Assembly (NCBI GenBank): GCA_035539175.1
Contig: DATLIY010000007.1
Location: 310,001 to 374,000 of the forward strand
Source of the DNA: Acidisarcina sp.
GTDB lineage: Bacteria > Acidobacteriota > Terriglobia > Terriglobales > Acidobacteriaceae
Direction: 5' to 3'
Length of the DNA: 64,000 nucleotides
Shown: in pieces, positions 1 to 64,000 of the stretch
Layout of the letters: each line of letters begins with the position of its first letter
Position numbering within the stretch: the first letter of the stretch is position 1
Translations under genes and position numbers: made by a program
The notes under the pieces: generated by a model
The model's database searches: none
What the model saw: the letters and a program-made list of their open reading frames with translations, nothing else
What the model was told of the DNA's origin: nothing

Positions 1-1
1 C

Positions 2-874
2 CTCTGGTCGCTGTTCGTCTATGATCCGATGGCCCACATGGTCTGGGGCAAAGGGGGTCTGCTGAATGCCTCGTTTGGAGGCCACTTCCCCACCCTGGAT
101 TTTGCCGGCGGCACAGTTGTACACGTCACTTCCGGCGTCTCGGCGCTGGTTTGCGCGATCTACCTCGGCAAGCGCCTGGGGTATCCCCGCGAACCCATGA
201 CGCCGCATGCCGTGGTCCTCAGCTTTATTGGCGCCTGCCTGTTGTGGGTTGGCTGGTTCGGATTCAATGCCGGCAGCGCGCTAAGTGCCAGTGGGCTGGC
301 AACCAGCGCTTTTGTAAACACTCACCTGGCCGCCGCTGCCGCCGCTCTGGGCTGGGGTGCTGCCGAGTACGTGCGGAACGGCAAGGCAAGCGCCCTGGGA
401 GCCATCTCCGGTGCGGTGGCCGGCCTGGTCGCTATTACTCCCGCGGCTGGCTTCGTCCAGCCCATGTCCGCTCTGGTCATTGGAATCATCGCGGGCATCT
501 TCTGCTTCCTGATGGTGACTGTGGTCAAGAAGATCTTCGGCTACGACGACTCGCTGGATGCATTCGGCGTTCACGGAGCGGGTGGGACGCTGGGTGCGGT
601 ACTGACCGGCATCTTTGCTTCGAGCGCAATCAACCCGATCTTCAAGAAAGCCGATGGAACCGTTCTGCCTTCGGGAGCGATCCAAGGCAACTTTCACCAG
701 ATACTCAATCAGCTTGCCGGAGTCACCATAGCCTGGGTCATTTCGATCATAGGCACCCTGGTGCTTCTCAAGCTGGTGGATTTAGTCATCGGATTGCGCG
801 TCTCGCCCGAGGAAGAGGATGAAGGCCTCGACTTGACGCAGCACGGTGAGGAAGGTTACGACTGGGCATCCTGA
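2..874 (+). CDS. amt: Ammonium transporter (Amt/AmtB family), 3' part
   Basis: This is the C-terminal part of an inner-membrane ammonium channel; the reading frame is already open at the left edge, so the start lies outside the window. Around 290 residues are visible. They contain the hydrophobic helices typical of Amt proteins and the conserved stretch DAFGVHGAGGTLGAVLTG, which carries the second histidine of the twin-His pore. The protein ends in a short acidic, charged cytoplasmic tail (EEEDEGLDL), the region that PII proteins touch when they block the channel. It lies 61 bases upstream of a PII gene, and glnD follows. This amt-PII-glnD order supports ammonium uptake gated by nitrogen status. 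The family call is firm; the exact subtype cannot be set without the N-terminus. Confidence 0.93.
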   Translation, partial: LWSLFVYDPMAHMVWGKGGLLNASFGGHFPTLDFAGGTVVHVTSGVSALVCAIYLGKRLGYPREPMTPHAVVLSFIGACLLWVGWFGFNAGSALSASGLATSAFVNTHLAAAAAALGWGAAEYVRNGKASALGAISGAVAGLVAITPAAGFVQPMSALVIGIIAGIFCFLMVTVVKKIFGYDDSLDAFGVHGAGGTLGAVLTGIFASSAINPIFKKADGTVLPSGAIQGNFHQILNQLAGVTIAWVISIIGTLVLLKLVDLVIGLRVSPEEEDEGLDLTQHGEEGYDWAS

Positions 875-935
875 TCTCCGCCAAGCGGTCTTCGGATATG
901 TCAAGCTGATACTCTGATTTGCCTGAGGCTTTGAT

Positions 936-1274
936 ATGCAAAAGATAGAAGCAATCATCCAGCCGTCGAAGCTGGATGCTGTGAAGGACGCCCTGATGGA
1001 GGTAGGGATCGAGGGCATGACGATCCTCGACGCCCGCGGTCATGGCCGTCAAAAGGGCCATACCGAGTTCTATCGCGGCCGGGAATACACGGTAGATCTC
1101 CTGCCTAAGATAAAGCTGGAACTGGTGATCAACGACGAGCTGGTCGAGAAGGCTCTGCAAGCCATTCTGGGTGCGGCACGAACAGGCAAGATCGGCGACG
1201 GCAAGATCTTCCTCTCCAGGATCGACGAGGCTATCCGCATCCGCAACGACGAAAGAGGACCTTCGGCCCTCTAG
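936..1274 (+). CDS. glnB: Nitrogen regulatory protein PII (GlnB/GlnK)
   Basis: This is a 112-residue PII signal protein that reports 2-oxoglutarate, ATP/ADP and glutamine status. It opens with the standard MQKIEAIIQPSKLD strand. The T-loop carries Tyr51 in FYRGREYTVDLLPK, the residue uridylylated by GlnD, and the B-loop GAARTGKIGDGKIF is intact. Length is exactly that of the family. TGAGG lies seven bases before the ATG. It sits between amt and glnD, so it probably blocks the Amt channel when nitrogen is plentiful and is modified by the enzyme encoded next to it. Linkage to amt favours a GlnK-like role, but sequence alone does not separate GlnB from GlnK. Confidence 0.95.
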   Translation: MQKIEAIIQPSKLDAVKDALMEVGIEGMTILDARGHGRQKGHTEFYRGREYTVDLLPKIKLELVINDELVEKALQAILGAARTGKIGDGKIFLSRIDEAIRIRNDERGPSAL

Positions 1275-1338
1275 CCTTTCTCCCACGGATGCGGTGCGCA
1301 CGCCGCGCCGCATCCCCAACTTCCGGAAAGTGCAGGGC

Positions 1339-3921
1339 ATGATACCTGAGTCCATACTGATTCCTGAGCTTCGCGAACAATATCAGCAAGACTCCCTCGC
1401 CCTGCGCGAAACATTTGAGCGCAACAGTAACGGCATCTCTGCCATCCACCGGCGGACCGCACTGGTCGATGAGATCCTCCGCAGGCTGTGGACCGGGCTG
1501 GCCGGGGAACCGGCACGCATCGCGGTCGTGGCAACCGGAGGCTATGGCCGCAAGGAGCTCTTCCCCTGCTCGGATATCGACGTGCTCTACCTGTGCGGCG
1601 ACGAAGAGGCGGAGAGGACATCCAGGGAAGCGATCCGCGCCTGTAACCAGGCGATGTGGGACATTGGACTACGCGCCAGCCCGGCCACTCGCAATCTGCG
1701 GGAGTGTGACCGCTTCGATCCAGACAACATCGAGTTCACGCTCTCGCTGCTGGACCGTAGATTCCTGACCGGTGAGTTCCCTCTCTACAAGAAGCTGCAG
1801 GACGATCTCATTCCTGAGCTCGTTCTGCGCGAGTGGAACACAATCGCGCAAAAGCTGGCGGAGATCGCCCGCAATCGCCATGCCAAGTACGGCAACACCA
1901 TCTTCCATCTGGAACCGAACATCAAGGACTGTCCCGGAGGGCTGCGCGACCATCATTTTGCGCAGTGGTTCGCGCTGCTGTTCGCTCTGCGTGAGAGTAA
2001 AGAGTGGCCGCGGAGCACCGTCTTCCCCAGCCCACATGGCGATGCGGAATCGGCCTTTGAATTTCTCAGTGCGGTGCGCTGCTTCCTGCACTTCCGCTGT
2101 GGCCGCGATGACAATACGCTGGATTGGCACTCCCAGGACGAAGCCGCGGCTTTGAGCATCGGCCTGGAGACGCGCGGCACGGCCGATCCTGCCTACTGGA
2201 TGCGAACCTACTATCGCCACGCGCGCACCATCTATCGCCGCGCCATGCTGCTGATGGATGACCTGCCGCCCGTCCGGGCCTCGTTTTACCGCCATTTACG
2301 CCGTCGTCGTACTCCGCTCGCAGGAACCGACTTTTACGTGGAAAACGGCCGCGTCGATCTTGCGGAGGCTGCCCAGGTCAATGACGCCGATGCGATTCTT
2401 CGCCTCTTTGCACTGATCGCGACCCACGGCTACAGCCTGAGCCAGAACGCCGAGGACCGCATTACCGACGCCCTGCCGGTTCTGGCAGTGCATATGCCCG
2501 AAGGGCCGTTTCTGTGGAACTGTCTCCGCGAAGTCCTGCTCGGGCCGCACGCTGCCCACGCCCTCCGCACCATGCACGCACTCGGCATCCTGGAGCTGCT
2601 GATTCCGGAGTTTCATGGCATCGATGCTCTCGTGATTCGCGACGCATACCACCGCTACACGGTCGACGAACACACCTTCCTCGTCATCGACAACATCCAC
2701 ACCTTGCGCCAGCCAACTCAGGAGTGGGAGAAACGCCTCGCCACGCTGCTGCCGGAGCTGGATCGCATGGATCTCTTTCTGCTGGCGCTGCTGTTGCATG
2801 ACATTGGCAAGGCCCGCCGCACCGGCGAACACACCCAGCAGAGCGTGGAACTGGCCGAGAGCCTGCTGGCCCGCCTGGACTTCGACTCCGAGGAACGCGA
2901 CACAATCCGCAAGCTGATCCGCAATCACCTGGAGATGTCGCTCGCCTTGCGCCGGGATATATTCGACGCGGACAACATTCGCCACTTCGCCGAAAAGATC
3001 GGCACGCCGATGCAGCTCAAGATGCTCACCCTGATGACCTATGCCGATATCAAGGCGGTTCATCCGGACGCACTGACTCCCTGGAAGGCGGAGACGCTCT
3101 GGCAGCTCTACATCGCGACATCGAACTTCATGGACCGCAGCGTCGACGAGGTCCGCTACCACTCCGATATTGACCCCACCCTGCTCTATCGCATCCGCTC
3201 CATGGTTCCCGATCGCGAAGCAGAGTTGAAGCAGTTTCTGGAGGGCCTTCCGCAGCGCTACCTGCAGACCCGCCTGCCGGAGCAGGTTCGCAAGCACTTC
3301 CTGATGGCCGCAGAACTGGACGTGCATCCGGTGCGGGTAGGGTTCCGCCTGGGACGCCAGCTCTGTGAACTGACGGTGATTACCCGCGACCGGCCCATGC
3401 TCTTCGCCGATATGGCTGGCGCTCTCTCCGCCTGGGGCATGAACATCATCAAGGCGGACGCCTTCTCCAACGATGCCGGCGTGATTGTGGATACCTTCCA
3501 CTTCACCGACAGCTTCCGCACGTTGGAGTTGAACCCCTCGGAGATCGAGCGCTTCAAGGAAAGCATTCGCCAGGTAGTCTCGCGCGAAATGCCGGTCGAA
3601 GTTCTGATGCAGGGCCGTGCCACGAACCGCTATGGCGGGGGCAAGCTGGACGTGCAAACACGCCTGAGCTTCGACAACGCTGCTTCCCAGCACAGCACCC
3701 TGCTGCAGGTAGTGGCACAGGATGGACCGGGGCTGTTGCGCACCGTCGCCTGCTCGCTCGCGGAGCATCATTGCAATATCGAGGTGGCCCTGATCGACAC
3801 CGAAGGCGAGATCGCCATCGACGTCTTTTACCTCACGAGTTTGGGGCAAAAGCTGGAAGACGATCTCTGCGGCAAACTTGCAACCTCCCTTACCGATGCC
3901 TTGGAAGCGCTGCACGCATAG
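1339..3921 (+). CDS. glnD: PII uridylyltransferase / uridylyl-removing enzyme GlnD
   Basis: This is a bifunctional glutamine sensor that adds UMP to PII when nitrogen is short and removes it when glutamine is high. With the ATG at 1339 it has 860 residues, close to the roughly 890 of E. coli GlnD. Domains in order: nucleotidyltransferase with GGYGRKELFPCSDID near residues 67-81; an HD hydrolase domain with LLLHDIGKARRTGEH near 483-497; then two C-terminal ACT domains (starting near 677 and 788) that bind glutamine. All catalytic signatures are intact. The frame stays open further upstream, to 1171 and over the PII gene, but that extension looks unlike GlnD, so the internal ATG was chosen. It lies 64 bases after the PII gene and is probably cotranscribed. 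Confidence 0.95.
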   Translation: MIPESILIPELREQYQQDSLALRETFERNSNGISAIHRRTALVDEILRRLWTGLAGEPARIAVVATGGYGRKELFPCSDIDVLYLCGDEEAERTSREAIRACNQAMWDIGLRASPATRNLRECDRFDPDNIEFTLSLLDRRFLTGEFPLYKKLQDDLIPELVLREWNTIAQKLAEIARNRHAKYGNTIFHLEPNIKDCPGGLRDHHFAQWFALLFALRESKEWPRSTVFPSPHGDAESAFEFLSAVRCFLHFRCGRDDNTLDWHSQDEAAALSIGLETRGTADPAYWMRTYYRHARTIYRRAMLLMDDLPPVRASFYRHLRRRRTPLAGTDFYVENGRVDLAEAAQVNDADAILRLFALIATHGYSLSQNAEDRITDALPVLAVHMPEGPFLWNCLREVLLGPHAAHALRTMHALGILELLIPEFHGIDALVIRDAYHRYTVDEHTFLVIDNIHTLRQPTQEWEKRLATLLPELDRMDLFLLALLLHDIGKARRTGEHTQQSVELAESLLARLDFDSEERDTIRKLIRNHLEMSLALRRDIFDADNIRHFAEKIGTPMQLKMLTLMTYADIKAVHPDALTPWKAETLWQLYIATSNFMDRSVDEVRYHSDIDPTLLYRIRSMVPDREAELKQFLEGLPQRYLQTRLPEQVRKHFLMAAELDVHPVRVGFRLGRQLCELTVITRDRPMLFADMAGALSAWGMNIIKADAFSNDAGVIVDTFHFTDSFRTLELNPSEIERFKESIRQVVSREMPVEVLMQGRATNRYGGGKLDVQTRLSFDNAASQHSTLLQVVAQDGPGLLRTVACSLAEHHCNIEVALIDTEGEIAIDVFYLTSLGQKLEDDLCGKLATSLTDALEALHA

Positions 3922-4172
3922 CTGGTTCTATTTTTCTTGCGGAAGGGGCTAACAGATGAATCTCAATGAGTGAATTGGGCTGTTGGCGTAAATAGAGAAT
4001 CTCGAAGTGCAGACGGTCCGTGGAAAGTGTCATTGGCCCTGAGATTGATCAACTGCTCTGGTGGGGGAGCGCTTTTGAGGCAGGAAAATGGTGAAGACCG
4101 GGTTGGGAGCAGAATCCCTTGCGGTGCTTCTCAAACTCGCCAAAAAGGCCGAGCGACCGATGTTTGGGGTCT
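3922..4172. other. Intergenic region, no gene seen
   Basis: About 250 bases separate the convergent glnD and acyltransferase genes. I see no tRNA, credible coding frame or strong terminator hairpin here. Confidence 0.5.
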
Positions 4173-5255
4173 TTAGCCGATGAGGTATTTGCTCCCCGGC
4201 AACAGCGAGAGCAGCTTGAGCCCGAGATATGTAATAAGGAAAGTAGTGAATGCGATCGCTGGAATGCGCACAAACGCATTCCCGATCATGGGCGCCATGC
4301 GGGTATGGATGGCGTTGAGTACGATGATGTGCGCCAGGTACATGCCATAGCTCATGCGCGAAAGATCGTCTATCAATCGCCATAGGAGGCTGTTGCCGCG
4401 ATTCGCATGAATATTTCGGAAGAGCAGGAAAAGTCCTGCTGTCATGATCGCAACGTTCAGCGTGGTGAAGTTCCACGTCAGCTCGAGGCTCTTTACTTCG
4501 TGCTCGTAACCAAGTCTGTAGAGAAACCCTCCGGCGGTAGCGGAGTAACCCACCACAATCATGCCGATTGCGAGCCAGTCAATACGCGACGAAGGCGCCA
4601 TCCAGAATCGCTTAATGTAGGCGGCCAGTACGGCATAGCCAATGAAGCCTGAGAAGTAGTAGAGAGTTGGCGTTGCATTCCAATAACATTCGCCCCATAC
4701 CTCTGCGAAGAAAAGGTGAATGAAGGGCAGCGTCAATGTCAAGCCCCACAGCGCTAGGAAGAGTTCCATGCTCTTGCGGCTTGCCGATACGATCCACGGC
4801 GAGAACACGGGTGCGATAAGGTAGATCGCCATCAGCATGTAGACGAACCATAGATGGCCGACTTCGGTGCCGTAGTTGACGGGGATTTTGGCGATGTTGA
4901 GCAATGCGGTCTGAAGAGTGATCGCTCCTTGCGCGTAGTAATAGAAGGCGTAGACTGCGCACCAGATCACGAAGGGAATCAATACGCGTGTAAAGCGCTT
5001 CCGGAAGAATTTACGCTCATCTTCGATGGGAAAAAGGAAGAATCCGGTAATCATGACGAACAGCGGCACGCAGACGCGCAGGAGCGAGTTTGTCCATCCG
5101 ACGGCCCAGGACCCAGCCGTGTGCAGTACGGTTCCGTCTGGTGATATGTACTCGAACTCGCCGGCGTGGATCTGCATGACCATGTAAATCGCAATAACGC
5201 GCAAGAGATCGAAGCCGCGATGCCGCGTGTGGACGGGAGAAGCTGAGATTTTCAA
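4173..5255 (-). CDS. Acyltransferase family 3 membrane protein (OatA/WecH-like)
   Basis: This is an integral membrane O-acyltransferase of the acyltransferase-3 family, which moves acetyl or other acyl groups onto extracytoplasmic glycans. The diagnostic N-terminal motif is present as RGFDLLRVIAIYMVMQIH, with the Arg, the Asp and the His expected for the active site. About ten hydrophobic segments follow. The reading frame is open back to 5417, but the first part is low-complexity and not membrane-like. A TTG at 5255 with GGAA ten bases upstream gives a family-sized protein of about 360 residues and keeps the first helix. The exact start is uncertain. The acceptor (peptidoglycan, lipopolysaccharide or exopolysaccharide) cannot be read from the sequence, and no glycan genes lie next to it. 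Confidence 0.85.
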   Translation of the reverse strand: MKISASPVHTRHRGFDLLRVIAIYMVMQIHAGEFEYISPDGTVLHTAGSWAVGWTNSLLRVCVPLFVMITGFFLFPIEDERKFFRKRFTRVLIPFVIWCAVYAFYYYAQGAITLQTALLNIAKIPVNYGTEVGHLWFVYMLMAIYLIAPVFSPWIVSASRKSMELFLALWGLTLTLPFIHLFFAEVWGECYWNATPTLYYFSGFIGYAVLAAYIKRFWMAPSSRIDWLAIGMIVVGYSATAGGFLYRLGYEHEVKSLELTWNFTTLNVAIMTAGLFLLFRNIHANRGNSLLWRLIDDLSRMSYGMYLAHIIVLNAIHTRMAPMIGNAFVRIPAIAFTTFLITYLGLKLLSLLPGSKYLIG

Positions 5256-5516
5256 GATATGCGGGTTCCAGTTATTTGAAGATGATAGTGAAAGTCTCGT
5301 TGGTGAGAACGGTGTAATGGGAAGCTGCGTGAGAAGTTGACAGACCGCGTTGTGCCCAATGCTACCCGTTGATGATAAATCGCCGAGTCGCCCATTGACG
5401 ACTTCTTGTCTGCACAATCGCCATCTCGGACAAGTGGCGAGAGCAAACTTCCCCCTATTTCTTGGCCAGCTTATGCTTGATTCGGTCAGATTATGGCTGA
5501 AAAGACAGGGGCGGCC

Positions 5517-5903
5517 TTATTTGGCAGGCTTCTGTGCAGGAGCAGAGTCCGGAGACCTGTCATTCAACGTGTAGATAATCTCGTCCGGGCGGGTGTAGTG
5601 AAGATGCTCTTTCGCCTCATGCTCGATCGTCTTGGGATCGGCCTTCAGGCGTTCGACGTGGTCTTTGAGTTTTTCGTTCTCATCCTGCAGCGAATTGATC
5701 TCCGTCTGCAGCGCCTTGTCTTCGTTCCGCTTCTGCTGATATGCGGTGATGCCGTTATGGCCCACCATGACGTGGTATCCCAATAGAATGGCAAAGGCAA
5801 TGGCCAGCACCGTAGCGATACGGCGCCGCGATTCAAACAGCATCCGCAACGTTCGTGTCGGCATGCCCACGGCAGGAGCGGGATTGGGAGTCTTCGACTG
5901 CAA
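5517..5903 (-). CDS. FtsB/DivIC-type septum formation initiator
   Basis: This is a small single-pass membrane protein of the septum formation initiator family, which joins FtsL and FtsQ in the divisome. It shows a basic N-terminus, one membrane segment (IATVLAIAFAILLGYHVMV), and then a charged coiled coil (QTEINSLQDENEKLKDHVERL). After the coil comes the family ending, in which an acidic and basic stretch leads to HLHYTRPDEIIYTL. The 128-residue form uses a TTG at 5903 with GAGG about ten bases upstream. An ATG at 5864 would give a 115-residue protein but has no clear ribosome binding site. The C-terminal tail is rich in Pro and Ala. Confidence 0.85.
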   Translation of the reverse strand: MQSKTPNPAPAVGMPTRTLRMLFESRRRIATVLAIAFAILLGYHVMVGHNGITAYQQKRNEDKALQTEINSLQDENEKLKDHVERLKADPKTIEHEAKEHLHYTRPDEIIYTLNDRSPDSAPAQKPAK

Positions 5904-6126
5904 AACTTTGAGGCCTCGGTTCTATTAGAAGTCACATACACGGGAAGTCAGGTACATGAAGGAGAACGGACGCTTCGCCATCCAAGGAACCCCCTCCCCT
6001 TCAGTGGACTTTTCCTGGCGCGTGGAGTCAAGGGGAACTTTCCCTGATTTCGCGTGGAGGAACCAGCTTTGGCAAGCAGATTCCAATATGGTTCCACAAT
6101 TTTCCTGAATTTGCAGGAGGCAGACG

Positions 6127-6468
6127 ATGAATCCAGAAGCAATCTCCCACCCGATACGCGCAAGAATCGCCATCAGCAGTGCGGCGACCCGAGAGGAGGC
6201 CCATAGGATCGCTCATGCGCTGCTGGAGGCCAGAATTGCTGCATGTGTCAATATCGTGGAACACATCCACTCCATCTATCGCTGGCAGGAAGAGGTGGAA
6301 GAGGCGGACGAGGTCATGCTGTTTATAAAGACCACCGAAGATCACCTGATCGCTGTGGAAGAGACCCTTAAGACCCTGCATAGCTATCAACTTCCGGAGT
6401 TTGTAGTGCTGCCGGTGGTGGGTGGCAGCCTTGCATATTTACAGTGGCTTACGACAAGTGTGAGATAA
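6127..6468 (+). CDS. cutA: Divalent cation tolerance protein CutA
   Basis: This is a 113-residue CutA1 protein, a small trimeric cytoplasmic protein with a PII-like ferredoxin fold that has been linked to copper and other divalent metals. The family signatures are present: an ARIAACVNIVEHIHSIYRW stretch with the buried cysteine and aromatic residues, then FIKTTEDHL and the C-terminal LPEFVVLPVVGGSLAYLQWL. A perfect AGGAGG lies six bases before the ATG, fixing the start. Its cellular role remains poorly defined in the family; the copper operon in this window is 9 kb away, so no functional link is claimed. Confidence 0.93.
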   Translation: MNPEAISHPIRARIAISSAATREEAHRIAHALLEARIAACVNIVEHIHSIYRWQEEVEEADEVMLFIKTTEDHLIAVEETLKTLHSYQLPEFVVLPVVGGSLAYLQWLTTSVR

Positions 6469-6507
6469 ATCTCCGGCATCTTTGTTATTCTGACGCTGGC
6501 TCCAGTG

Positions 6508-6702
6508 ATGCATATTCTCTTCGCAGTCCTGTTGGCTTGCCTCGTTGCGCTGCTCTGGGCGGTCTTCTCCGTGGCCCGGCATATTCGGCGCCACGACAAC
6601 GAGCACAAAGGTAACCAGACGGTAACCAGCGATACCGGGAATCTGCCTTCGCAGGGCAACGCAGAGATAGCATCTTCGGCCAATCGGCCGGAGGGAGAAT
6701 GA
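6508..6702 (+). CDS. Small single-pass membrane protein of unknown function
   Basis: This short frame encodes about 64 residues. A hydrophobic helix (MHILFAVLLACLVALLWAVFS) is followed by a basic stretch (ARHIRRHDNEHK) and a polar tail. That pattern suggests a membrane-anchored protein with its C-terminus in the cytoplasm. A GTG directly in front (6505) is an alternative start. It lies 13 bases upstream of bioY on the same strand and could be cotranscribed. I recognise no family, and the coding evidence is limited to the plausible topology and position. Confidence 0.45.
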   Translation: MHILFAVLLACLVALLWAVFSVARHIRRHDNEHKGNQTVTSDTGNLPSQGNAEIASSANRPEGE

Positions 6703-6715
6703 GGGCTTCCAGCAG

Positions 6716-7342
6716 ATGGCGCACTTGGATAGCGGGATGACAGGTAGTCTGGCAAAGGCGGGTTGGATCGAGGCAGGTGCTACCCGAGCAGGGGCGGCTC
6801 TCCGCCCTGTGAGTCTGGCGATTGCCGGATCGCTGTTTGTAGCAATCTGCGCCCACATTTCGGTGCCGCTCCTCTTCAGCCCTGTGCCGCTCACATTGCA
6901 ACCCTTTGCCGTCCTGCTGCTAGGTCTGCTACTGGGTCCGGGCACTGCCTTTGCCGCGCTGGCGCTCTATCTGGCTGAGGGAGCAGCAGGCTTCCCCGTC
7001 TTTACTCCGAACGGAATCGGTGGAATCCTGCAATTGCTGGGACCAACCGGCGGCTATCTGCTCTCGTATCCCTTTGTGGCGGCGATGGTTTCCTGGCTGA
7101 AGCGCCAGGCGGAGCCGAAGTTCTCCACCCGGGCGTACTCCGCGGCAGCCGGCAGCATCCTGATTCTGCTTTGCGGAGCCACCTGGCTGACGCTGCTCAC
7201 GCATGCTCAGCCCAAAACGATTTTGAATACCGCTGTACTTCCCTTCGTTCCCGGCGATACGCTCAAGGTGGTAGCTGCTGCCGCACTGGCTACGGCCTGG
7301 TTCCGTATCCGCGGACGACAGCCACAAGGCGATGCCGACTGA
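6716..7342 (+). CDS. bioY: Biotin transporter BioY
   Basis: This is the substrate-binding membrane component (S-component) of an ECF-type biotin importer. The 208-residue protein is strongly hydrophobic with about six membrane segments and shows the BioY signature LLGPTGGYLLSYPFVA, preceded by GPGTAFAALALYLAEGAAGFPVF. The N-terminus is about 25 residues longer than the membrane core needs. GAGGG lies about ten bases before the ATG. No EcfA or EcfT genes are adjacent, so BioY either works alone, as shown for some bacteria, or shares an energising module encoded elsewhere. Confidence 0.93.
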   Translation: MAHLDSGMTGSLAKAGWIEAGATRAGAALRPVSLAIAGSLFVAICAHISVPLLFSPVPLTLQPFAVLLLGLLLGPGTAFAALALYLAEGAAGFPVFTPNGIGGILQLLGPTGGYLLSYPFVAAMVSWLKRQAEPKFSTRAYSAAAGSILILLCGATWLTLLTHAQPKTILNTAVLPFVPGDTLKVVAAAALATAWFRIRGRQPQGDAD

Positions 7343-7419
7343 TAGATTGTTATAGCAACCGACAAGGATAAGGCTGATGTACGACTCCTTCTCCCCGCAG
7401 TAGAAAGGACCAGTAGAGA

Positions 7420-8319
7420 GTGACTGCAACTTCATCATCCCCACAGCCCGATACAGGCAACAAAGCTGCTGCTTCGGCGACAGGCGCTCGCGAGATCAAG
7501 ATCGCGCACAGCCCGGACTCCGACGACGCTTTCATGTTTTACGGGCTCGCTACCAACAAGGTTCGTGTGAACGGTCTTAAATTCACGCACACGCTCTGCG
7601 ATATTGAGACGCTGAATCGCAAGGCCATCTCCGAGCCGTTCTACGATGTCACCGCCATCTCGTTCCATGCCTACCCCTACATGCAGGAGAACTATGCCCT
7701 GATGTCGTGCGGCGGCAGCGTTGGCGAGGGCTACGGCCCGATGGTCGTCGCCAGCCGCAAGATCAAGCCGGAAGAGCTGGGCAAGATTCGTGTTGCGGTT
7801 CCCGGAGAAATGACCACGGCCTACCTGGCGCTGAAGCTGTTCGATCCCAAGATCGAGACCGTGAACATTCCCTTCGACAAGATTATTCCGGAGGTCGTGG
7901 CCGGCAACTTCGATGCGGGTCTGATCATCCACGAAGGCCAGCTTACGTACGCGACCAACGGCCTGCAGAAGGTGATCGACCTCGGCGTCTGGTGGCGCGA
8001 CCTGACGGGTCTGCCTCTGCCGCTGGGCGGCAACGCGATTCGCCGCAGCCTGGGGCAGGAGACCATGGTGACGGTGACGCAGGCGCTGCGCGAGAGCATC
8101 CAGCACGCGCTGGATCATCGCGAGGAGGCTCTGGCCTATGCCATGCAGTTCGCACGCGATCTGGATCCGAACCTCGCCAACCGCTTCGTCAGCATGTACG
8201 TGAACGAGCGGACCCTGGCTTACGGCGACGACGGCAAGGAAGCGATCCGCAAGCTCCTTGAGCTGGGCTATGAACGCGGCGTCATCCCCATGCCCACCAA
8301 GGTCGAGTTCATCGGCTAA
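7420..8319 (+). CDS. MqnA/MqnD-family protein, probable 1,4-dihydroxy-6-naphthoate synthase
   Basis: This 299-residue protein has the periplasmic-binding-protein fold used by the futalosine pathway enzymes MqnA and MqnD. Near residues 29-43 it has AHSPDSDDAFMFYGL, which corresponds to the substrate-binding start of MqnD (S-P-x-x-D-x-F), and later MVVASRKIKPEEL and DAGLIIHEGQLTY, both typical of the family. There is no signal peptide, which argues against a transport binding protein. The likely reaction is conversion of cyclic dehypoxanthinyl futalosine to 1,4-dihydroxy-6-naphthoate in menaquinone synthesis. The start is a GTG with AGAAAGGA upstream. A strong terminator follows. Assignment to MqnD rather than MqnA or an unstudied paralogue is inference. 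Confidence 0.75.
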   Translation: MTATSSSPQPDTGNKAAASATGAREIKIAHSPDSDDAFMFYGLATNKVRVNGLKFTHTLCDIETLNRKAISEPFYDVTAISFHAYPYMQENYALMSCGGSVGEGYGPMVVASRKIKPEELGKIRVAVPGEMTTAYLALKLFDPKIETVNIPFDKIIPEVVAGNFDAGLIIHEGQLTYATNGLQKVIDLGVWWRDLTGLPLPLGGNAIRRSLGQETMVTVTQALRESIQHALDHREEALAYAMQFARDLDPNLANRFVSMYVNERTLAYGDDGKEAIRKLLELGYERGVIPMPTKVEFIG

Positions 8320-8355
8320 AGATCAATTCGGGCTGAAGACCGATCCGGATCAACA

Positions 8356-8388
8356 CGGGTGGCTCTTCGGAGCCGCCCGTTTTCTTTG
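8356..8388 (+). terminator. Rho-independent terminator
   Basis: The ten-base arms CGGGTGGCTC and GAGCCGCCCG pair around a TTCG tetraloop with a single G-U, followed directly by TTTTCTTT. It lies 36 bases after the MqnD-like gene and ends that transcript. Confidence 0.9.
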
Positions 8389-8461
8389 CCTGCTCCATCT
8401 CAGGAAATCGTGCCGTTTGCCGATAGACAAGAGGAACGATGTCCAAGAGAGCGGAAGCCCT

Positions 8462-9484
8462 ATGAGCCCTGAAAACACGACGCGTCCGCTTATCCTGCTG
8501 GCAGACCACAACCCGGAGTCCTCCAGTGCGCTTACGGCTCTGCTGGAATCGTGGAAATACTCGGTCGAAGTCGTATGTAGTGGACCCGAGGCCCTGGCCC
8601 GCCTGAATGGAGCCAACCCTCCGGCGGTGGCGCTCCTCGAAAACAGACTTCCGCAGCTATCCGGCATTGAGGTCGTCCAGGAGTGGCATCGGCACCCCCA
8701 TGCAATGCCCGTCTGGACCATGATCCTGAGTGATGATGCTTCCGTGGAACAGGTGATGGTGGCGAAAGACGCCGGGGTTGACGACTTTCTCGTCAAGCCA
8801 GTTGCCGCCATGGAATTGCAGGTGCGGCTGAAGACCGCGGAGCGGGTCCATGCCCTTCACTGCGAACTCCACCAATCCATCGCCGCAGTGCGCTTCCAAT
8901 CTGCCCACGATAACGTGACCGGCCTGTGGAATCGCGAGCATATGCTGGGAATGCTCTTCCAGGAGACGGACCGCGTACAGCGCATGCAGACTCCGCTCTG
9001 CTTCATGCTTCTGGGCATTGACGGTTTCCCCGCGGTCGTTCAGCAGTATGGCATGAAGGGCTCCGACGAGATCCTGCGGCAACTGGTGGAGCGCTTCCGG
9101 CGCTACCTGCGCAGTTATGACCTGATCGGCCGGTATGGCGAAGGCCAGTTCCTCATCGCCCTCCCCGGATGCTCCTCCGACGATGCCGTTGCGCTCGGCG
9201 AGCGCCTGCGCCGCATGATCTTTCGCAGAACCTTCACTGTGGGGGTAGAACCGGTCAAGCTGACCGGAAGCTTTGGCATTGGCCATAGCAAGGGCCGCTC
9301 GCCTCTGGTGGTTCTCCGCGAGACAGAGCATGCGCTTAGCCAGGCGAAGCTCGCCGGTGGCGACTGCGTATTCCGCTTTGGCGACGCTCCGCCGCTCGCA
9401 CAGCCGGAACAACTCCCTGCGGATGCGGCAGAAGGCAGCGACGTCGCGCCCTCGAGCCAAACCGAAGGGCAGCCTCTCCGATAA
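8462..9484 (+). CDS. Receiver-GGDEF protein with both active sites degenerate
   Basis: This 340-residue cytoplasmic protein has an N-terminal receiver domain (about 8-125) and a C-terminal GGDEF domain (about 150-310). In the receiver the phosphoacceptor position reads ALLENRLP, so the usual Asp is Glu, while the conserved Ser (MILSDD) and Lys (FLVKP) remain. In the GGDEF domain the entry motif DNVTGLWNRE is normal. The first metal-binding Asp is replaced (LLGIDGF) and the signature reads RYGEGQF in place of R-x-GGDEF, so neither catalytic acid is present. It is therefore unlikely to be phosphorylated or to make cyclic di-GMP, and it may act as a binding or scaffold protein. The start is the ATG at 8462; the frame is open to 8258 but overlaps the preceding gene. 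Confidence 0.85.
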   Translation: MSPENTTRPLILLADHNPESSSALTALLESWKYSVEVVCSGPEALARLNGANPPAVALLENRLPQLSGIEVVQEWHRHPHAMPVWTMILSDDASVEQVMVAKDAGVDDFLVKPVAAMELQVRLKTAERVHALHCELHQSIAAVRFQSAHDNVTGLWNREHMLGMLFQETDRVQRMQTPLCFMLLGIDGFPAVVQQYGMKGSDEILRQLVERFRRYLRSYDLIGRYGEGQFLIALPGCSSDDAVALGERLRRMIFRRTFTVGVEPVKLTGSFGIGHSKGRSPLVVLRETEHALSQAKLAGGDCVFRFGDAPPLAQPEQLPADAAEGSDVAPSSQTEGQPLR

Positions 9485-9600
9485 GAAATGTAAGAAAAGA
9501 AGCGTCTGGGCAAGACGGGAGTCTGGCCAAACGGAGATGGCAAGATGGGCCTGCCAAGCTCCAGCTTTGGCAGGCCCGGTAGAGCACCTCTCGCGCGGAA

Positions 9601-12426
9601 TCAGTCGCCGTCGGAGTCCTTGTGGTGCGCATGCGGCTGGGTGAGCATCGTCGGCACCGGCTTGCTGCCCATGGCGTCGCGCCAAAGAACCACGTTCAGC
9701 TTTTGTGCATCCGCCTGATCGGCATGACGAAAATCCATGCGGCTGGATTCCTTCGCTCCCGGAGAGGATGCCGTGTTCATCTCGTAGATCATTCCATTGT
9801 CGCGATTGCTGTAGTCGGCCTGGAACGAAGGCTGGTCGCCCTCGCCTGCGAACAAGGGCGACAGAAGAGACGAAAATGCGTCGTTGTTGTTCATCGGCGG
9901 CAGTCCCAGCAAGTCCTCCATCGTCCGGACGATGCTCACCGTCGAGTAGAAGTCGTGGTGCACGACAGGGGTCTGCGCGTGCGGAGCATATTTGCTGACC
10001 ACCAGGGCGATGCTGCGGTGGGCATCCACGTGATCGGCGCCATCCTGGGCGTCATCCTCCAATACGAAGAATGCCGTGTCGTCCCAGTAGGGGCTGTGCG
10101 AAACCGCCTCGACGGCGCGGCCTACCGCCAGATCATTGTCCGCAATGGAAGCGCGGGGGCGCGGAGAACCGGGTTTGGTCCCCGCAGTGTGATCGTTCGG
10201 CAGGCGAAGAAGGATGAAGGAAGGCATCTCGTCGGTGCCCTTCTCACGCGTCTCTACCCAGCCGCGGAACTTTGTCAGGAACTCTTCCACCCGCCACTGA
10301 TCGGGAAAGCTGAGGTTAAAGTCCGGAAACCTGGGATCGAAGTTCCCCCGCAGCTCCGGCTTGGTAGCCGTGTTTTCCTGGATCAGCGGAACCGCCCAGG
10401 GATAAGGGCTGACGCCTCCGCCATAGTTTTGCGGTACGGGCTCGCCCTTGCGAATCCGGCTGATGGGGCAAGGTGCTCCCACCGGTTCCGGCGTGCCTTC
10501 CAGCGGAGAGGCCGATCGGGGAGCTTCGCCGGAGTCGTCGCAGAACCGGGTAGAGACATACTCCCCGAAGTGATACAGGCTCTTATGATTTCGCGCGAGG
10601 TTGGTCCAGAGATAGCCGCTATCCGGCTCATTCACGTCGGGTATCCCCTCCGCCAGCGGATAGCCTTCTTCGTTTACGCCTTCGAAATCGTAGTGGCGCT
10701 GCGCTCCGCGATAGCTCTGCTGCCACGTCTTCTCGGTGTAATCGCTGGTGATGGCCGCGGTAGACCAGACGTGGCCGTCTCCCGAAACCTCTCCCGAGTC
10801 GTAGAAGTTGTCGATGACGCCGAACTGCTCTGCCAGCTTGTGCTCATTGGGCGTGATGGCACGGCCATACATCGTCAGCGAAGGATCGCCGTCGCCCACG
10901 CCAAGATCGCCCAGGATCTGATCGTAGGTACGGTTCTCCTTGATGATGTAGATGACGTGACGGATGGGATTGGCGCCGTTGCGGAAGACGACATGCCTGG
11001 CTTCCGCATTCATGCGGTTGCTGGTCAGCGCCTCCGCAGTGAGAGACTTCAGGTTCTGTTCAGCATCGGCGCGATCTATGGTCGCCAGAGACCCGTAGAG
11101 AAGCGTGGCGATATAGGTGTGTTCGCGGTGTGTGCGCTGCTCCCCGTCCACGCGTCTTTGCATCGCCTTGTTGGGTCCTGTACCGGTGCCCTTGGCCGTG
11201 GCCACGTAAAGCTGATTGCCACGTACTGCGACAGCTGTGGGATACCATTCCGTGGGGATAAAGCCGAGGGCCTTTACCGGAGGCTTCTCACCCTGGGACT
11301 TTCCATGGATGGCGAGCGCGTCGAAGACCGCGACTGCGTTCGAACCGGAGTTGGCGGCGTAGATTCGACGGCCATCGGGCGAGGCGGCAACCGCGTCGGG
11401 CATTGCGCCGAAGTAGCTCTGGCCAGGCAGGCGCGTATCGAACATTCCGGCCACGTGCATTCTGCCGTTGATCTCCACTGCGGCAATCACATCGCGATTC
11501 GCCAGAGCCACGTAGAGCATCTTTTCATCCGGGCTAAAGGCAAAGGCCGTGGGGTGCGAACTGGCTGAAGTAGCGCGCTGCGGCGGTAGCAGCGGGAGGC
11601 GCTGCACGACGGTTCCCTTCACCAGATCAAGCTCTACAATGGCCGAACCGTTCCAAAGCGCGACAAAGCCACGGCGGCCATCTCTTGTCGCCGCAACCGC
11701 TATCGGAAACGCGGCTGGAACGACGGCGTTGTCCGATAGATCGAAGCTATGGACCACCTGTCCGCTGGCGGAGTCCAGCAGCAACGCATTGTCGGAGAAT
11801 TCATTGGCGACCAGGATCCGCTCGCTCCCGCCCTTGCTCTTGACCACCGCAAGGCCCGCCGGTGCAGAGATGGCGTTTCCTTGCGGAATCCTGGCTCCGA
11901 TGGATCCTTGCGCCTTGCCTTTGGCCAGCTTTTGCAGCGGAATCGCAATCAGCCGCTCCGCCGTTGGAACCCCGCCGCGAAAGGCATAGACCGCGATGGC
12001 ATTCCCGGTCTTCTTTGCCCCGTCGCCCTCCGGCTCGGTAAGCGAATCGAAACTGGCATAGAGATGCGCGCCATCGGAACTGAATGCCAGTCCCTGATAC
12101 ATGGTCTGGGGCAGCGAACTCCGCGTGCGCGCTTCTGGATAATCCGTCAATTTGCCGGTCTGGGTGTCGAGAACAGCGATCGATTGCTGGTAATTGGACT
12201 CAAAGGTGCCGTAGCCCGCATTCAACACCGCGAGATAGCGGCCATCGGGAGACCAGGCCGAGGCCATAGGCAGGCTGTTCAGCTTCTCCAGGGAGCCCGG
12301 AACCGGCGCAAGAATCTGCTTGCTGGAGGGCAGATCGATCGCCTTCTTTTCACTTTGCTGAGCAATGGCAAGGGTGGAGACACAAACAGCGCAGACAGGC
12401 CAGATCCAGGGGAACCGCTTCATCAT
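9601..12426 (-). CDS. YncE-type beta-propeller fused to a phosphoesterase domain
   Basis: This large secreted protein (about 941 residues) starts with a signal peptide ending near STLAIAQ. The N-terminal half is a seven-bladed propeller of YVTN/YncE type, with repeated PDGRYLAV, SSDGAHLYA, SPDEKMLYV and SPDGRRIYAANSGS units. The C-terminal half (from about residue 490) is a phosphoesterase of the phospholipase C/acid phosphatase superfamily, opening with IRHVIYIIKENRTYDQILG and containing FGVIDNFYDSGEVSGDGH. Proteins with this domain order are known in Acidobacteria and are annotated as YncE/alkaline phosphatase fusions; their substrate is not established. GGAG lies just before the paired ATG codons at 12426 and 12423. 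It is divergent from the desaturase gene. Confidence 0.88.
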   Translation of the reverse strand: MMKRFPWIWPVCAVCVSTLAIAQQSEKKAIDLPSSKQILAPVPGSLEKLNSLPMASAWSPDGRYLAVLNAGYGTFESNYQQSIAVLDTQTGKLTDYPEARTRSSLPQTMYQGLAFSSDGAHLYASFDSLTEPEGDGAKKTGNAIAVYAFRGGVPTAERLIAIPLQKLAKGKAQGSIGARIPQGNAISAPAGLAVVKSKGGSERILVANEFSDNALLLDSASGQVVHSFDLSDNAVVPAAFPIAVAATRDGRRGFVALWNGSAIVELDLVKGTVVQRLPLLPPQRATSASSHPTAFAFSPDEKMLYVALANRDVIAAVEINGRMHVAGMFDTRLPGQSYFGAMPDAVAASPDGRRIYAANSGSNAVAVFDALAIHGKSQGEKPPVKALGFIPTEWYPTAVAVRGNQLYVATAKGTGTGPNKAMQRRVDGEQRTHREHTYIATLLYGSLATIDRADAEQNLKSLTAEALTSNRMNAEARHVVFRNGANPIRHVIYIIKENRTYDQILGDLGVGDGDPSLTMYGRAITPNEHKLAEQFGVIDNFYDSGEVSGDGHVWSTAAITSDYTEKTWQQSYRGAQRHYDFEGVNEEGYPLAEGIPDVNEPDSGYLWTNLARNHKSLYHFGEYVSTRFCDDSGEAPRSASPLEGTPEPVGAPCPISRIRKGEPVPQNYGGGVSPYPWAVPLIQENTATKPELRGNFDPRFPDFNLSFPDQWRVEEFLTKFRGWVETREKGTDEMPSFILLRLPNDHTAGTKPGSPRPRASIADNDLAVGRAVEAVSHSPYWDDTAFFVLEDDAQDGADHVDAHRSIALVVSKYAPHAQTPVVHHDFYSTVSIVRTMEDLLGLPPMNNNDAFSSLLSPLFAGEGDQPSFQADYSNRDNGMIYEMNTASSPGAKESSRMDFRHADQADAQKLNVVLWRDAMGSKPVPTMLTQPHAHHKDSDGD

Positions 12427-12693
12427 AGTGACTCCATTTGACCAGATAACGAGCCGCCCGACGACAGCGCGACGACAGCTCCAACCTTCTTTCATTGATT
12501 ATTCACAGGACTTAGCCCGCGTCTCGCGAGTCCGAAACGTAACCGTGCAGCTTGCTCCCGACCAGCTCTGAATATTTGCCCCAATCAAAGCGCGAATCGG
12601 CGTTCGCTACCATTACAAAAGTGTTACGGTGCAGCGGGTGATCCTCCTGTTACGTTGGATACAGGAAGAGTTTTTCCGAAGGATCACATCTTT

Positions 12694-13653
12694 ATGCCAG
12701 TAGAACTCCTTGAAAAGCCAGCAATGGTTGAAGCACCGGCGAAGAGCCCAAATCCACGCCCGGCCAATGCCGCGCCTCGCGGCGCACAGATGCAGCCCAC
12801 AACCATTCTCGGCCGCGCAACCCAGGGACAGACCCGCAATTGGATGACAACGTCGTTCATGATCGTCTTCCATCTTCTCGCGGCGGCCGCGCTGTTCTTC
12901 TTCTCGTGGAAGGCTCTGGCTGTCTCCGCGGTGCTCTACGTCTTCGCCATTAATATGGGCATCGGAATGGGGTATCACCGCCTGCTGACGCATCGCGGCT
13001 ACACCACGCCCAAATGGGTGGAATACTTCCTCGCAGTCTGCGGAACGCTGTCTCTCGAAGGAGGGCCGATCTTCTGGGTGGCGACCCATCGGATCCATCA
13101 CCAGATTACAGACCGTCCCGGCGATCCTCACACTCCCCACGATGGAGGCTGGTGGTCGCACATGGGTTGGATCATGAGCGGACCGGGTCTTCATTCCGAA
13201 ACATCCCTGCTGGCGCGCTACGCACCAGATCTGGTAAAGGACCGCTTCATCCTCTGGCTGAGCAAGTATCACTGGGTTCCGCTGGCAATTCTCGGCGTTG
13301 CGCTGTTCGCGCTGGGTGGCTGGAGTTTTGTTCTCTGGGGAATCTTCTTCCGAGTGGTCGTTGGCCTGCACGCAACCTGGCTGGTAAATTCCGCTACGCA
13401 TATGTGGGGTTCCAAGCGTTTTCCCACCCGCGACGACTCGCGCAACAACTGGTGGGTAGCCCTGCTGACCGGCGGCGAGGGATGGCATAACAACCATCAC
13501 GCACACCCGGTTTCTGCACGCCACGGTTTAGCGTGGTACGAGTTCGATCCGAACTATTACGGCATTCTGCTGCTGAAGGCGTTGGGCCTGGCTAAAAATG
13601 TAAAAGTGGCGCATTACGATCCCCAGGATCCACGTCCTGCTGGCGTAGCCTAA
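12694..13653 (+). CDS. Membrane fatty acid desaturase (acyl-CoA delta-9 type)
   Basis: This is an integral membrane di-iron desaturase that introduces a double bond into fatty acyl chains, probably at position 9, to tune membrane fluidity. All three histidine boxes are present: HRLLTHR, HRIHHQ and HNNHH, with the usual spacing and with membrane helices between the boxes. The 319-residue length matches the family. The ATG at 12694 is preceded by AAGGA at ten bases; an upstream TTG at 12655 would add 13 unlikely residues. The N-terminal 45 residues are proline- and alanine-rich and probably disordered. A hairpin lies just after the stop. Confidence 0.92.
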
Positions 13654-13660
13654 CCTTACG

Positions 13661-13688
13661 GCCTGCTGTAGCCACGGCTATAGCAGGC
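13661..13688 (+). terminator. Hairpin after the desaturase gene
   Basis: Thirteen-base arms GCCTGCTGTAGCC and GGCTATAGCAGGC pair with one G-U and a very short loop. There is no T-run after it, so it may stabilise the 3' end or terminate weakly. Confidence 0.5.
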
Positions 13689-13761
13689 TCGCCGAACCAG
13701 TAGCCTCCGCTTCCCTCCCTCCGCGAGCGCCGAGTTCTCCTCCGAGTTATCCTTGTGTTCC

Positions 13762-14697
13762 ATGCGTATTACTCAACGCAGACCCGCAATCGTCTTGTTC
13801 GTCACGCTCGGCGTATGCCTGGTTGCCCTGGCCATCGCGCTCAATGTGACGTGGGTCATTTTGAATTGGCGCGAGATTGTGCCGCTGATTCTGGGCGTGG
13901 CATTCTTTGGTGTTCTCATTGTCGGCCTCATCCTGAATACCATCTTCCTGGTGCGCGAAGTGCGCCGGAACGAACGCCACGATACCTTTCTGAATGCCGT
14001 AACGCACGAGCTGAAAACCCCCATTGCATCCATCCGGCTCTATCTTGAAACCCTGCAGCGCCGCGCGCTGAGCGAGGAGCAGCGGCAACAGTTCTATGGC
14101 ATAATGCTCGCCGACAGCGAACGATTGCTGGCAATGGTGGAGCAGATTCTGAAGGCCGGAGAGGTAGGCCAGAGGGCAAAGAACCAGGTACGTCTCCCCG
14201 TGGACATGCTGGCCCTTACCCGCGAATGTATCGCCACGACTCTGCAGCGGCATCATCTGTCCGACGCGACGCTGCAGTTTGATGTAAACCCAACAACGGG
14301 CCCCATCCTGGTACGGGGCAACCACGACGATTTGCGTACCGCGATTCTCAACGTCTTCGACAACGCGGTGAAGTACTCGCCGCAAGAAGTGAAGGTACGC
14401 ATCCGCCTGAAAGTGGAGAACGACGCCTGGATCCTCCTCAGCGTGACGGACGAAGGAGTCGGTATTCCCGCCGCGCACATCAAACGCGTATTCAAACGCT
14501 TTTATCGCGTCCCGACGATCAGCACGCTGAAAGTGAAAGGTACCGGGCTCGGGCTTTTTCTGGTGCGCTCCATTGCGCGCCAACATGGAGGAGACGCGAC
14601 GGCACGCAGCGCCGGAGAAGGCCGGGGAACGACGATTACCCTTCAGTTGCCACGCTACTTTGAGGACTCGATGGCCGCGTCCCTGGAGAAAAACTGA
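13762..14697 (+). CDS. Sensor histidine kinase
   Basis: This 311-residue membrane-bound kinase has two adjacent N-terminal helices (about residues 11-32 and 38-62) with almost no periplasmic loop. It probably senses an intramembrane or cytoplasmic cue. The H box is FLNAVTHELKTPIASIRLYL with the phosphorylated His, followed by the N box (ILNVFDNAVKYSP), G1 (VTDEGVGIP), F (VFKRFYRV) and G2 (GTGLGLFLV) motifs, all intact. The stop codon overlaps the ATG of the response regulator by one base, so the pair is translationally coupled. The ATG at 13762 has no obvious ribosome binding site; a TTG nine bases upstream is possible. Confidence 0.92.
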   Translation: MRITQRRPAIVLFVTLGVCLVALAIALNVTWVILNWREIVPLILGVAFFGVLIVGLILNTIFLVREVRRNERHDTFLNAVTHELKTPIASIRLYLETLQRRALSEEQRQQFYGIMLADSERLLAMVEQILKAGEVGQRAKNQVRLPVDMLALTRECIATTLQRHHLSDATLQFDVNPTTGPILVRGNHDDLRTAILNVFDNAVKYSPQEVKVRIRLKVENDAWILLSVTDEGVGIPAAHIKRVFKRFYRVPTISTLKVKGTGLGLFLVRSIARQHGGDATARSAGEGRGTTITLQLPRYFEDSMAASLEKN

Positions 14698-15452
14698 TGC
14701 CCGAATCCTTGCGCGTACTCATCGTGGAAGACGAAACACATCTCGCCCAGGGGCTTGCCTTCAACCTGCAGGCGGAAGGATATGCCGTCGAGATTGATAG
14801 CGATGGCGAATCGGCGCTGCGCCGCCTGTCGGATGGATCACACTTTGATGCGGTGCTCCTCGACGTGATGCTGCCTGGGAAAAACGGATTTGAAGTAGCC
14901 GCCGAGCTGCGCGCCAAGCAGAATTACATTCCCATCCTGATGCTGACCGCCCGAGGTCGTCCCGAAGATGTGCTGCAGGGATTCGCTGCCGGCGCGGACG
15001 ATTATCTTGCCAAGCCCTTCGATCTCTCCATCCTCATCGCCAGGCTGAACGGCCTGTTGCGCCGCATGGGGTGGCATCGCAAAGAGTCTGCCGAGCCCGC
15101 ACCTCAGACGACAGACGAAGTCGCCAGCTTTAGCTTTGCGGGAAGGACGATCAACTTTGCCACGCTGGAGCTGACCATGCCGGACAAAACCATCCACCTG
15201 ACACTGATGGAGGGCGACCTGCTGCGCTACCTGGTGCAGAATCAGAACCGGATCATCTCCCGCAAGGAGTTGCTGGAGCAGGTATGGCGCGTGCACGAGG
15301 ACACGGATACGCGGGCGATTGACAACTTCATGGTCCGGCTCCGGCGCTACATCGAAGAGGAGCCATCCCGGCCCGTATATCTCCAAACGGTGCGCGGAAT
15401 CGGCTATCGTTTTCTACCCTTTGAGACCACGGCGTCCCCCGAACTGGAATAA
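14697..15452 (+). CDS. OmpR/PhoB-family response regulator
   Basis: This 251-residue regulator has a receiver domain with the acidic pair in VLIVEDETH, the phosphoacceptor Asp in DAVLLDVMLPGKNG, the Thr in LMLTARG and the Lys in LAKPFDL. It also has a C-terminal winged-helix DNA-binding domain ending in LQTVRGIGYRFLP. It is coupled to the preceding kinase. The copper operon begins 42 bases downstream on the same strand. The pair could therefore influence it, but the copper genes have their own CsoR-type control, so a copper role for this pair is only a possibility. Confidence 0.94.
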   Translation: MPESLRVLIVEDETHLAQGLAFNLQAEGYAVEIDSDGESALRRLSDGSHFDAVLLDVMLPGKNGFEVAAELRAKQNYIPILMLTARGRPEDVLQGFAAGADDYLAKPFDLSILIARLNGLLRRMGWHRKESAEPAPQTTDEVASFSFAGRTINFATLELTMPDKTIHLTLMEGDLLRYLVQNQNRIISRKELLEQVWRVHEDTDTRAIDNFMVRLRRYIEEEPSRPVYLQTVRGIGYRFLPFETTASPELE

Positions 15453-15470
15453 TTCCACCCGGCAGAGGTA

Positions 15471-15490
15471 CTATAGGGGGAGGGGGTATA
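15471..15490 (+). promoter_or_regulatory. Probable CsoR operator overlapping the copZ ribosome binding site
   Basis: The sequence CTATAGGGGGAGGGGGTATA has the TATA-flanked G-tracts typical of CsoR-family operators (read on the other strand as ATACCCCCTCCCCC). Its second G-tract, AGGGGG, ends eight bases before the copZ ATG and so also serves as the Shine-Dalgarno. A weak -10 (TACTAT) starts just upstream. csoR is the last gene of the operon, which fits autoregulation. Confidence 0.6.
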
Positions 15491-15494
15491 TGTT

Positions 15495-15707
15495 ATGTCC
15501 GAAGTAAACCTGCGAATTGACAACATGCATTGTGGGGCGTGCGTCCGCCGCGTGACACAAACGCTGAACTCCATTCCTGGAGTTCAGGTCGATGATGTCC
15601 AGATTGGCGCAGCTCGCGTGCACGTAACCGGCGACACGGTCACACCGGAGACGATTGTCGCCGCGGTCGCCAAAGCGGGCTATCCAACCCACGTGGAGCA
15701 GCAATGA
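15495..15707 (+). CDS. copZ: Heavy-metal-associated copper chaperone CopZ
   Basis: This 70-residue protein has the ferredoxin-like fold of the HMA family. The copper-binding site is [11 protein letters not shown], with the CxxC pair near residues 13 and 16, and the typical C-terminal AAVAKAGYP is present. It binds Cu(I) in the cytoplasm and hands it to the P-type ATPase. Its stop codon overlaps the start of copA by four bases, so the two are translationally coupled. The neighbours and the CsoR-like site upstream support copper rather than mercury or another metal. Confidence 0.93.
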
Positions 15708-17989
15708 GCACTGCTTCCACACACGACACAGAGACGGTTACACTTCCTGTGACGGGTATGACGTGTGCGGCCTGCCAGGTGCATGTAGAGCATGCCCTGC
15801 AGGCCACGCCTGGCGTGAAAGAAGCTGCCGTCAACCTGATGACCAACTCCGCGCGGGTTGTCTTCAATCCCGCAGTCACACGGCCCGAGATGCTCATCGA
15901 AGCCGTACACGATGCAGGCTACGAGGCTTCCCTGCCGGTGCCGGGGGAAACGGCCTCTAACAAAGACGAACGCTCGCACGAGGAACGAACCCTCAAGGCG
16001 AAAGCGTTTGCGACGCTGTTCGCCGGCGCAGTGGCGATGATTCTCTCCATGCCCTTGATGTCTTCGGGGACTCACTCCAGTGTGGACCATTGGCTGATGC
16101 GCGTCTTTCCTGCGCTCTATTCCATTCCGGCGCAGACTCTCAAGCTTGGCTTGCTGGTTCTCACCATTGCGGGAATGTTCTGGGCGGGAGCCGCCATCTA
16201 TGCGCGGGCATGGAAAGCGATGCTCCATCGCAGCACGAATATGAACACGCTGGTTGCGCTCGGCACGGGCGCCGCGTTTCTCTATTCAGCTGCAGCGACG
16301 TTCTTTCCCGGTGCATTTCTCCGCCATGGACTCGCTCCCGATGTCTACTTTGAATCCGTCCTGTTGATACTGGGATTCCTGCTGATGGGCAATTGGCTCG
16401 ATGCACGCGCCAAGCGCCGCACAGTGGATGCGCTGCGGTCCTTTGCGCAGCTTCAGCCGCGGGAAGCTGTTCTGCTTCGCAATGGCGTGGAGGTGCGAGT
16501 CCCTCTCGCATCCGTGATTGCGGGAGACACGGTAGTCGTGCGGCCGGGCGAGCGAATCCCCGTCGACGGCCTCGTTACCGGGGGACAAAGCACAGTAGAT
16601 GAATCGTTGATCACCGGCGAATCCGTCCCTGTGCCGCGGGTGCCCGGAGATCGCGTGATTGGCGGATCGCTCAACTACGACGGGGCTTTGGAGTACAAGG
16701 CTACTTCTGTCGGATCGCAGAGCGTTCTGGGCCAGATGCTGCGCCTGATGCAGGAGGCGCAATCCTCCAAGGCTCCAATGCAGCAGCTTGCGGATCGGGT
16801 CAGCTCCGTCTTCGTGCCCCTCGTGCTCGCGCTTACCGCGATTACCTTTGCTGCATGGGCGGTGTTCGATCCGGTGGGGGGAGTCAGCCGCGCATTTGCC
16901 GTCTCGATTGCGGTCCTGGTAATCGCCTGTCCGTGCGCCATGGGCCTGGCTGTTCCAGCGGCGCTGACTGTATCGATCGGGCGCGGCGCGCAGTTAGGAA
17001 TTCTATTCAAGGGTGGAGAGGCTCTGGAACGCCTTGCCCGCGTGGATACGGTCGCGCTCGATAAAACCGGCACACTTACCTACGGGAAGCCAGCCATTGT
17101 TGCCCTGCGCCCTGCCACGGACGTTTCGGAGATGGAACTGCTGTCCCTCGCCGCCTCGCTCGAACAGCGGTCGGAGCATCCTCTCGCGCACGCCGTTCTA
17201 GAGAAGGCGCGACAAGCCAACATGTCTACCGCCGAGGCAACCGAAGTCCAGGTGCATCCCGGAACCGGCATTACAGGAGTGGTTGCGGGACGACGGGTCG
17301 CCGCCGGCAATCAGGCCCTCATGCAAGCCTCGGGAATTGACATTGAGCCTCTTAAGGAAGGCTCACCATCGGGCGCGACCCTGCTCTATGTTGCAGAGGA
17401 TGGGAAACTCTATGGATGGCTGGCTGCGCAGGATACGGTTCGCCCCGGTGCTCATGCCACCATCCAGTCGTTGCAGCGGATGGGCCTCAAGACCGTAATG
17501 TTGACCGGCGACCGCCGGGAGGCTGCAGAACAAATCGGCAAAGATCTCGGCCTCGACGAGGTCTATGCGGAGTTGCTTCCTGACAAGAAGCTGGAAAGCA
17601 TTCGCACCCTGCAGCAAAGCGGGCGCAAGGTAGCGATGGTGGGTGACGGCATCAACGATGCTGCCGCTCTGGCCCAGGCCGATGCCGGGCTTGCCATGGG
17701 AACGGGAACCGATCTTGCGCGTGAGGCGGGAGATGCAATTCTTCTGCGTGGCGAGCCGGAGTCCATCCTCACCGCATTTCAGTTGAGCAGGCAGACGTTG
17801 CGAGTGATGCGGCAGAACCTTGGCTGGGCTCTCGGGTACAACGTGCTTGGGATTCCGATTGCAGCCGGTGCGCTCTACCCTGCGCTCCACATCCTGCTGA
17901 GCCCTGCCGTAGCAAGCGCGGCCATGGCGCTCAGCTCCGTCAGTGTGCTTACGAACAGCTTGCGTCTAAGGAGCTTCAGAAGCCGATGA
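15704..17989 (+). CDS. copA: Copper-exporting P1B-type ATPase CopA
   Basis: This 761-residue inner-membrane pump moves Cu(I) out of the cytoplasm using ATP. It has one N-terminal metal-binding domain (GMTCAAC, Cys21 and Cys24), eight predicted membrane helices, and the actuator motif TGES (LITGESVP). The intramembrane CPC site is [11 protein letters not shown] (Cys409 and Cys411), the phosphorylation motif is DKTGTLT (Asp453), and the hinge is [10 protein letters not shown]. The GYNVLG and MALSSVSV signatures of the last helices mark it as a Cu(I) rather than a zinc or cadmium pump. It overlaps copZ and csoR by four bases each, forming a tightly coupled operon. Confidence 0.96.
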
Positions 17990-18345
17990 CCACCTCGAAA
18001 ACTGCTCACAAACACGCGGCCAGCGAGCCTGCAAGCAGCTGCGCCTGTGCTGCGGGGCGAAAGGCCGTTGCGGTCGACCCCGAGATCAAAGCCGCCTCGC
18101 TGCGGCGCCTGGCCCGCATCGAAGGACAGGTGCGCGGGCTGCAGAAGATGGTGGAATCCGAGCGGTATTGTGCCGATATTCTGGTGCAGATCGGCTCCGT
18201 GCAGCAGGCATTGCGTGGAGTCAGCCGCCAACTGATGCGCAATCACCTGAAGAACTGCGCTGCCGACGCCATACGCAAGGGCTCGGAATCCGCGGATGCG
18301 ATGTATGACGAACTGCTGGACCTCGTTTATCTCCATGCGCGTTAG
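17986..18345 (+). CDS. csoR: Copper-sensing repressor CsoR
   Basis: This 119-residue all-helical repressor of the CsoR/RcnR family binds DNA when apo and releases it on binding Cu(I). The sensing triad is complete: Cys62, His87 and Cys91, with the 25- and 4-residue spacing of M. tuberculosis CsoR (Cys36, His61, Cys65), in YCADIL and NHLKNC. The family start [16 protein letters not shown] is clear. The N-terminus carries an extra His- and Cys-containing stretch of about 30 residues (SSCACAAG) not needed for the fold, which might bind metal too. Its ATG overlaps the copA stop. It probably acts at the G-rich site before copZ. Confidence 0.92.
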
Positions 18346-18362
18346 CGACTGTTAACCCTAGC

Positions 18363-18525
18363 TGAGCGGAGGGCGTTGCGAGGGGAAAATGCGCCAGACG
18401 AGGCGGAGGACGACGGCTGTGGCGGGTCCGCTGCCCTGGGACGACCACGTCAGGATGGCGCGATTTTGCGTTATGAAGCGGATCCTTCGCTTCGCTCAGG
18501 ATGACAAAATTAAATGAGGCTCAGG
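18363..18525 (-). repeat. Dispersed hairpin-forming repeat, copy A
   Basis: Read on the minus strand, this segment matches the stretch at 40983-41102 over most of its length, including GTCATCCTGAGCGAAGCG, a CTTCATAACGC block, the ACAGCCGTCGTCCTC block and the ends. Copy A carries about 36 extra bases in the middle. Inverted arms (AATCGCGCCA and TGGCGCATT) can pair. It lies in the space between csoR and the lptFG gene, about 60 bases before the latter's start. Confidence 0.8.
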
Positions 18526-18587
18526 AGAAACGCGCTCCTCTACTTGCAGTGGCTTCCGTCCTGTAGACTGGATTTGGACCGAAGCCT

Positions 18588-20909
18588 GTGCGGATTCTGA
18601 CGAAATACATCCTGCGAGAAGTGTTGTCGTACGCCTTGATTGGCGGGGCGCTCTTCACCTTCATTTTGTTCATGCGCCCCCTCGGGCAGATTCTTGAACT
18701 GGTCGTCAGGAATAGTGCATCGCTCACCAGCGTGATGGAGGTGTTTCTCTTCACGCTGCCAAACACCTTTACCGTCACGATACCGATGGGAGTCCTGGTT
18801 GGCATCCTGCTTGGTCTCAGCAGGCTTGCCGCGGACAGCGAGATCATCGCCATGCGGGCTTCCGGTATTGGCGTATGGACCTTTGTCCGGATTATTTCCG
18901 GAATTGCTGTTCTGGCCTTCTTAATCGGACTGGGCAACTCAGTCTTCCTCGCACCACGAGCTGCACAGGCGTTGCTCAGGCTTGAGAATTCGCTGAGGAA
19001 CTCTCAGGCATCCTTTGAAGTGCAGCCCCGCGTTTTCTATGAAGACTTCAAGACATTCGTGCTCTACGTGCAGGATGTGAAGCCGGCTGCCGGATCCGCG
19101 AACTGGCACCGCATCTTTCTGGCAGATCTGAGCAATCCCGCATCGCCCAAGGTGACCACGGCGGAATCGGCCACGGTGGTCAATGGCGAGGACCAGACCG
19201 TCCGCATGCGCCTGCGAAATGGCTCGCAGCACGAATCGCCAACCGGAGACCCGAGCCAATACAGCATCTCCACCTTCAGCGATACGGACCTGCCCCTGGC
19301 CGTCGGCTCGCAGAATGATGCGCGAGTCAGCCGGAGTGAGACCCCGATCCTGGCAATGTCAAACCAGGAGCTCCTCAACAAGTCACGCGGGCCTGGCGGC
19401 AAGTGGTATCTCATCGAGCTCAACAAGCGCTTTGCCTACCCCGCAGCCTGCCTGGTTCTGATGCTGGTTGGCGTTCCTCTTGGCATCTCTTCCAGACGGG
19501 GAGGCAAGAGCGCTGGCTTCGTCCTGACCATTGGACTGGTCTTTGTCTACTACTTCCTCTCCTCGATCGGGGTGGCTCTCGGACGCCAGGATAAGCTTCC
19601 TGCATTCGCAGCAGTGTGGATGGCAAATATCGTATTCGCCGTGTGCGGCTTGATTCTGCTGCGCCAAATGGCGCTCGGCGGAGGTTTCCTCACCGCCTTT
19701 TCGTCAGTTGGCTCGTGGTTCAAATCCACCTTGCCGGGCAAACAGAAGGTTCGGGAGACAGCCTCGTCATTCTCCCGCCGGGACCGCGAAGGAAGAAGCA
19801 GGTTTCCGCTTATTCTCGACGAATATGTGCTGCGCGAATTTCTTGCAACCCTGGGTCTGGTGCTGGTCAGCTTTGTTCTGCTCCTGCTCGTCTTCACATT
19901 CTTTGAGCTTCTCGGCGATATCATCCGCAATCGCACGGCGCTGGTCACCGTAGGTGAGTACCTGATCAACCTCACGCCCAGCATGATCTACATCATTACG
20001 CCACTCAGCGTCCTGATTTCGGTACTCGTCACCTTTGGCGGGCTCAACCGCTCCAACGAGCTCACCGCGATGAAGGCCACGGGAATCAGCCTCTATCGCG
20101 TCGTCCTGCCGGTGCTGGTAATCGCCTGCGTTCTCGCCGTCGCGCTCTTTGCCTTCGACGAGCTTTACCTGCCGGGCGCGAACCGCCGCCAGGAGGCTTT
20201 GCGCAGCGTCATCAAAGGCAAGCCCGCACAGACTTTTCTGCGCCCGGATCAGAAGTGGATGTTTGGCCATCAGGAGCCGGGAAAGCCCGGACGCATCTTT
20301 TACTATCAGTTCTTCGACCCGGATCACGACAAGTTCGCCAACCTCAGCGTCTTTGAATTCGATCCTGAGAGCTTCGCTATTTCGCGCCGAATCTTCGCCT
20401 CCACCGCCTATTGGGAGCCCCAGCTTCACCGCTGGATCTTTGAAAAGGGTTGGGACCGAAGCTTCCAGGGTGACGTCATCACCAGTTACCAGCCCTTCGA
20501 TGTAAAGACCTTTCCGGACATCGGCGAGGAACCCTCTTATTTTAAAAAGGAAAGCCGCCAATCCCAGGAGATGAGCTTCGTCGAGCTAAGCCGCTATATT
20601 CGCGACTTGAGGCAGAGCGGCTTTGACACCATGCGGCTGCGCGTCCAGCTCAACCGCAAACTCGCCTATCCATTGATCACCCTGGTGATGGCCGTGCTCG
20701 CCGTTCCCTTTGCGCTCTCCATGGGGAGGCGGGGGTCGCTCACCGGAGTGGCTGTGGCCATTGGGGTGGCGATTGCCTACTCGGTCGTGGCGGGAACCTT
20801 TGAAGCGATGGGAAACGTCAATATGCTGCCGGCGTTTATGGCTGCCTGGTCGCCTGACCTGCTCTTCGGCCTCGCCGGTGGGTATCTGCTGCTGCGAACA
20901 CCCACCTGA
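18588..20909 (+). CDS. LptF-LptG fused lipopolysaccharide export permease
   Basis: This 773-residue protein contains two complete YjgP/YjgQ permease units in one chain. The first covers about residues 1-385 (opening ILTKYILREVLSYALIGG, with GMGV-like loop PMGVLVGILLGLSRLAADSE). The second covers about 403-773 (opening ILDEYVLREFLATLGLVLVS, with LSVLISVLVTFGGLNRSNE). Each has the six-helix, periplasmic jelly-roll layout. In E. coli LptF and LptG are separate proteins that pair with the LptB ATPase to pull lipopolysaccharide from the inner membrane. Here the pair appears joined by a linker at about 385-402. The start is a GTG at 18588. No lptB or lptC lies beside it, but an ABC exporter follows 41 bases later. 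Single-chain proteins of this size occur in related genomes. Confidence 0.88.
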   Translation: MRILTKYILREVLSYALIGGALFTFILFMRPLGQILELVVRNSASLTSVMEVFLFTLPNTFTVTIPMGVLVGILLGLSRLAADSEIIAMRASGIGVWTFVRIISGIAVLAFLIGLGNSVFLAPRAAQALLRLENSLRNSQASFEVQPRVFYEDFKTFVLYVQDVKPAAGSANWHRIFLADLSNPASPKVTTAESATVVNGEDQTVRMRLRNGSQHESPTGDPSQYSISTFSDTDLPLAVGSQNDARVSRSETPILAMSNQELLNKSRGPGGKWYLIELNKRFAYPAACLVLMLVGVPLGISSRRGGKSAGFVLTIGLVFVYYFLSSIGVALGRQDKLPAFAAVWMANIVFAVCGLILLRQMALGGGFLTAFSSVGSWFKSTLPGKQKVRETASSFSRRDREGRSRFPLILDEYVLREFLATLGLVLVSFVLLLLVFTFFELLGDIIRNRTALVTVGEYLINLTPSMIYIITPLSVLISVLVTFGGLNRSNELTAMKATGISLYRVVLPVLVIACVLAVALFAFDELYLPGANRRQEALRSVIKGKPAQTFLRPDQKWMFGHQEPGKPGRIFYYQFFDPDHDKFANLSVFEFDPESFAISRRIFASTAYWEPQLHRWIFEKGWDRSFQGDVITSYQPFDVKTFPDIGEEPSYFKKESRQSQEMSFVELSRYIRDLRQSGFDTMRLRVQLNRKLAYPLITLVMAVLAVPFALSMGRRGSLTGVAVAIGVAIAYSVVAGTFEAMGNVNMLPAFMAAWSPDLLFGLAGGYLLLRTPT

Positions 20910-20950
20910 TTCCCCCGGACTGCACACCGCTCGGTTAAGATAGGAGAAGC

Positions 20951-22717
20951 ATGTTCAGCCGCCTGCGCCCGCTCTTCCCCTATATGCGCCGTTACTCACG
21001 GGAATACCTCTGGGGAGGCGTGTCGGTCGTTTTAAGCAACGCCATCTGGATCCTGTTTCCGCAGGTCGTGCGCAGAGCAATCGACGACCTGAACCACGGC
21101 ATCACGCAGCAGAAGATCCTGCTCTATGCCGGGTTGCTGATCGGCGTCTCTGTGCTCAAGGGAATCTTCCTCTTTCTGACCCGCTGGATCATCATCGGCG
21201 TCTCCCGTGAAATTGAGTACGACCTGCGCAACGATCTCTTTCGCCAGCTTGAGCGCCAGCCTGCCGCCTACTATCAGCAGCACCGCACCGGCGACATCAT
21301 GGCTCGCATGACCAATGACCTGGCAGCCGTACGCATGCTGCTCGGCCCCGCCATTATGTATAGCGCGAACACGATTCTGTTCTCGCTTGGTGCACTGTTC
21401 TTCCTGCTGCGCATCAGTCCATCACTGACATTGGTGGCGCTCGTTCCGCTACCGCTGGCCTCGGTCCTGGTACAGTTTCTAGGCAGCCGCATTCATGACC
21501 GCTTCGAGCGGATTCAGGCCATGTTCTCCGAGATCTCCGCCCAGGCACAGGAGAACTTTTCCGGCGCAAGACTGGTTCGCGCCTTCGCCCAGGAAGAGCC
21601 GCAGATCGCCGCCTTTGAGCGTTCCAACCAGGAAAATATCCGGCGATCCCTGCGACTTGTTCAACTGATGGGAATGCTTTGGCCGACCCTGCAATTCATT
21701 CTTGGCCTGGCCATGGCGATCTCCCTGTTTGTCGGTGGACATCAGGTGCTCTCGCACCACATCAGCGTGGGTGACTTCGTCGCATTCAATACCTACATGC
21801 TGATGCTCACCTGGCCGATCATCGCCTTAGGCTGGGTCGTCAACCTCTTCCAGCGCGGCACTGCCTCAGTCACACGTATTGACGAGCTTCTCTCGGAGGA
21901 GCCGACGATTGATAACCACGATGCAGATCCTTCCATTCCAGCGGATCTCGTCATGCAGGGCGAGATTGAGTTTCGCAATCTCACCTTCGCCTATGACACC
22001 GGAGAAGAGCGATCCTACCCCATTCTCAAGGATCTCTCCCTAAAGATTGACGCTGGAACGAGCCTGGCTATTGTCGGGCCTACAGGATCGGGAAAATCGA
22101 CGCTGGTAAATCTGATCGCGCGATTCTATGACGCATCGCCAGGAAGCATCCTGATCGACGGCCGGCCGATCCGCGAATATCCGCTCGCGGTCCTTCGGTC
22201 CAATCTCGGAGTCGTGCCGCAGGAGACGTTCCTCTTCAGCGAGACGATTCGCGAAAACATCGCCTTCGGTACGCCAGATGCAACCGAAGAGGATGTCATG
22301 CGAGCCGCCGAGGCCGCCCACATCCGCAAAGAATTTCAGGATTTTCCCCGGGGCTTCGACACCATGGTGGGAGAGCGCGGCGTCACGCTCTCCGGCGGCC
22401 AGAAACAGCGTGCAAGCATCGCTCGCGCCATCCTGCGCAATCCGCGAATCCTGATTCTCGATGATGCCCTGGCCAGCGTCGACACCTATACCGAGGAACA
22501 GATTCTCGAAGAACTACGCCGCATCATGCAGGGGCGCACGACGATCTTTATCTCGCATCGTATTTCGACGGTGCGCCATGCAGACCGGATTGCTGTCCTC
22601 GTCGAAGGACGCATCGCCGAACTGGGCACGCATGAGCAGCTACTGGAGAAAAACGGCTACTACGCGGATCTGTTTCAGAAGCAGCAGTTGGAAGAAGAGC
22701 TGGCCGTCACGCACTGA
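20951..22717 (+). CDS. ABC exporter half-transporter (MdlA/YheI-like)
   Basis: This 588-residue protein joins a six-helix type I exporter membrane domain (1-310) to an ATPase domain. The Walker A is GPTGSGKST (about 376-384), the signature LSGGQKQRA (about 480), and the Walker B ILILDDALASVD (about 500), with the H-loop in FISHRIST. The residue after the Walker B Asp is Asp where an active site usually has Glu. That is typical of the degenerate half of heterodimeric exporters such as YheI or TM287. No partner half is adjacent. It may act with a partner encoded elsewhere or as a slow homodimer. The position after lptFG suggests envelope lipid or drug transport, but the substrate is unknown. 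Confidence 0.88.
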   Translation: MFSRLRPLFPYMRRYSREYLWGGVSVVLSNAIWILFPQVVRRAIDDLNHGITQQKILLYAGLLIGVSVLKGIFLFLTRWIIIGVSREIEYDLRNDLFRQLERQPAAYYQQHRTGDIMARMTNDLAAVRMLLGPAIMYSANTILFSLGALFFLLRISPSLTLVALVPLPLASVLVQFLGSRIHDRFERIQAMFSEISAQAQENFSGARLVRAFAQEEPQIAAFERSNQENIRRSLRLVQLMGMLWPTLQFILGLAMAISLFVGGHQVLSHHISVGDFVAFNTYMLMLTWPIIALGWVVNLFQRGTASVTRIDELLSEEPTIDNHDADPSIPADLVMQGEIEFRNLTFAYDTGEERSYPILKDLSLKIDAGTSLAIVGPTGSGKSTLVNLIARFYDASPGSILIDGRPIREYPLAVLRSNLGVVPQETFLFSETIRENIAFGTPDATEEDVMRAAEAAHIRKEFQDFPRGFDTMVGERGVTLSGGQKQRASIARAILRNPRILILDDALASVDTYTEEQILEELRRIMQGRTTIFISHRISTVRHADRIAVLVEGRIAELGTHEQLLEKNGYYADLFQKQQLEEELAVTH

Positions 22718-22751
22718 AATCGGCCACTGCTCTCTTTTTTCTCATGTTTCC

Positions 22752-23252
22752 TTATGCAGTCCAACTCGACGACGCTTCCCTCTCCTGCGGAACCATCACG
22801 GATTGTCTGACCACGGATTGCATGGCTTGCTGGCGCGGGTTTGCACCGGAGGCCTGTTGCAGGCGGTGCAGTTCGGCGGCAGTCTTCTCGGCAAGATCCG
22901 GATCGGCGGCTACCTTGCGCCACGCTTCGCGAACCTCCCACACCTGCGCAATCACACGCTCGAACTTTGCCTTTGAGCACTCCATCGAGCCTTGCAGCAT
23001 CAGGGCAAAGGAAGCGGTGTAGAACTCGGCGAGGGTCTCCGCAGTCTTGCCGCCAAGGTCCATGCGCAGCGTGCCCTGCAGATGAACCAGAATATCCATG
23101 GCGCGCTTCACCGCTCGTCTGCGGCCAGAGACATCGTCGCGATCCACGGCGGCTGCTGCCTCGCGCATAAACCGGATGATGCCGTCGTAGAGCGCAACCG
23201 TAAGCTCTACGCCGGAGGCCCCCTCAAGTGCACGCTGCTGGTAGAGATTCAC
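22752..23252 (-). CDS. fliS: Flagellar export chaperone FliS
   Basis: This 166-residue helical chaperone binds the C-terminus of flagellin in the cytoplasm and prevents early polymerisation. It opens with VNLYQQRALEGASGVELTVAL, close to the usual Y-x-x-x-x-(V/I)-x-(T/S) start of FliS, followed by LYDGIIRFMREAAAAV, which is diagnostic. The GTG at 23252 has AAGGAG six bases upstream; the frame continues upstream but overlaps fliD. The C-terminal 45 residues form an extended tail. It lies 22 bases after fliD and downstream of fliC, the classic filament gene set. Confidence 0.92.
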   Translation of the reverse strand: MNLYQQRALEGASGVELTVALYDGIIRFMREAAAAVDRDDVSGRRRAVKRAMDILVHLQGTLRMDLGGKTAETLAEFYTASFALMLQGSMECSKAKFERVIAQVWEVREAWRKVAADPDLAEKTAAELHRLQQASGANPRQQAMQSVVRQSVMVPQEREASSSWTA

Positions 23253-23274
23253 CTGCTTCTCCTTCGCTTTCTGG

Positions 23275-24648
23275 CTAGCCCTGTGTCTTGCTGTAACCGG
23301 TAATCGCGCTGTACATTTCGTTAATCTGATTGATCTGCGCGGGAATCGACTGCAGTATCTGATTGGCGGCATTCAGTTCGGCGGTCAAATTCGTCTTCTG
23401 GGTCGCGATCAGCGCTTCCTGCCGGGCGATATCGTCATTCAGGTTTGCTTCCTGACTCTTGTTTTCGTTCAAGGCCAGGGTGATCGCACCCGTGCTGTAA
23501 CTGCTCCCCAAATTATTCAGGGTGTTCGCGAAGCTCGCGCCAAAACTTCCCGCGTTCTGGAAGAAAGCCGACACATCCGAGTAATTCGTATTCAGCATCG
23601 AGGTCAGCGTATCGGTGTTGAGCGAGATAGTTCCATCCTGGTTGGCGGTAATGCCCAGTGAATAGGCGGAGGAGACAGCACCACTGCCGAAGGTAGCGTT
23701 CAGCGCCCCCTGCAACGATTGCTGCAACTGGGCTAATACCGTCGAACCGAAGAGCGGTTCGGGATTGCCTGAGGAGTCCTTGCCCTCCTGTGTATTGATG
23801 GCCTTCATCACCTTGTTGTAGTCAGTGACAAAAGTTTGGATCGCCGAGGCTACGCTGGTTGTGTCATTGGTAATCACAACTTGTATGCTCGATGCGGGCG
23901 AAGGCGCCGAAAGCAGTTGGAAGGTCACTCCCGGTATCGCGTTCGTGACGGTATTCGATGCACTCGTAAGCTGCACGCCGTCCACCAGCATGCTGGCGTC
24001 TAGCCCGGTTTGAATCTGGGAGAAAGAGACGGCACTCGACGCAGTGGTGGTATCCGTAAGACCGCTTGAGACGGTTAAGGTTCCCGCTGCACCCGGAGTT
24101 GAACTCACCACTGAAAGCCGTGCACCATTTGTATCCGTCAGCACGGTTGCAGTTACCCCGATGGAGGCCGCATTAATTGCTGCCGCGAGGCCCGCAAGCG
24201 TGGGATTGGACGCATTGACGTTCACAGTCTGCACCGCACCAGACCCAACCTGGATCGACACGCTTCCTGCGAGCACGTCGGAAGCAGCCACAACACCGGA
24301 TGCCGCGGTCGAGGTCTGGGCCAGGCTCTGCACTGTGACCGTGTGTGTCCCTGCAACCGCCGAGGTGCTCGCCGAAGTAAGGCTCAGCACGTTGGTGTTG
24401 GAACTGGACCCCTGCTTGGCCGCAAAGATGCCGGAGAAGTCGGTGAGATTGTGCAGATCCGTCGTAAGCGTGGAAAGTTGCGTCCCCAGGCTGGAGAGTT
24501 GCGCGTCCTGATTTGCCAGGTTCGTCAACTGAGTCTTCCAGGGCATCTCCACTGCCTGCAGATTCGTGACGATCTGATTCACTGTCGCGGTTACATCAAA
24601 GCCAGCACCGCTGGTTGCCGAGCCAAAATTGAGACCAACATTACCCAT
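23275..24648 (-). CDS. fliD: Flagellar filament cap protein FliD
   Basis: This 457-residue protein caps the growing flagellum and guides flagellin assembly outside the cell. The N-terminal region reads NFGSATSGAGFDVTATVNQIV, with the family start that leads into a coiled-coil leg domain. The middle is Ser/Thr/Ala-rich, as in exported flagellar proteins, and contains the hook-associated repeats (TVTVQSLAQTST). The C-terminus forms the second leg coil (LNDDIARQEALIATQKTNL). GGAGGAG precedes the ATG by six bases. It lies between fliC and fliS on the same strand. Confidence 0.94.
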   Translation of the reverse strand: MGNVGLNFGSATSGAGFDVTATVNQIVTNLQAVEMPWKTQLTNLANQDAQLSSLGTQLSTLTTDLHNLTDFSGIFAAKQGSSSNTNVLSLTSASTSAVAGTHTVTVQSLAQTSTAASGVVAASDVLAGSVSIQVGSGAVQTVNVNASNPTLAGLAAAINAASIGVTATVLTDTNGARLSVVSSTPGAAGTLTVSSGLTDTTTASSAVSFSQIQTGLDASMLVDGVQLTSASNTVTNAIPGVTFQLLSAPSPASSIQVVITNDTTSVASAIQTFVTDYNKVMKAINTQEGKDSSGNPEPLFGSTVLAQLQQSLQGALNATFGSGAVSSAYSLGITANQDGTISLNTDTLTSMLNTNYSDVSAFFQNAGSFGASFANTLNNLGSSYSTGAITLALNENKSQEANLNDDIARQEALIATQKTNLTAELNAANQILQSIPAQINQINEMYSAITGYSKTQG

Positions 24649-24733
24649 CGCGTCTCCTCCGAGGGGTTAGGAACAGGTGGACGGCCAGGCAGGGCCGGAA
24701 GATTAGAGAAATCTGGGAATGCTCCCTCTTACG

Positions 24734-24778
24734 CCAAATGGGGAAGGCAGCTGTTACCTGATGCCTTCCCCTATTTGG
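24734..24778 (-). terminator. Hairpin between fliC and fliD
   Basis: The arms CCAAATGGGGAAGGCA and TGCCTTCCCCTATTTGG pair over about 16 bases with one bulge. No T-run follows on the minus strand, so it may act as partial terminator or as an RNA-stabilising stem that sets the fliC:fliD ratio. Confidence 0.6.
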
Positions 24779-24797
24779 GATTTCTCGCTGCCGGCTG

Positions 24798-25613
24798 CTA
24801 CTGGAGCAGTTTGGTGATCAACTGCTGCGACTGGTTGGCCTGTGCAAGAGCGGCAATGCCGGTCTGGCTCAGGATCTGGAACTTCGACATATCCGAGGTG
24901 GCCTGGCCGTAATCGGTTGCGGTCACGTCGTTCTCTGCCGCCAAGGTGTTGGTCGACTCGGTCTTCATGACATTGCCAACTGCACTCAGAGTATTGATAT
25001 TAGCGCCGACCGTACCGCGATCTGACGCAATGGTATTGATTGCAGCCGTGATCTTCGTCAACTCTGCCTGTGCTGTTGTCTGGTCCGTGAAACCCGCCGC
25101 GGTGAGAGCCAATGTCGTGGCATCAACAGCTTTCAGAGCTGCGCTGTTGTCCGTTTGGCTGGTAGTTCCGTCGGTCGTGTAAATCTTGGCGGTTGTACCG
25201 AAAGACTTGATGCCGTTGTATTCCGTGTTGCTGTTAATGTTGTTGATCTCGCCCAGGATATTTGTGTACTCCGCGTTCGCTGCGGCGATCTGGGTAGAGT
25301 TCATCGTACCGTTGGCGGACTCTGTTGCCAGCGTAACGGCGCGGTTGAGGAGATTGGTAACCTGCGAGAGCGCACCATCGGCAACCTGCAGCAAGTCTAC
25401 GCCCTGGGAGGCGTTCTTCGCGGACTGCGAGAGTGCTGAGGAAGCGGCCTGCAGGCCGTTGGCCAGCGAGAGGCCGGCGGCATCATCGGCGCCGGAGTTG
25501 ATGCGCGAACCAGAAGACAACTGCTGGAGGGTTTTCTGCAGAGAAGCCTGTGTGTTCGCCAGGTTATTCTGCGCATAGATTGCTGTGATGTTATTCAGGA
25601 CACCCAATGCCAT
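24798..25613 (-). CDS. fliC: Flagellin
   Basis: This 271-residue flagellin forms the filament. The conserved N-terminal D0/D1 part (NNITAIYAQNNLANTQASL, SSGSRINSGADDAAGLSLAN) and C-terminal D1/D0 part (ILSQTGIAALAQANQSQQ, ending ITKLL) are complete. The variable centre is only about 60 residues, so the outer D2/D3 domains are essentially missing, as in other short bacterial flagellins. TAGGAG lies seven bases before the ATG. A sigma-28 promoter is 152 bases upstream. It is the only flagellin gene in the window. Confidence 0.96.
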   Translation of the reverse strand: MALGVLNNITAIYAQNNLANTQASLQKTLQQLSSGSRINSGADDAAGLSLANGLQAASSALSQSAKNASQGVDLLQVADGALSQVTNLLNRAVTLATESANGTMNSTQIAAANAEYTNILGEINNINSNTEYNGIKSFGTTAKIYTTDGTTSQTDNSAALKAVDATTLALTAAGFTDQTTAQAELTKITAAINTIASDRGTVGANINTLSAVGNVMKTESTNTLAAENDVTATDYGQATSDMSKFQILSQTGIAALAQANQSQQLITKLLQ

Positions 25614-25961
25614 GATATCGCTCCTATTGTTTGATAGATCCCGTTTGGTGAATCGTTGAACTCTGGGTTCCCTGCTTCGGGTGCCTGACCGGAAGCGGAG
25701 GGCTTGTTGTCATCGCCCAGCCCCGGATCACCTTGCGGAAGGAACCGCGTTTTGCCCACTGCCTTCATCGGCGTCCTTGCGGAAGACTTTATGCGTATGG
25801 CACGAGAAATGCTCCAATGGGGCAAATTTCTTAAGATCTTTTAACGAGGTGTTTCTTCTTTCTGTCCGCAGCAATCTCCACGTGCTCTCTCACACGCGCT
25901 CTCTCCCGTGAATATTCTTCGCGTCCTGCCGATAAATGCATCAGGAGGCCAGAGACCGCGA
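25614..25961. other. Divergent regulatory region between fliC and flbD
   Basis: About 350 bases without a convincing gene. It holds the fliC promoter and an unusually long 5' leader of roughly 145 bases for fliC. Short open frames in the region overlap that promoter and do not look like proteins. Confidence 0.6.
25765..25791 (-). promoter_or_regulatory. Sigma-28 (FliA) promoter for fliC
   Basis: On the minus strand TAAAGTCT, an 11-base spacer, and GCCGATGA match the sigma-28 consensus TAAAGTTT-N11-GCCGATAA at 14 of 16 positions. The nearest gene on that strand is fliC, a standard late flagellar target. Confidence 0.85.
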
Positions 25962-26312
25962 ATGATCGAGTTGACACGGCTGAATGGAAACGCGCTGGTC
26001 ATCAACAGCGACCTTATTAAATTTGCAGAGAGCTCTCCCGATACCATGCTCACGTTAATCAACGGGGAGAAGATCATGGTGCGCGAAAGCTGCACGGAAG
26101 TGATCGAGCGGGTGATCGCCTATCGTGCGCGGCTTCTCGGTGAAAGCATGCGCGTCTCACCGGGAGCCCAGGATGGAGTTCAACGGGCGGTGACCTCAAG
26201 TGCGGCTGCGGCTTTGCGCGCCTATATGGAAGAACCTCTCGCCCGGATCAAGGGCGATGCCGCTGACATAACAGACGACGCAGCACAGCGAAGGCGCCGT
26301 CCAGAGCACTGA
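25962..26312 (+). CDS. flbD: FlbD family flagellar protein
   Basis: This 116-residue protein belongs to the small FlbD family found in flagellar operons. The N-terminus shows the diagnostic MIELTRLNGNALVINSDLIKFAE, then a stretch with PDTMLTLINGEKIMV and VIERVIAYRARL. About 50 extra residues extend the C-terminus beyond the usual 60-70 residue core. The start was chosen to match the family; the frame also opens at a GTG at 25908. AGGAGG lies 13 bases upstream, a rather long spacing. It precedes motA and motB. Its molecular role is not well defined. Confidence 0.85.
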   Translation: MIELTRLNGNALVINSDLIKFAESSPDTMLTLINGEKIMVRESCTEVIERVIAYRARLLGESMRVSPGAQDGVQRAVTSSAAAALRAYMEEPLARIKGDAADITDDAAQRRRRPEH

Positions 26313-26379
26313 GGGTTGCGGATGCAGCCACCAGCCCCAAGTATGCAGTTATTGAACCTATTCTCCTGAATGGAAAGAC

Positions 26380-27153
26380 ATGGATAAGAGCAGCTTTGCT
26401 GGACTTACGCTGGCGGTCATCGGAATCGTTGCCGGACTGCTTCTCGAAGGCGGCAACATCGGTCAGGTTTTGCAGCCTACGGCGGCGATGATCGTCTTTG
26501 GAGGCACGATCGGCGCGGTGATGTTGCAGTTCCCCCTGCAGACGGTTCTCTCTGCCTTTCGGCAGGTACTCTCAGTCTTCTGGACGAAGCCGGATACTGG
26601 CGATGCAACGCTGAAGCAGCTACTGGTGTATGCCAACAAGGCCCGCCGCAGCGGCATTGTCTCTCTCGATCAGGATCTTGCCACAGTGACGGATCCATTT
26701 CTCAAGCAGGCCCTGATGCTGGCCGTCGACGGCACGGAACCGAGCGAGCTTCGCAAGATCATGGAGCTTGAAATCGACAACAACAACGAACTGGAAGAGC
26801 GAATTCCAGCTGTCTTCGAATCCGCGGGAGGATTTTCGCCGACGATCGGAATCATTGGCGCCGTTATGGGGCTGATCCAGGTGATGCAGCATCTGGACAA
26901 GATGGATGAGGTGGGCAAGGGCATTGCTGTCGCTTTCGTCGCAACCATCTATGGCGTAGGAGCAGCGAATATTCTCTTTCTGCCTGCGGCCGGCAAGCTC
27001 AAGCTGCGCATGCGGGAGCAGCAGATGCGCCGGGAGATGCTGCTGGAAGGGGTGATCTCCATCCTTGAGGGGATGAACCCGCGCATGATCGAGATCAAGC
27101 TGAACAGCTTTCTCACCGAGACCAAATCCATTCCCGCAAAGGAGATTGCATGA
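26380..27153 (+). CDS. motA: Flagellar motor stator protein MotA
   Basis: This 257-residue inner-membrane protein forms, with MotB, the ion channel that powers flagellar rotation. It has four membrane helices, the conserved cytoplasmic loop (PFLKQALMLAVDGTEPSEL) and the family block ESAGGFSPTIGIIGAVMGLIQVM, then VAFVATIYGVGAANILFLP. Charged residues in the loop that meets FliG are present. The ATG follows GGAAAG by a few bases. Its stop overlaps the motB start by four bases. Whether the stator uses protons or sodium cannot be read with certainty. Confidence 0.95.
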   Translation: MDKSSFAGLTLAVIGIVAGLLLEGGNIGQVLQPTAAMIVFGGTIGAVMLQFPLQTVLSAFRQVLSVFWTKPDTGDATLKQLLVYANKARRSGIVSLDQDLATVTDPFLKQALMLAVDGTEPSELRKIMELEIDNNNELEERIPAVFESAGGFSPTIGIIGAVMGLIQVMQHLDKMDEVGKGIAVAFVATIYGVGAANILFLPAAGKLKLRMREQQMRREMLLEGVISILEGMNPRMIEIKLNSFLTETKSIPAKEIA

Positions 27154-27995
27154 GGCGTCGTCGCGCGAAAGCGCATGTCAGTCATGATCGCTGGCTGGTG
27201 TCCTATGCGGACTTCATTACCTTGCTTTTTGCATTCTTCGTCGTGCTGTACGCGGCGTCGAAGGCTGACACCAAAAAGCAAGTGCAATTCGCGTTGGCGA
27301 TTGACTCTGCATTTCGTTCCCTTGGGCTCTTCGCCGGCGATAAAGCGGCCCAAAACAGGTTGAATGCCATGGCCCAGGCACAGGAAACGCCAGCCAATAT
27401 CGAAATTGAAAATGAGCTGCTCATTCCGCCGCAGGTGCGGCAGGACTTCCAGAAAATACAGAAGAACCTGGAAGGGCTCCTGTCGGCGCAGATCGCCCAG
27501 CACACCGTTTCGATTCATATCGGGCATGATGGACTGGTCATCTCTCTGCGGGAAGCGGGCTTCTATGATAGCGGCTCTGCCGTTCCGCACAGCAACACGG
27601 TCCCCATCCTCAACCGCATTGCCGATGTCCTGCGCAGCACTCCTTATGACCTGCGCATTGAGGGGCACACGGACAACGTGCCCATCCATACCGACCAGTT
27701 CGAATCGAACTGGGAGCTCTCCGCCGTAAGAGCCACGCGGCTTGCGCGCATCTTCGTCGTGGATCACAACTTCGCTCCCGAGCGGCTCTCCGCAGCCGGG
27801 TATGCGGAGTTCCATCCCGTAGCATCGAACGCCAGCGCCGAAGGCCGAGGGCAGAACCGCCGCGTGGACGTCATCGTTCTGCCTCGCTCCAGCATGCGCC
27901 CCACGCTCGAAAGGAACGCAGCCTCCATCCTCGCGGGCCCGGTAAGCTCGCCAGGAGTACCGCCGGCTACGCAACCCCCAACAGCTTTACGATGA
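27150..27995 (+). CDS. motB: Flagellar motor stator protein MotB
   Basis: This 281-residue protein has a short basic N-terminus, a single membrane helix and a periplasmic peptidoglycan-binding OmpA domain. The ion-carrying Asp is Asp21 in [18 protein letters not shown]. The OmpA domain carries [10 protein letters not shown] (about 170-179) and [11 protein letters not shown] Pro-rich tail follows. It is translationally coupled to motA. Its 3' end overlaps the convergent yjbQ gene by 29 bases. Confidence 0.95.
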
Positions 27996-28383
27996 CGCGC
28001 TTCTTCCGCTGGCCATCGAATTCCGCATAAAAGACCCGCTGCCAGGTTCCCAGATCCAGGCGGCCATCGGTGACCGGCAGGGTTGTCTCGGGGTGCAGCA
28101 GCAGAGCCTTCAGGTGCGCATCGCCATTGTCTTCCCCGGTCTGGTGATGCTTGTACTCCGGGCGGGCGGGAGCCAGATCCTCCAGCCACTTCCCGATATC
28201 TTCAATCAAGCCGCTCTCGTTATCGTTCACATAAATCGCCGCGGTAATGTGCATGGGAGCGACGAGACACAGCCCATCCCGAATGCCGCTCCGACGCACA
28301 ATTTCTTCAATCCTTGGCGTGATGTGTACCATCTCACGCCGCTTCTTCGTCTCAAACGAAAGGTATTCCGTATATGCCTTCAT
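27967..28383 (-). CDS. YjbQ family protein (UPF0047)
   Basis: This is a 138-residue protein of the YjbQ/UPF0047 family, also labelled secondary thiamine-phosphate synthase from weak activity of the E. coli member. It has the family motifs [15 protein letters not shown], with the conserved His, then [19 protein letters not shown], with further His and Asp residues, and [14 protein letters not shown] near the C-terminus. The ATG at 28383 is used; a TTG precedes it directly. It is a single gene on the minus strand, and its end overlaps motB. The physiological role is unclear in this family. Confidence 0.9.
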
Positions 28384-28420
28384 CAAATTCCCCGCTCCGA
28401 AGTATCATAAGGACATCCCT

Positions 28421-28813
28421 ATGGATTCAGCATCGTCCAATTTGACTCATGAACAGATCCTCGCTGCGGCAGAGGAACAATATCAGCAGGCCATCGATCT
28501 GGTGGCTGAGGGCGATCCTTGTGCAGCAGCGGAGGGCTTTGAGGCCTGCCTGAAGCTCGATCCGGAGAAACTGGATGCCATGCACGGCCTGATCCGCGCG
28601 CTGCAGGATTGCGGACGTCTGGATGAAGGCATTGTCTGGGCAAAACAGCTCATTGAGCACGATCCGTCCGATCCGCTGGCGCACACCAGTCTCTCGATTC
28701 TCTACCAGCACAAGGGCATGATCAAAGAAGCCGAAGCGGAGGCCACCAAGGCCCGCCTGCTCGACTGGAAGCGCCAATTGCAGCAAGGAACCAAGCCAAC
28801 GACGCAGTTGTGA
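28421..28813 (+). CDS. Small tetratricopeptide-repeat protein
   Basis: This 130-residue soluble protein consists of about three TPR helical pairs, recognisable from AEEQYQQAIDLVAEGDPCAAAEGFEACLKLDPEK-type spacing, then DPSDPLAHTSLSILYQHKGM. TPR proteins mediate protein-protein contacts; no partner can be named. AAGGA lies a few bases before the ATG at 28421; the frame extends upstream but into yjbQ antisense sequence. Its stop overlaps the GTG start of the glycosylase gene by four bases, so the two are coupled. Confidence 0.8.
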   Translation: MDSASSNLTHEQILAAAEEQYQQAIDLVAEGDPCAAAEGFEACLKLDPEKLDAMHGLIRALQDCGRLDEGIVWAKQLIEHDPSDPLAHTSLSILYQHKGMIKEAEAEATKARLLDWKRQLQQGTKPTTQL

Positions 28814-29538
28814 CCCGACCTCCCCGCATCTCCGGCTCAACCTCTCCGTCAGCGCCAGACAATTCCTCCGCGGCACGATTGCGGGTCCTCTACCAACATC
28901 TTGTGGAAGCTTATGGTCCGCAGCAATGGTGGCCCGCCAGGACCGCGCTCGAAGTCATCGTCGGCGCGTACCTGACGCAGAATACCGCGTGGCGCTCGGT
29001 TGAGCGATCCATCGAAAATCTGCGCGCCGCGGGCGCTCTCAGCCTGCCGGGGCTGCGCAGAACTTCAGAAGAAGAGCTTCGCCAGCTCATCCGCCCCTCG
29101 GGCTACATGCTGCGCAAAGCTGCCGCTATCCGGGCGTTCGTGGAGTTCCTCGACAGGGACTACGCCGGCTCTCTCAAGCGCCTGGCGGCCGTGCCTACCG
29201 CGGTGCTTCGGCCTCAACTCCTCCTGCTCCCCGGCGTTGGCCCGGAGACGGCAGATGCTATTTTGCTCTATGCACTCGGGCATCCCGTCATGGTTGTGGA
29301 TGAGTATCTGCGCCGAGTCGCATCGCGACATCATCTGACACACGATCGCCCGCGCTACATGGAGCTGCAGCAGCTCGCGGAAAAAGCATTTGCGGAAGAC
29401 AGTTCCGCTGAACATCTGCAGCACTTCAACGAGTTTCACGCCCTGATGGTGGAGGTGGGCAAGCGGCATTGTGGACCAACAGCAAGATGCGAAGGGTGCC
29501 CGCTGGCATTTGATTTGGTGCGCCCCGAGAAGGGCTAG
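28810..29538 (+). CDS. HhH-GPD DNA glycosylase, MagIII/endonuclease III-like
   Basis: This 242-residue protein belongs to the helix-hairpin-helix glycosylase superfamily that excises damaged bases. The hairpin and active-site helix read LLLLPGVGPETADAILLYA, then VMVVDEYLRRV. The catalytic Asp164 is kept, but the Lys used by bifunctional endonuclease III is Glu146 here. That pattern matches monofunctional 3-methyladenine glycosylases of the MagIII type (G-x-E-SADAIL). The C-terminus has only three Cys (221, 227, 230) of the four that bind the iron-sulfur cluster in endonuclease III; the fourth position is Leu. The start is a GTG overlapping the TPR gene. Substrate is inferred from the motif only. 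Confidence 0.82.
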   Translation: MTRPPRISGSTSPSAPDNSSAARLRVLYQHLVEAYGPQQWWPARTALEVIVGAYLTQNTAWRSVERSIENLRAAGALSLPGLRRTSEEELRQLIRPSGYMLRKAAAIRAFVEFLDRDYAGSLKRLAAVPTAVLRPQLLLLPGVGPETADAILLYALGHPVMVVDEYLRRVASRHHLTHDRPRYMELQQLAEKAFAEDSSAEHLQHFNEFHALMVEVGKRHCGPTARCEGCPLAFDLVRPEKG

Positions 29539-29601
29539 CGCAGCTTCCCGGTCTGGCCGTGATCTTCGCCGGCACCGTTCCGAGAGCCGTACACTCGTGG
29601 T

Positions 29602-30237
29602 ATGCCCACAAGGATTTATGTCGCCAGCACCAACCCCGGCAAGCTTCGGGATTTCCGCGTAGCAGCCGGAGATCTGGATAGACTCGGCACTATCGCGCTT
29701 CTCCCGCTTCCAGGTCTCGCAACGATTCCAGCGGCACCGGAAGACGAAGATACCTTCGAGGGCAACGCCCGGGCGAAAGCCATCTATTACAGCCGGCTTT
29801 TACCCGGAGAATTGGTTCTTGCCGACGACTCCGGCCTGGAAGCAGACGCGCTGCATGGCCTTCCGGGCGTGCGGTCGGCGCGCTTTGCGCAGGATGCCGG
29901 AGTTCCCGTCGAGACCGGCTCCGTGGATGAAGCGAATAACCGCCTGCTGCTGCGGGAGATGGCTGGCGTCCCCACTGCCCTCCGATCGGCGCGGTATCGG
30001 TGTGTGCTGGCGCTGGCGCGCGATGGGGAGTGCCTGGTAACGGGAGAAGGCGCGGTGGAAGGCCAGATACTCACAGAGCCTCGTGGAACCGGAGGATTTG
30101 GTTACGATCCGCTCTTCTTCCTGCCATCACTCGAAAAAACAATGGCGCAGATCGATCTCGATACCAAGCACCAACTCAGTCACCGTGGCCGCGCTTTTCG
30201 CGCTCTCCTTGGGCAATGGAAGCACAAAATTTCATAA
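29602..30237 (+). CDS. rdgB: XTP/dITP diphosphatase (RdgB/HAM1)
   Basis: This 211-residue house-cleaning enzyme hydrolyses dITP, XTP and related non-canonical purine nucleotides to monophosphates, keeping them out of DNA. The motifs are ASTNPGKLRDF near residue 9, EDEDTFEGNARAKA, ADDSGLEADALHGLPGVRSARFA with the catalytic acids, GTGGFGYDPLFFLP, and the C-terminal SHRGRAF. Length is standard. It lies 63 bases after the glycosylase gene, giving a small nucleic-acid-repair neighbourhood. Confidence 0.95.
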   Translation: MPTRIYVASTNPGKLRDFRVAAGDLDRLGTIALLPLPGLATIPAAPEDEDTFEGNARAKAIYYSRLLPGELVLADDSGLEADALHGLPGVRSARFAQDAGVPVETGSVDEANNRLLLREMAGVPTALRSARYRCVLALARDGECLVTGEGAVEGQILTEPRGTGGFGYDPLFFLPSLEKTMAQIDLDTKHQLSHRGRAFRALLGQWKHKIS

Positions 30238-30316
30238 CCCGATTCGGGATATTTTCAAGGTTGCAACGGCGCTTCCTTGACTGTGGTTCTCTCGCACACC
30301 AATAATGATCGGTATC

Positions 30317-30331
30317 GTGACTATAATCACA
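30317..30331. promoter_or_regulatory. CRP-like palindrome over the -10 box of sdhC
   Basis: GTGACTATAATCACA contains the inverted repeat GTGA-N6-TCAC, the core of CRP/FNR-family sites, and its centre includes a perfect -10 hexamer TATAAT. The identical 15 bases occur upstream of korA at 40580-40594. The -35 region is poor. Confidence 0.6.
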
Positions 30332-30339
30332 TTCGTTCC

Positions 30340-30360
30340 CGCGAGAGCTTCTCGCGTTTT
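30340..30360 (+). promoter_or_regulatory. Perfect hairpin in the sdhC leader
   Basis: CGCGAGA-GCT-TCTCGCG is a perfect seven-base stem with a three-base loop, followed directly by TTTT. It could terminate readthrough from rdgB, act as an attenuator in the sdh leader, or be an operator. Confidence 0.5.
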
Positions 30361-30390
30361 AATCCACGAAATCAAAGGAGTCAATCGCAC

Positions 30391-31167
30391 ATGGCCACCA
30401 CTGTAAGCCCCGCCACCCCTCCCATTCGTGGCGTGCAACCACTCCGAGCTGGAGAGGGTAACTCCTTTCTGCTGCGCAGGCTTCACTCCCTGAGTGGCAT
30501 TGTTCCGATCGGGGCGTTCCTGGTGGAGCACTTCATCTCCAACTTCGAGGCGTTGAAAGGACCGGCGGCATACGCGCAGCAGGTCCGGTTCCTCAACGGC
30601 CTGCCATTCGTGCGGGTGCTGGAGTGGGTCTTCATCTTTCTGCCGCTGCTTTACCACGCGCTCTATGGTCTGTTTATCTGGATACGCGGCAAGAGCAATG
30701 TCGTCTACTACCCGTGGGCAGGTAACTGGATGTACATGATGCAGCGCTGGACGGGGATCATCGCCTTCGTCTACATTGCGCAGCATGTCTGGCGGCAGCG
30801 CTTCAGCGGCGTTTCCCTGCCGGAGAATCCGGGAGCAGCCTTCCACAAGGTTCAGATGGAACTCTCGAACCCCTGGATGCTGGCCTTTTATGGCATTGCG
30901 ATTGTGGCCATCTGCTGGCACTTCGCCTACGGCGTCTGGCTGTTCTGCGCGAAGTGGGGCATCACCCCGGGCGACAAGGCACGCCGCAAGATGGGATATG
31001 TCTGCACAGCACTCGGTATCGTTCTTATCGCCATCGGGCTCAGCAGCCTGTATGCCTTTGTTGGCCCCAAATATCAGAATGCTCCTGCGGATTTAACGCC
31101 AGCACAAATCACCAATGGCGAAAACCCCTCCAGCGCACCCGGCAGCGAGCTCCCTCCTTCGCAATAG
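30391..31167 (+). CDS. sdhC: Succinate dehydrogenase cytochrome b subunit (B-type, SdhC)
   Basis: This 258-residue membrane anchor has five membrane helices and replaces the SdhC/SdhD pair of other bacteria. Conserved His residues sit in the helices (LRRLHSLSG, VEHFIS, LYHALYG, AQHVWR, CWHFAYG), consistent with two b-type haems as in the Bacillus-type enzyme. AAAGGAG lies ten bases before the ATG at 30391. The frame is open to 30277 but the first residues are unlike the family. It is the first gene of sdhCAB. This type usually reduces menaquinone, which fits the MqnD-like gene in this window. Confidence 0.92.
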   Translation: MATTVSPATPPIRGVQPLRAGEGNSFLLRRLHSLSGIVPIGAFLVEHFISNFEALKGPAAYAQQVRFLNGLPFVRVLEWVFIFLPLLYHALYGLFIWIRGKSNVVYYPWAGNWMYMMQRWTGIIAFVYIAQHVWRQRFSGVSLPENPGAAFHKVQMELSNPWMLAFYGIAIVAICWHFAYGVWLFCAKWGITPGDKARRKMGYVCTALGIVLIAIGLSSLYAFVGPKYQNAPADLTPAQITNGENPSSAPGSELPPSQ

Positions 31168-31228
31168 CGAGGACGAGCACGATCTGGCAGGCATCAGGCT
31201 CTAAAGCAAGAAAGGACAAGATCGAATC

Positions 31229-33010
31229 ATGGCAGCAAATCCCAGGATCATCGTCGTCGGCGGCGGACTGGCCGGACTTTCGGCCGTCATCAAGATTGCC
31301 GAGGCGGGCGGCACGGTTGACCTCTTCTCTGTAGTCCCGGTAAAACGCTCGCACTCGGTTTGCGCACAGGGCGGCATCAATGCTGCTAAGAACCTCAAGG
31401 GTGAGGGCGATACCACCTGGCATCACTTTGACGACACCATCTATGGCGGAGACTTCCTCGCCAACCAGACCCCGGTCAAGGGCATGTGCGAAGCAGCTCC
31501 CGGCATCATCGACCTGCTGGACCGCATGGGCGTCCCCTTTAACCGGACGCCGGAGGGTCTGCTGGACTTCCGCCGCTTTGGTGGTACGCTCTTCAATCGC
31601 ACCGCCTTCGCCGGCGCCACCACGGGGCAGCAGTTGCTCTATGCGCTCGATGAACAGGTTCGCCGCTATGAATCCGAAGGCAAGGTACGCAAGTTCGAGG
31701 CGTGGGAGTTTCTCTCCGCGGTGCTCGACAATAACCAGGTCTGCCGCGGCATCTGTGCGATGAACCTGCGCACGATGGAAGTCGTCACCTTTCCCGCGGA
31801 TGCCATCATTATGGCCACCGGCGGCATCGGTGCCATCTTCGGCAAGAGCACCAACTCCGTCGTCTGCACCGGATCCGCAAGCTCGGCACTCTACCAGCAG
31901 GGCGCCTACTACGCCAATGGGGAGTTGATTCAGGTTCACCCCACCACCATCCCGGGTGAGGACAAGCTCCGTCTCATGTCGGAGTCGGCCCGCGGTGAGG
32001 GTGGTCGCGTATGGGTACCCCGCAAGGCCGGAGACAGCCGCCCGTGGAACAGCATCCCGGCAGCGGAGCGCTTCTACTTCCTGGAAGAGTGGTATCCCAA
32101 GTACGGCAACCTTGTCCCCCGCGACGTCGCCACACGCGCAATTCACCGGGTGGTTTACGAATTGGGACTCGGCATCGACGGCCAGCCGATGGTCTATCTC
32201 GATCTGACTCACATCGATCGCGCCACTCTCAACCACAAGCTGGAAGGCATTCTCGAAATCTACGAAAAATTTGTCGGCGATGATCCGCGCGAAGTACCGA
32301 TGAAGATCTTCCCCGGCATGCACTACACCATGGGCGGTCTCTGGGTGGACTTCAACCAGATGACCAACATCCCTGGAATCTTTGCTGCGGGCGAGGCCGA
32401 ATATCAGTATCACGGAGCAAACCGCCTGGGCGCCAACTCGTTGCTCTCCTGCATCTATGGCGGCTTCGTTGCCGGTCCCAAGTCGATCGAATACGCCAAG
32501 AGCCTGCCCGCGATACAGGGCGATGGCGGACACTCGGCGGAGAAGAAGCGGCAGGAGGAGATCAACGCCCGCCTGATGCAGGCCGACGGCTCGGAGAATC
32601 CCTTCAAGATCTGGCGCGAACTTGGCGAGACCATGACGAAGAACGTCACCGTGATCCGCTACAACAAGGCCATGCAGGAGACCGACGCCAAGATCTACGA
32701 ACTGTTGGAGCGCTACCGCAACATTAACCTCAGCGACAGGAGCACCTGGGCAAACTCCACCTTTGCCTTTGCCCGGCAACTCTACAACATGCTGCACCTC
32801 AGCCGAGTGGTGACCCAGGGCGCGATCTTGCGGGACGAGTCTCGCGGAGCACACTACAAGCCCGACTTTCCGGAGCGCGATGATGAGCGCTTCCTGAAAA
32901 CCACCAAGGCCCACTTCGCGCCCGACGCCGACGAGCCCCGCTTTGAATATGAGGCGGTCGATACCCAGTTCATCAAGCCACGTCCGCGCCGTTACGACGC
33001 AGCCAAGTAG
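31229..33010 (+). CDS. sdhA: Succinate dehydrogenase flavoprotein subunit
   Basis: This 593-residue catalytic subunit oxidises succinate to fumarate in the TCA cycle. It starts with the dinucleotide-binding GGGLAGLSA. The FAD is attached to His42 in KRSHSVCAQGG. The active-site residues lie in VHPTTIPG and ESARGEGG, and the C-terminal FAD contact is GANRLGANSLLSC. A large C-terminal part is present, as in the B-type enzymes. AGAAAGGA lies 15 bases upstream. It sits between sdhC and sdhB with short gaps, so all three are one operon. Confidence 0.97.
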   Translation: MAANPRIIVVGGGLAGLSAVIKIAEAGGTVDLFSVVPVKRSHSVCAQGGINAAKNLKGEGDTTWHHFDDTIYGGDFLANQTPVKGMCEAAPGIIDLLDRMGVPFNRTPEGLLDFRRFGGTLFNRTAFAGATTGQQLLYALDEQVRRYESEGKVRKFEAWEFLSAVLDNNQVCRGICAMNLRTMEVVTFPADAIIMATGGIGAIFGKSTNSVVCTGSASSALYQQGAYYANGELIQVHPTTIPGEDKLRLMSESARGEGGRVWVPRKAGDSRPWNSIPAAERFYFLEEWYPKYGNLVPRDVATRAIHRVVYELGLGIDGQPMVYLDLTHIDRATLNHKLEGILEIYEKFVGDDPREVPMKIFPGMHYTMGGLWVDFNQMTNIPGIFAAGEAEYQYHGANRLGANSLLSCIYGGFVAGPKSIEYAKSLPAIQGDGGHSAEKKRQEEINARLMQADGSENPFKIWRELGETMTKNVTVIRYNKAMQETDAKIYELLERYRNINLSDRSTWANSTFAFARQLYNMLHLSRVVTQGAILRDESRGAHYKPDFPERDDERFLKTTKAHFAPDADEPRFEYEAVDTQFIKPRPRRYDAAK

Positions 33011-33030
33011 ACATCCAGGGGAGAAAGAGA

Positions 33031-33780
33031 ATGGCAGAACGTACCGTCAAATTTGAGATCAAGCGTCAGAGCGGCCCCGATGGGGCCGTTGTATGGGATA
33101 AATTCGAACTACCCTATCACCCTGGGATGAACGTCATTTCGTCGCTGCGCGAGATCGCCGCTAACCCCACGACCGCCGAAGGCAAGGTAACAACGCCCAT
33201 CACCTATGACTCCAATTGTCTGGAGGAGATTTGCGGCTCCTGCGCCATGCTCATCAACGGCAAGGCAAAGATGGCCTGCTCCGCGCTCATCGATCAACTG
33301 GAGCAGCCGATCAAACTGGAACCGCTTTCGAAATTCCCCATCGTGCGCGATTTGGCCGTAGACCGCAATGTTCTCTTTGAAAACCTGAAGCGCGTCAAGG
33401 CATGGGTGCCTCTTGACGGCACCTACGATCTTGGACCGGGACCTCGCATGATGCCGCAGGTGCAGGAGGAGAACTATCCCCTGTCCCGCTGCATCTCCTG
33501 CACCATCTGCATGGAGGTGTGCCCGCAGTTCAACGAGTCTACGAATTTCGTGGGCGCTGCCACGATCGCCCAGACCAAGCTGTTCAACGAAAACCCACTC
33601 GGCAAGGTGCTCAAGGAAGAGCGGCTCCACGCGATGATGGGCGATGGCGGCATCCAGGAATGCAGCTATGTGCAGAACTGCGTGAATGCCTGCCCCAAGC
33701 AGGTGCCGTTGACCCGGGCCATTTCAGACGTGGGCCGCGATGTCATCCTCCAAACCGCAAAGGACTTGTTCACGACTTAA
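33031..33780 (+). CDS. sdhB: Succinate dehydrogenase iron-sulfur subunit
   Basis: This 249-residue subunit carries electrons from the flavoprotein to the membrane quinone. The 2Fe-2S site is seen as CLEEICGSCAML with the fourth Cys in KMACSAL. The 4Fe-4S and 3Fe-4S ligands lie in CISCTICMEVCPQ and CVNACPKQVPL. All cysteines are intact. It starts 20 bases after sdhA and closes the operon. No clear terminator is seen after it. Confidence 0.96.
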   Translation: MAERTVKFEIKRQSGPDGAVVWDKFELPYHPGMNVISSLREIAANPTTAEGKVTTPITYDSNCLEEICGSCAMLINGKAKMACSALIDQLEQPIKLEPLSKFPIVRDLAVDRNVLFENLKRVKAWVPLDGTYDLGPGPRMMPQVQEENYPLSRCISCTICMEVCPQFNESTNFVGAATIAQTKLFNENPLGKVLKEERLHAMMGDGGIQECSYVQNCVNACPKQVPLTRAISDVGRDVILQTAKDLFTT

Positions 33781-33946
33781 GCGTGCTGTGTGATTCCAGG
33801 GCCGCGCGTACACCCCAGCGGAGCTTCTTTTCTCTCAAGCCGCCGGACATGTTTTTTTGCCGGAGCGTACGAGTGGCCTGGTATGAACTCTAAAAGACGG
33901 ATTTGAGTTCACGACAAGCAAGCGCGTTAGCGATGGAGATGAGGCA

Positions 33947-34573
33947 TTGAAAATCCTGCTCCTCGGAGCTAATGGCGGAGTCGGCCGCCTTATCGTTAAG
34001 GAGGCGGCAGCGCGTGGGCACAACGTAACTGCATTTGTGCGTAACCCTGCCGGGCCTTCACCGAATGGGGCAAAGGTGGTTGCAGGAAATGTTCTAGACA
34101 GCCAGTCGTTATCGAACGCTTTGTCAGGCCAGGATGCAGTTGTGTATGCAATCGGTGTAAAGTCTACTGGACCGACGACATTGTTCTCCGAATCGACGCG
34201 ATTGTTACTCGCGGCGATGGAGCAGCAGGGAGTGAAGCGCCTCGTCTGCATTACCGGCGTTGGGGCCGGGGAGACTAGAGGTCACGGAGGCTTTCTCTAT
34301 GATCGCATCATCTTTCCGCTATTCACGAAGAACCGTTACGCTGACAAGGAAAGGCAAGAGCAACTAATCCAAGATTCAGGCACAGACTGGACCATCGTGC
34401 GCCCAGCTCCGTTCAGCGAGAAGATGCCGCACAGCGATTTCCGAGCCGTCACCGAAGTTGGAAATGTGGTCCTCCGCAAGGTTTCGCGAGCCGAGGTGGC
34501 CAGCTTTGTGCTTGACGAACTTGAGTCCGGACGCTATCTGCGCCAGATACCATTCATCGGACACGAGAACTAA
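33947..34573 (+). CDS. NAD(P)-binding Rossmann protein (NmrA/atypical SDR)
   Basis: This 208-residue protein has an N-terminal dinucleotide motif GANGGVG (residues 8-14), the NADP-type Arg in FVRNP, and later VKRLVCITGVGAGE and WTIVRPAPF. These are standard for atypical short-chain reductases of the NmrA/BVR-B group, which bind NAD(P) and act as reductases or redox sensors. The start is probably the TTG at 33947 with GGAG eight bases upstream. It stands alone between sdhB and the dipeptidase. The substrate cannot be predicted. Confidence 0.85.
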   Translation: MKILLLGANGGVGRLIVKEAAARGHNVTAFVRNPAGPSPNGAKVVAGNVLDSQSLSNALSGQDAVVYAIGVKSTGPTTLFSESTRLLLAAMEQQGVKRLVCITGVGAGETRGHGGFLYDRIIFPLFTKNRYADKERQEQLIQDSGTDWTIVRPAPFSEKMPHSDFRAVTEVGNVVLRKVSRAEVASFVLDELESGRYLRQIPFIGHEN

Positions 34574-34723
34574 ATGCGACAACGTAATCCGGGCCTCCTG
34601 GCACACGCGGCGCGGGAATTTTTCAACGAGGCGTTTGAATATACCGAAGCATCGATAGGCCGGCTGAGTTGCAGGCCGAGGCACGGAGGCTGCCTGCGCG
34701 CACGTTCCCGACGGGGCGTTCGT

Positions 34724-34751
34724 TTGGATAAACCAGGCATCCTGCTAGAAT
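34724..34751 (+). promoter_or_regulatory. Possible sigma-70 promoter for the dipeptidase
   Basis: TTGGAT and TAGAAT are separated by 16 bases and lie 35 bases before the ATG at 34787. The match is moderate and rests on sequence alone. Confidence 0.35.
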
Positions 34752-34786
34752 CCCGCTAACCGATCCTTCTGCTTTCGCCAAAGACC

Positions 34787-36100
34787 ATGAAGACTCTTGT
34801 GCTCGCATTCGCCGCTGCCTCGCTGCTCTCTGTAAACGCACAGAACACCGCCATGATGCCAAAAACCCCTAGCGAATCCATGCCGAAGACGCATGCGTCC
34901 GTGATAGCCGATCCGCTGGCAGTACATCACGCCGCCATCGTCATCGATACGCATGCCGATACCACGCAGCGCTTCCTCGATGAGAGCTGGAATTTTGGAG
35001 ATCCGCTGAAGGGCGGCAGCCTGAACCTGGAGTCTGCCAGAACAGGCAACCTGGGTGCGCAGTTTTTCTCGATCTGGGTCGATCCAGAGGCCTTCAAGGG
35101 GCAGTACGCGCACCGCACGCTGGCGCTGATGGATGCCGTCTATCAACAAACCGCAAAGTATCCCGAGCAGATGCGCATGGCCTACTCCGCCGACGACATT
35201 GTAGCTGCGCATCGCCAGCACAAGTTAGCCGCGCTGATGGGGGTCGAGGGCGGCCACTCCATTGAGGACAACCTCGGCCTGCTGCGCGACTACTACCGGC
35301 TCGGTGCGCGCTATATGACGCTCACCTGGGCCAACTCGACCGACTGGGCTGACTCCTCCGGTGACTACACCGACGCGAAAATTCCTCACACGAAGGAAGG
35401 ACTCACCGAGTTCGGCAAAGATGTCGTCTACGAGATGAACCGCCTCGGCATGATGGTGGACATCTCCCACGTAGCGGACAAAACCTTCTACCGCACGCTT
35501 GTCATCAGCCGCGCCCCGGTTATCGCCTCTCACTCCTCGGCGCGCGCGCTGTGCGATTCGCCACGCAACATGACGGACGAGATGCTGCGTGCGGTCGCCG
35601 TCAACGATGGCGTGGTGATGGTGAATTTTTACTCAGCCTTTCTCAGCCAGGATTTCCGCAACGCCATGCAGGCGCAGGCTCCGGAACGGGAGAAGGCGAT
35701 CAACGCGCTGAAGGAGAAGTACAAGGCCGAGGGCAAGCCGATTGATACACAGGCTCTCGATGCCCTCAACAAGGAGTACGCCGCCAGAATCCCGCGCCCG
35801 CCCTTCCACATTCTTATCGATCACATCGACCACATCGCCAAAGTCGCGGGTGTGGATCACGTCGGCCTTGGATCCGACTTCGACGGTGTGGATTCGCTCC
35901 CGGAAGGACTGGACTCCGCCGCCGACCTGCCGAAGATCACGCATTCTCTCATGGCCCGCGGGTATACTGCTGCCGATTGCGACAAGATGCTGGGCGGCAA
36001 CCTGCTTCGCGTCTTCCGCCAGGTGGAAGCGGTAAGCCATCAACTTCAATCCGAGCAGCGTCCACGCATCGGCGAGCACCAGCCAGGAGAGAAGAAGTAG
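34787..36100 (+). CDS. Secreted membrane dipeptidase (renal dipeptidase family)
   Basis: This 437-residue zinc peptidase of family M19 cleaves dipeptides. A signal peptide (TLVLAFAAASLLSVNAQ) directs it to the periplasm. The metal-binding motifs are DTHADT, EGGHS, DISHVAD, SHSS and GSDFDG, all conserved. About 60 residues (around EREKAINALKEKYKAEG) form a charged insertion also found in bacterial members. It is a single gene followed by the cyclophilin pair. A natural role would be peptide or dipeptide scavenging in the periplasm. Confidence 0.93.
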   Translation: MKTLVLAFAAASLLSVNAQNTAMMPKTPSESMPKTHASVIADPLAVHHAAIVIDTHADTTQRFLDESWNFGDPLKGGSLNLESARTGNLGAQFFSIWVDPEAFKGQYAHRTLALMDAVYQQTAKYPEQMRMAYSADDIVAAHRQHKLAALMGVEGGHSIEDNLGLLRDYYRLGARYMTLTWANSTDWADSSGDYTDAKIPHTKEGLTEFGKDVVYEMNRLGMMVDISHVADKTFYRTLVISRAPVIASHSSARALCDSPRNMTDEMLRAVAVNDGVVMVNFYSAFLSQDFRNAMQAQAPEREKAINALKEKYKAEGKPIDTQALDALNKEYAARIPRPPFHILIDHIDHIAKVAGVDHVGLGSDFDGVDSLPEGLDSAADLPKITHSLMARGYTAADCDKMLGGNLLRVFRQVEAVSHQLQSEQRPRIGEHQPGEKK

Positions 36101-36195
36101 ACCAATTCCCTGGCGGCTGCGAACCAGTCGGCCGCTTTCCTCTCCCCTAACGACTGGCATCAGGAGCCGCACATCAATTACCCTAGATTCCTGAG

Positions 36196-36945
36196 ATGAG
36201 CATACGAGCTATTCGTGTTTTCGCGGCAATCGCTTTAGCATGCGGAGCCTTCGCCTATACCGCCGGCGCCCAGGAATCCACTCCTCCCCAGGGCCAGCAA
36301 CCGGCTCCCTCGGCAGCGGAACTCCCAGACGCCCCCGGAGCGCAGGTGAAGGTCTCCCCACAGCCCACCGGGCCCACCGCCGTGCTGGACACGAGCCTGG
36401 GACGCATGACCTGCCGGCTCTTCGATAAGCAGGCGCCCGAAACTGTAGCCAATTTCATCGCGCTTGCCGAGGGCACCAGGGATTGGACCGACCCGGTCAC
36501 CAGCAGGAAGATGCATCACAAATCTCTCTACAACGGCACAGTCTTCCATCGCGTGATTCCCGACTTCATGATCCAGGGCGGCGATCCAGCGGGCACGGGA
36601 ATGGGCGACCCGGGCTATCTATTCAAGGATGAACTGGATCCCACTCTCAACTTTGATGTTCCAGGGCGACTCGCCATGGCAAACTCGGGTCCGAATACCA
36701 ACGGCTCGCAGTTCTTCATCACAGAAGCACCCACCGAGCACCTCAACCAGATCCACACCATCTTCGGCCAATGCGATGAAGCGAGCATGCCTGTAATTCA
36801 CTCCATTGCCAACGTCCCCAGGGACGCTCGCGACAAGCCGCTGACACCCGTAGTCCTGAAGAAGGTCACCATTGTGCAGGAGGGCCAGGCGATGCCTCCC
36901 CTTCCCGCAGCGGCGCCTGTTGCATCGCCAGCAGCAAAACCTTAA
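36196..36945 (+). CDS. Periplasmic cyclophilin-type peptidyl-prolyl isomerase
   Basis: This 249-residue cyclophilin speeds cis-trans isomerisation of proline bonds. A signal peptide ends near YTAGAQE, followed by a Pro-rich linker of about 40 residues. The catalytic core carries NGTVFHRVIPDFMIQGGDP (with the active-site Arg), MANSGPNTNGSQFFIT, and an Ala/Pro-rich tail follows. It is therefore an exported version. The next gene encodes a close homologue without signal peptide, 31 bases downstream, so the two serve different compartments. Confidence 0.93.
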   Translation: MSIRAIRVFAAIALACGAFAYTAGAQESTPPQGQQPAPSAAELPDAPGAQVKVSPQPTGPTAVLDTSLGRMTCRLFDKQAPETVANFIALAEGTRDWTDPVTSRKMHHKSLYNGTVFHRVIPDFMIQGGDPAGTGMGDPGYLFKDELDPTLNFDVPGRLAMANSGPNTNGSQFFITEAPTEHLNQIHTIFGQCDEASMPVIHSIANVPRDARDKPLTPVVLKKVTIVQEGQAMPPLPAAAPVASPAAKP

Positions 36946-36976
36946 CGCTTCCCCAACGATTCCGAGGAGAATCTTC

Positions 36977-37504
36977 ATGTCACTTCAGCCCGGCACCTAT
37001 GCCACATTCAACACCAGCGAAGGAAAGATTGTTTGCCGCCTGTTTGAGCAGGATGCACCCAAGACAGTCGCCAACTTCATCTCGCTCGCGGAAGGCACCC
37101 GTGAGTGGAACCACCCGACCGAGGGCAAGAAGGCCAACCAGAAGCTCTATGACGGCACCATCTTTCACCGCGTGATTCCTGACTTCATGATCCAGGGCGG
37201 CGACCCGATGGGAACAGGTATGGGCGGCCCTGGGTATCGCTTTGAAGATGAGACCAGGGGTTCGAAGCATCACTTCAAGGAGCCGGGAAAACTGGCGATG
37301 GCGAATGCCGGCCCCAATACGAATGGATCGCAGTTCTTCATCACGGTCGCGAATACGGACTGGCTCACCGGCAAGCACACGATCTTCGGCGAGGTTGTCG
37401 AAGGCTACGATGTCGTCGAGAAGATCTCCAAGGTCCGGCGCGGCGCACAGGATCGTCCCTCAACGCCGGTCGTGCTGGAGACAGTCACCATCGAACGCGT
37501 TTAG
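36977..37504 (+). CDS. Cytoplasmic cyclophilin-type peptidyl-prolyl isomerase
   Basis: This 175-residue cyclophilin has the same catalytic block as its upstream neighbour (DGTIFHRVIPDFMIQGGDP, MANAGPNTNGSQFFIT) but no signal peptide. GAGGAGA lies six bases before the ATG at 36977, fixing the start; the frame is open further upstream but there overlaps the previous gene. The two genes probably arose by tandem duplication with gain or loss of the export signal. A strong hairpin follows. Confidence 0.94.
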   Translation: MSLQPGTYATFNTSEGKIVCRLFEQDAPKTVANFISLAEGTREWNHPTEGKKANQKLYDGTIFHRVIPDFMIQGGDPMGTGMGGPGYRFEDETRGSKHHFKEPGKLAMANAGPNTNGSQFFITVANTDWLTGKHTIFGEVVEGYDVVEKISKVRRGAQDRPSTPVVLETVTIERV

Positions 37505-37524
37505 CTCAGGAAAATGGATGAACG

Positions 37525-37559
37525 CAAATATGCCCTCGCTTCACGCGAGGGCATATTTG
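37525..37559. terminator. Long perfect hairpin between convergent genes
   Basis: The 15-base arms CAAATATGCCCTCGC and GCGAGGGCATATTTG are exactly complementary, with a five-base loop. It lies between the cyclophilin and korB stops and probably terminates both transcripts, although the T-runs are short. Confidence 0.75.
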
Positions 37560-37597
37560 TTGACGCTTAACGTTACGCAACGAAGTGATCCGACAGC

Positions 37598-38647
37598 CTA
37601 GCGATGCTTGGCAATGATCTCATCAAGCACTGCTTTGGCAGGACGCGTACGCTCCTGCGGCAGAGTGCCCAAAGGCTCATTCACCAGGTTGAGCTGCTCG
37701 ATAAAGCTCGGTTTCTCGGTATTGATATAGAACACACCGGTGAGAACCTCGCCGTTCGAGTGCGACTCCATCAGCTGCGAGACGGCTGCGACGCGATCGG
37801 TTGGGTTATAGCCTTCGTGCAGCTTGCGCAGGCGCAGATGGGAACCATCGTGCATGGTCACATCATAGGTCGAGCCCGCATCGTACTCCACGGAGATGTC
37901 TTCAAAGCTGGGCACAAAGCCCACTTCCGCAATCTCCTCTTCATGAGCCTGCATGTACTTGTAACTCTTCGTCGATCCTTCGTGATCGTTGAAGGTTACG
38001 CAGGGTGAGATCACGTCCAGCATCACCGTGCCTTTGTGCGCGATTGCGGCCTTCAGCATGGCAAGCAACTGCTTCTTGTCGCCGGAGAAAGACCGCCCAA
38101 CAAACGTTGCACCCAACTGGATGGCCAGGGCGCAGGTATCGATGGCAGGAAGATCGTTGATTACGCCGGTCTTCAGCTTGGAGCCAATATCGGCGGTTGC
38201 CGAGAACTGGCCTTTCGTCAATCCATAAACGCCGTTGTCCTCGATGATGTAGATCATGGGAAGATTCCGGCGCAGCAGGTGCGCGAACTGCCCCATGCCA
38301 ATCGAAGCCGTATCCCCGTCACCACTCACGCCCAGCGCCGTCATTGTGTGATTCGCCAGCAAGGCACCAGTGGCAATCGAGGGCATGCGTCCGTGAACGC
38401 TGTTGAAGCTGAAGGAGCGTCCCATAAAATATGCGGGACTCTTCGACGAACATCCGATACCGGAGAGCTTCATGACCCGCTCCGGCTGCACGCCCATCTC
38501 GTACATCGCGTCGATAATGCGCTCCGAGATTGCGTTGTGTCCGCAGCCCGCACAGAGCGTCGACTTGCCTCCGCGATAATCTACTATCTGCAATCCAAGG
38601 CGGTTAGTCTTGGGTGCCGGTGCATTTGTAACAGTTGTAGTTGCCAT
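37598..38647 (-). CDS. korB: 2-oxoacid:ferredoxin oxidoreductase, beta subunit
   Basis: This 349-residue subunit binds thiamine diphosphate and one 4Fe-4S cluster and works with the alpha subunit to convert 2-oxoglutarate (or another 2-oxoacid) and CoA to the acyl-CoA, passing electrons to ferredoxin. Cluster cysteines are in TLCAGCGHNAI, GIGCSSKSP and ISPCVTFND. The thiamine diphosphate motif is GVSGDGDTASIG followed by EDNGVYGLTKGQ. GGAGGGG lies before the ATG, inside the end of korA, and only three bases separate the genes. The 2-oxoglutarate preference is inferred from closest-known subunit design, not proven. Confidence 0.93.
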   Translation of the reverse strand: MATTTVTNAPAPKTNRLGLQIVDYRGGKSTLCAGCGHNAISERIIDAMYEMGVQPERVMKLSGIGCSSKSPAYFMGRSFSFNSVHGRMPSIATGALLANHTMTALGVSGDGDTASIGMGQFAHLLRRNLPMIYIIEDNGVYGLTKGQFSATADIGSKLKTGVINDLPAIDTCALAIQLGATFVGRSFSGDKKQLLAMLKAAIAHKGTVMLDVISPCVTFNDHEGSTKSYKYMQAHEEEIAEVGFVPSFEDISVEYDAGSTYDVTMHDGSHLRLRKLHEGYNPTDRVAAVSQLMESHSNGEVLTGVFYINTEKPSFIEQLNLVNEPLGTLPQERTRPAKAVLDEIIAKHR

Positions 38648-38650
38648 TTC

Positions 38651-40522
38651 TTAGAGCCCCTCCTGCACTGCCGCCGCTTCGGTTATGCTTCGTGCGTCCA
38701 TCGGAAGCCCGTTGAAGTGCAGTATGCTGCGAAGTTTGGTTGTCTCTGCCGCTGGCAGGTCGAGCTTGAGCAGGCTCAACATTTGTGCGTCGCGGTTTTG
38801 TTCGATCACGTAGACGCGATCGTGCGAAGCGATGAACTCATGCACCGCGGTGGTAAACGGGTATGCCCGGATGCGCATGTAGTCGGTTTCCAGGCCATGC
38901 TCTTTCCTGAGCTGATCGCGGCTCTCGACAATGGCAAAATCAGAACTGCCAAAGCCGATAAAGCCAATCTTGGACTTGCCGGTTTGCACTACAGGAGCCG
39001 GAACCAGCGTGCGAGCGGTCTCAAACTTCCGCGCCAGCCGCTCCATGATCCCCTGGTACTCCTCCGGTTTCTCAGAGTAGAGTGCCTGATCGTTGTGGCC
39101 GCTGCCGCGGGTGAAGTAGGCAGCCAGCGGATGATCGGTACCAGGCAAGGTGCGATATGGAATGGCGTCGCCATCCACGTCCTTGTAGCGCGCAAATCCA
39201 CCCAGCCGCTTCAGGTCCTCAGCGGTCAGAACTTTTCCGCGATCCAGCGGTTTCTCCGGATATTCGAACGGATCGGACATCCAGTTGTTCATACCGAGAT
39301 CCAGGTCGGACAGCACGAAAACAGGTGTCTGCAGACGCTCCGTCAGATCGAAGGCCGCCCCTGCAAATTCGTAGCACTCCTTCACCGAACCGGGCAGCAG
39401 AAACACATGCTTGGTGTCACCGTGAGAGAGAAATGCAACCGCGAGAAGATCGGCTTGCGAAGTGCGCGTGGGCATACCCGTCGAAGGTCCTGTACGCTGC
39501 ACGTCGAAGATCACGCCAGGAAGTTCGGCATAGTAGCCCAGTCCTGCAAACTCCGTCATCAGGGAGAGTCCAGGCCCGGAGGTCGCGGTCATCGAGCGGG
39601 CACCAGCCCAGCCAGCTCCCAACACCATACCGATCGAGGCCAGCTCGTCCTCTGCCTGCACCACCGCGAAGGTCGCCTTGCCGTCCGGCTCGACACGATA
39701 GCGCTTCAACAAATCGATCAGGTCCTCGACCACCGAGGACGACGGCGTAATGGGATACCACCCCACCACCGTAACGCCAGCGAACATACAGCCCAGGGCC
39801 GTAGCTTCGTTGCCATCGATGATGATCTTCCCTGTCGTTGCCGTCATCCGCTCCAGAGTGAACGGATCAACCTTGGTCAGATTCTCAGCGGCGTACTCGT
39901 AGCCAGCCTTGACCGCGTTCCAGTTCAGGTCAGCAGCCTTCTGCTTGCGCGCAAACTGGTTGCGGACTGCGTGCTCGACAACCGCTCCATCCATCCCGAG
40001 CAGCTTGGCAACCACACCCACGTAGACCATGTTCTTGACCAGCTTGCGCAGCTTGGCCTCAGGGCAAATGGCGGCGGTCAGCTTGTCAAAGGGAACGGGA
40101 TAGCAGGAGATATCTTCGCTGCGGTATTGCTTCAGGTCGAGGGATGCTTCGTAGATAGCCGCCGCTCCGGGATGCAGCGACAACATGTCTTGCTTCGCCG
40201 TCTCCGGGTTGAGTGCAACCAGGATGTCGATTTCTTTCTTTCGGGCGACATACCCGTCTTTACTCGCTCGGATGGTGAACCAGGTGGGCAACCCGGCAAT
40301 ATTGGAAGGAAATAGATTCTTGCCGCTCACCGGGACGCCCATCCCGAAGATGCTCTTCAACAAAACGCTATTGGCTGACTGCGATCCAGAGCCATTGACT
40401 GTAGCCACCTGGATGCTGAAATCGTTAACGATACGTCTGGATGCCGCTGCTTGTTGCACCTCTGAGTCTGGCTGCGTAGTGTGTACGCTCGTCGTACCCA
40501 GGACTACATCTCCTGTCGCCAT
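38651..40522 (-). CDS. korA: 2-oxoacid:ferredoxin oxidoreductase, fused gamma-alpha subunit
   Basis: This 623-residue subunit has a gamma-type domain (about 30-210, with SGSQSANSVLLKSIFGMG) followed by the alpha pyrimidine-binding domain (VVGWYPITPSSS near residue 254, and TATSGPGLSLMTEF). That fused order is typical of KorA-type 2-oxoglutarate synthases in aerobic and microaerophilic bacteria. With KorB it forms the oxygen-tolerant alternative to 2-oxoglutarate dehydrogenase in the TCA cycle. The ATG has AAGGGA nine bases upstream. Its promoter region carries the same 15-base element as sdhC. Confidence 0.93.
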   Translation of the reverse strand: MATGDVVLGTTSVHTTQPDSEVQQAAASRRIVNDFSIQVATVNGSGSQSANSVLLKSIFGMGVPVSGKNLFPSNIAGLPTWFTIRASKDGYVARKKEIDILVALNPETAKQDMLSLHPGAAAIYEASLDLKQYRSEDISCYPVPFDKLTAAICPEAKLRKLVKNMVYVGVVAKLLGMDGAVVEHAVRNQFARKQKAADLNWNAVKAGYEYAAENLTKVDPFTLERMTATTGKIIIDGNEATALGCMFAGVTVVGWYPITPSSSVVEDLIDLLKRYRVEPDGKATFAVVQAEDELASIGMVLGAGWAGARSMTATSGPGLSLMTEFAGLGYYAELPGVIFDVQRTGPSTGMPTRTSQADLLAVAFLSHGDTKHVFLLPGSVKECYEFAGAAFDLTERLQTPVFVLSDLDLGMNNWMSDPFEYPEKPLDRGKVLTAEDLKRLGGFARYKDVDGDAIPYRTLPGTDHPLAAYFTRGSGHNDQALYSEKPEEYQGIMERLARKFETARTLVPAPVVQTGKSKIGFIGFGSSDFAIVESRDQLRKEHGLETDYMRIRAYPFTTAVHEFIASHDRVYVIEQNRDAQMLSLLKLDLPAAETTKLRSILHFNGLPMDARSITEAAAVQEGL

Positions 40523-40579
40523 TTGGCGGGTTCCCTTCAGTCCAAAATCCGAAAGATCGTCCTTCAGGTCTCTCTACTC

Positions 40580-40594
40580 TGTGATTATAGTCAC
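40580..40594 (-). promoter_or_regulatory. CRP-like palindrome over the -10 box of korA
   Basis: On the minus strand this reads GTGACTATAATCACA, identical in all 15 bases to the element before sdhC. TATAAT at 40584-40589 is the likely -10, 62 bases before the korA start. Confidence 0.6.
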
Positions 40595-40611
40595 TTAAAC
40601 TGCAGAGTAAC

Positions 40612-40631
40612 GCGGCAGAAATATATGCCGC
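40612..40631. promoter_or_regulatory. Inverted repeat upstream of the korA promoter
   Basis: GCGGCA and TGCCGC are separated by eight bases, centred about 35 bases upstream of the korA -10. It could be an activator site or the end of an upstream stem; no equivalent is seen before sdhC. Confidence 0.4.
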
Positions 40632-40942
40632 ACCTATTTAGGAATGAGCGGGCAAACTATGCATCGCGGAAAGCTCCATGCATCGAAACGACTAGAGTAT
40701 TTTTCAGGAGATGAATCTTTTTCCTGCAACGCTCGGCCAGGCAGCACCATTCAGGGCCGGTTAACCTACTCGAGCGGTGGCGATGGGAGCCGATTTTTTC
40801 GAGCTTCAGCGTTTCTAGTTTCAGGAGCGAGGATCGCCGCATCTCGGGTGTCTGCTAGAGACGAAGGACAAGGAAATCGGGATAATCGGCAGTTTTAATC
40901 ATTCTGAGCGTCGTTCAGTTTTGCCATCCTCAGCCTCATAGT

Positions 40943-40998
40943 AGTTTTTGTGTGAACCTGGGCTTCATTTAGTTTTTGTGTGAGCCTGAGCCTCATTT
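40943..40998. repeat. Tandem 28-base repeat, two units
   Basis: Two 28-base units (40943-40970 and 40971-40998) both begin AGTTTTTGTGTGA and end TTCATTT or CTCATTT, differing at about three positions. A degenerate unit precedes them at 40917-40939, and the next AGTTTT starts the conserved part of dispersed repeat copy B. Confidence 0.75.
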
Positions 40999-41102
40999 AG
41001 TTTTGTCATCCTGAGCGAAGCGAAGGACCTGCTTCATAACGCGAATCGCGCCACAGCCGTCGTCCTCGTCTGGCGCGATTTTCCTCACAACGCCATCCGC
41101 TC
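40983..41102 (+). repeat. Dispersed hairpin-forming repeat, copy B
   Basis: This 120-base segment matches the minus strand of 18363-18525. It contains GTCATCCTGAGCGAAGCG and perfect inverted arms AATCGCGCCA (41044-41053) and TGGCGCGATT (41071-41080) around a 17-base loop. It lies directly downstream of the DapA-family gene. Confidence 0.8.
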
Positions 41103-41120
41103 ATGTAGTGCTAACAGGCC

Positions 41121-42179
41121 CTAACTGCGCATATCCGCCATCAGGACCTCGACTTCCGCCTTCTCTGCCGCAGTTAGAGGCAGCAATGGAAGCCGCGGCC
41201 GTCCGCCATAGTAGCCATTCAGTTCGCAGGCATATTTCACCCCGGCAATGCCCAGCGTGCCCGCCACACGTCCAGAGGCGACGGACAGCCGTTCCTGCTT
41301 GCCAAGCGCCAGGACCGGATCGCGGTCCTTCCACGCGGTGTAAATCTCCTGGCAGGACTGAGGAGCGCAAGCTCCCATGGCCAGAACCGCGCCGCTGGAG
41401 CCCGCCTGCAGAGACTCCAAGGTCGTCTCCGCGGCACCCGACAGCACCTGGAAACCCACTTCGCGGGTGCGGGTGGCCATGCGCGCTCGGGGCGGCGCCG
41501 CCGCAAGCACTGTCGATCCCTGGCCAAGCTGCTCTGCCGAGACAAAGCTGCCGCTGACTTCCTCGCCTACCGCCAGCATCCGCGCCGTTACCGCCTCAAA
41601 AATCGGCGTCACCGTCACGGTGCGCTTGCGCACTTCGCTCGTGGCGGAAACGACTGCACGAACGCGCTCCACGCTTCCGCTGGAATCCTTGATCCCGATG
41701 ATGTTCGGATGATTCGCCAGTTCCGCGACCAACGATACCGGAATGTCGTAATGGGTAAATTTGGGAATGCTGTAGATCACCACCGGAAGTGGAGAGCGAT
41801 CCGCAATCAGGCGGTAATAATTCAGCATCGCTGCTTCCGGCATCAGCGGCTCATAGAAGTTGGGAGTCCGTACCAGCACCGCATCGTATTGCTCCTTTGC
41901 GGCAAACTCCGCCAGACGAAGTGTCTCTGCGACGCTCTCGCGCCCTACCCCAGCCAGCAATACCTTTTCAGCGGCGGTGGCCTGGCGTGCCGTATGCAGC
42001 ACCTCACGCGACTCTTCGTCGCTGAGCATCACCGCTTCCCCGGTAGAGCCCAGAACGACGAACCCCGCCACCGAGGTGAGCGAGTAGCGCGCCACGTTCT
42101 GTTCGAGTTTGCGAAGGTAAATCTGGCCGTCAGGATAAAACGGCGTGGTAAGCGCGGGGAAAATGCCTTCTAGCAGCAT
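41121..42179 (-). CDS. DapA/N-acetylneuraminate lyase family aldolase
   Basis: This 352-residue TIM-barrel class I aldolase uses a Schiff-base Lys. Lys164 is in IIGIKDSSGS, the partner Tyr136 in VVIYSIPK, and the GSTGE substrate loop is at residues 44-48. It is about 50 residues longer than usual: a stretch near 180-240 (from SEVRKRTVTV to VLAAAPPRARMA) lies where most members have a short link before the next strand. The family includes dihydrodipicolinate synthase, 4-hydroxy-2-oxoglutarate aldolase and sialate lyase; isolation from lysine genes means the substrate is open. AAGGGA precedes the ATG. Confidence 0.85.
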   Translation of the reverse strand: MLLEGIFPALTTPFYPDGQIYLRKLEQNVARYSLTSVAGFVVLGSTGEAVMLSDEESREVLHTARQATAAEKVLLAGVGRESVAETLRLAEFAAKEQYDAVLVRTPNFYEPLMPEAAMLNYYRLIADRSPLPVVIYSIPKFTHYDIPVSLVAELANHPNIIGIKDSSGSVERVRAVVSATSEVRKRTVTVTPIFEAVTARMLAVGEEVSGSFVSAEQLGQGSTVLAAAPPRARMATRTREVGFQVLSGAAETTLESLQAGSSGAVLAMGACAPQSCQEIYTAWKDRDPVLALGKQERLSVASGRVAGTLGIAGVKYACELNGYYGGRPRLPLLPLTAAEKAEVEVLMADMRS

Positions 42180-42242
42180 TCCCTTATTGTAAAGCGAACT
42201 GCCGGGAAGACTGAAAGCCCCTGCGAAGCATCCTCGAATGGA

Positions 42243-42272
42243 GCAAAAAAAACGCCCGGCAAATCGCCGGGC
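42243..42272 (-). terminator. Rho-independent terminator of the small gene
   Basis: On the minus strand GCCCGGC-GATTT-GCCGGGC is followed by G and eight T. It lies 44 bases after the stop of the 64-residue gene. Confidence 0.92.
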
Positions 42273-42315
42273 ATTCTTCGCTTGGATTGCTTGCTGGACG
42301 CCGCTCAGGTGAGGC

Positions 42316-42510
42316 TTACGCGGCCAGCAAACCTAAATGGCTTTCGCCGCCTGCCACGGCCTCGCGGCTGTTGCCAGCCACGCTCTTCGTCTCGGCATCG
42401 ATCCAGACACAGACCAGCGGCTGACGGGCATTCCCAGTTGGCACCCATACACAGGAAACACCCTGTGGACGGCGGTTCGCTCGCAATTGGTATACGGAAA
42501 ACAGTTCCAT
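42316..42510 (-). CDS. Small conserved-looking protein of unknown function
   Basis: This gene encodes 64 residues, starting MELFSVYQLRANRRPQG. An excellent ribosome binding site (AGGAGG, with the ATG starting five bases after it) precedes the ATG at 42510, and a textbook terminator follows the stop. Together these support a real, independently transcribed small gene. The protein mixes a basic N-terminus with a hydrophobic, Cys- and Trp-containing centre (GVSCVWVP, PLVCVWIDAE) and an Ala/Gly tail. There is no signal peptide or membrane helix. I do not recognise the family. It lies between carB and the DapA-family gene, all on the minus strand. Confidence 0.7.
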   Translation of the reverse strand: MELFSVYQLRANRRPQGVSCVWVPTGNARQPLVCVWIDAETKSVAGNSREAVAGGESHLGLLAA

Positions 42511-42853
42511 CACTCCTCCTATTCGCCTTGGAGCCGAATCTGGACTCCAGTTCGCGGAGGAGCGGGCCATCCGACAGATTTCTTCAAGAAGATTTCTTTA
42601 GAAGCCTCGCTCTCTCACAGGTTTTCATCCGTCTGTGAGTGGCGAGACCAGAAAGTTCAGGCGCGCGTCAAACCCACAGAACTCTTGATCCTAAAAGGCT
42701 TAGGACCACATCGCAGTGCGTTCTACTCGGTATCATCCGTGACTTCCGATTCCTCACCGGGATTGCACGTGTATCGCCTTGTTGCAGAGTGGATCCTCTT
42801 GCCCCCACTCCAGTAATTAACATTCTATTCACATTTCTTCGATATGTAATCCC
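42511..42853. other. Leader region of the small gene, nothing else seen
   Basis: About 340 bases between the small gene and the carB terminator. I see no convincing coding frame or RNA. The promoter of the small gene must lie here, possibly with a long leader. Confidence 0.45.
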
Positions 42854-42892
42854 CAAAAAGGGTGAGGCGTTCGATTTTGCACCGAACGCCTC
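42854..42892 (-). terminator. Terminator after carB
   Basis: On the minus strand GAGGCGTTCG and CGAACGCCTC form a perfect ten-base stem with a nine-base loop, followed by ACCC and five T. It starts 45 bases after the carB stop. Confidence 0.88.
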
Positions 42893-42936
42893 GCTGATAG
42901 CCTGCTACCCCTAAGACTTTGCTCTGATGACTTGCT

Positions 42937-45900
42937 CTATTGTCTAGCAACCTCGCGCCGATGGAGCGATTGCAGGGCATTCACCGTCATGATGTTGCGC
43001 TGCATCTCCGCGATGCCTTCGGCTGCCGCTCGTGCGGCGGCTATGGTCGTAATTGTCGGGATGCGTGCCAGCACAGCGGCCCGCCGAATCGCCTTCTCAT
43101 CGAAGAACGTATCCTGCCCGCGCGGCGTGTTCACGATAAGCTGGATGCGGTTGCCCTTGATCAGGTCCACGATATTCGGCCGGCCTTCCTTGACCTTGTA
43201 GACGCGATCCACCACCAACCCGGCTCTCTGCAGCACGTCGGCTGTCCCCTGTGTGGCAACAATATGGAAGCCGAGATCCATGTAGGTCCGCGCAAGATCC
43301 ACCAGAACGGGCTTGTCGTGGTCGTTGACGCTGAAGAACACGGTTCCCTTCGACGGCAGAATCTGCCCGGCAGAGAGTTGCGCCTTGGCAAATGCCTCTC
43401 CGAAACTATCCGCGACACCCATCACCTCGCCGGTCGACTTCATCTCCGGCCCCAGGACGGTGTCCACCCCAGGAAACTTGTTCCAGGGGAAGACGGGTGA
43501 TTTGACGAAGAAGTGCGCTCCCGTCTGCAGGTCCTTGCCGGATGCAACCACCTCGGGCAGAAGCTCCTTCAGCTTGCGGCCTGTCATCAGCCGTGACGCA
43601 ATCTTTGCCAGAGGCACACCGGTTGCCTTCGAAACATAGGGCACGGTGCGCGAGGCACGCGGATTAACCTCGATCACGTAGACACGATCCGGCTCACCCG
43701 GCCTCCCGCGCTTGATGGCAAACTGCAGGTTGACCAGCCCCACAACCTCCAAGGCCAGCGCCAGCTTGCGCGTGTAAGTGCGCAAGGTATCGAGCGTTGC
43801 CGGAGCAAGATCCACCGCCGGCAGCACGCAGGAGGAGTCGCCGGAGTGGATGCCTGCTTCCTCAATGTGCTGCATGATGCCCGCGATGACAACGTCTTCG
43901 CTGTCACACAGCGCATCCACGTCCACTTCCACCGCGTCTTCCAGAAAGTGGTCGATCAGGATCGGCCGGTCATGGGAATACTCGACCGCCTGCGTCATGT
44001 AGTGTGAGACAGCGGCGGCATCGTATGCAATCACCATGGCGCGTCCGCCCAGTACATACGAGGGCCGAACGAGTACTGGATATCCAATGCTCTCCGCGCC
44101 TGCCAGAGCCTCATCCACGCTGGTCGCCATCACGCCCGGCGGCTGTGGAATCTCGAGGTCCTGCAGCAGCTTGCCGAATCGCTTGCGATCTTCCGCCAGA
44201 TCGATCGACTCGGGAGATGTGCCGATGATCGGCACCCCCGCTGCCTTCAAACGCAGTGCAAGATTCAGCGGAGTCTGGCCGCCGAACTGCACGATCATGC
44301 CTATCTCAGCGCCGCCCGAGGACTCGTGCTCATACACTGCCAGCACGTCTTCCAGCGTGAGCGGCTCAAAGTAGAGGCGATCGCTGGTGTCGTAATCGGT
44401 GGAAACCGTCTCTGGATTGCAATTCACCATGATGGTTTCGTAGCCGTCTTCCTTCAACGCGAAGGCTGCATGGCAGCAGCAGTAATCGAACTCGATTCCC
44501 TGCCCGATGCGGTTTGGCCCGCTGCCCAGGATGATGACCTTGCGCTGCGCTGTCGGTGCGGACTCATCCTCCTCGTCGTAAGTGGAGTAGAGGTACGGAG
44601 TCATGCTCTCAAACTCTGCCGCGCATGTATCCACCAGCTTGAAGACAGGCTTCAACCCCATCTTCTGGCGCAACTCACGCACTACCGCAACGCCCTCGTG
44701 AGTCGGCGTGCCCCAGACCTCGGCGATGCGCTCGTCGGAGATGCCCATGCGCTTCGCCTTCCGTAACAGTCGCGGTGACACATTCTCCGCAGCCGCCTCA
44801 GAGACCTCGGTAATGGTGTCGGTAATCTCCTTGATCTGATAAAGAAACCACGGGTCCATCGTAGTCATTCGCGCCACGTCGCGGACCGAATGACCGAGCC
44901 GGAAGGCATAGCGAATGTAGGTCAGCCGCTCCGGTTGCGCCGTCACCAGCCGCTGCGTTAAGCGACGCGGCTCCAGCACCTCTGCGCCAAGACGCTTGCC
45001 GGTTTCGAGCGAACGAAGCGCCTTCATCAGCGATTCTTTGAAGGTGCGCCCGATGGCCATAACTTCGCCCACCGACTTCATCTGTGGGCCCAGGTTCTCA
45101 TCGGCTCCGGGAAACTTCTCAAACTGCCACTTGGGAATCTTGACGACCACGTAATCGATCGTCGGCTCAAAACACGCCGGCGTCATCTTCGTGATGTCGT
45201 TCGGAATCTCGTCCAGCGTATAACCGACCGCGAGTTTCGCAGCGATCTTGGCGATGGGGAAGCCTGTGGCCTTCGATGCCAGCGCCGAGGAGCGCGAAAC
45301 GCGCGGATTCATCTCGATCACCGTCATGCGGCCGGTCATTGGATGCACCGCAAACTGCACGTTCGATCCGCCCGTCTCCACCCCGATCTCACGCATCACA
45401 CGGATCGCCGCGTCGCGCATCGTCTGGTATTCGCGATCGGTCAGCGTCTGCGCCGGAGCTACCGTAATCGAGTCACCGGTATGGACGCCCATGGGATCCA
45501 TGTTTTCAATCGAGCAGATGATGATGACGTTGTCCGCGAGATCGCGCATCACCTCCAGCTCAAATTCCTTCCACCCCAGCACCGACTCTTCAATCAGGCA
45601 CTCGTGGACTGGCGAAAGATCGAGACCGCGGGCCAGGATCTCCATCAGCTCTTCGCGGTTGTAGCCGATGCCGCCGCCCGATCCGCCCAGCGTGAAGGAG
45701 GGCCGGATAACTACCGGGAAGCCTATCTTGCTTGCGAATTCGAGCCCGTCCTTCAGATTGTTCACCAGCGCCGAGCGCGGCATATCCAGGCCGATGCGCG
45801 TCATCGCATCCTTGAAGAGCAGACGGTCTTCGGCCTTCTTGATCGCCTCCAGCTTGGCGCCGATCAACTCCACGCCATACTTGTCGAGGATGCCTGCGTC

Positions 45901-46239
45901 GGCCAGATCCACGGCGAGATTCAGCGCCGTTTGCCCACCCACGGTCGGCAGCAGAGCAAAGACTCCGGTGCGCCCCTCATCCTTGAGCATCTGCGTTTCC
46001 ACGCGGATGATCTCTTCGACGTACTCCTTGGTCAGCGGCTCGATATAGGTGCGATCGGCGAGCTCGGGATCGGTCATGATGGTCGCTGGATTGGAGTTCA
46101 CCAGCACGACCTCATACCCCTCTGCCTTCAGCGCCTTGCACGCCTGTGTCCCGGAGTAGTCGAACTCCGCCGACTGCCCAATCACGATCGGCCCTGAGCC
46201 GATGACCAGAATCTTCGTTATGTCGTTTCTACGTGGCAT
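42937..46239 (-). CDS. carB: Carbamoyl-phosphate synthase large subunit
   Basis: This 1100-residue subunit makes carbamoyl phosphate from bicarbonate, ammonia and two ATP, feeding pyrimidine and arginine synthesis. Two homologous ATP-grasp halves are visible. The first opens with [22 protein letters not shown] and the second with [22 protein letters not shown]-terminal allosteric domain ([19 protein letters not shown]) precedes the end. Length is close to the 1073 residues of E. coli CarB. The small subunit carA is encoded upstream on the same strand, with an unusual 208-base gap between them. Confidence 0.97.
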
Positions 46240-46447
46240 ATCTACGTCCCAAATCCTTGTTGGTTACTGCGGCCAGCAAAATTATTCGGATCTTCAGTCG
46301 CGGCCTGGAACGCGGCGCGGCTTTCCTTCGCCCCCGCACAGATTCTTCCACGCCTGTACGCACCGCTCTGTAGCGCGCATACCTGCGTCTTAGAAAAAAG
46401 GAATGCTGTGAGAAAAATCGGGGTGGCGAAAAGTAAGCCCGCGTGGG

Positions 46448-47614
46448 TCACTTCTTCCACTCCTCCATCATCTTGCGGAAGTCATGAAACAGGTAATTGG
46501 AATCGTGCGGCCCAGGGCTTGCTTCCGGGTGGTACTGCACGCTGAACAGCGGCAGCGACTTGTGCCGCAAACCTTCCAGCGTATTGTCGTTGAGGTCTAC
46601 ATGCGTCAATTCCACTTCGCTCTGGTTGATGGAGTCAGGATCTACCGCGAAGTTGTGGTTGTGCGCTGTGATCTCCACCTTGCCACTCGGAACGTGCTGC
46701 ACTGGATGATTTCCGCCGTGGTGTCCAAACTTCAGCTTGTACGTCTTGCCGCCCAGCGCTAGCCCGATCAGTTGATGCCCCAGGCAGATTCCGAAGATGG
46801 GCTTCTTCCCTGCCAGCCTGCGGATGCTCTCTTGCGCGTAGGTCACCGGCTCAGGATCTCCCGGCCCGTTGGACAGGAAGATGCCATCCGGATTCAGCGC
46901 CAGCACATCCTCGGGAGAAGTCTGCGCGGGAACCACCGTCACGCGACAGCCCTCACGTGTCAGCATGCGCAGGATGTTGTACTTGATGCCGAAATCGTAG
47001 GCGACAACGTGCAGTTCCGGCCGTTCGTCCTTTGCCGCGGATACAACGGAGCCGCGGTTGGCGTCCTGGCTGGAATCATGGTTGCGAGGATCCGTCGGGG
47101 TCCAGTCATAACTGGCCTTTGTCGTCACCACTTTAGCCAGATCGGTCCCATCCATCTTGCGAATGGCCCGAGCCTTGGCGACCAGTGCGTCGCTGTCAAC
47201 CGTGGCGCCGTCCTCAAAGGTGGCAATCACCCCGCGCATGACACCATAGGTACGCAGATGCCGCACCAGGGCACGAGTATCGATCTCGCTGATAATGGGA
47301 ATCTTAGAGCGCTCAAGATATTCGTCGGCGACCAGCTCCGAGCGCCAGTTGGAGCTGATAGGAGAGAACTCGCGCGTGACGAGTCCTTCAATAAAGGGTC
47401 GAGCCGCTTCGTTGTCTGCGGAATTGGTGCCGTAGTTACCGATTTGAGGGTTGGTCAGAACAACAATCTGCCCGGCATAGGATGGATCGGTGAAGATTTC
47501 CTGGTAGCCGGTCAGCGATGTATTGAAGACCACCTCGCCAGAACACTCACCCTTGGCGCCATAGCCCTCACCGCGGAAGATGCGCCCGTCTTCGAGCGCA
47601 AGAATCGCCTGCAT
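46448..47614 (-). CDS. carA: Carbamoyl-phosphate synthase small subunit
   Basis: This 388-residue glutaminase subunit releases ammonia from glutamine and passes it to CarB. It starts [17 protein letters not shown], the standard CarA N-terminus. The class I amidotransferase triad is present: Cys in [15 protein letters not shown] and His and Glu in [12 protein letters not shown]. The ATG at 47614 has GGAG five bases upstream. An ATG at 47638 in frame would add eight residues and has a poorer site, so the internal start was preferred. carB lies 208 bases downstream. Confidence 0.96.
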
Positions 47615-47801
47615 CGCTTCTCCGTCGAGTGGATTCATTCGATGTTACCAAAGAATCGCCCTCAAAGCAGCAAGGAACTGGGCCTGCATGGCAGAGATGG
47701 CCATTTTCCTGCGATTTCGGAGGATTTATTTTTTGGCGCACACCCCGGCAAGAGTGCCGGAGCAGCAATGCGGTGGTGCGGGAACAAATCGGAAGATGCG
47801 C

Positions 47802-48404
47802 CTAGCGCACCACGCCCATCTTCCCCGTCGGCCAGTAGACAAACGCCGCCTTGCCATAGATCAGGTTTCGCTCCACGGGACCGAAGTCGCGGCTGTCGCT
47901 GGAGATGGAGCGGTGGTCGCCCATCACAAAGTACTCGTTGGCGGGGATCACCATTCGGTCCACCGAGCGCCCGTCAAAGTAGCGGCGCGGCACATAGGGC
48001 TCCGAAATCGCCTTGCCGTTGACAAAAACGCTGCCCCGGTCGATACGCAGCTCGTCGCCGGGCAGCGCAATGACGCGCTTGATGTAACTCTTCTCCGGAT
48101 CGCGAGGGTAGTAGAACACCACCACGTCGCCACGCTCTATCTTCTCGAAGTGATATACGAACTTGTTGATGAACAGCCGATCCTGATCTTCGAGGCGGGG
48201 CAGCATGCTGGTTCCCTCTACCTTTACCGGCTGATAGAGGAAGGTGATGATGAGCACGGAGGCAGCGATCGACACCAGCAGGTCGCGCAACCATATCCGC
48301 AGGTTGCGCGGCGTCCCGGGCTCGGAAGAAACAGCGGCTTCTTCGATGGATGAGTCTGGGTTTGGGGCTTGGGGTGTGGAGTCGAAGCTACTGTCTTCCA
48401 TCAT
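47802..48404 (-). CDS. lepB: Signal peptidase I
   Basis: This 200-residue membrane protease removes signal peptides from exported proteins. A 35-residue cytoplasmic N-terminus precedes one membrane helix (LLVSIAASVLIITFLYQPV). The catalytic Ser66 is in EGTSMLP and Lys109 in YIKRVIALPGD, followed by the box E motif GDHRSISSDSRDFG. Two adjacent ATG codons (48404 and 48401) are possible starts. It lies 54 bases after the glycine-zipper gene on the same strand. Confidence 0.96.
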   Translation of the reverse strand: MMEDSSFDSTPQAPNPDSSIEEAAVSSEPGTPRNLRIWLRDLLVSIAASVLIITFLYQPVKVEGTSMLPRLEDQDRLFINKFVYHFEKIERGDVVVFYYPRDPEKSYIKRVIALPGDELRIDRGSVFVNGKAISEPYVPRRYFDGRSVDRMVIPANEYFVMGDHRSISSDSRDFGPVERNLIYGKAAFVYWPTGKMGVVR

Positions 48405-48458
48405 TCTCTACTCAGCGGAAATCTGTTCCCGCCTATACTTTCAGCATACAGTGCAATC

Positions 48459-49304
48459 TCAGTCGCAGCCAAGAGTTCCAAGCGGACAAAGCATGCCCGA
48501 TGGCTTTCGCGGCTTAGGCAGCGGCTGTTGTTGCGCAGATGGAATATAGGCGGGCTGCCCCACAGCATTCCCGGGCTTCAGATTCTCTTCCTGCAGAATC
48601 AGCGGCCGCTGCAGCAACATCTCGACAACCGTGCCCTGGGGTATGTTCACATCCTCACCCCGCTGGAAGAGCGTGTAGATTCCACCCGCCAGCGCTCCTG
48701 CGAGAGATCCGTAGCCGACACCCTGGCCCAGGTTTCCCGTAGCTGCTCCGCCGATGACGCCACCCTCCGCGCCTATGGCTGCTCCCTTGAGCACGGTGCC
48801 CGCGTCTCGCCCCTTGTTGGCAGGCTGCTCGATAGTACCTTCGCCGTCCTTCACCTTTGCCCCGGCAGACCCTGGCAGGCTATTCACGACTCCGGGAATC
48901 TCCACCACGGAGCCGTTAGGAAAGATCAGCGAGGTGAAGTGCATTCCCACCTGCGCCCGCCCCTTGACGCGGCCAGGGCGGATCACATGATCCACCGTCC
49001 CTTGAACGTAGACTCCGGCGGGAATCAGGACGCGATTGCCAGCAACCACCGGGAAGGTCGAGACCAGGTAGACGCCATCTCCTGGCTTGGCAGACTTCGT
49101 ATTCACTGCGCTCGTAAGCGAGAGGAGAATCTTTGTGCCTTGAGGAACCACATAGCTCGCAGGGGCAGTTGCAGGGGCGGCCGCTGCGGATTCCGGAGCA
49201 ACCGGGGCGGCCGGATCTCCCGATGCAGGCACGGATTGCCCCTGCGCTCCTGCGATCGAAATTGCCAGCAACCCTGCCATCCACCAGCCCGCTTGTCCCC
49301 GCAT
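48459..49304 (-). CDS. Secreted glycine-zipper protein of unknown function
   Basis: This 281-residue protein begins with a signal peptide (WWMAGLLAISIAGAQGQ) and an Ala/Pro-rich linker. A beta-rich domain follows (VPQGTKILLSLTSAVNTKSA to VGMHFTSLIFPNG) that resembles the conserved core of TrbI/VirB10-like proteins only loosely. A glycine zipper (GAAIGAEGGVIGGAATG, GSLAGALAGG) lies near residues 190-225 and suggests membrane or outer-membrane insertion. AGGAGG precedes the ATG at 49304. The protein ends with two cysteines (MLCPLGTLGC). I do not recognise a defined function. It lies just upstream of lepB. Confidence 0.75.
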   Translation of the reverse strand: MRGQAGWWMAGLLAISIAGAQGQSVPASGDPAAPVAPESAAAAPATAPASYVVPQGTKILLSLTSAVNTKSAKPGDGVYLVSTFPVVAGNRVLIPAGVYVQGTVDHVIRPGRVKGRAQVGMHFTSLIFPNGSVVEIPGVVNSLPGSAGAKVKDGEGTIEQPANKGRDAGTVLKGAAIGAEGGVIGGAATGNLGQGVGYGSLAGALAGGIYTLFQRGEDVNIPQGTVVEMLLQRPLILQEENLKPGNAVGQPAYIPSAQQQPLPKPRKPSGMLCPLGTLGCD

Positions 49305-49552
49305 GGATCCTCCTGGCACACCTGATTTATGCGTTCTTATAGACGTATTCTTGCCTTCTCTTAAAGACAGCTTTCTGCTTTCTTTTCTATACCTATAGAC
49401 GGACGCAACGGCCCGCATGGTAGCCGCCTCGAGCGGGTTTAGCCACTCCTCCGTCCTGCCGCCTCCAGATATCGCGCCCTTTCACAAAAATGAGGCGCTT
49501 CATGCTCCGCACCTTGGGTTAGGCGTTACCATGGGAGTTCTCTGAAAGGGCA

Positions 49553-50683
49553 ATGGCGTCAATGTCCCAGCATCCTGCAAATCTTCCAGACTCCGCCGCA
49601 GAGCAGAGCAGCCGCTTCTCCGCAGCCTACTCCGTGCTGCAGTCTGCAATTGCCGAGCACGCCTTCCCTGGCGCTGCCTTCGGGGTTCTATGGCACGGCC
49701 AGGTAGTGGCGATGGACGGCGTGGGGCGGTTTACCTATGAAGAAGAGAGTCCGCTGGTCGCCCCCGGCACGGTCTTTGACGTAGCCAGCCTTACCAAGGT
49801 TATTGCCACCACCTCCGCCGCGATGATTCTTCACGACCGGGGCGTGCTCGATCTCGACATGCCACTGGGCGATGTGCTTCCAGGATTCGTAATCGGGAAG
49901 CAGCCCGGCAGCCCGAAGCAGCACGTCACGATCCGCATGCTGTTGGCGCATTCGTCCGGCTTACCCGCCTACAAAAAATTGTTTGAAACGGCTACGACCC
50001 CCTATGAACTCCTGCGCGCCTGCCTGCAGATGCCGCTCGAAGCCGCTCCGATGGAGCGCGCTGTCTATTCGGACATAGGCTTCCTGCTGCTTGGCAAGGC
50101 GCTGGAGGTTCTCGCCGGCGAACCGCTGCACAGCTTCTGCGGACGGGAGGTCTTTACGCCGCTCGGCCTTCAGAGCACGCGCTTCTGCCCACCCCAGGAG
50201 TGGCGCTCCTCGATTCCCCCAACTGAGTACGACACTACCTTCCGGCATCGCATCCTCCAGGGAGAGGTCAACGACGAGAACTGCTCTATACTGGGCGGCT
50301 GCTCCGGCCATGCAGGTCTCTTCTCGTCTGTACCCGATCTGCTCAGCTATGCAAAAGTAATCCTCGAACCGAAGGCCGAACCATCCGTCTTCCACCCGCA
50401 GACCGTCTCCCTCTTCGCAACCCGGCGTGTGTTTCCAGCGGGGACATCCAGGGCTCTGGGCTGGGATACTCCCGCGGAGCCTCGCTCCTCCGGCAGATAC
50501 TTCGGGCCGCACTCCATCGGGCACCTGGGCTTCACCGGCACCTCCATCTGGATCGACCTGGAGCGCGAACTTGCCGTGGTCCTGCTGACGAACCGCACTT
50601 GGCCCGACCGTTCCAACCAGTCCATCAAGCAGGTTCGCCCTGCGTTTCACGACGCTATCGTGAACGGGTTGGCGGGATCCTAA
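49553..50683 (+). CDS. Beta-lactamase-fold serine hydrolase, possibly AmiE-like amidase
   Basis: This 376-residue protein has the class C beta-lactamase/penicillin-binding fold. The catalytic motif is SLTK (Ser79-Lys82), the second motif YSD at about 171, GHAG follows, and HLGFTGT takes the place of the KTG box. No signal peptide is visible, so it appears cytoplasmic. murQ lies downstream on the same strand. In Bacillus subtilis a hydrolase of this fold (AmiE, formerly YbbE) is encoded beside murQ and removes peptides from N-acetylmuramic acid. A role in peptidoglycan recycling is therefore attractive but inferred. AAAGGG lies before the ATG; a second ATG is nine bases in. Confidence 0.85.
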   Translation: MASMSQHPANLPDSAAEQSSRFSAAYSVLQSAIAEHAFPGAAFGVLWHGQVVAMDGVGRFTYEEESPLVAPGTVFDVASLTKVIATTSAAMILHDRGVLDLDMPLGDVLPGFVIGKQPGSPKQHVTIRMLLAHSSGLPAYKKLFETATTPYELLRACLQMPLEAAPMERAVYSDIGFLLLGKALEVLAGEPLHSFCGREVFTPLGLQSTRFCPPQEWRSSIPPTEYDTTFRHRILQGEVNDENCSILGGCSGHAGLFSSVPDLLSYAKVILEPKAEPSVFHPQTVSLFATRRVFPAGTSRALGWDTPAEPRSSGRYFGPHSIGHLGFTGTSIWIDLERELAVVLLTNRTWPDRSNQSIKQVRPAFHDAIVNGLAGS

Positions 50684-50720
50684 CGAACAGATTGGCGTTA
50701 TCTTGGCGGTATCGTAACGA
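50669..50720. repeat. Direct repeats between the hydrolase gene and murQ
   Basis: TTGGCGGGATCCTAACGA (50669-50686, spanning the hydrolase stop codon) and TTGGCGGTATCGTAACGA (50703-50720) match at 16 of 18 positions. A shorter copy, TTGGCGTTATC, lies between them (50692-50702). They precede murQ by about 110 bases and could be regulator sites. Confidence 0.6.
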
Positions 50721-50830
50721 GTTTTGTCCCTGAAAACGTTGCCAGGGTGTTTCCCCGTGTAAATTCAACTTCAAGGCAAGACAAGTTGACGCTAGAATTG
50801 TAATTAGGCAGAGTTGGGGAACAAATCACA

Positions 50831-51802
50831 ATGGCTAGCATCATGACCTCACACACGGATTCCAGCAGTGAAGGAAAACCACAGGATCCGTTAAGCAATC
50901 TTCAGGGGCTCACGACAGAGAGCTCCAACGAGGCCTCCCAGGGATTTGACACAAAATCGGCCCTCGAGATTGCCCGCATCATCAATCATGAAGACTCAAA
51001 GATCGCCGGCGCTGTGAAGAAAGCCCTGCCGGAGATCGCCTTGGTGATTGATTCGGTCGCGCGAAGCCTGCGCGACGGCGGACGACTGATCTACATTGGC
51101 GCCGGATCCAGCGGACGTATCGCCGCCCTTGACGCATCCGAGTGCCCGCCCAGCTACTCGACGGCTCCTCAGCAGATACAGTACATCATGGCTGGCGGCC
51201 CAAAAGCTCTCGCATCCGCCGTCGAAGTCAACGAAGATTCTGAGGAGTTGGGCCAGCGCGATATTGCCAGAAGGCGCCCCACCCGTAAGGACATCGTGGT
51301 GGGACTTTCCGCCAGTGGCCGTACTCCCTACGTGGTCGCCGCGGTGGCCTATGCCCGCGCTCGCGGCGCTGTGACAGCCGCCGTCACCTGCAACCACAAC
51401 ACACCACTCTCCGCTGTTGCCGACATCAGCGTAGTCGCAGAGGTCGGGCCCGAAGTGGTCTCCGGCTCCACGCGTATGAAGGCCTCCACCGCGCAAAAGA
51501 TGATCCTGAACATGATCACGACCGGGGCCATGACGCGGCTTGGCTATGTGTACGAAAACCTGATGGTGAACGTGCACATGCAGAACTCCAAGCTTGTGGA
51601 GCGCGGCATCAATATCCTGATGCGCGCCTGCAATATCGATCGCGAGACGGCGGTAAATACCATTAAGTCGGCAGGACGCAGCGTTCCCGTCGCCCTGGTA
51701 ATGTTGAAGGCCAACGTGGATAAGCCCGAAGCAGTCCGCCGCCTGGCCCGGTCTGACGGCAACGTCCGCCTCGCCATCGAAGACACAACCCTCGAACTGT
51801 AG
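50831..51802 (+). CDS. murQ: N-acetylmuramic acid 6-phosphate etherase MurQ
   Basis: This 323-residue enzyme cleaves the lactyl ether of MurNAc-6-phosphate to GlcNAc-6-phosphate and lactate, a recycling step. The SIS fold is marked by YIGAGSSGRIAALDASECPPSY (broken here as IGAGSSGR and ALDASECPPS), with the catalytic Glu in the second part, and by VVGLSASGRTPYVVAA and GSTRMKASTAQKMILNM. The N-terminal 40 residues are longer than in E. coli MurQ. It follows the serine hydrolase and precedes murA, so recycling and de novo precursor synthesis are neighbours. A phosphotransferase or kinase that makes the substrate is not in the window. Confidence 0.95.
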   Translation: MASIMTSHTDSSSEGKPQDPLSNLQGLTTESSNEASQGFDTKSALEIARIINHEDSKIAGAVKKALPEIALVIDSVARSLRDGGRLIYIGAGSSGRIAALDASECPPSYSTAPQQIQYIMAGGPKALASAVEVNEDSEELGQRDIARRRPTRKDIVVGLSASGRTPYVVAAVAYARARGAVTAAVTCNHNTPLSAVADISVVAEVGPEVVSGSTRMKASTAQKMILNMITTGAMTRLGYVYENLMVNVHMQNSKLVERGINILMRACNIDRETAVNTIKSAGRSVPVALVMLKANVDKPEAVRRLARSDGNVRLAIEDTTLEL

Positions 51803-51866
51803 CTCCGCGGGCGCGCGTCCAGGCTCGCGTCTCAGCGGCAAATTCCACAGAAGAAACGGCAGGATC

Positions 51867-53174
51867 ATGGACAAGTTCGTAATTCGCGGCGGCAACCCGC
51901 TGCTGGGAACGATCCGCGTAAGCGGCGCCAAGAACTCTGCCCTCCCCTGCATGGCCGCCGCCATCCTCACCGAGGATGAAGTCGTTCTGGAAAACATACC
52001 GCAGGTGAGGGACATTGAGACGGAGCGCAAGCTCCTGGTCTCCATGGGTGCCGAGGTCGAGTTAGGCTACGGTCGCGCCCAGCATCGCACCACGATCAGC
52101 TGCCGCCTGCTCTCGGACCCCGTCGCCAAATATGAGATCGTCAAGACCATGCGGGCATCCTCGTTGGTGCTGGGCCCGCTCATCGCACGCACCGGAATGG
52201 CACGGGTCGCGATGCCCGGCGGATGCGCCATCGGAGGGCGTCCCATCGATCTGCACATCAAGGCCCTGGAACAGATGGGCGCAACCATCGTGCAGCAGCA
52301 CGGCTATCTTGAGGCACGCGCGGAACGCCTGAAAGGCGCGCACCTGCTCTTCGATAAGATTACCGTTACCGGCACCGAGGATCTGCTGATGGCTGCGGTA
52401 CTGGCCGAAGGGGAAACCCTGATGGAGAACTGTGCGCGCGAGCCTGAGGTTACCGACCTGGCCGCGCTGCTGGTAGCCATGGGTGCGCGGATTGAGGGCG
52501 CAGGCACCTCCACCATTCGCGTCCAGGGCGTAGAGAAGCTCCACGGAGCTCGCCATCGCATTAATCCGGATCGCATCGAAGCGGGCACCTTCCTGGTTGC
52601 CGGCGTCATTACTGGCGGAGATCTCTGCGTGGCAAACTGCAATCCAGCCCACCTATCGGCTGTCATCCACAAGCTGGAGGAGTGCGGAGCACGGATCGAC
52701 ATTCTCAGCGAAGATTCAATCCGCGTTCGCAGCGAAGGCAATTTGAAGGGCACCGATGTTTCAACCGAGGAGTATCCCGGCTTCCCCACCGACATGCAGG
52801 CGCAATACATGGCGCTGCTGACGCAGGCCGAAGGCTCCTCCGTCGTTAAGGAAAACATCTTCGAGAACCGCTTCATGCATGTTCAGGAGCTGATTCGCAT
52901 GGGCGCGAATATCAAGCTCGATGGGCGCACGGCCACAGTCCGCGGCAAGACTCCGCTCTCCGCCGCAGCGGTGATGTGTTCCGATCTGCGCGCCTCGGCT
53001 TCTCTTGTGCTGGCGGCCCTGGTGGCCGACGGAGAGTCGATCCTCGATCGCGTGTACCACATGGATCGCGGCTACGAGCGCATCGAAGAGAAGTTGCGCA
53101 GCGTTGGAGCCCAGATCCGCCGCATGGGGAACGTCTTCAATACCCGCCGGGAAACCGTTGGAACCGGAAGTTAG
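51867..53174 (+). CDS. murA: UDP-N-acetylglucosamine 1-carboxyvinyltransferase MurA
   Basis: This 435-residue enzyme makes the first committed peptidoglycan precursor by adding enolpyruvate to UDP-GlcNAc. The substrate Lys22 is in GAKNSALP. The active-site Cys120 lies in MPGGCAIGGRPID, so fosfomycin's target residue is present. The final motif DRGYERIEEKLRSVGA is also present. AGGA lies just before the ATG. It starts 64 bases after murQ. The product feeds MurB and later cytoplasmic steps. Confidence 0.97.
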   Translation: MDKFVIRGGNPLLGTIRVSGAKNSALPCMAAAILTEDEVVLENIPQVRDIETERKLLVSMGAEVELGYGRAQHRTTISCRLLSDPVAKYEIVKTMRASSLVLGPLIARTGMARVAMPGGCAIGGRPIDLHIKALEQMGATIVQQHGYLEARAERLKGAHLLFDKITVTGTEDLLMAAVLAEGETLMENCAREPEVTDLAALLVAMGARIEGAGTSTIRVQGVEKLHGARHRINPDRIEAGTFLVAGVITGGDLCVANCNPAHLSAVIHKLEECGARIDILSEDSIRVRSEGNLKGTDVSTEEYPGFPTDMQAQYMALLTQAEGSSVVKENIFENRFMHVQELIRMGANIKLDGRTATVRGKTPLSAAAVMCSDLRASASLVLAALVADGESILDRVYHMDRGYERIEEKLRSVGAQIRRMGNVFNTRRETVGTGS

Positions 53175-53206
53175 ATCCAAGCATTCCATCAGCAAAAGGA
53201 GTCGCC

Positions 53207-53686
53207 ATGCCTGAAGATCGCATCCTGCGCGAACAACTGGTCGAACTGCTTCACGGCGGAAGTGCACACGCCGATGCGGGTACTGTTCTGGAAGATTTCC
53301 CTGCCGACAAGTGGTCCTTCAAACCCAATGGAGCCCCCTGGAGCTCCTGGCAATTGCTGGAACACATCCGTATTGCGCTGGATGATCTGCTGGATTTTTG
53401 CAGGAATCCCGAATATGTGGCTCCTAAGTGGCCGGAAGAATATTGGCCCAAAGAGGAATCTCCTGCCAACGCAGAAGCATGGGATAAATCCGTTGCTGCC
53501 GTCCTTGGGGGGCTCCAGTCCTTGGAACATCTCATCAAAGATGAAAAATCGAATCTGTTCGCCAGGATTCCGTGGGGAGACGGCCAGACGCTACTGCGCG
53601 AGGTACTGCTCGCCGCCGATCACACGAGCTATCACCTGGGACAAATCGTACTGCTGCGCAAGCAGATGAATGCCTGGTCCGGTTAG
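53207..53686 (+). CDS. DinB family protein
   Basis: This 159-residue four-helix-bundle protein belongs to the DinB/YfiT-like superfamily, whose members bind a metal and include bacillithiol or mycothiol S-transferases and many unassigned proteins. The metal triad is His53 (LLEHIRIA), His139 and His143 (ADHTSYHLGQ). AAGGAG lies five bases before the ATG at 53207; the frame opens further upstream inside murA. It lies 32 bases after murA, possibly by readthrough. The specific function is unknown. Confidence 0.88.
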   Translation: MPEDRILREQLVELLHGGSAHADAGTVLEDFPADKWSFKPNGAPWSSWQLLEHIRIALDDLLDFCRNPEYVAPKWPEEYWPKEESPANAEAWDKSVAAVLGGLQSLEHLIKDEKSNLFARIPWGDGQTLLREVLLAADHTSYHLGQIVLLRKQMNAWSG

Positions 53687-53759
53687 CGCCGCGCCCACAG
53701 CTCTGCTCTTCAGAGAGATCCTTCATCGTGCTGGCGCCCGGTTTCCCTGGCACTTGGCA

Positions 53760-54560
53760 CTAGGCATCAAAAGCCATCGCAGTGGAGCGTACCTTTTGAC
53801 TCGAAACCGCCAATGTGGAATAGGTCGCTTGAGTTAAGGGCCGCCGCTCCCGCCGTGGGAGCTCCGCGTTGTAGAGCGTATATCCCTTATCGAAAAGAAA
53901 CGCGGTTACCTCTGCGGCAATTCCCTCGAAGACCTCGCAGATCAAGTCGGGCTTATGCTCGTCGAGCAACCGGGATGCCCCGCGAAGAACTCGGAGGTCA
54001 GCCCCTTCCGCATCGATCTTGATCAGATCCGGCGGAGGAATTTGTGTCGCCAGCCAATCCAGGGTGACGCTTAATACACTTTGGGTTTCGCGCACCCCAC
54101 CCCCCTGGCCTCCCTCAAAAACCGACAGAGAATTTGCCGCCCGTGCGCGCTGCGCAATATGGAAATCCAAAACGCCGAATGACTCACTCACAGCGCATGG
54201 AATCACCGTAACAGGAGCCGCGCCGTCATTCTTGAGGCGCGAGGAGCGGCGCAATAAATCTACGAGATATGTGTCCGGCTCGACAGCAAATACCTTGCCG
54301 GCAGAGCCCGCCAGCCCTGCCGCAGCGAAAGAAAACAGTCCCAGATTTGCTCCGATATCCCAAGTCACCGAGTTGGGTTGGACTAATTCTTTGGCGAGAT
54401 TGAGCAGGCACGTATCGACCGATTCAAGGTTGCTTCGAAGGTATCGAAGACCACACTCCGGGGTGACAAAGAGCTGGGCTCCTCCGTATTGCCGAGAAAA
54501 TCTACGACGGAAGACCCTACCGCGGGACAAAAGCTCTGCAGAGCGGCGAATCGCATTCAT
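53760..54560 (-). CDS. FkbM family methyltransferase
   Basis: This 266-residue S-adenosylmethionine-dependent methyltransferase has motif I in TWDIGANLGLFSFAAAGL and the next acidic residue in VFAVEPD. It also shows the FkbM-type LIKIDAEGADLRVLRGA and LICEVFEG. FkbM proteins methylate hydroxyl groups of sugars or polyketides. GAGGGG lies a few bases before the ATG at 54560; a GTG at 54587 is an alternative. It stands between dinB (convergent) and a small unknown gene with no sugar or polyketide genes nearby, so the substrate is open. Confidence 0.87.
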   Translation of the reverse strand: MNAIRRSAELLSRGRVFRRRFSRQYGGAQLFVTPECGLRYLRSNLESVDTCLLNLAKELVQPNSVTWDIGANLGLFSFAAAGLAGSAGKVFAVEPDTYLVDLLRRSSRLKNDGAAPVTVIPCAVSESFGVLDFHIAQRARAANSLSVFEGGQGGGVRETQSVLSVTLDWLATQIPPPDLIKIDAEGADLRVLRGASRLLDEHKPDLICEVFEGIAAEVTAFLFDKGYTLYNAELPRRERRPLTQATYSTLAVSSQKVRSTAMAFDA

Positions 54561-54621
54561 ACGTCCCCTCGATCCAAGATGTAGCACATCATCAAAGACG
54601 ACAGCGTTTAGGGAGATAAGA

Positions 54622-55032
54622 CTACTTCCAGCTCACAGCCAGCTGCCAACGCAGATGTTTTGTTGCGGTTTTGCGGAGTACGCCCTCAAACTCATCCAGC
54701 TCGCCGATCACAGCCGCCGTCTCATTCCCCAGCGCCGTCATGGACGAACGAAGAAAATCCAGCAAGGTGCAAATTGTAATCAAGCCATCTTCTGGAGAGA
54801 ACCATTGCGGCGGGGGTAAGGTTTTCGCCCATTCCGGATCACCGGCACCCTCCTCGAGCAGGAGAGCCATAGAGTTCTGATCCGCGGAGAAGAACTCGAG
54901 CAGCGGCTTCACTCCAAGCTTCTCCGCCAGCTTCTCGAGGGCATCTTCGTTGCGGGCCAGGGCGTGCCCATTCACGAAGATATCGAAACCAGGGTCTTCT
55001 CCCTGAACGACGATGTACATCGACGCACTCAT
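54622..55032 (-). CDS. Protein of unknown function, acidic
   Basis: This 136-residue acidic, soluble protein reads like a compact alpha-beta domain: a short strand (MYIVVQGEDPGFDIFVNG), a helix (LARNEDALEKLAEKLGV), and a later helical part (LDFLRSSMTALGN, EFEGVLRKTA). No signal peptide or membrane helix is present. I do not recognise the family. ATG codons at 55032 and 55020 are both possible, with a TTG at 55041; none has a strong ribosome binding site. It lies upstream of the FkbM gene on the same strand, 61 bases away, and downstream of pnp. Confidence 0.65.
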   Translation of the reverse strand: MSASMYIVVQGEDPGFDIFVNGHALARNEDALEKLAEKLGVKPLLEFFSADQNSMALLLEEGAGDPEWAKTLPPPQWFSPEDGLITICTLLDFLRSSMTALGNETAAVIGELDEFEGVLRKTATKHLRWQLAVSWK

Positions 55033-55150
55033 CGCAAACAAGTTTAACTCACGAAAGAGGAGTTTCGCAGGTAACCTTCAACCGGGTCATTTGGTTATCT
55101 GAATCGTTACCCAGCGTGGCAAATCCTCCATCCGCATACCCACCAAAAGA

Positions 55151-55186
55151 AAGGGGGCCGCGCACTTGCGCAGCCCCCTTCTTTTA
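55151..55186 (-). terminator. Terminator after pnp
   Basis: On the minus strand GGGGGCTGCGC and GCGCGGCCCCC pair over 11 bases with a G-U, around a four-base loop, followed by TTTCTTTT. It starts 24 bases after the pnp stop. Confidence 0.92.
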
Positions 55187-55201
55187 CCTACTACCGGTTA
55201 T

Positions 55202-57631
55202 TTACCGCGGTCCGCGATTGCTACCACCACCACTGCCTGCTGGTCCACGACCCCGGCTGCGACGGCGACGCTTGCGCTGCCCCGCCGCCGGTCCGCCTGC
55301 GGGAGCACGGCCTGCCGGGGGAGCACCTACTGGCGCGCCATCGATGCGATTGAAGTTTGGCTCGTCGTCACCCTCTTCGAAAGGGGCTTCGTCTTCAAAG
55401 TCGTCTCCGCCCTCAATCGTGATCGTGCTCGCGTTGGAGGATGGCTGGCGCTCCACTGGCTCACGCCGGCGGGGTGCAGGGGCTTCGCCTGCTTCTTCCT
55501 CACTCGCCGCCGCCGCTGTTGGCTCCGGCAAACCGAGCTTGGCGCGCTGCTCCTTCAACAGAGCCTTGCGTGACAGCTTGATCCGGTTGCCTTCGATGCC
55601 CAGCACCTTCACCAGCACCTGGTCGCCTTCCCGCAACTCGTCCTTCACTTCCTTGACGCGGTGCTCGGCGATTTCGCTGATGTGGAGCAATCCATCGGTT
55701 CCTGGGAAAAGCTCAACAAATGCCCCGAACTCCGCCAGACGAACAACCTTGCCCAGGTAGGTCTTCCCTACTTCCGGCACGGCGGTGATGTTGCCGATAA
55801 TCTCCAGCGCCTTCGCCAGACCCGCCTCATCGCTGGACGCGACATTGACGCGGCCAGTGTCGTCCACATCGATCTTCACGCCAGTCTGCTCGATGATGCC
55901 GCGAATCGTCTTGCCACCCGGTCCGATCAGATCGCGAATTTTGTCGGTCGGAATCATCAGGGTGTGGATCTGGGGAGCGAACTTCGAATGCTCCTCACGG
56001 GCACTGGTCAGCACGGCATCCATTTCGTCCAGCAGGAAGAGCCGTCCACGGCGAGCCTGTTCGAGTGCCTCGCGCATGATCTTGCCGGTGATGCCGCTGA
56101 TCTTGATGTCCATCTGCAGCGCGTTGATGCCCTTGCGGGTACCTGCGACCTTGAAATCCATATCGCCGTAGTGATCTTCCGCGCCAGCAATATCCGTAAG
56201 GATCGCGTAGTTCTCGTCTTCCTTCACCAGGCCCATGGCAACACCGGCCACAGCGCCCTTCAAGGGGAGCCCCGCATCCATCAGCGCAAGACTTGCACCG
56301 CAAACCGAAGCCATCGAAGACGATCCGTTTGACTCCAGAATGTCGGAGACAACGCGAACCGTGTAGGGCGACTCCTCTTCATTGGGCAGCACTGCGGAGA
56401 TGGCGCGTTCCGCCAGCGCTCCATGTCCAACTTCGCGGCGTCCGACGCCAGTCATGCGGCCCACCTCGCCAACCGAAAACGGCGGGAAGTTGTAGTGCAG
56501 CATGAAGCGCTTCTTCTTTTCGCCTTCGAAGGTCTCGAGCCGCTGTGCGTCATCGGTAGTCCCGAGTGTCGCGGTCACGAGCGCCTGCGTCTCTCCACGC
56601 GTAAAGAGAGCCGATCCATGCGTACGCGGCAGCACTCCCACTTCAATCGTGATGGGACGAATCTCATCGAAGGCCCGGCGATCCGGACGGATACGATCCT
56701 TCGTTACCTGCTGACGGAAGATGGTTTCACGCAGATGTTCGTAGTATTTTGCCAGCTTCTTCTTGGCATCGGCCTCGCCCTCAGGCAGATCCTGCACCAG
56801 CTCATCCTTGATGGCCTTGATAAGCGCATAGCTCTCGGCCTTGGGATGTGTTTGGGTATCGAGGGCATCCGTCAAGCGATCCCTGACCTTCGCGGAGAGG
56901 GCATCGTAGTATTCCTGATCGAACTCCGGAGCAGGAATCACGCGCTTCGGCTTACCGGCCTTGCTCACCAGCTCGTCGATCGCGGCAACGATCTTCTTGA
57001 TCTCCACGTGGGCAAAGTCGATGGAATCGGCCACCGTGTCTTCGCTCACTTCCTCTGAGCCGCTCTCTACCATCACGATGCCGTCTTTGGTGCCGACAAC
57101 CGTGATGTTCAGCGTGCTTGCGCTACGCTCAGCATAGGTCGGATTGACGACAAACTCGCCATCGACCAGACCGACGCGAACGGCACCCACAGGGCCGCCG
57201 AAAGGAATATCCGAGAGCGAGAGCGCGCAGCTTGCGGCATTGATGCCGATGATGTCCGGGTCATTCTCTTTGTCCGCCGAAAAAACCAGCGCGATTACCT
57301 GGGTCTCATTGCGGAAGCCCTCAGGAAACAAGGGGCGGATGGGGCGATCGATCTGGCGGCAGGTAAGAATCTCACGCTCGCTGGGCCGGCCCTCACGCTT
57401 GATAAAGCCGCCGGGGATGCGCCCACCAGCGTATGCGTACTCGCGATAGTCAACGGTAAGGGGGAAGAAATCGATGCCTTCCCGGGGATCCGGAGAGGCT
57501 ACTGCAGTTCCCAGAACGACGGTGTCACCCATGGTGACGAGTGCAGCGCCAGAGGCCTGCTTGGCCATGCGGCCCGTTTCAAATGTCAGCCGCTTGCCAC
57601 CGGCAAGTTCGACTGTGACGTCCTGCTTCAT
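55202..57631 (-). CDS. pnp: Polynucleotide phosphorylase
   Basis: This 809-residue 3'-to-5' exoribonuclease degrades RNA by phosphorolysis and can also add nucleotides. Domains in order: two RNase PH cores with a helical linker between them, then a KH domain (TDKIRDLIGPGGKTIRGI near residue 565) and an S1 domain (YLGKVVRLAEFGAFVELFPG). The last 100 residues form a disordered tail that is first acidic (EGGDDFEDEAPFEEGDDE) and then Arg/Gly-rich (RKRRRRSRGRG). This makes it about 100 residues longer than E. coli PNPase (711); the tail may bind RNA or partners. GAGG lies before the ATG. rpsO lies upstream, as in many bacteria. Confidence 0.97.
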   Translation of the reverse strand: MKQDVTVELAGGKRLTFETGRMAKQASGAALVTMGDTVVLGTAVASPDPREGIDFFPLTVDYREYAYAGGRIPGGFIKREGRPSEREILTCRQIDRPIRPLFPEGFRNETQVIALVFSADKENDPDIIGINAASCALSLSDIPFGGPVGAVRVGLVDGEFVVNPTYAERSASTLNITVVGTKDGIVMVESGSEEVSEDTVADSIDFAHVEIKKIVAAIDELVSKAGKPKRVIPAPEFDQEYYDALSAKVRDRLTDALDTQTHPKAESYALIKAIKDELVQDLPEGEADAKKKLAKYYEHLRETIFRQQVTKDRIRPDRRAFDEIRPITIEVGVLPRTHGSALFTRGETQALVTATLGTTDDAQRLETFEGEKKKRFMLHYNFPPFSVGEVGRMTGVGRREVGHGALAERAISAVLPNEEESPYTVRVVSDILESNGSSSMASVCGASLALMDAGLPLKGAVAGVAMGLVKEDENYAILTDIAGAEDHYGDMDFKVAGTRKGINALQMDIKISGITGKIMREALEQARRGRLFLLDEMDAVLTSAREEHSKFAPQIHTLMIPTDKIRDLIGPGGKTIRGIIEQTGVKIDVDDTGRVNVASSDEAGLAKALEIIGNITAVPEVGKTYLGKVVRLAEFGAFVELFPGTDGLLHISEIAEHRVKEVKDELREGDQVLVKVLGIEGNRIKLSRKALLKEQRAKLGLPEPTAAAASEEEAGEAPAPRRREPVERQPSSNASTITIEGGDDFEDEAPFEEGDDEPNFNRIDGAPVGAPPAGRAPAGGPAAGQRKRRRRSRGRGPAGSGGGSNRGPR

Positions 57632-57770
57632 AAATTCCTCATTTCTATTACTTCCAGCACCAAATGCGCGCGGGAAAGAGGGATGTATAGGGCGCCGAAA
57701 AGATGTTTCGGGAGCGGACTGCCGCGAGCGTTCGTGCTCGCTCCACTCTCAGAGCCATGCTCTTGCTCCA

Positions 57771-57823
57771 AAACGCAAAACCGCCGCACGGATTCCGGGA
57801 TACTCCGGATCGTCCGTTGCGGC
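57771..57823 (-). terminator. Hairpin between rpsO and pnp
   Basis: On the minus strand CCGCAACGGA and TCCGTGCGG, with an inner ATCCGG/CCCGGA pairing, form a long stem followed by GGTTTTGCGTTTT. It may terminate part of the rpsO transcripts or serve as a processing stem before pnp. Confidence 0.6.
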
Positions 57824-57911
57824 GTATGTCGCGCCATACACGCCAGCCAGAGATCTGGCCAGCATTACCCAATCTCGTCGCGTAAGGTTTGGGGACAAGG
57901 TTCTCGCTTGC

Positions 57912-58178
57912 TTACTTGCGGATGCCCAGCTTCCCGATCACATCGCGGTAGCGGTCAGAGTCGTTGGTCTTCAAGTAATCCAACAGGCGACGGCGCTTGC
58001 TCACCAGCATCAATAGTCCACGCCGCGAAGCGTGATCCTTCTTGTGCGTCTTGAAGTGCTCGGTGAGTTCGCCTATGCGCTCGCTGAGAATAGCGATCTG
58101 CACTTCAGGACTTCCGGTATCGGAGTCGTGAGTGCGAAAACGCGTGATGATGTCGATTTTCTTTGCAGGTGCCAGCAC
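57912..58178 (-). CDS. rpsO: 30S ribosomal protein S15
   Basis: This 88-residue ribosomal protein binds 16S rRNA early in assembly of the small-subunit platform. It shows the full family pattern, with [28 protein letters not shown] and [10 protein letters not shown], and ends in the usual IGKLGIRK. The start is a GTG at 58178 with GAGGAG about 11 bases upstream. pnp follows after 280 bases. S15 and PNPase genes are adjacent in many bacteria, where the leader is a site of feedback control. Confidence 0.97.
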
Positions 58179-58365
58179 GAAAGTGCGTACTCCTCTATTT
58201 TTCTTCTAGTCCACTCTCTAAGTGTCTGACCAAGAGTAACATGAGCCGTGTCCACCCTGCAATTTTGCAAAATCAAACAGGAGGCGAAAATCGCACCCCG
58301 GCAACGCTCCCGGACTCCCCTGAAATTCAACGCGGTAACTTACAGATAACAAGGTACATCACCCG

Positions 58366-60150
58366 ATGCCATCGCCCCCAATAGAAGAATACGGTCAGCG
58401 CCTGCGGGCTTGTGAACTCCGCATCGCCCACTTCGATCAGCTTCACATTCGGCTCGGGAATACTCGACTGCTGCTCGCGATCGCAACTCTTCTCGCGGCG
58501 TGGCTCTCTTTTGGACGGCATCTCTTCTCGCCATGGTGGCTCTTTCTGCCAATCGCCGCATTTGCCGGCATCGCCTCGTATCACTCGGGCGTGCTCCAAA
58601 GGCGGGCTCTCGCGGAGAGGGCCGCATCGGTGTATCGCAGCGGACTGGCTCGCATCGAAGATCGCTGGGCTGGCACAGGACAACAGGGCGAGCGCTTTCG
58701 CGATCCGCATCACATCTATGCCGCCGATCTCGATTTATTTGGAGCGGGCAGCCTGTTTGAGCTCCTCTCCATCGCCCGCACGCGCATGGGCGAAGACACG
58801 CTGGCACAATGGCTCTTATCCCCGTCGACGGTGGACGCGATCCACGAGCGGCATGCGGCCATTCAGGAACTCCGCCCGCAACTCAATCTGCGCGAAGACC
58901 TCGCCGTGCTCAGCGAGGATTCCCGCGCCGGAGTTCATCCCGAAGCCCTGTTGCAGTGGGCGGAATCCCCGAATGGTCTGCCTCAGCAATGGTTGCGATG
59001 GCTCGCCCTCTTGCTCGCCCTTCTTGCTGTTGCCACGGCGGTTCTCTGGGCGGCATGGGATGTGAAGTCCCCATTCCTGGCCACCGTGGCGATAGAGGGC
59101 GGCATCCTCTTTGTCTTCCGCAAGCAGACCGAGGAAGCCCTGGCCGGTACGGAGCGCGAGTTTGAAGACCTCAACCTGCTCTCCACCCTGCTGGCCCGGC
59201 TCGAGCGCCAACATTTCGTTGCGGCAAGGCTGCAGACCCTCTCCGCAGCGCTGTCCTCCCATCATCTGGAAGGCTCGCGGGCGATCGCGCGATTGCGAAA
59301 CATTGTGCAGTACATCGAGTCGCGGGAGAATTGGTTTCTCCGCATCCTGAATGTCCCGCTGATGTACTCGTTTCAGGCAGCCTACGCCGCCGAAACATGG
59401 CGGCGCGATCATGGGCACGCTGTCCGGACATGGCTCAGCGCCATTGGAGAGATGGAGGCCCTCCTCTCCTTGGCAGCCTTCAGTTACGAACACCCGGAGA
59501 ATTCCTTCCCCGAACTCATCAGCGGGGCGGCATCCTTCCACGCGGAAGAGCTTGGCCATCCGCTGATACCCGCAGCGAAGTGTGTTCGCAATACGGTCAG
59601 TATTGTGGAGCCGGCACGTGCGCTCATCGTAAGCGGCTCCAATATGTCCGGGAAGAGCACTCTATTACGTGCCGTCGGTGTGAATACGGTGCTGGCTATG
59701 GCTGGCGCGCCCGTCCGCGCCAGACTCCTGCGACTGACACCGCTGCATGTCGGCGCCAGCATCGCCATTCACGATTCGCTGCAGGAGGGAAACTCACGCT
59801 TCTATACGGAGATCACCCGCCTGCGCCAGATCTATGACCTGGCGGAACAGCCTCCGCCCCTGCTCTTTCTGCTGGATGAACTGCTGCAGGGCACCAACTC
59901 CAGCGATCGCCGCATTGGAGCAGAAGGAATCGTTCGCGCGCTGATGGATCGTGGCGCCATCGGGTTGATCAGCACTCACGATCTCTCCCTGACCGAGATC
60001 GATATCTCGCAGGATCATCGCCTCCATAACGTGCATTTTCAGGATGAGATGGAAAATGGAAGGATGAAATTCGACTTCAAATTACGCGAAGGGGTAGTTA
60101 CAAAGAGCAATGGGCTGGAACTGATGCGGTCCATCGGACTGAAAGTATAG
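58366..60150 (+). CDS. Membrane-anchored MutS-like ATPase
   Basis: This 594-residue protein carries a C-terminal MutS-type ATPase. The Walker A is GSNMSGKSTLLR (about 423-434), then SLQEGNSRFYTEI, the Walker B LLFLLDELLQGTNSSDR with the catalytic Glu, and the STHD motif. The N-terminal mismatch-recognition domain of MutS is absent. Instead there are two pairs of membrane segments (about 33-70, with LLLAIATLLAAWLSF and WWLFLPIAAFAGIAS, and about 205-245, with LALLLALLAVATAVLWAAW). A helical core and lever region lie between. Proteins of this type occur in several phyla, but their role is unknown; mismatch repair is unlikely without the recognition domain. It converges with the VWA gene. Confidence 0.85.
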   Translation: MPSPPIEEYGQRLRACELRIAHFDQLHIRLGNTRLLLAIATLLAAWLSFGRHLFSPWWLFLPIAAFAGIASYHSGVLQRRALAERAASVYRSGLARIEDRWAGTGQQGERFRDPHHIYAADLDLFGAGSLFELLSIARTRMGEDTLAQWLLSPSTVDAIHERHAAIQELRPQLNLREDLAVLSEDSRAGVHPEALLQWAESPNGLPQQWLRWLALLLALLAVATAVLWAAWDVKSPFLATVAIEGGILFVFRKQTEEALAGTEREFEDLNLLSTLLARLERQHFVAARLQTLSAALSSHHLEGSRAIARLRNIVQYIESRENWFLRILNVPLMYSFQAAYAAETWRRDHGHAVRTWLSAIGEMEALLSLAAFSYEHPENSFPELISGAASFHAEELGHPLIPAAKCVRNTVSIVEPARALIVSGSNMSGKSTLLRAVGVNTVLAMAGAPVRARLLRLTPLHVGASIAIHDSLQEGNSRFYTEITRLRQIYDLAEQPPPLLFLLDELLQGTNSSDRRIGAEGIVRALMDRGAIGLISTHDLSLTEIDISQDHRLHNVHFQDEMENGRMKFDFKLREGVVTKSNGLELMRSIGLKV

Positions 60151-60156
60151 AACCGG

Positions 60157-61176
60157 CTATCGGCCCTGCTCAGCCTCGTCCTTCGCCGCCCAGTAGCTGG
60201 TGCGCGCCACAACATGCGCACCGTAATCCTGCGCCAGCCGCACCCGCAACGTATGCAGACCGGGCGTGCGATCTGTCGGATGAAAACTCAACAGGTAGCG
60301 ATTTCGAGCGTGCTTCGCCACCTCCGCGATGCTGTCCTGAAAGGCCTTCTCCCTGGTAAACGGCACATATTCGCCGCCACTCATCACCGCGATTTCTTTC
60401 GCAACGTTCTTTCGAACCGCAGCAATCGCCATCATCATCGGGGACAGGATGTTGATCGTGGAACCCGCGGCTCCCCCGCCCTTCACATCGTTCAGAACCT
60501 CCGCCTTCGCCGCGGAGTAGGTCACGCTAAGCACAAGCGTATTACTGGTGCCCAGGCGTTCGATGAGTTGCTGCGAATCCACATGCTTGCTGCCATGATC
60601 GCGCGATTCGCTGATCAACAGCAGGACGCGGCGGCGGTTGCTGGGTTGCTGTTCCAGCAGGTCGATACAGTAGCTGACCGTATCCAGAATTGCTGCCCCG
60701 CCATCTCCTGGCTGCAGGCGCTGCAGGTCCCTTCCGATTGCCTCCGTATCATCCGTGAAATCCGTAAGCAACTGGGGCTGGCTGTCAAAGGTAACCACGG
60801 CTGCCTCGCCACGCCCCTGCCCCAGGAACAGATCTACCAGCGGACCAATCCTGCTGATCTTCTGAAATTGCAGCAGACTGGTGCGGCCCTTCTCGATAGC
60901 AACTATCAACGACACCGGAGCCTGATCGAAGTCCTCGTCTACCTGAATCTTCTGCGGGACGCCATTGTCTTCGAGGATAAAATCATCGGGCTTCAGGGTA
61001 TAGACCACATCGCCGGAGTGCATCTCCACCAGCGTCGGAACCAGCACGACCGAGGTATTCACGCGAAAGGTAGGGCTCTCCGGTTGAGCCAGGCAGGAGA
61101 CAACACAAACTGCGGCAAGGAAGACGATTCCCCAAGCTCGCATAGCGCAGGCGCGCGAGGCTGCTCGACAACTCAT
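60157..61176 (-). CDS. Exported von Willebrand factor A domain protein, Acidobacteria-type
   Basis: This protein of about 339 residues has an N-terminal export signal ending AVCVVSCLAQ. A short beta domain (FRVNTSVVLVPTLVE, DFILEDNGVPQKIQ) is typical of the VWFA-related proteins abundant in Acidobacteria, and it is followed by a VWA domain. The metal-binding site is altered: the first strand reads SLIVAIEKGRTS in place of D-x-S-x-S. VVSC also fits a lipobox, so it could be a lipoprotein or be cut after CLA. The ATG at 61176 has GAGAGG eight bases upstream; ATG codons at 61242 and 61143 are alternatives. Its function is unknown, probably extracellular binding. Confidence 0.85.
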   Translation of the reverse strand: MSCRAASRACAMRAWGIVFLAAVCVVSCLAQPESPTFRVNTSVVLVPTLVEMHSGDVVYTLKPDDFILEDNGVPQKIQVDEDFDQAPVSLIVAIEKGRTSLLQFQKISRIGPLVDLFLGQGRGEAAVVTFDSQPQLLTDFTDDTEAIGRDLQRLQPGDGGAAILDTVSYCIDLLEQQPSNRRRVLLLISESRDHGSKHVDSQQLIERLGTSNTLVLSVTYSAAKAEVLNDVKGGGAAGSTINILSPMMMAIAAVRKNVAKEIAVMSGGEYVPFTREKAFQDSIAEVAKHARNRYLLSFHPTDRTPGLHTLRVRLAQDYGAHVVARTSYWAAKDEAEQGR

Positions 61177-61269
61177 CAGTCGGGCCTCTCGGCTCACAGC
61201 ATCCTTATCTTGAAGGAGGGGAAATCTGAAGTGGTGCCGCATAGGGGTACGGTTCGGGATTGCAAAGAG

Positions 61270-61497
61270 TCACGCCCGCAATCTTCGCGTCTCCGCATCC
61301 ATTTTATCGATCCAGTGCAGGAAACGCAGCAGCTCCCATTTCTGCTCCCACACAAATCCGGAAATCTCACGGAAGCCAAGCGTCTCCGCCTTCATGCCGG
61401 AGTAGGTCTCAACGCGCCACTTCAGATACTCACTGCGCCACGGCGCCAGTCGATGTCCCCGCGTTGCATTCCATAGAAATCGCACTGCCGCCAGCAT
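61270..61497 (-). CDS. Small Trp-rich protein of unknown function
   Basis: This frame encodes 75 residues with many aromatic and charged residues (WNATRGHRLAPWRSEYLKWR, GFVWEQKWELLRFLHWIDKM). The composition is that of a folded helical protein rather than random sequence. AGGAG lies six bases before the ATG at 61497, with a GTG just upstream as alternative start. It lies between the VWA gene and flgL on the same strand. No membrane helix or known motif is seen. It is not CsrA or FliW, which often occupy this place after flgL. Confidence 0.65.
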   Translation of the reverse strand: MLAAVRFLWNATRGHRLAPWRSEYLKWRVETYSGMKAETLGFREISGFVWEQKWELLRFLHWIDKMDAETRRLRA

Positions 61498-61553
61498 CAC
61501 TCACTCCTGCTGCAAGTATAGATGAGCGAGAGAACTGCGATGGCAGATTGGGT

Positions 61554-62432
61554 TTAGAGATAGTCGAAGAGACTCCCCTTGCCCAACTTGGCAATCACCT
61601 GCGAGAGAGCGGCCTGCTGCGTCTGAGCTGCGCTCAACTGTGTGGCTACCTTGGCGTAATCGGCCTGGATCAGATCTGTCTGCGCCGACAGCAATTGCGT
61701 GGATTCGCTTTGCGCGGCACTCTGCGCGGCGGAGAGGCGCGAGATGGAGTTATCAATCACGATACGCTGGCTGCTTACGTAATTCAGCACGCTGGTCAGC
61801 TTCTGGGTATCCGCCACGGCTGTGGCTGACGCGGGATAGCTTGCAAAATCGGCTACAAGCTGATTCAGCGTGCCCAGCACGTCATTGCCCGGCGCGGTGA
61901 ATATCTTGTCCCCGGTAACGTTCAACTGGATCGACTGCCCATTGGGAGTCACCAGGCTATTGGTCGTCGAGCCACCCTGGTAGCCGCTAGTGGCGGTGGG
62001 AAACGGAGCGCTGGTTCCCTTGCTGTCAGCAAAGACGTACACCCCAAGATAGCTGGTGTTTGCCAGTGCAACGACCTCATCGCGAATCCCGGCAATCTGT
62101 GCGGAAATCGACTGCAGATTCGAGGCGTTCATGGTCCCATTGTTCGCCGAGGTGGCGAGGGAGATGGCCTGGGTCAACTGAGAGACGACCGAGCCCAATG
62201 CAGTATCCGTCACCTGGAGCATGCCATGGACGGAACTTGCCGTTTGGGTGAAGGTGTCATCCCGGGATATCTGATTGCTCAGCAGCACATTCTGCCCGGA
62301 AGCTACTGGATCATCGGACAGCGTGTTGACGCGCTTTCCACTGGCCAGCTCCTGCGTCAACTGCTGCTGTGATGCCACTGTCTGGTCCAATGCCCCTACA
62401 AGATTTGAAACATAAAGCGGATTCACGCGCAT
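61554..62432 (-). CDS. flgL: Flagellar hook-filament junction protein FlgL
   Basis: This 292-residue junction protein connects hook and filament with FlgK. The N-terminus (VNPLYVSNLVGALDQTV, SGKRVNTLSDDPVAS) and the C-terminal coiled coil (AKVATQLSAAQTQQAALSQ) resemble flagellin D0/D1. GGGAGAGAAG precedes the ATG at 62432; the frame also opens at 62474. It follows flgK by 72 bases on the same strand. The central part is Ser/Thr-rich as in exported axial proteins. Confidence 0.92.
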   Translation of the reverse strand: MRVNPLYVSNLVGALDQTVASQQQLTQELASGKRVNTLSDDPVASGQNVLLSNQISRDDTFTQTASSVHGMLQVTDTALGSVVSQLTQAISLATSANNGTMNASNLQSISAQIAGIRDEVVALANTSYLGVYVFADSKGTSAPFPTATSGYQGGSTTNSLVTPNGQSIQLNVTGDKIFTAPGNDVLGTLNQLVADFASYPASATAVADTQKLTSVLNYVSSQRIVIDNSISRLSAAQSAAQSESTQLLSAQTDLIQADYAKVATQLSAAQTQQAALSQVIAKLGKGSLFDYL

Positions 62433-62504
62433 CGCTGCTTCTCTCCCTGTCTTGCTGCCTGCGTTCTCGTGCACATCTTGTGCCAGCCCTCTGTAGAGGC
62501 GGGC

Positions 62505-63905
62505 CTAGCTTACCGTGCTCTGCTCTCCAAGGTTCAGCGCCGAGGCCATCACCGAGTTCAGGATGGAAAATACCTTCGACGCCGCCTGAAAGGATCGCTC
62601 CAGATTGCTCATGGCAGCGGCCTCCTCGTTCAAGTCCACCGTCGACAGCGCATTCCGCTGGTTCTGGAGTTGCGTCAGCGATGCCTGCTGCGCAGTGTTC
62701 TGCGTGCTGCTAGCAGCTACGTTGCTGCCAAAGACAGTCACAAAGGAGGAGTAGAAGCTGGTCGCCGTCTGCCCGGGCGCGATCGTTGAATTCATCGGAT
62801 CGGCCATATTGATGGCATTCGAATTATCCGTAGCTGCCCCACTCGACGTTGCCGCAGCTATACCGCTCGGATCGGTCAAAACCACCGACATATTCAGCGC
62901 GGCTCCGGTTACAGCCGCCGGCGGGGCGAAGATATTGCCCCCCGCGGCTCCTGTCGCATCATAGCCGCCGCTGTTCATCGAATTGATCTTGGTTGCGATG
63001 CCATAGGCGAGCTGATCCAGCGAGCTTTGCAAATTTGGAATATCCAGGTCCCTCACCGCGAGCATGCCGCCGAGTTGACCGCCCCCTGCAACAAGCTGCG
63101 AGGTAATATCCGTCGTGCCAGAGTAGAAATGGGTCACGCCGCCGGAGGAGGAGGCCGTCAACGGGACCGCTACATCCTTGGCCACCAGCACCGCGCCTGA
63201 GGTAGTGGTCACCGTCAGGCCATTGCCCTCGGTGGGTATCGTATGGATGCCGATCAACTGCGACAATTGCAGCAGATCCTGCTGTCTCTGATCCTCCAGC
63301 ACTCCCGCATCGGTGGAAGGAGAGCCCGACTCGATCTGCCGGTTCAGGGAAGCGATCGACTGACTGAGCGAGTTCACCTGGCTAAGCAGAGAGCTGGCCT
63401 GATTGTCGAGCGAGGATCGTTGCTGACCCAGGCTGGCAGCCGCGTTCTGAATCGACTGCGCCAGCGTATTGGCTGCACTCAGCACCTGCTGGCGCAGCGA
63501 CGTGTCGCTTGGACCGCTCTCGAGCTGCGCCATGGAATTGTAAAAGCCGCTGATCGCCGAAGCGATTCCGCTCGAGGATGCGCTCGACCCACTCTGGCTG
63601 AAGATTCCCTCGACGTTATTCAGAGCGGCAAGCCGCGCACTGCCTGCTGCCGTCACCTGTGTCTGCTGTTGCAGGCGCTGCTCCAGCACGCGGTCACGCT
63701 GCGAAACAGAGCCGGTGAACGAGACTCCCATGCCATAGCTGAGCCCGCTCAGATGCACGGGATCGTTCTCCTGCCAGATTGCAGCTTCGCGGGTATAGCC
63801 CGGCGTGTTCGCGTTGGAGGTATTGTTGGCTACAACATTGAGCGCCGATTGATCCGCCGCCAAGGCTCCGGTCGCGATATTCCAGGCTGTATTCAACGTT
63901 CCCAT
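62505..63905 (-). CDS. flgK: Flagellar hook-associated protein FlgK
   Basis: This 466-residue protein is the first junction protein on the hook. It opens with TAWNIATGALAADQSALNV and NNTSNANTPGYTRE, the rod-hook-HAP signature, and ends with DLNEEAAAMSNLERSFQAASKVF, the matching C-terminal helix. The centre is Ser/Ala/Gly-rich. AAAGGG lies before the ATG. flgL follows, giving the standard flgK-flgL order. The next gene upstream would lie beyond the window edge. Confidence 0.95.
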   Translation of the reverse strand: MGTLNTAWNIATGALAADQSALNVVANNTSNANTPGYTREAAIWQENDPVHLSGLSYGMGVSFTGSVSQRDRVLEQRLQQQTQVTAAGSARLAALNNVEGIFSQSGSSASSSGIASAISGFYNSMAQLESGPSDTSLRQQVLSAANTLAQSIQNAAASLGQQRSSLDNQASSLLSQVNSLSQSIASLNRQIESGSPSTDAGVLEDQRQQDLLQLSQLIGIHTIPTEGNGLTVTTTSGAVLVAKDVAVPLTASSSGGVTHFYSGTTDITSQLVAGGGQLGGMLAVRDLDIPNLQSSLDQLAYGIATKINSMNSGGYDATGAAGGNIFAPPAAVTGAALNMSVVLTDPSGIAAATSSGAATDNSNAINMADPMNSTIAPGQTATSFYSSFVTVFGSNVAASSTQNTAQQASLTQLQNQRNALSTVDLNEEAAAMSNLERSFQAASKVFSILNSVMASALNLGEQSTVS

Positions 63906-63908
63906 CGA

Positions 63909-64000
63909 TCACCCTTTCGACGTGTTGATCCCGGAATACTGGTTCCGGAAATGCAGTGGTATGGACCTGGCCGTTCCAGGACGGCTAGCGAACCTGATTG
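63909..64000 (-). CDS. Possible 3' end of a gene upstream of flgK
   Basis: On the minus strand a frame is open from the window edge to a TGA at 63909, three bases before the flgK start. It would encode about 29 residues ending in RNQYSGINTSKG. The tight spacing is what an operon would give, and a FlgN, FlgM or rod-binding protein is often found here. The piece is too short to identify or even to prove coding. Confidence 0.3.
   Translation of the reverse strand, partial: IRFASRPGTARSIPLHFRNQYSGINTSKG

Follow-up and report, generated by a model that had tools for sequence, protein, structure and literature searches.

In MutS proteins a serine completes the ATPase site across the dimer, and the clamp domain of MutS1 is rich in beta strands. 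The subfamily numbers MutS3 to MutS6 and MutS8 reportedly come from Lin 2007 and Ogata 2011. According to the available text of a 2024 paper (PMC12292046), domains I and IV are the mismatch and DNA-clamp parts of MutS, domain IV spans residues 444-503 of the E. coli protein, the clamp and levers of T. thermophilus MutS2 span residues 132-247, and many prokaryotic MutS subfamilies, largely uncharacterised, are without domains I and II. As far as the accessible parts of the respective papers go, MutS4 consists of two adjacent genes, the stop of A overlapping the start of B (PMC5742357), and a "MutS-related protein" of Myxococcus xanthus, not linked here to the membrane clade described below, is down by 1.7 log2 units when mitomycin C has acted for 10 h (PMC12288472). 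By title and abstract no paper describing a membrane MutS was found, and a phrase search was empty, in a literature mostly without subscription journals; this agrees with the original prediction, made from the DNA sequence of the locus, that the family has no established role.

The window, by which we mean the whole stretch of 64,000 nucleotides analysed from an Acidisarcina sp. genome (3.92 Mb, 13 contigs), contains an intact open reading frame of 594 amino acids with an ATG start (Table 1). The start codon fits that of an orthologue from the same genus, which shows 78% identity over query residues 1-594. No companion gene lies on the same strand, the neighbours being a divergent rpsO-pnp pair on one side and a convergent VWA gene (TIGR03436, "acidobact_VWFA") on the other. 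This gene order is kept at the locus of the same genus (L024), where VWA-flgL-flgK again lie downstream of the gene and rpsO lies upstream together with the end of pnp, and neither flank was found at loci L025 and L026, so that adjacency to rpsO provides no functional clue. An all-against-all comparison of flanking ORFs from the window and 79 other loci, many of them cut by contig ends, revealed no neighbour family common to more than 5 of the 80. The scan for promoter-like sites found none, terminator-like sites numbered 3 against 2.1 expected, and the PADLOC defence scan gave 0 hits. In PHROGs, two unnamed families matched, exclusively over residues 358-592. Separate MutS1, MutS2 and MutL genes are also present in the same genome.

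Table 1. Features of the gene and its predicted product (residue numbers are those of the 594-residue protein; positions are those of the window)
Feature	Positions	Strand	Basis
Gene for predicted membrane MutS-type ATPase	58366..60150	+	ORF, Pfam, same-genus orthologue
Residues 5-30, helix before hydrophobic part, putative cytoplasmic stalk	58378..58455	+	AF2 helix 5-50
Predicted TM1, ~residues 31-50	58456..58515	+	KD17 >= 1.6 in 77/80 orthologues
Predicted TM2, ~residues 56-76	58531..58593	+	KD17 >= 1.6 in 70/80; AF2 helix 56-97
Residues 79-97, end of helix 56-97, putative stalk	58600..58656	+	AF2
MutS domain III, first half, residues 115-202	58708..58971	+	Pfam 127-180, VIA-align, hhalign to E. 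coli 289-373
Predicted TM3, residues 209-231, lever/clamp region	58990..59058	+	KD17 >= 1.6 in 80/80; AF2 helix
Predicted TM4, residues 235-250	59068..59115	+	KD17 >= 1.6 in 68/80
Hydrophobic patch, residues 323-341, start of lever helix	59332..59388	+	Wimley-White -7.4
Lever helix, residues 334-375, returns to ATPase, W345 invariant 80/80	59365..59490	+	AF2, alignment
MutS_V ABC-type ATPase domain, residues 391-594	59536..60147	+	Pfam, AF2, VIA-align
Walker A GSNMSGKS, residues 424-431	59635..59658	+	80-row alignment
Signature-like DSLQEGNSRFY, residues 470-480, S477 invariant	59773..59805	+	Alignment
Walker B and D-loop LLFLLDELLQGTNSSDR, residues 499-515	59860..59910	+	Alignment
Switch histidine THD, residues 537-539	59974..59982	+	Alignment

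The 80-row alignment comprises the window protein and 79 others, drawn from 93 loci that matched in full or in part. It omits a copy of the window (L004), a copy of L005 (L024), fragments or broken genes (L012, L013, L015, L016, L041 and L050), a copy with an insert (L014) and, to lower redundancy, L028, L030, L031, L034 and L065. From 18 further regions, L125 (a fragment) and L127, L129 and L130 (no ORF by motif) were left unused, as was L137; L122 is a MutS1, and L128, which has a very long branch, stands outside the final tree.

Pfam recognised MutS_V at residues 420-591 (E 1.1e-23; 84.6 bits against a cut-off of 30.2) and MutS_III at residues 127-180 (E 5.8e-9, above its cut-off). At E <= 0.01 both domains were detected in 80/80 orthologues, and MutS_I, MutS_II and MutS_IV in none of the 80, while all five MutS Pfam domains were detected in the control, E. 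coli MutS; the predicted lack of a mismatch domain is thereby upheld across the alignment. The genome's own MutS2, in which V, MSSS and Smr were detected, gave neither MutS_III nor MutS_IV, so that the absent domain IV match, taken alone, is weak and is decisive against MutS1 only. By Pfam the window protein has no Smr, MSSS, HNH or other nuclease domain, and domain V forms the protein end. Its C terminus corresponds to about residue 783 of E. coli MutS (hhalign), and the helix-turn-helix that follows the MutS1 ATPase (765-800 in the available text of PMC12292046) is partly missing. A UbiA match (E 0.0036; 17.1 bits against a cut-off of 34.2) was dismissed as reflecting transmembrane composition. 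The ATPase motifs had been described as complete, and the six key residues (K430, S431, S477, D504, E505 and H538) proved invariant in 80/80 aligned orthologues; ATP binding and hydrolysis would therefore be expected from the sequence. By analogy with MutS, S477 would be the serine completing the ATP site across the dimer.

The same prediction had placed hydrophobic hairpins at about residues 33-70 and 205-245. Indeed, KD19 windows above 1.4 lie within residues 30-77 and 205-251 of the window protein, and all four segments reach a KD17 of at least 1.2 in 76/80 orthologues against a mean of 0.1/80 in 50 shuffles of residues 1-345. In these shuffles, means of 6.5, 5.1, 7.9 and 7.2 of 80 pass KD17 >= 1.6 at TM1 to TM4, respectively. 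In the window protein itself TM1 and TM3, and no others, pass a whole-protein KD19 of 1.6, and TM4 is marginal by Wimley-White (-0.7). Wimley-White octanol values fall below 0 at TM1 to TM4 in 75, 74, 74 and 70 of the 80 rows, and mark a fifth stretch, absent from the original prediction, at residues 323-341 (76 segments centred at 330-339 among the 80 rows). This threshold is a lenient one, which flags weak segments of the MutS1 controls too, as well as ATPase stretches (22 of them in the 440s and 17 in the 490s). The external loops are very short and carry almost no charge, whereas their flanks are charged, a pattern that fits two hairpins whose ends both lie inside. The majority-residue fraction is 0.37-0.51 at the TMs (0.37-0.38 at TM3 and TM4) against 0.72 in the ATPase. 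The hairpins keep their hydrophobicity and not their letters, as lipid-facing helices would be expected to do, and the poor conservation of the letters favours anchors over a substrate channel.

AlphaFold2, run on the 80-row alignment, gave a mean pLDDT of 92.5 and a pTM of 0.91. The N-terminal hairpin is modelled as helices 5-50 (46 residues) and 56-97 (42 residues), which exceed the membrane thickness, so that each would project in part from the membrane and form a stalk; hairpin 2 is modelled as helices 209-231 and 235-250. Membrane insertion of the hairpins is thus predicted from hydropathy together with the model. No strand of at least 3 residues occurs between residues 97 and 390 of the AlphaFold2 model, and the beta-rich clamp of MutS1 type is consequently absent from it. 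Residues 1-345 modelled alone showed much the same helices (pLDDT 92.5); Foldseek returned 0 matches to them at E <= 0.001 (best E 0.81), with coiled coils and ABC exporters among the weak structural rows. In VIA-align the matched part of the model begins at residue 108-115 and ends at 587-594, with MutS2 at the top (9a5o_B; Z 26.7, rmsd 4.3 over 381) and Z 24.4-26.5 for the MutS1/MSH rows among those listed, human MutSbeta chain A reaching 26.5. The best PDB sequence match is likewise a MutS2 (7vuf; E 1.4e-19). Residues 1-107 are covered by none of the 50 VIA-align rows, and a second VIA-align search gave them no outstanding solved relative, which says nothing on novelty there.

Profile alignment to E. 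coli MutS is firm over residues 128-203 (E. coli 289-373) and from residue 349 on (E. coli 537-538 on). Between them, over residues 204-348, the sequence alignment with MutS1 is unreliable, and a clamp-less template aligns better (E 1.6e-8 against 9.6e-7), favouring that arrangement weakly. Together with the published domain boundaries, the alignment puts hairpin 1 in place of domains I and II, and hairpin 2 with the 323-341 patch in the lever/clamp stretch, inside domain III. The original prediction that the hairpins replace the recognition domain therefore stands for the first hairpin and fails for the second. The protein is not separated from MutS1 by the net charge of its lever region (mean -5.2 in the 80 orthologues and -11 in the window protein, against -4 to -7 in MutS1).

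A tree was built on the ATPase end only, so that the membrane parts cannot drive the grouping. Compilation of the tree with the motif data revealed that (i) 39 membrane-type rows including the window protein, from records of six phyla, form one clade (100/99), with 8 MutS1 (98/94) and 4 MutS2 (100/99) apart from it, (ii) the long form (25 rows) is one starred group in the quick tree, and the careful tree gives the 14 short-form rows 91/94, which falls short of a star, (iii) Walker A reads G[SA]N[MA][SA]GK in 39/39 membrane-type proteins against GPN in 12/12 MutS1/MutS2, the switch reads [TS]HD in 39/39 against TH[YH] in 12/12, and DE..xGTN occurs in 35/39 against 0/12, and (iv) an internal KD19 >= 1.6 segment lies 183-235 residues before Walker A in 38/39 membrane-type proteins, those of Bacteroidota, staphylococcal and clostridial records among them (L135 is without it), and in 0/12 MutS1/MutS2. 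Four MutS1 rows (L017, L020, L021 and L022) have one segment elsewhere, in three of them at a distance of 71-72 residues from Walker A on its N-terminal side and in the fourth close to the N terminus. Among the 80 aligned orthologues, 5 have proline at the position of the GSN serine. The window protein displays the internal lever-region hydrophobic segment, the G[SA]N Walker A and the [TS]HD switch of the clade. The letter composition of nine rows is odd, and a long-branch warning concerns MutS2 and the membrane clade; because of this warning, and because MutS1 and MutS2 were the outsiders sampled, the tree shows one group relative to these two and does not speak for every MutS subfamily. The comparison with MutS subfamilies put forward alongside the original prediction thus covers the sampled MutS1 and MutS2, and the clade may already carry a published subfamily number.

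A scan of the genome collection gave at least 512 confirmed stretches at E <= 1e-3, which may include other kinds of MutS; the best 80 of these at least 512 matches belong to Acidobacteriota or to records that carry the labels Proteobacteria/Gammaproteobacteria, Planctomycetota and Myxococcota. On genome contigs the alignment scan gave matches and the single-protein scan none. In the phylum sample, 103/297 genomes match at E <= 1e-40 (95/258 of the good ones), a patchy distribution; some split fragments and short-form copies are counted among the 103. Of 23 matching plasmid records, four, all Bacteroidota, hold relatives that cover 89-92% of the query, are 27-30% identical to it and are hydrophobic at all four TM places; the match of the other 19 (Bacillota, some Bacteroidota) is confined to the lever end and the ATPase. 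Records of Staphylococcus, Ruminococcus and Subdoligranulum have a shorter form of 536-580 amino acids, in which a single N-terminal TM is followed by one internal segment or two. Wimley-White peaks are stronger in such relatives (Bacteroides -9.3 and -20.0; Staphylococcus -12.7, -13.9 and -11.3). Two short-form acidobacterial copies (L123 and L124) have no strong N-terminal TM, which leaves the internal segment as the constant feature. Carriers with names include Tunturiibacter lichenicola (filed as Edaphobacter), Acidicapsa dinghuensis and Bacteroides finegoldii, strains in which the proposed role is testable.

The reading that we prefer, while giving it somewhat less than an even chance, is that of a membrane-anchored, dimeric MutS-type ATP switch that would grip or remodel a membrane-proximal partner, probably not DNA. 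As in MutS, the dimer would form through composite ATPase sites; both termini and the ATPase would be cytoplasmic, with the hairpins spanning the inner membrane. ATP binding would close the dimer and shift the levers, whose far ends would sit in or at the membrane rather than around DNA, and the work would probably be done on a protein or complex that is bound to the membrane or close to it, in its assembly, reactivation or disassembly. We favour this switch because the lever stretch, which reaches its end on DNA in MutS, here holds elements predicted to be membrane-inserted. Action of MutS2 on collided ribosomes, reported in the available text of PMC12292046, is a precedent for a non-DNA role, and KamC, by its NCBIfam name, would be a second one for a MutS-type ATPase off DNA. 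The reading is weakened in that the clamp argument holds against MutS1 and less so against MutS2; the gene neighbourhoods reveal no partner or pathway, and the partly missing helix-turn-helix also speaks against it. A more far-reaching version, possible but on the doubtful side and weakened by the same point on MutS2, is that a DNA clamp has turned into a membrane machine, the lever/clamp stretch being rebuilt as a hairpin so that dimer closing would move transmembrane helices, with envelope or membrane-protein work as the task of the whole clade.

A membrane-tethered DNA handler, in which the chromosome, incoming DNA or a recombination intermediate would be held by the levers and fixed to the membrane by the hairpins, is in our view unlikely, and is the alternative with most in its favour. 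From about residue 110 on the protein retains the MutS fold, with MutS2 as the top VIA-align row; in the accessible parts of the sources, MutS2 needs no domain I to bind recombination intermediates (PMC12292046) and recombination in M. smegmatis increased with a MutS4A/MutS4B operon (PMC5742357). However, the MutS1-type clamp is absent both in the models and by Pfam, there is no nuclease, Smr or HNH domain, and no neighbour is conserved across the 80 loci. The absent clamp weakens the DNA-clamp idea, and the "clamp-forming DNA ATPase" of the original prediction found no support in the models, although a MutS2-like grip on nucleic acid by the levers is possible. DNA tethering keeps some of its probability because the lever charge is uninformative and MutS2 grips nucleic acid without domain I. 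Where that prediction had left the choice between tethering DNA and acting on another substrate, the latter is now the likelier and the tether the less likely.

An ABC-exporter-like machine, in which ATP-driven lever motion would open or shift a transmembrane bundle in the dimer and so carry a substrate or a force across the membrane, seems improbable. The two membrane-helix pairs per chain with their cytoplasmic extensions, the ATPase, which we take to be of the ABC class, and the many ABC exporters among the weak structural neighbours of residues 1-345 speak for it. The resemblance is not significant, however, with no Foldseek match at E <= 0.001, and the two best exporter rows of VIA-align (Z 8.9 with an rmsd of 21.4, and Z 8.7 with an rmsd of 6.1 over 98 residues) lie below the Z of about 13 asked of long helices, coiled coils scoring higher; the poorly conserved TM letters and very short external loops also argue against it.

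We consider it very improbable that the hairpins are soluble dimerisation or packing elements and not membrane helices. AlphaFold2 is silent on lipid, TM1 and TM4 are modest in the window protein, and the lenient Wimley-White threshold flags ATPase stretches in some rows as well; nevertheless, the four segments recur in 76/80 orthologues, the Bacteroides and Staphylococcus relatives have stronger peaks, and the internal place is empty of such a segment in all 12 MutS1/MutS2. Buried core helices in a soluble protein, the outcome named as contrary to the original prediction, are thus not what the data suggest, insertion itself being predicted.

An accessory role in mismatch repair is hardly credible, even if relatives are annotated "MutS family DNA mismatch repair protein" and nearly all phylum-sample genomes have MutL-family matches, since domains I and II are lacking, the same genome has MutS1, the clade is separate, and MutL-family matches, at 101/103 carriers against 189/194 non-carriers (E <= 0.001), show no association, the MutL profile being uninformative at a loose threshold where matches are at ceiling (290/297 at E <= 0.001, 279/297 over the curated cut-off, 14/14 control genomes). 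Mismatch repair as such is unlikely because the protein has no mismatch, connector or MutS1-type clamp domain and no nuclease, and because MutS1, MutS2 and MutL are encoded separately. A membrane-held MutS-type ATPase unlike mismatch repair, as first proposed, thus agrees with hydropathy and the model, and with the absence of domains I, II and IV from 80/80 orthologues.

The sequence family is already in databases, filed as mismatch repair. To this, our analysis adds the predicted membrane architecture, a single clade relative to MutS1/MutS2 and the loss of the MutS1-type clamp in the models. If the preferred switch reading is true, many "DNA mismatch repair" genes would be membrane ATPases with another task, per-genome counts of repair genes would be inflated, and the clade would be a case of the MutS lever at work without DNA, alongside MutS2 on ribosomes.

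Among the described systems, KamC (NCBIfam NF052383, lysine 5,6-aminomutase reactivase ATPase) resembles the window protein in the ATPase over residues 411-538 (E 3.1e-20), at 72.5 bits against a cut-off of 300. MutS7, given in the available text of PMC3166940 as having domains I, III and V plus HNH, differs in that the window protein is without I and without HNH. From MutS4 the protein is set apart by description: its neighbours are rpsO and VWA instead of a partner gene, and no second MutS-like ORF of at least 200 amino acids occurs at any of the 80 loci L024-L103, some of them shortened by contig ends. With MutS1 the protein shares the domain V ATPase, parts of domain III and the fold (Z about 24-26.5), whereas domains I, II and IV are detected in MutS1 only, GPN and TH[YH] of MutS1 correspond to GSN and THD of the window protein, and the predicted membrane hairpins and a separate clade set the latter apart; the NCBIfam mutS1 model gives 97 bits against a cut-off of 641.7. 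MutS2, the top VIA-align row (Z 26.7), is like the window protein without domains I and II, but the latter has no Smr/MSSS, both of which occur in the genome's own MutS2, carries a hairpin in the lever region and belongs to a separate clade. Also close are the "MutS family DNA mismatch repair proteins" of Bacteroides/Parabacteroides and Staphylococcus, which share the ATPase clade and the internal hydrophobic segment or segments: the staphylococcal members differ in their length of 536-545 amino acids and single N-terminal TM, while the four full-length Bacteroidota members, at 27-30% identity, have the N-terminal pair as in the window protein.

In the tree built from the ATPase end alone, the membrane MutS copies from metagenome-assembled genomes labelled Gammaproteobacteria/Proteobacteria (L036 and L040) cluster with the window protein, within the acidobacterial long form, a placement which suggests either horizontal transfer or mis-binned contigs. 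In the Bacteroides finegoldii record designated 'plasmid 15' (L104), the genes rplQ, RNA polymerase alpha, rpsD, rpsK, rpsM, and infA make up a ribosomal protein operon, and the record may therefore be a chromosomal contig under a plasmid label.

Among the staphylococcal records, mutS in the Staphylococcus phage PhiSepi-HH3 entry is flanked by yheS, an ABC-type ATPase gene, and by tsaD-rimI-tsaB-tsaE, and the gene order (yheS / mutS / tsaD-rimI-tsaB-tsaE) is identical in the S. aureus record L105. The PhiSepi-HH3 locus looks like host chromosome within a phage entry. An ABC-F ATPase gene lies near membrane MutS in both L105 and an S. epidermidis plasmid (L107), a proximity that may be due to chance or may reflect a link.

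As each contains one in-frame TGA within the membrane MutS reading frame, two further copies (L013 and the one on G045:C157) may be broken or mis-assembled.

Loci with MutS copies mentioned in the text
Locus	Record	Positions	Feature
L111	Staphylococcus phage PhiSepi-HH3	133805-140449	mutS and flanking genes
L013	G024:C487		in-frame TGA
	G045:C157	17961-19289	in-frame TGA

The MutS-like ATPase of locus L128 (G341:C858; 543 aa) has the Walker A motif GPNSGGKT and a very long branch, and the hydropathy test detected no segment with KD19 >= 1.6 upstream of the ATPase in this protein. L128 is a different, divergent kind of MutS.
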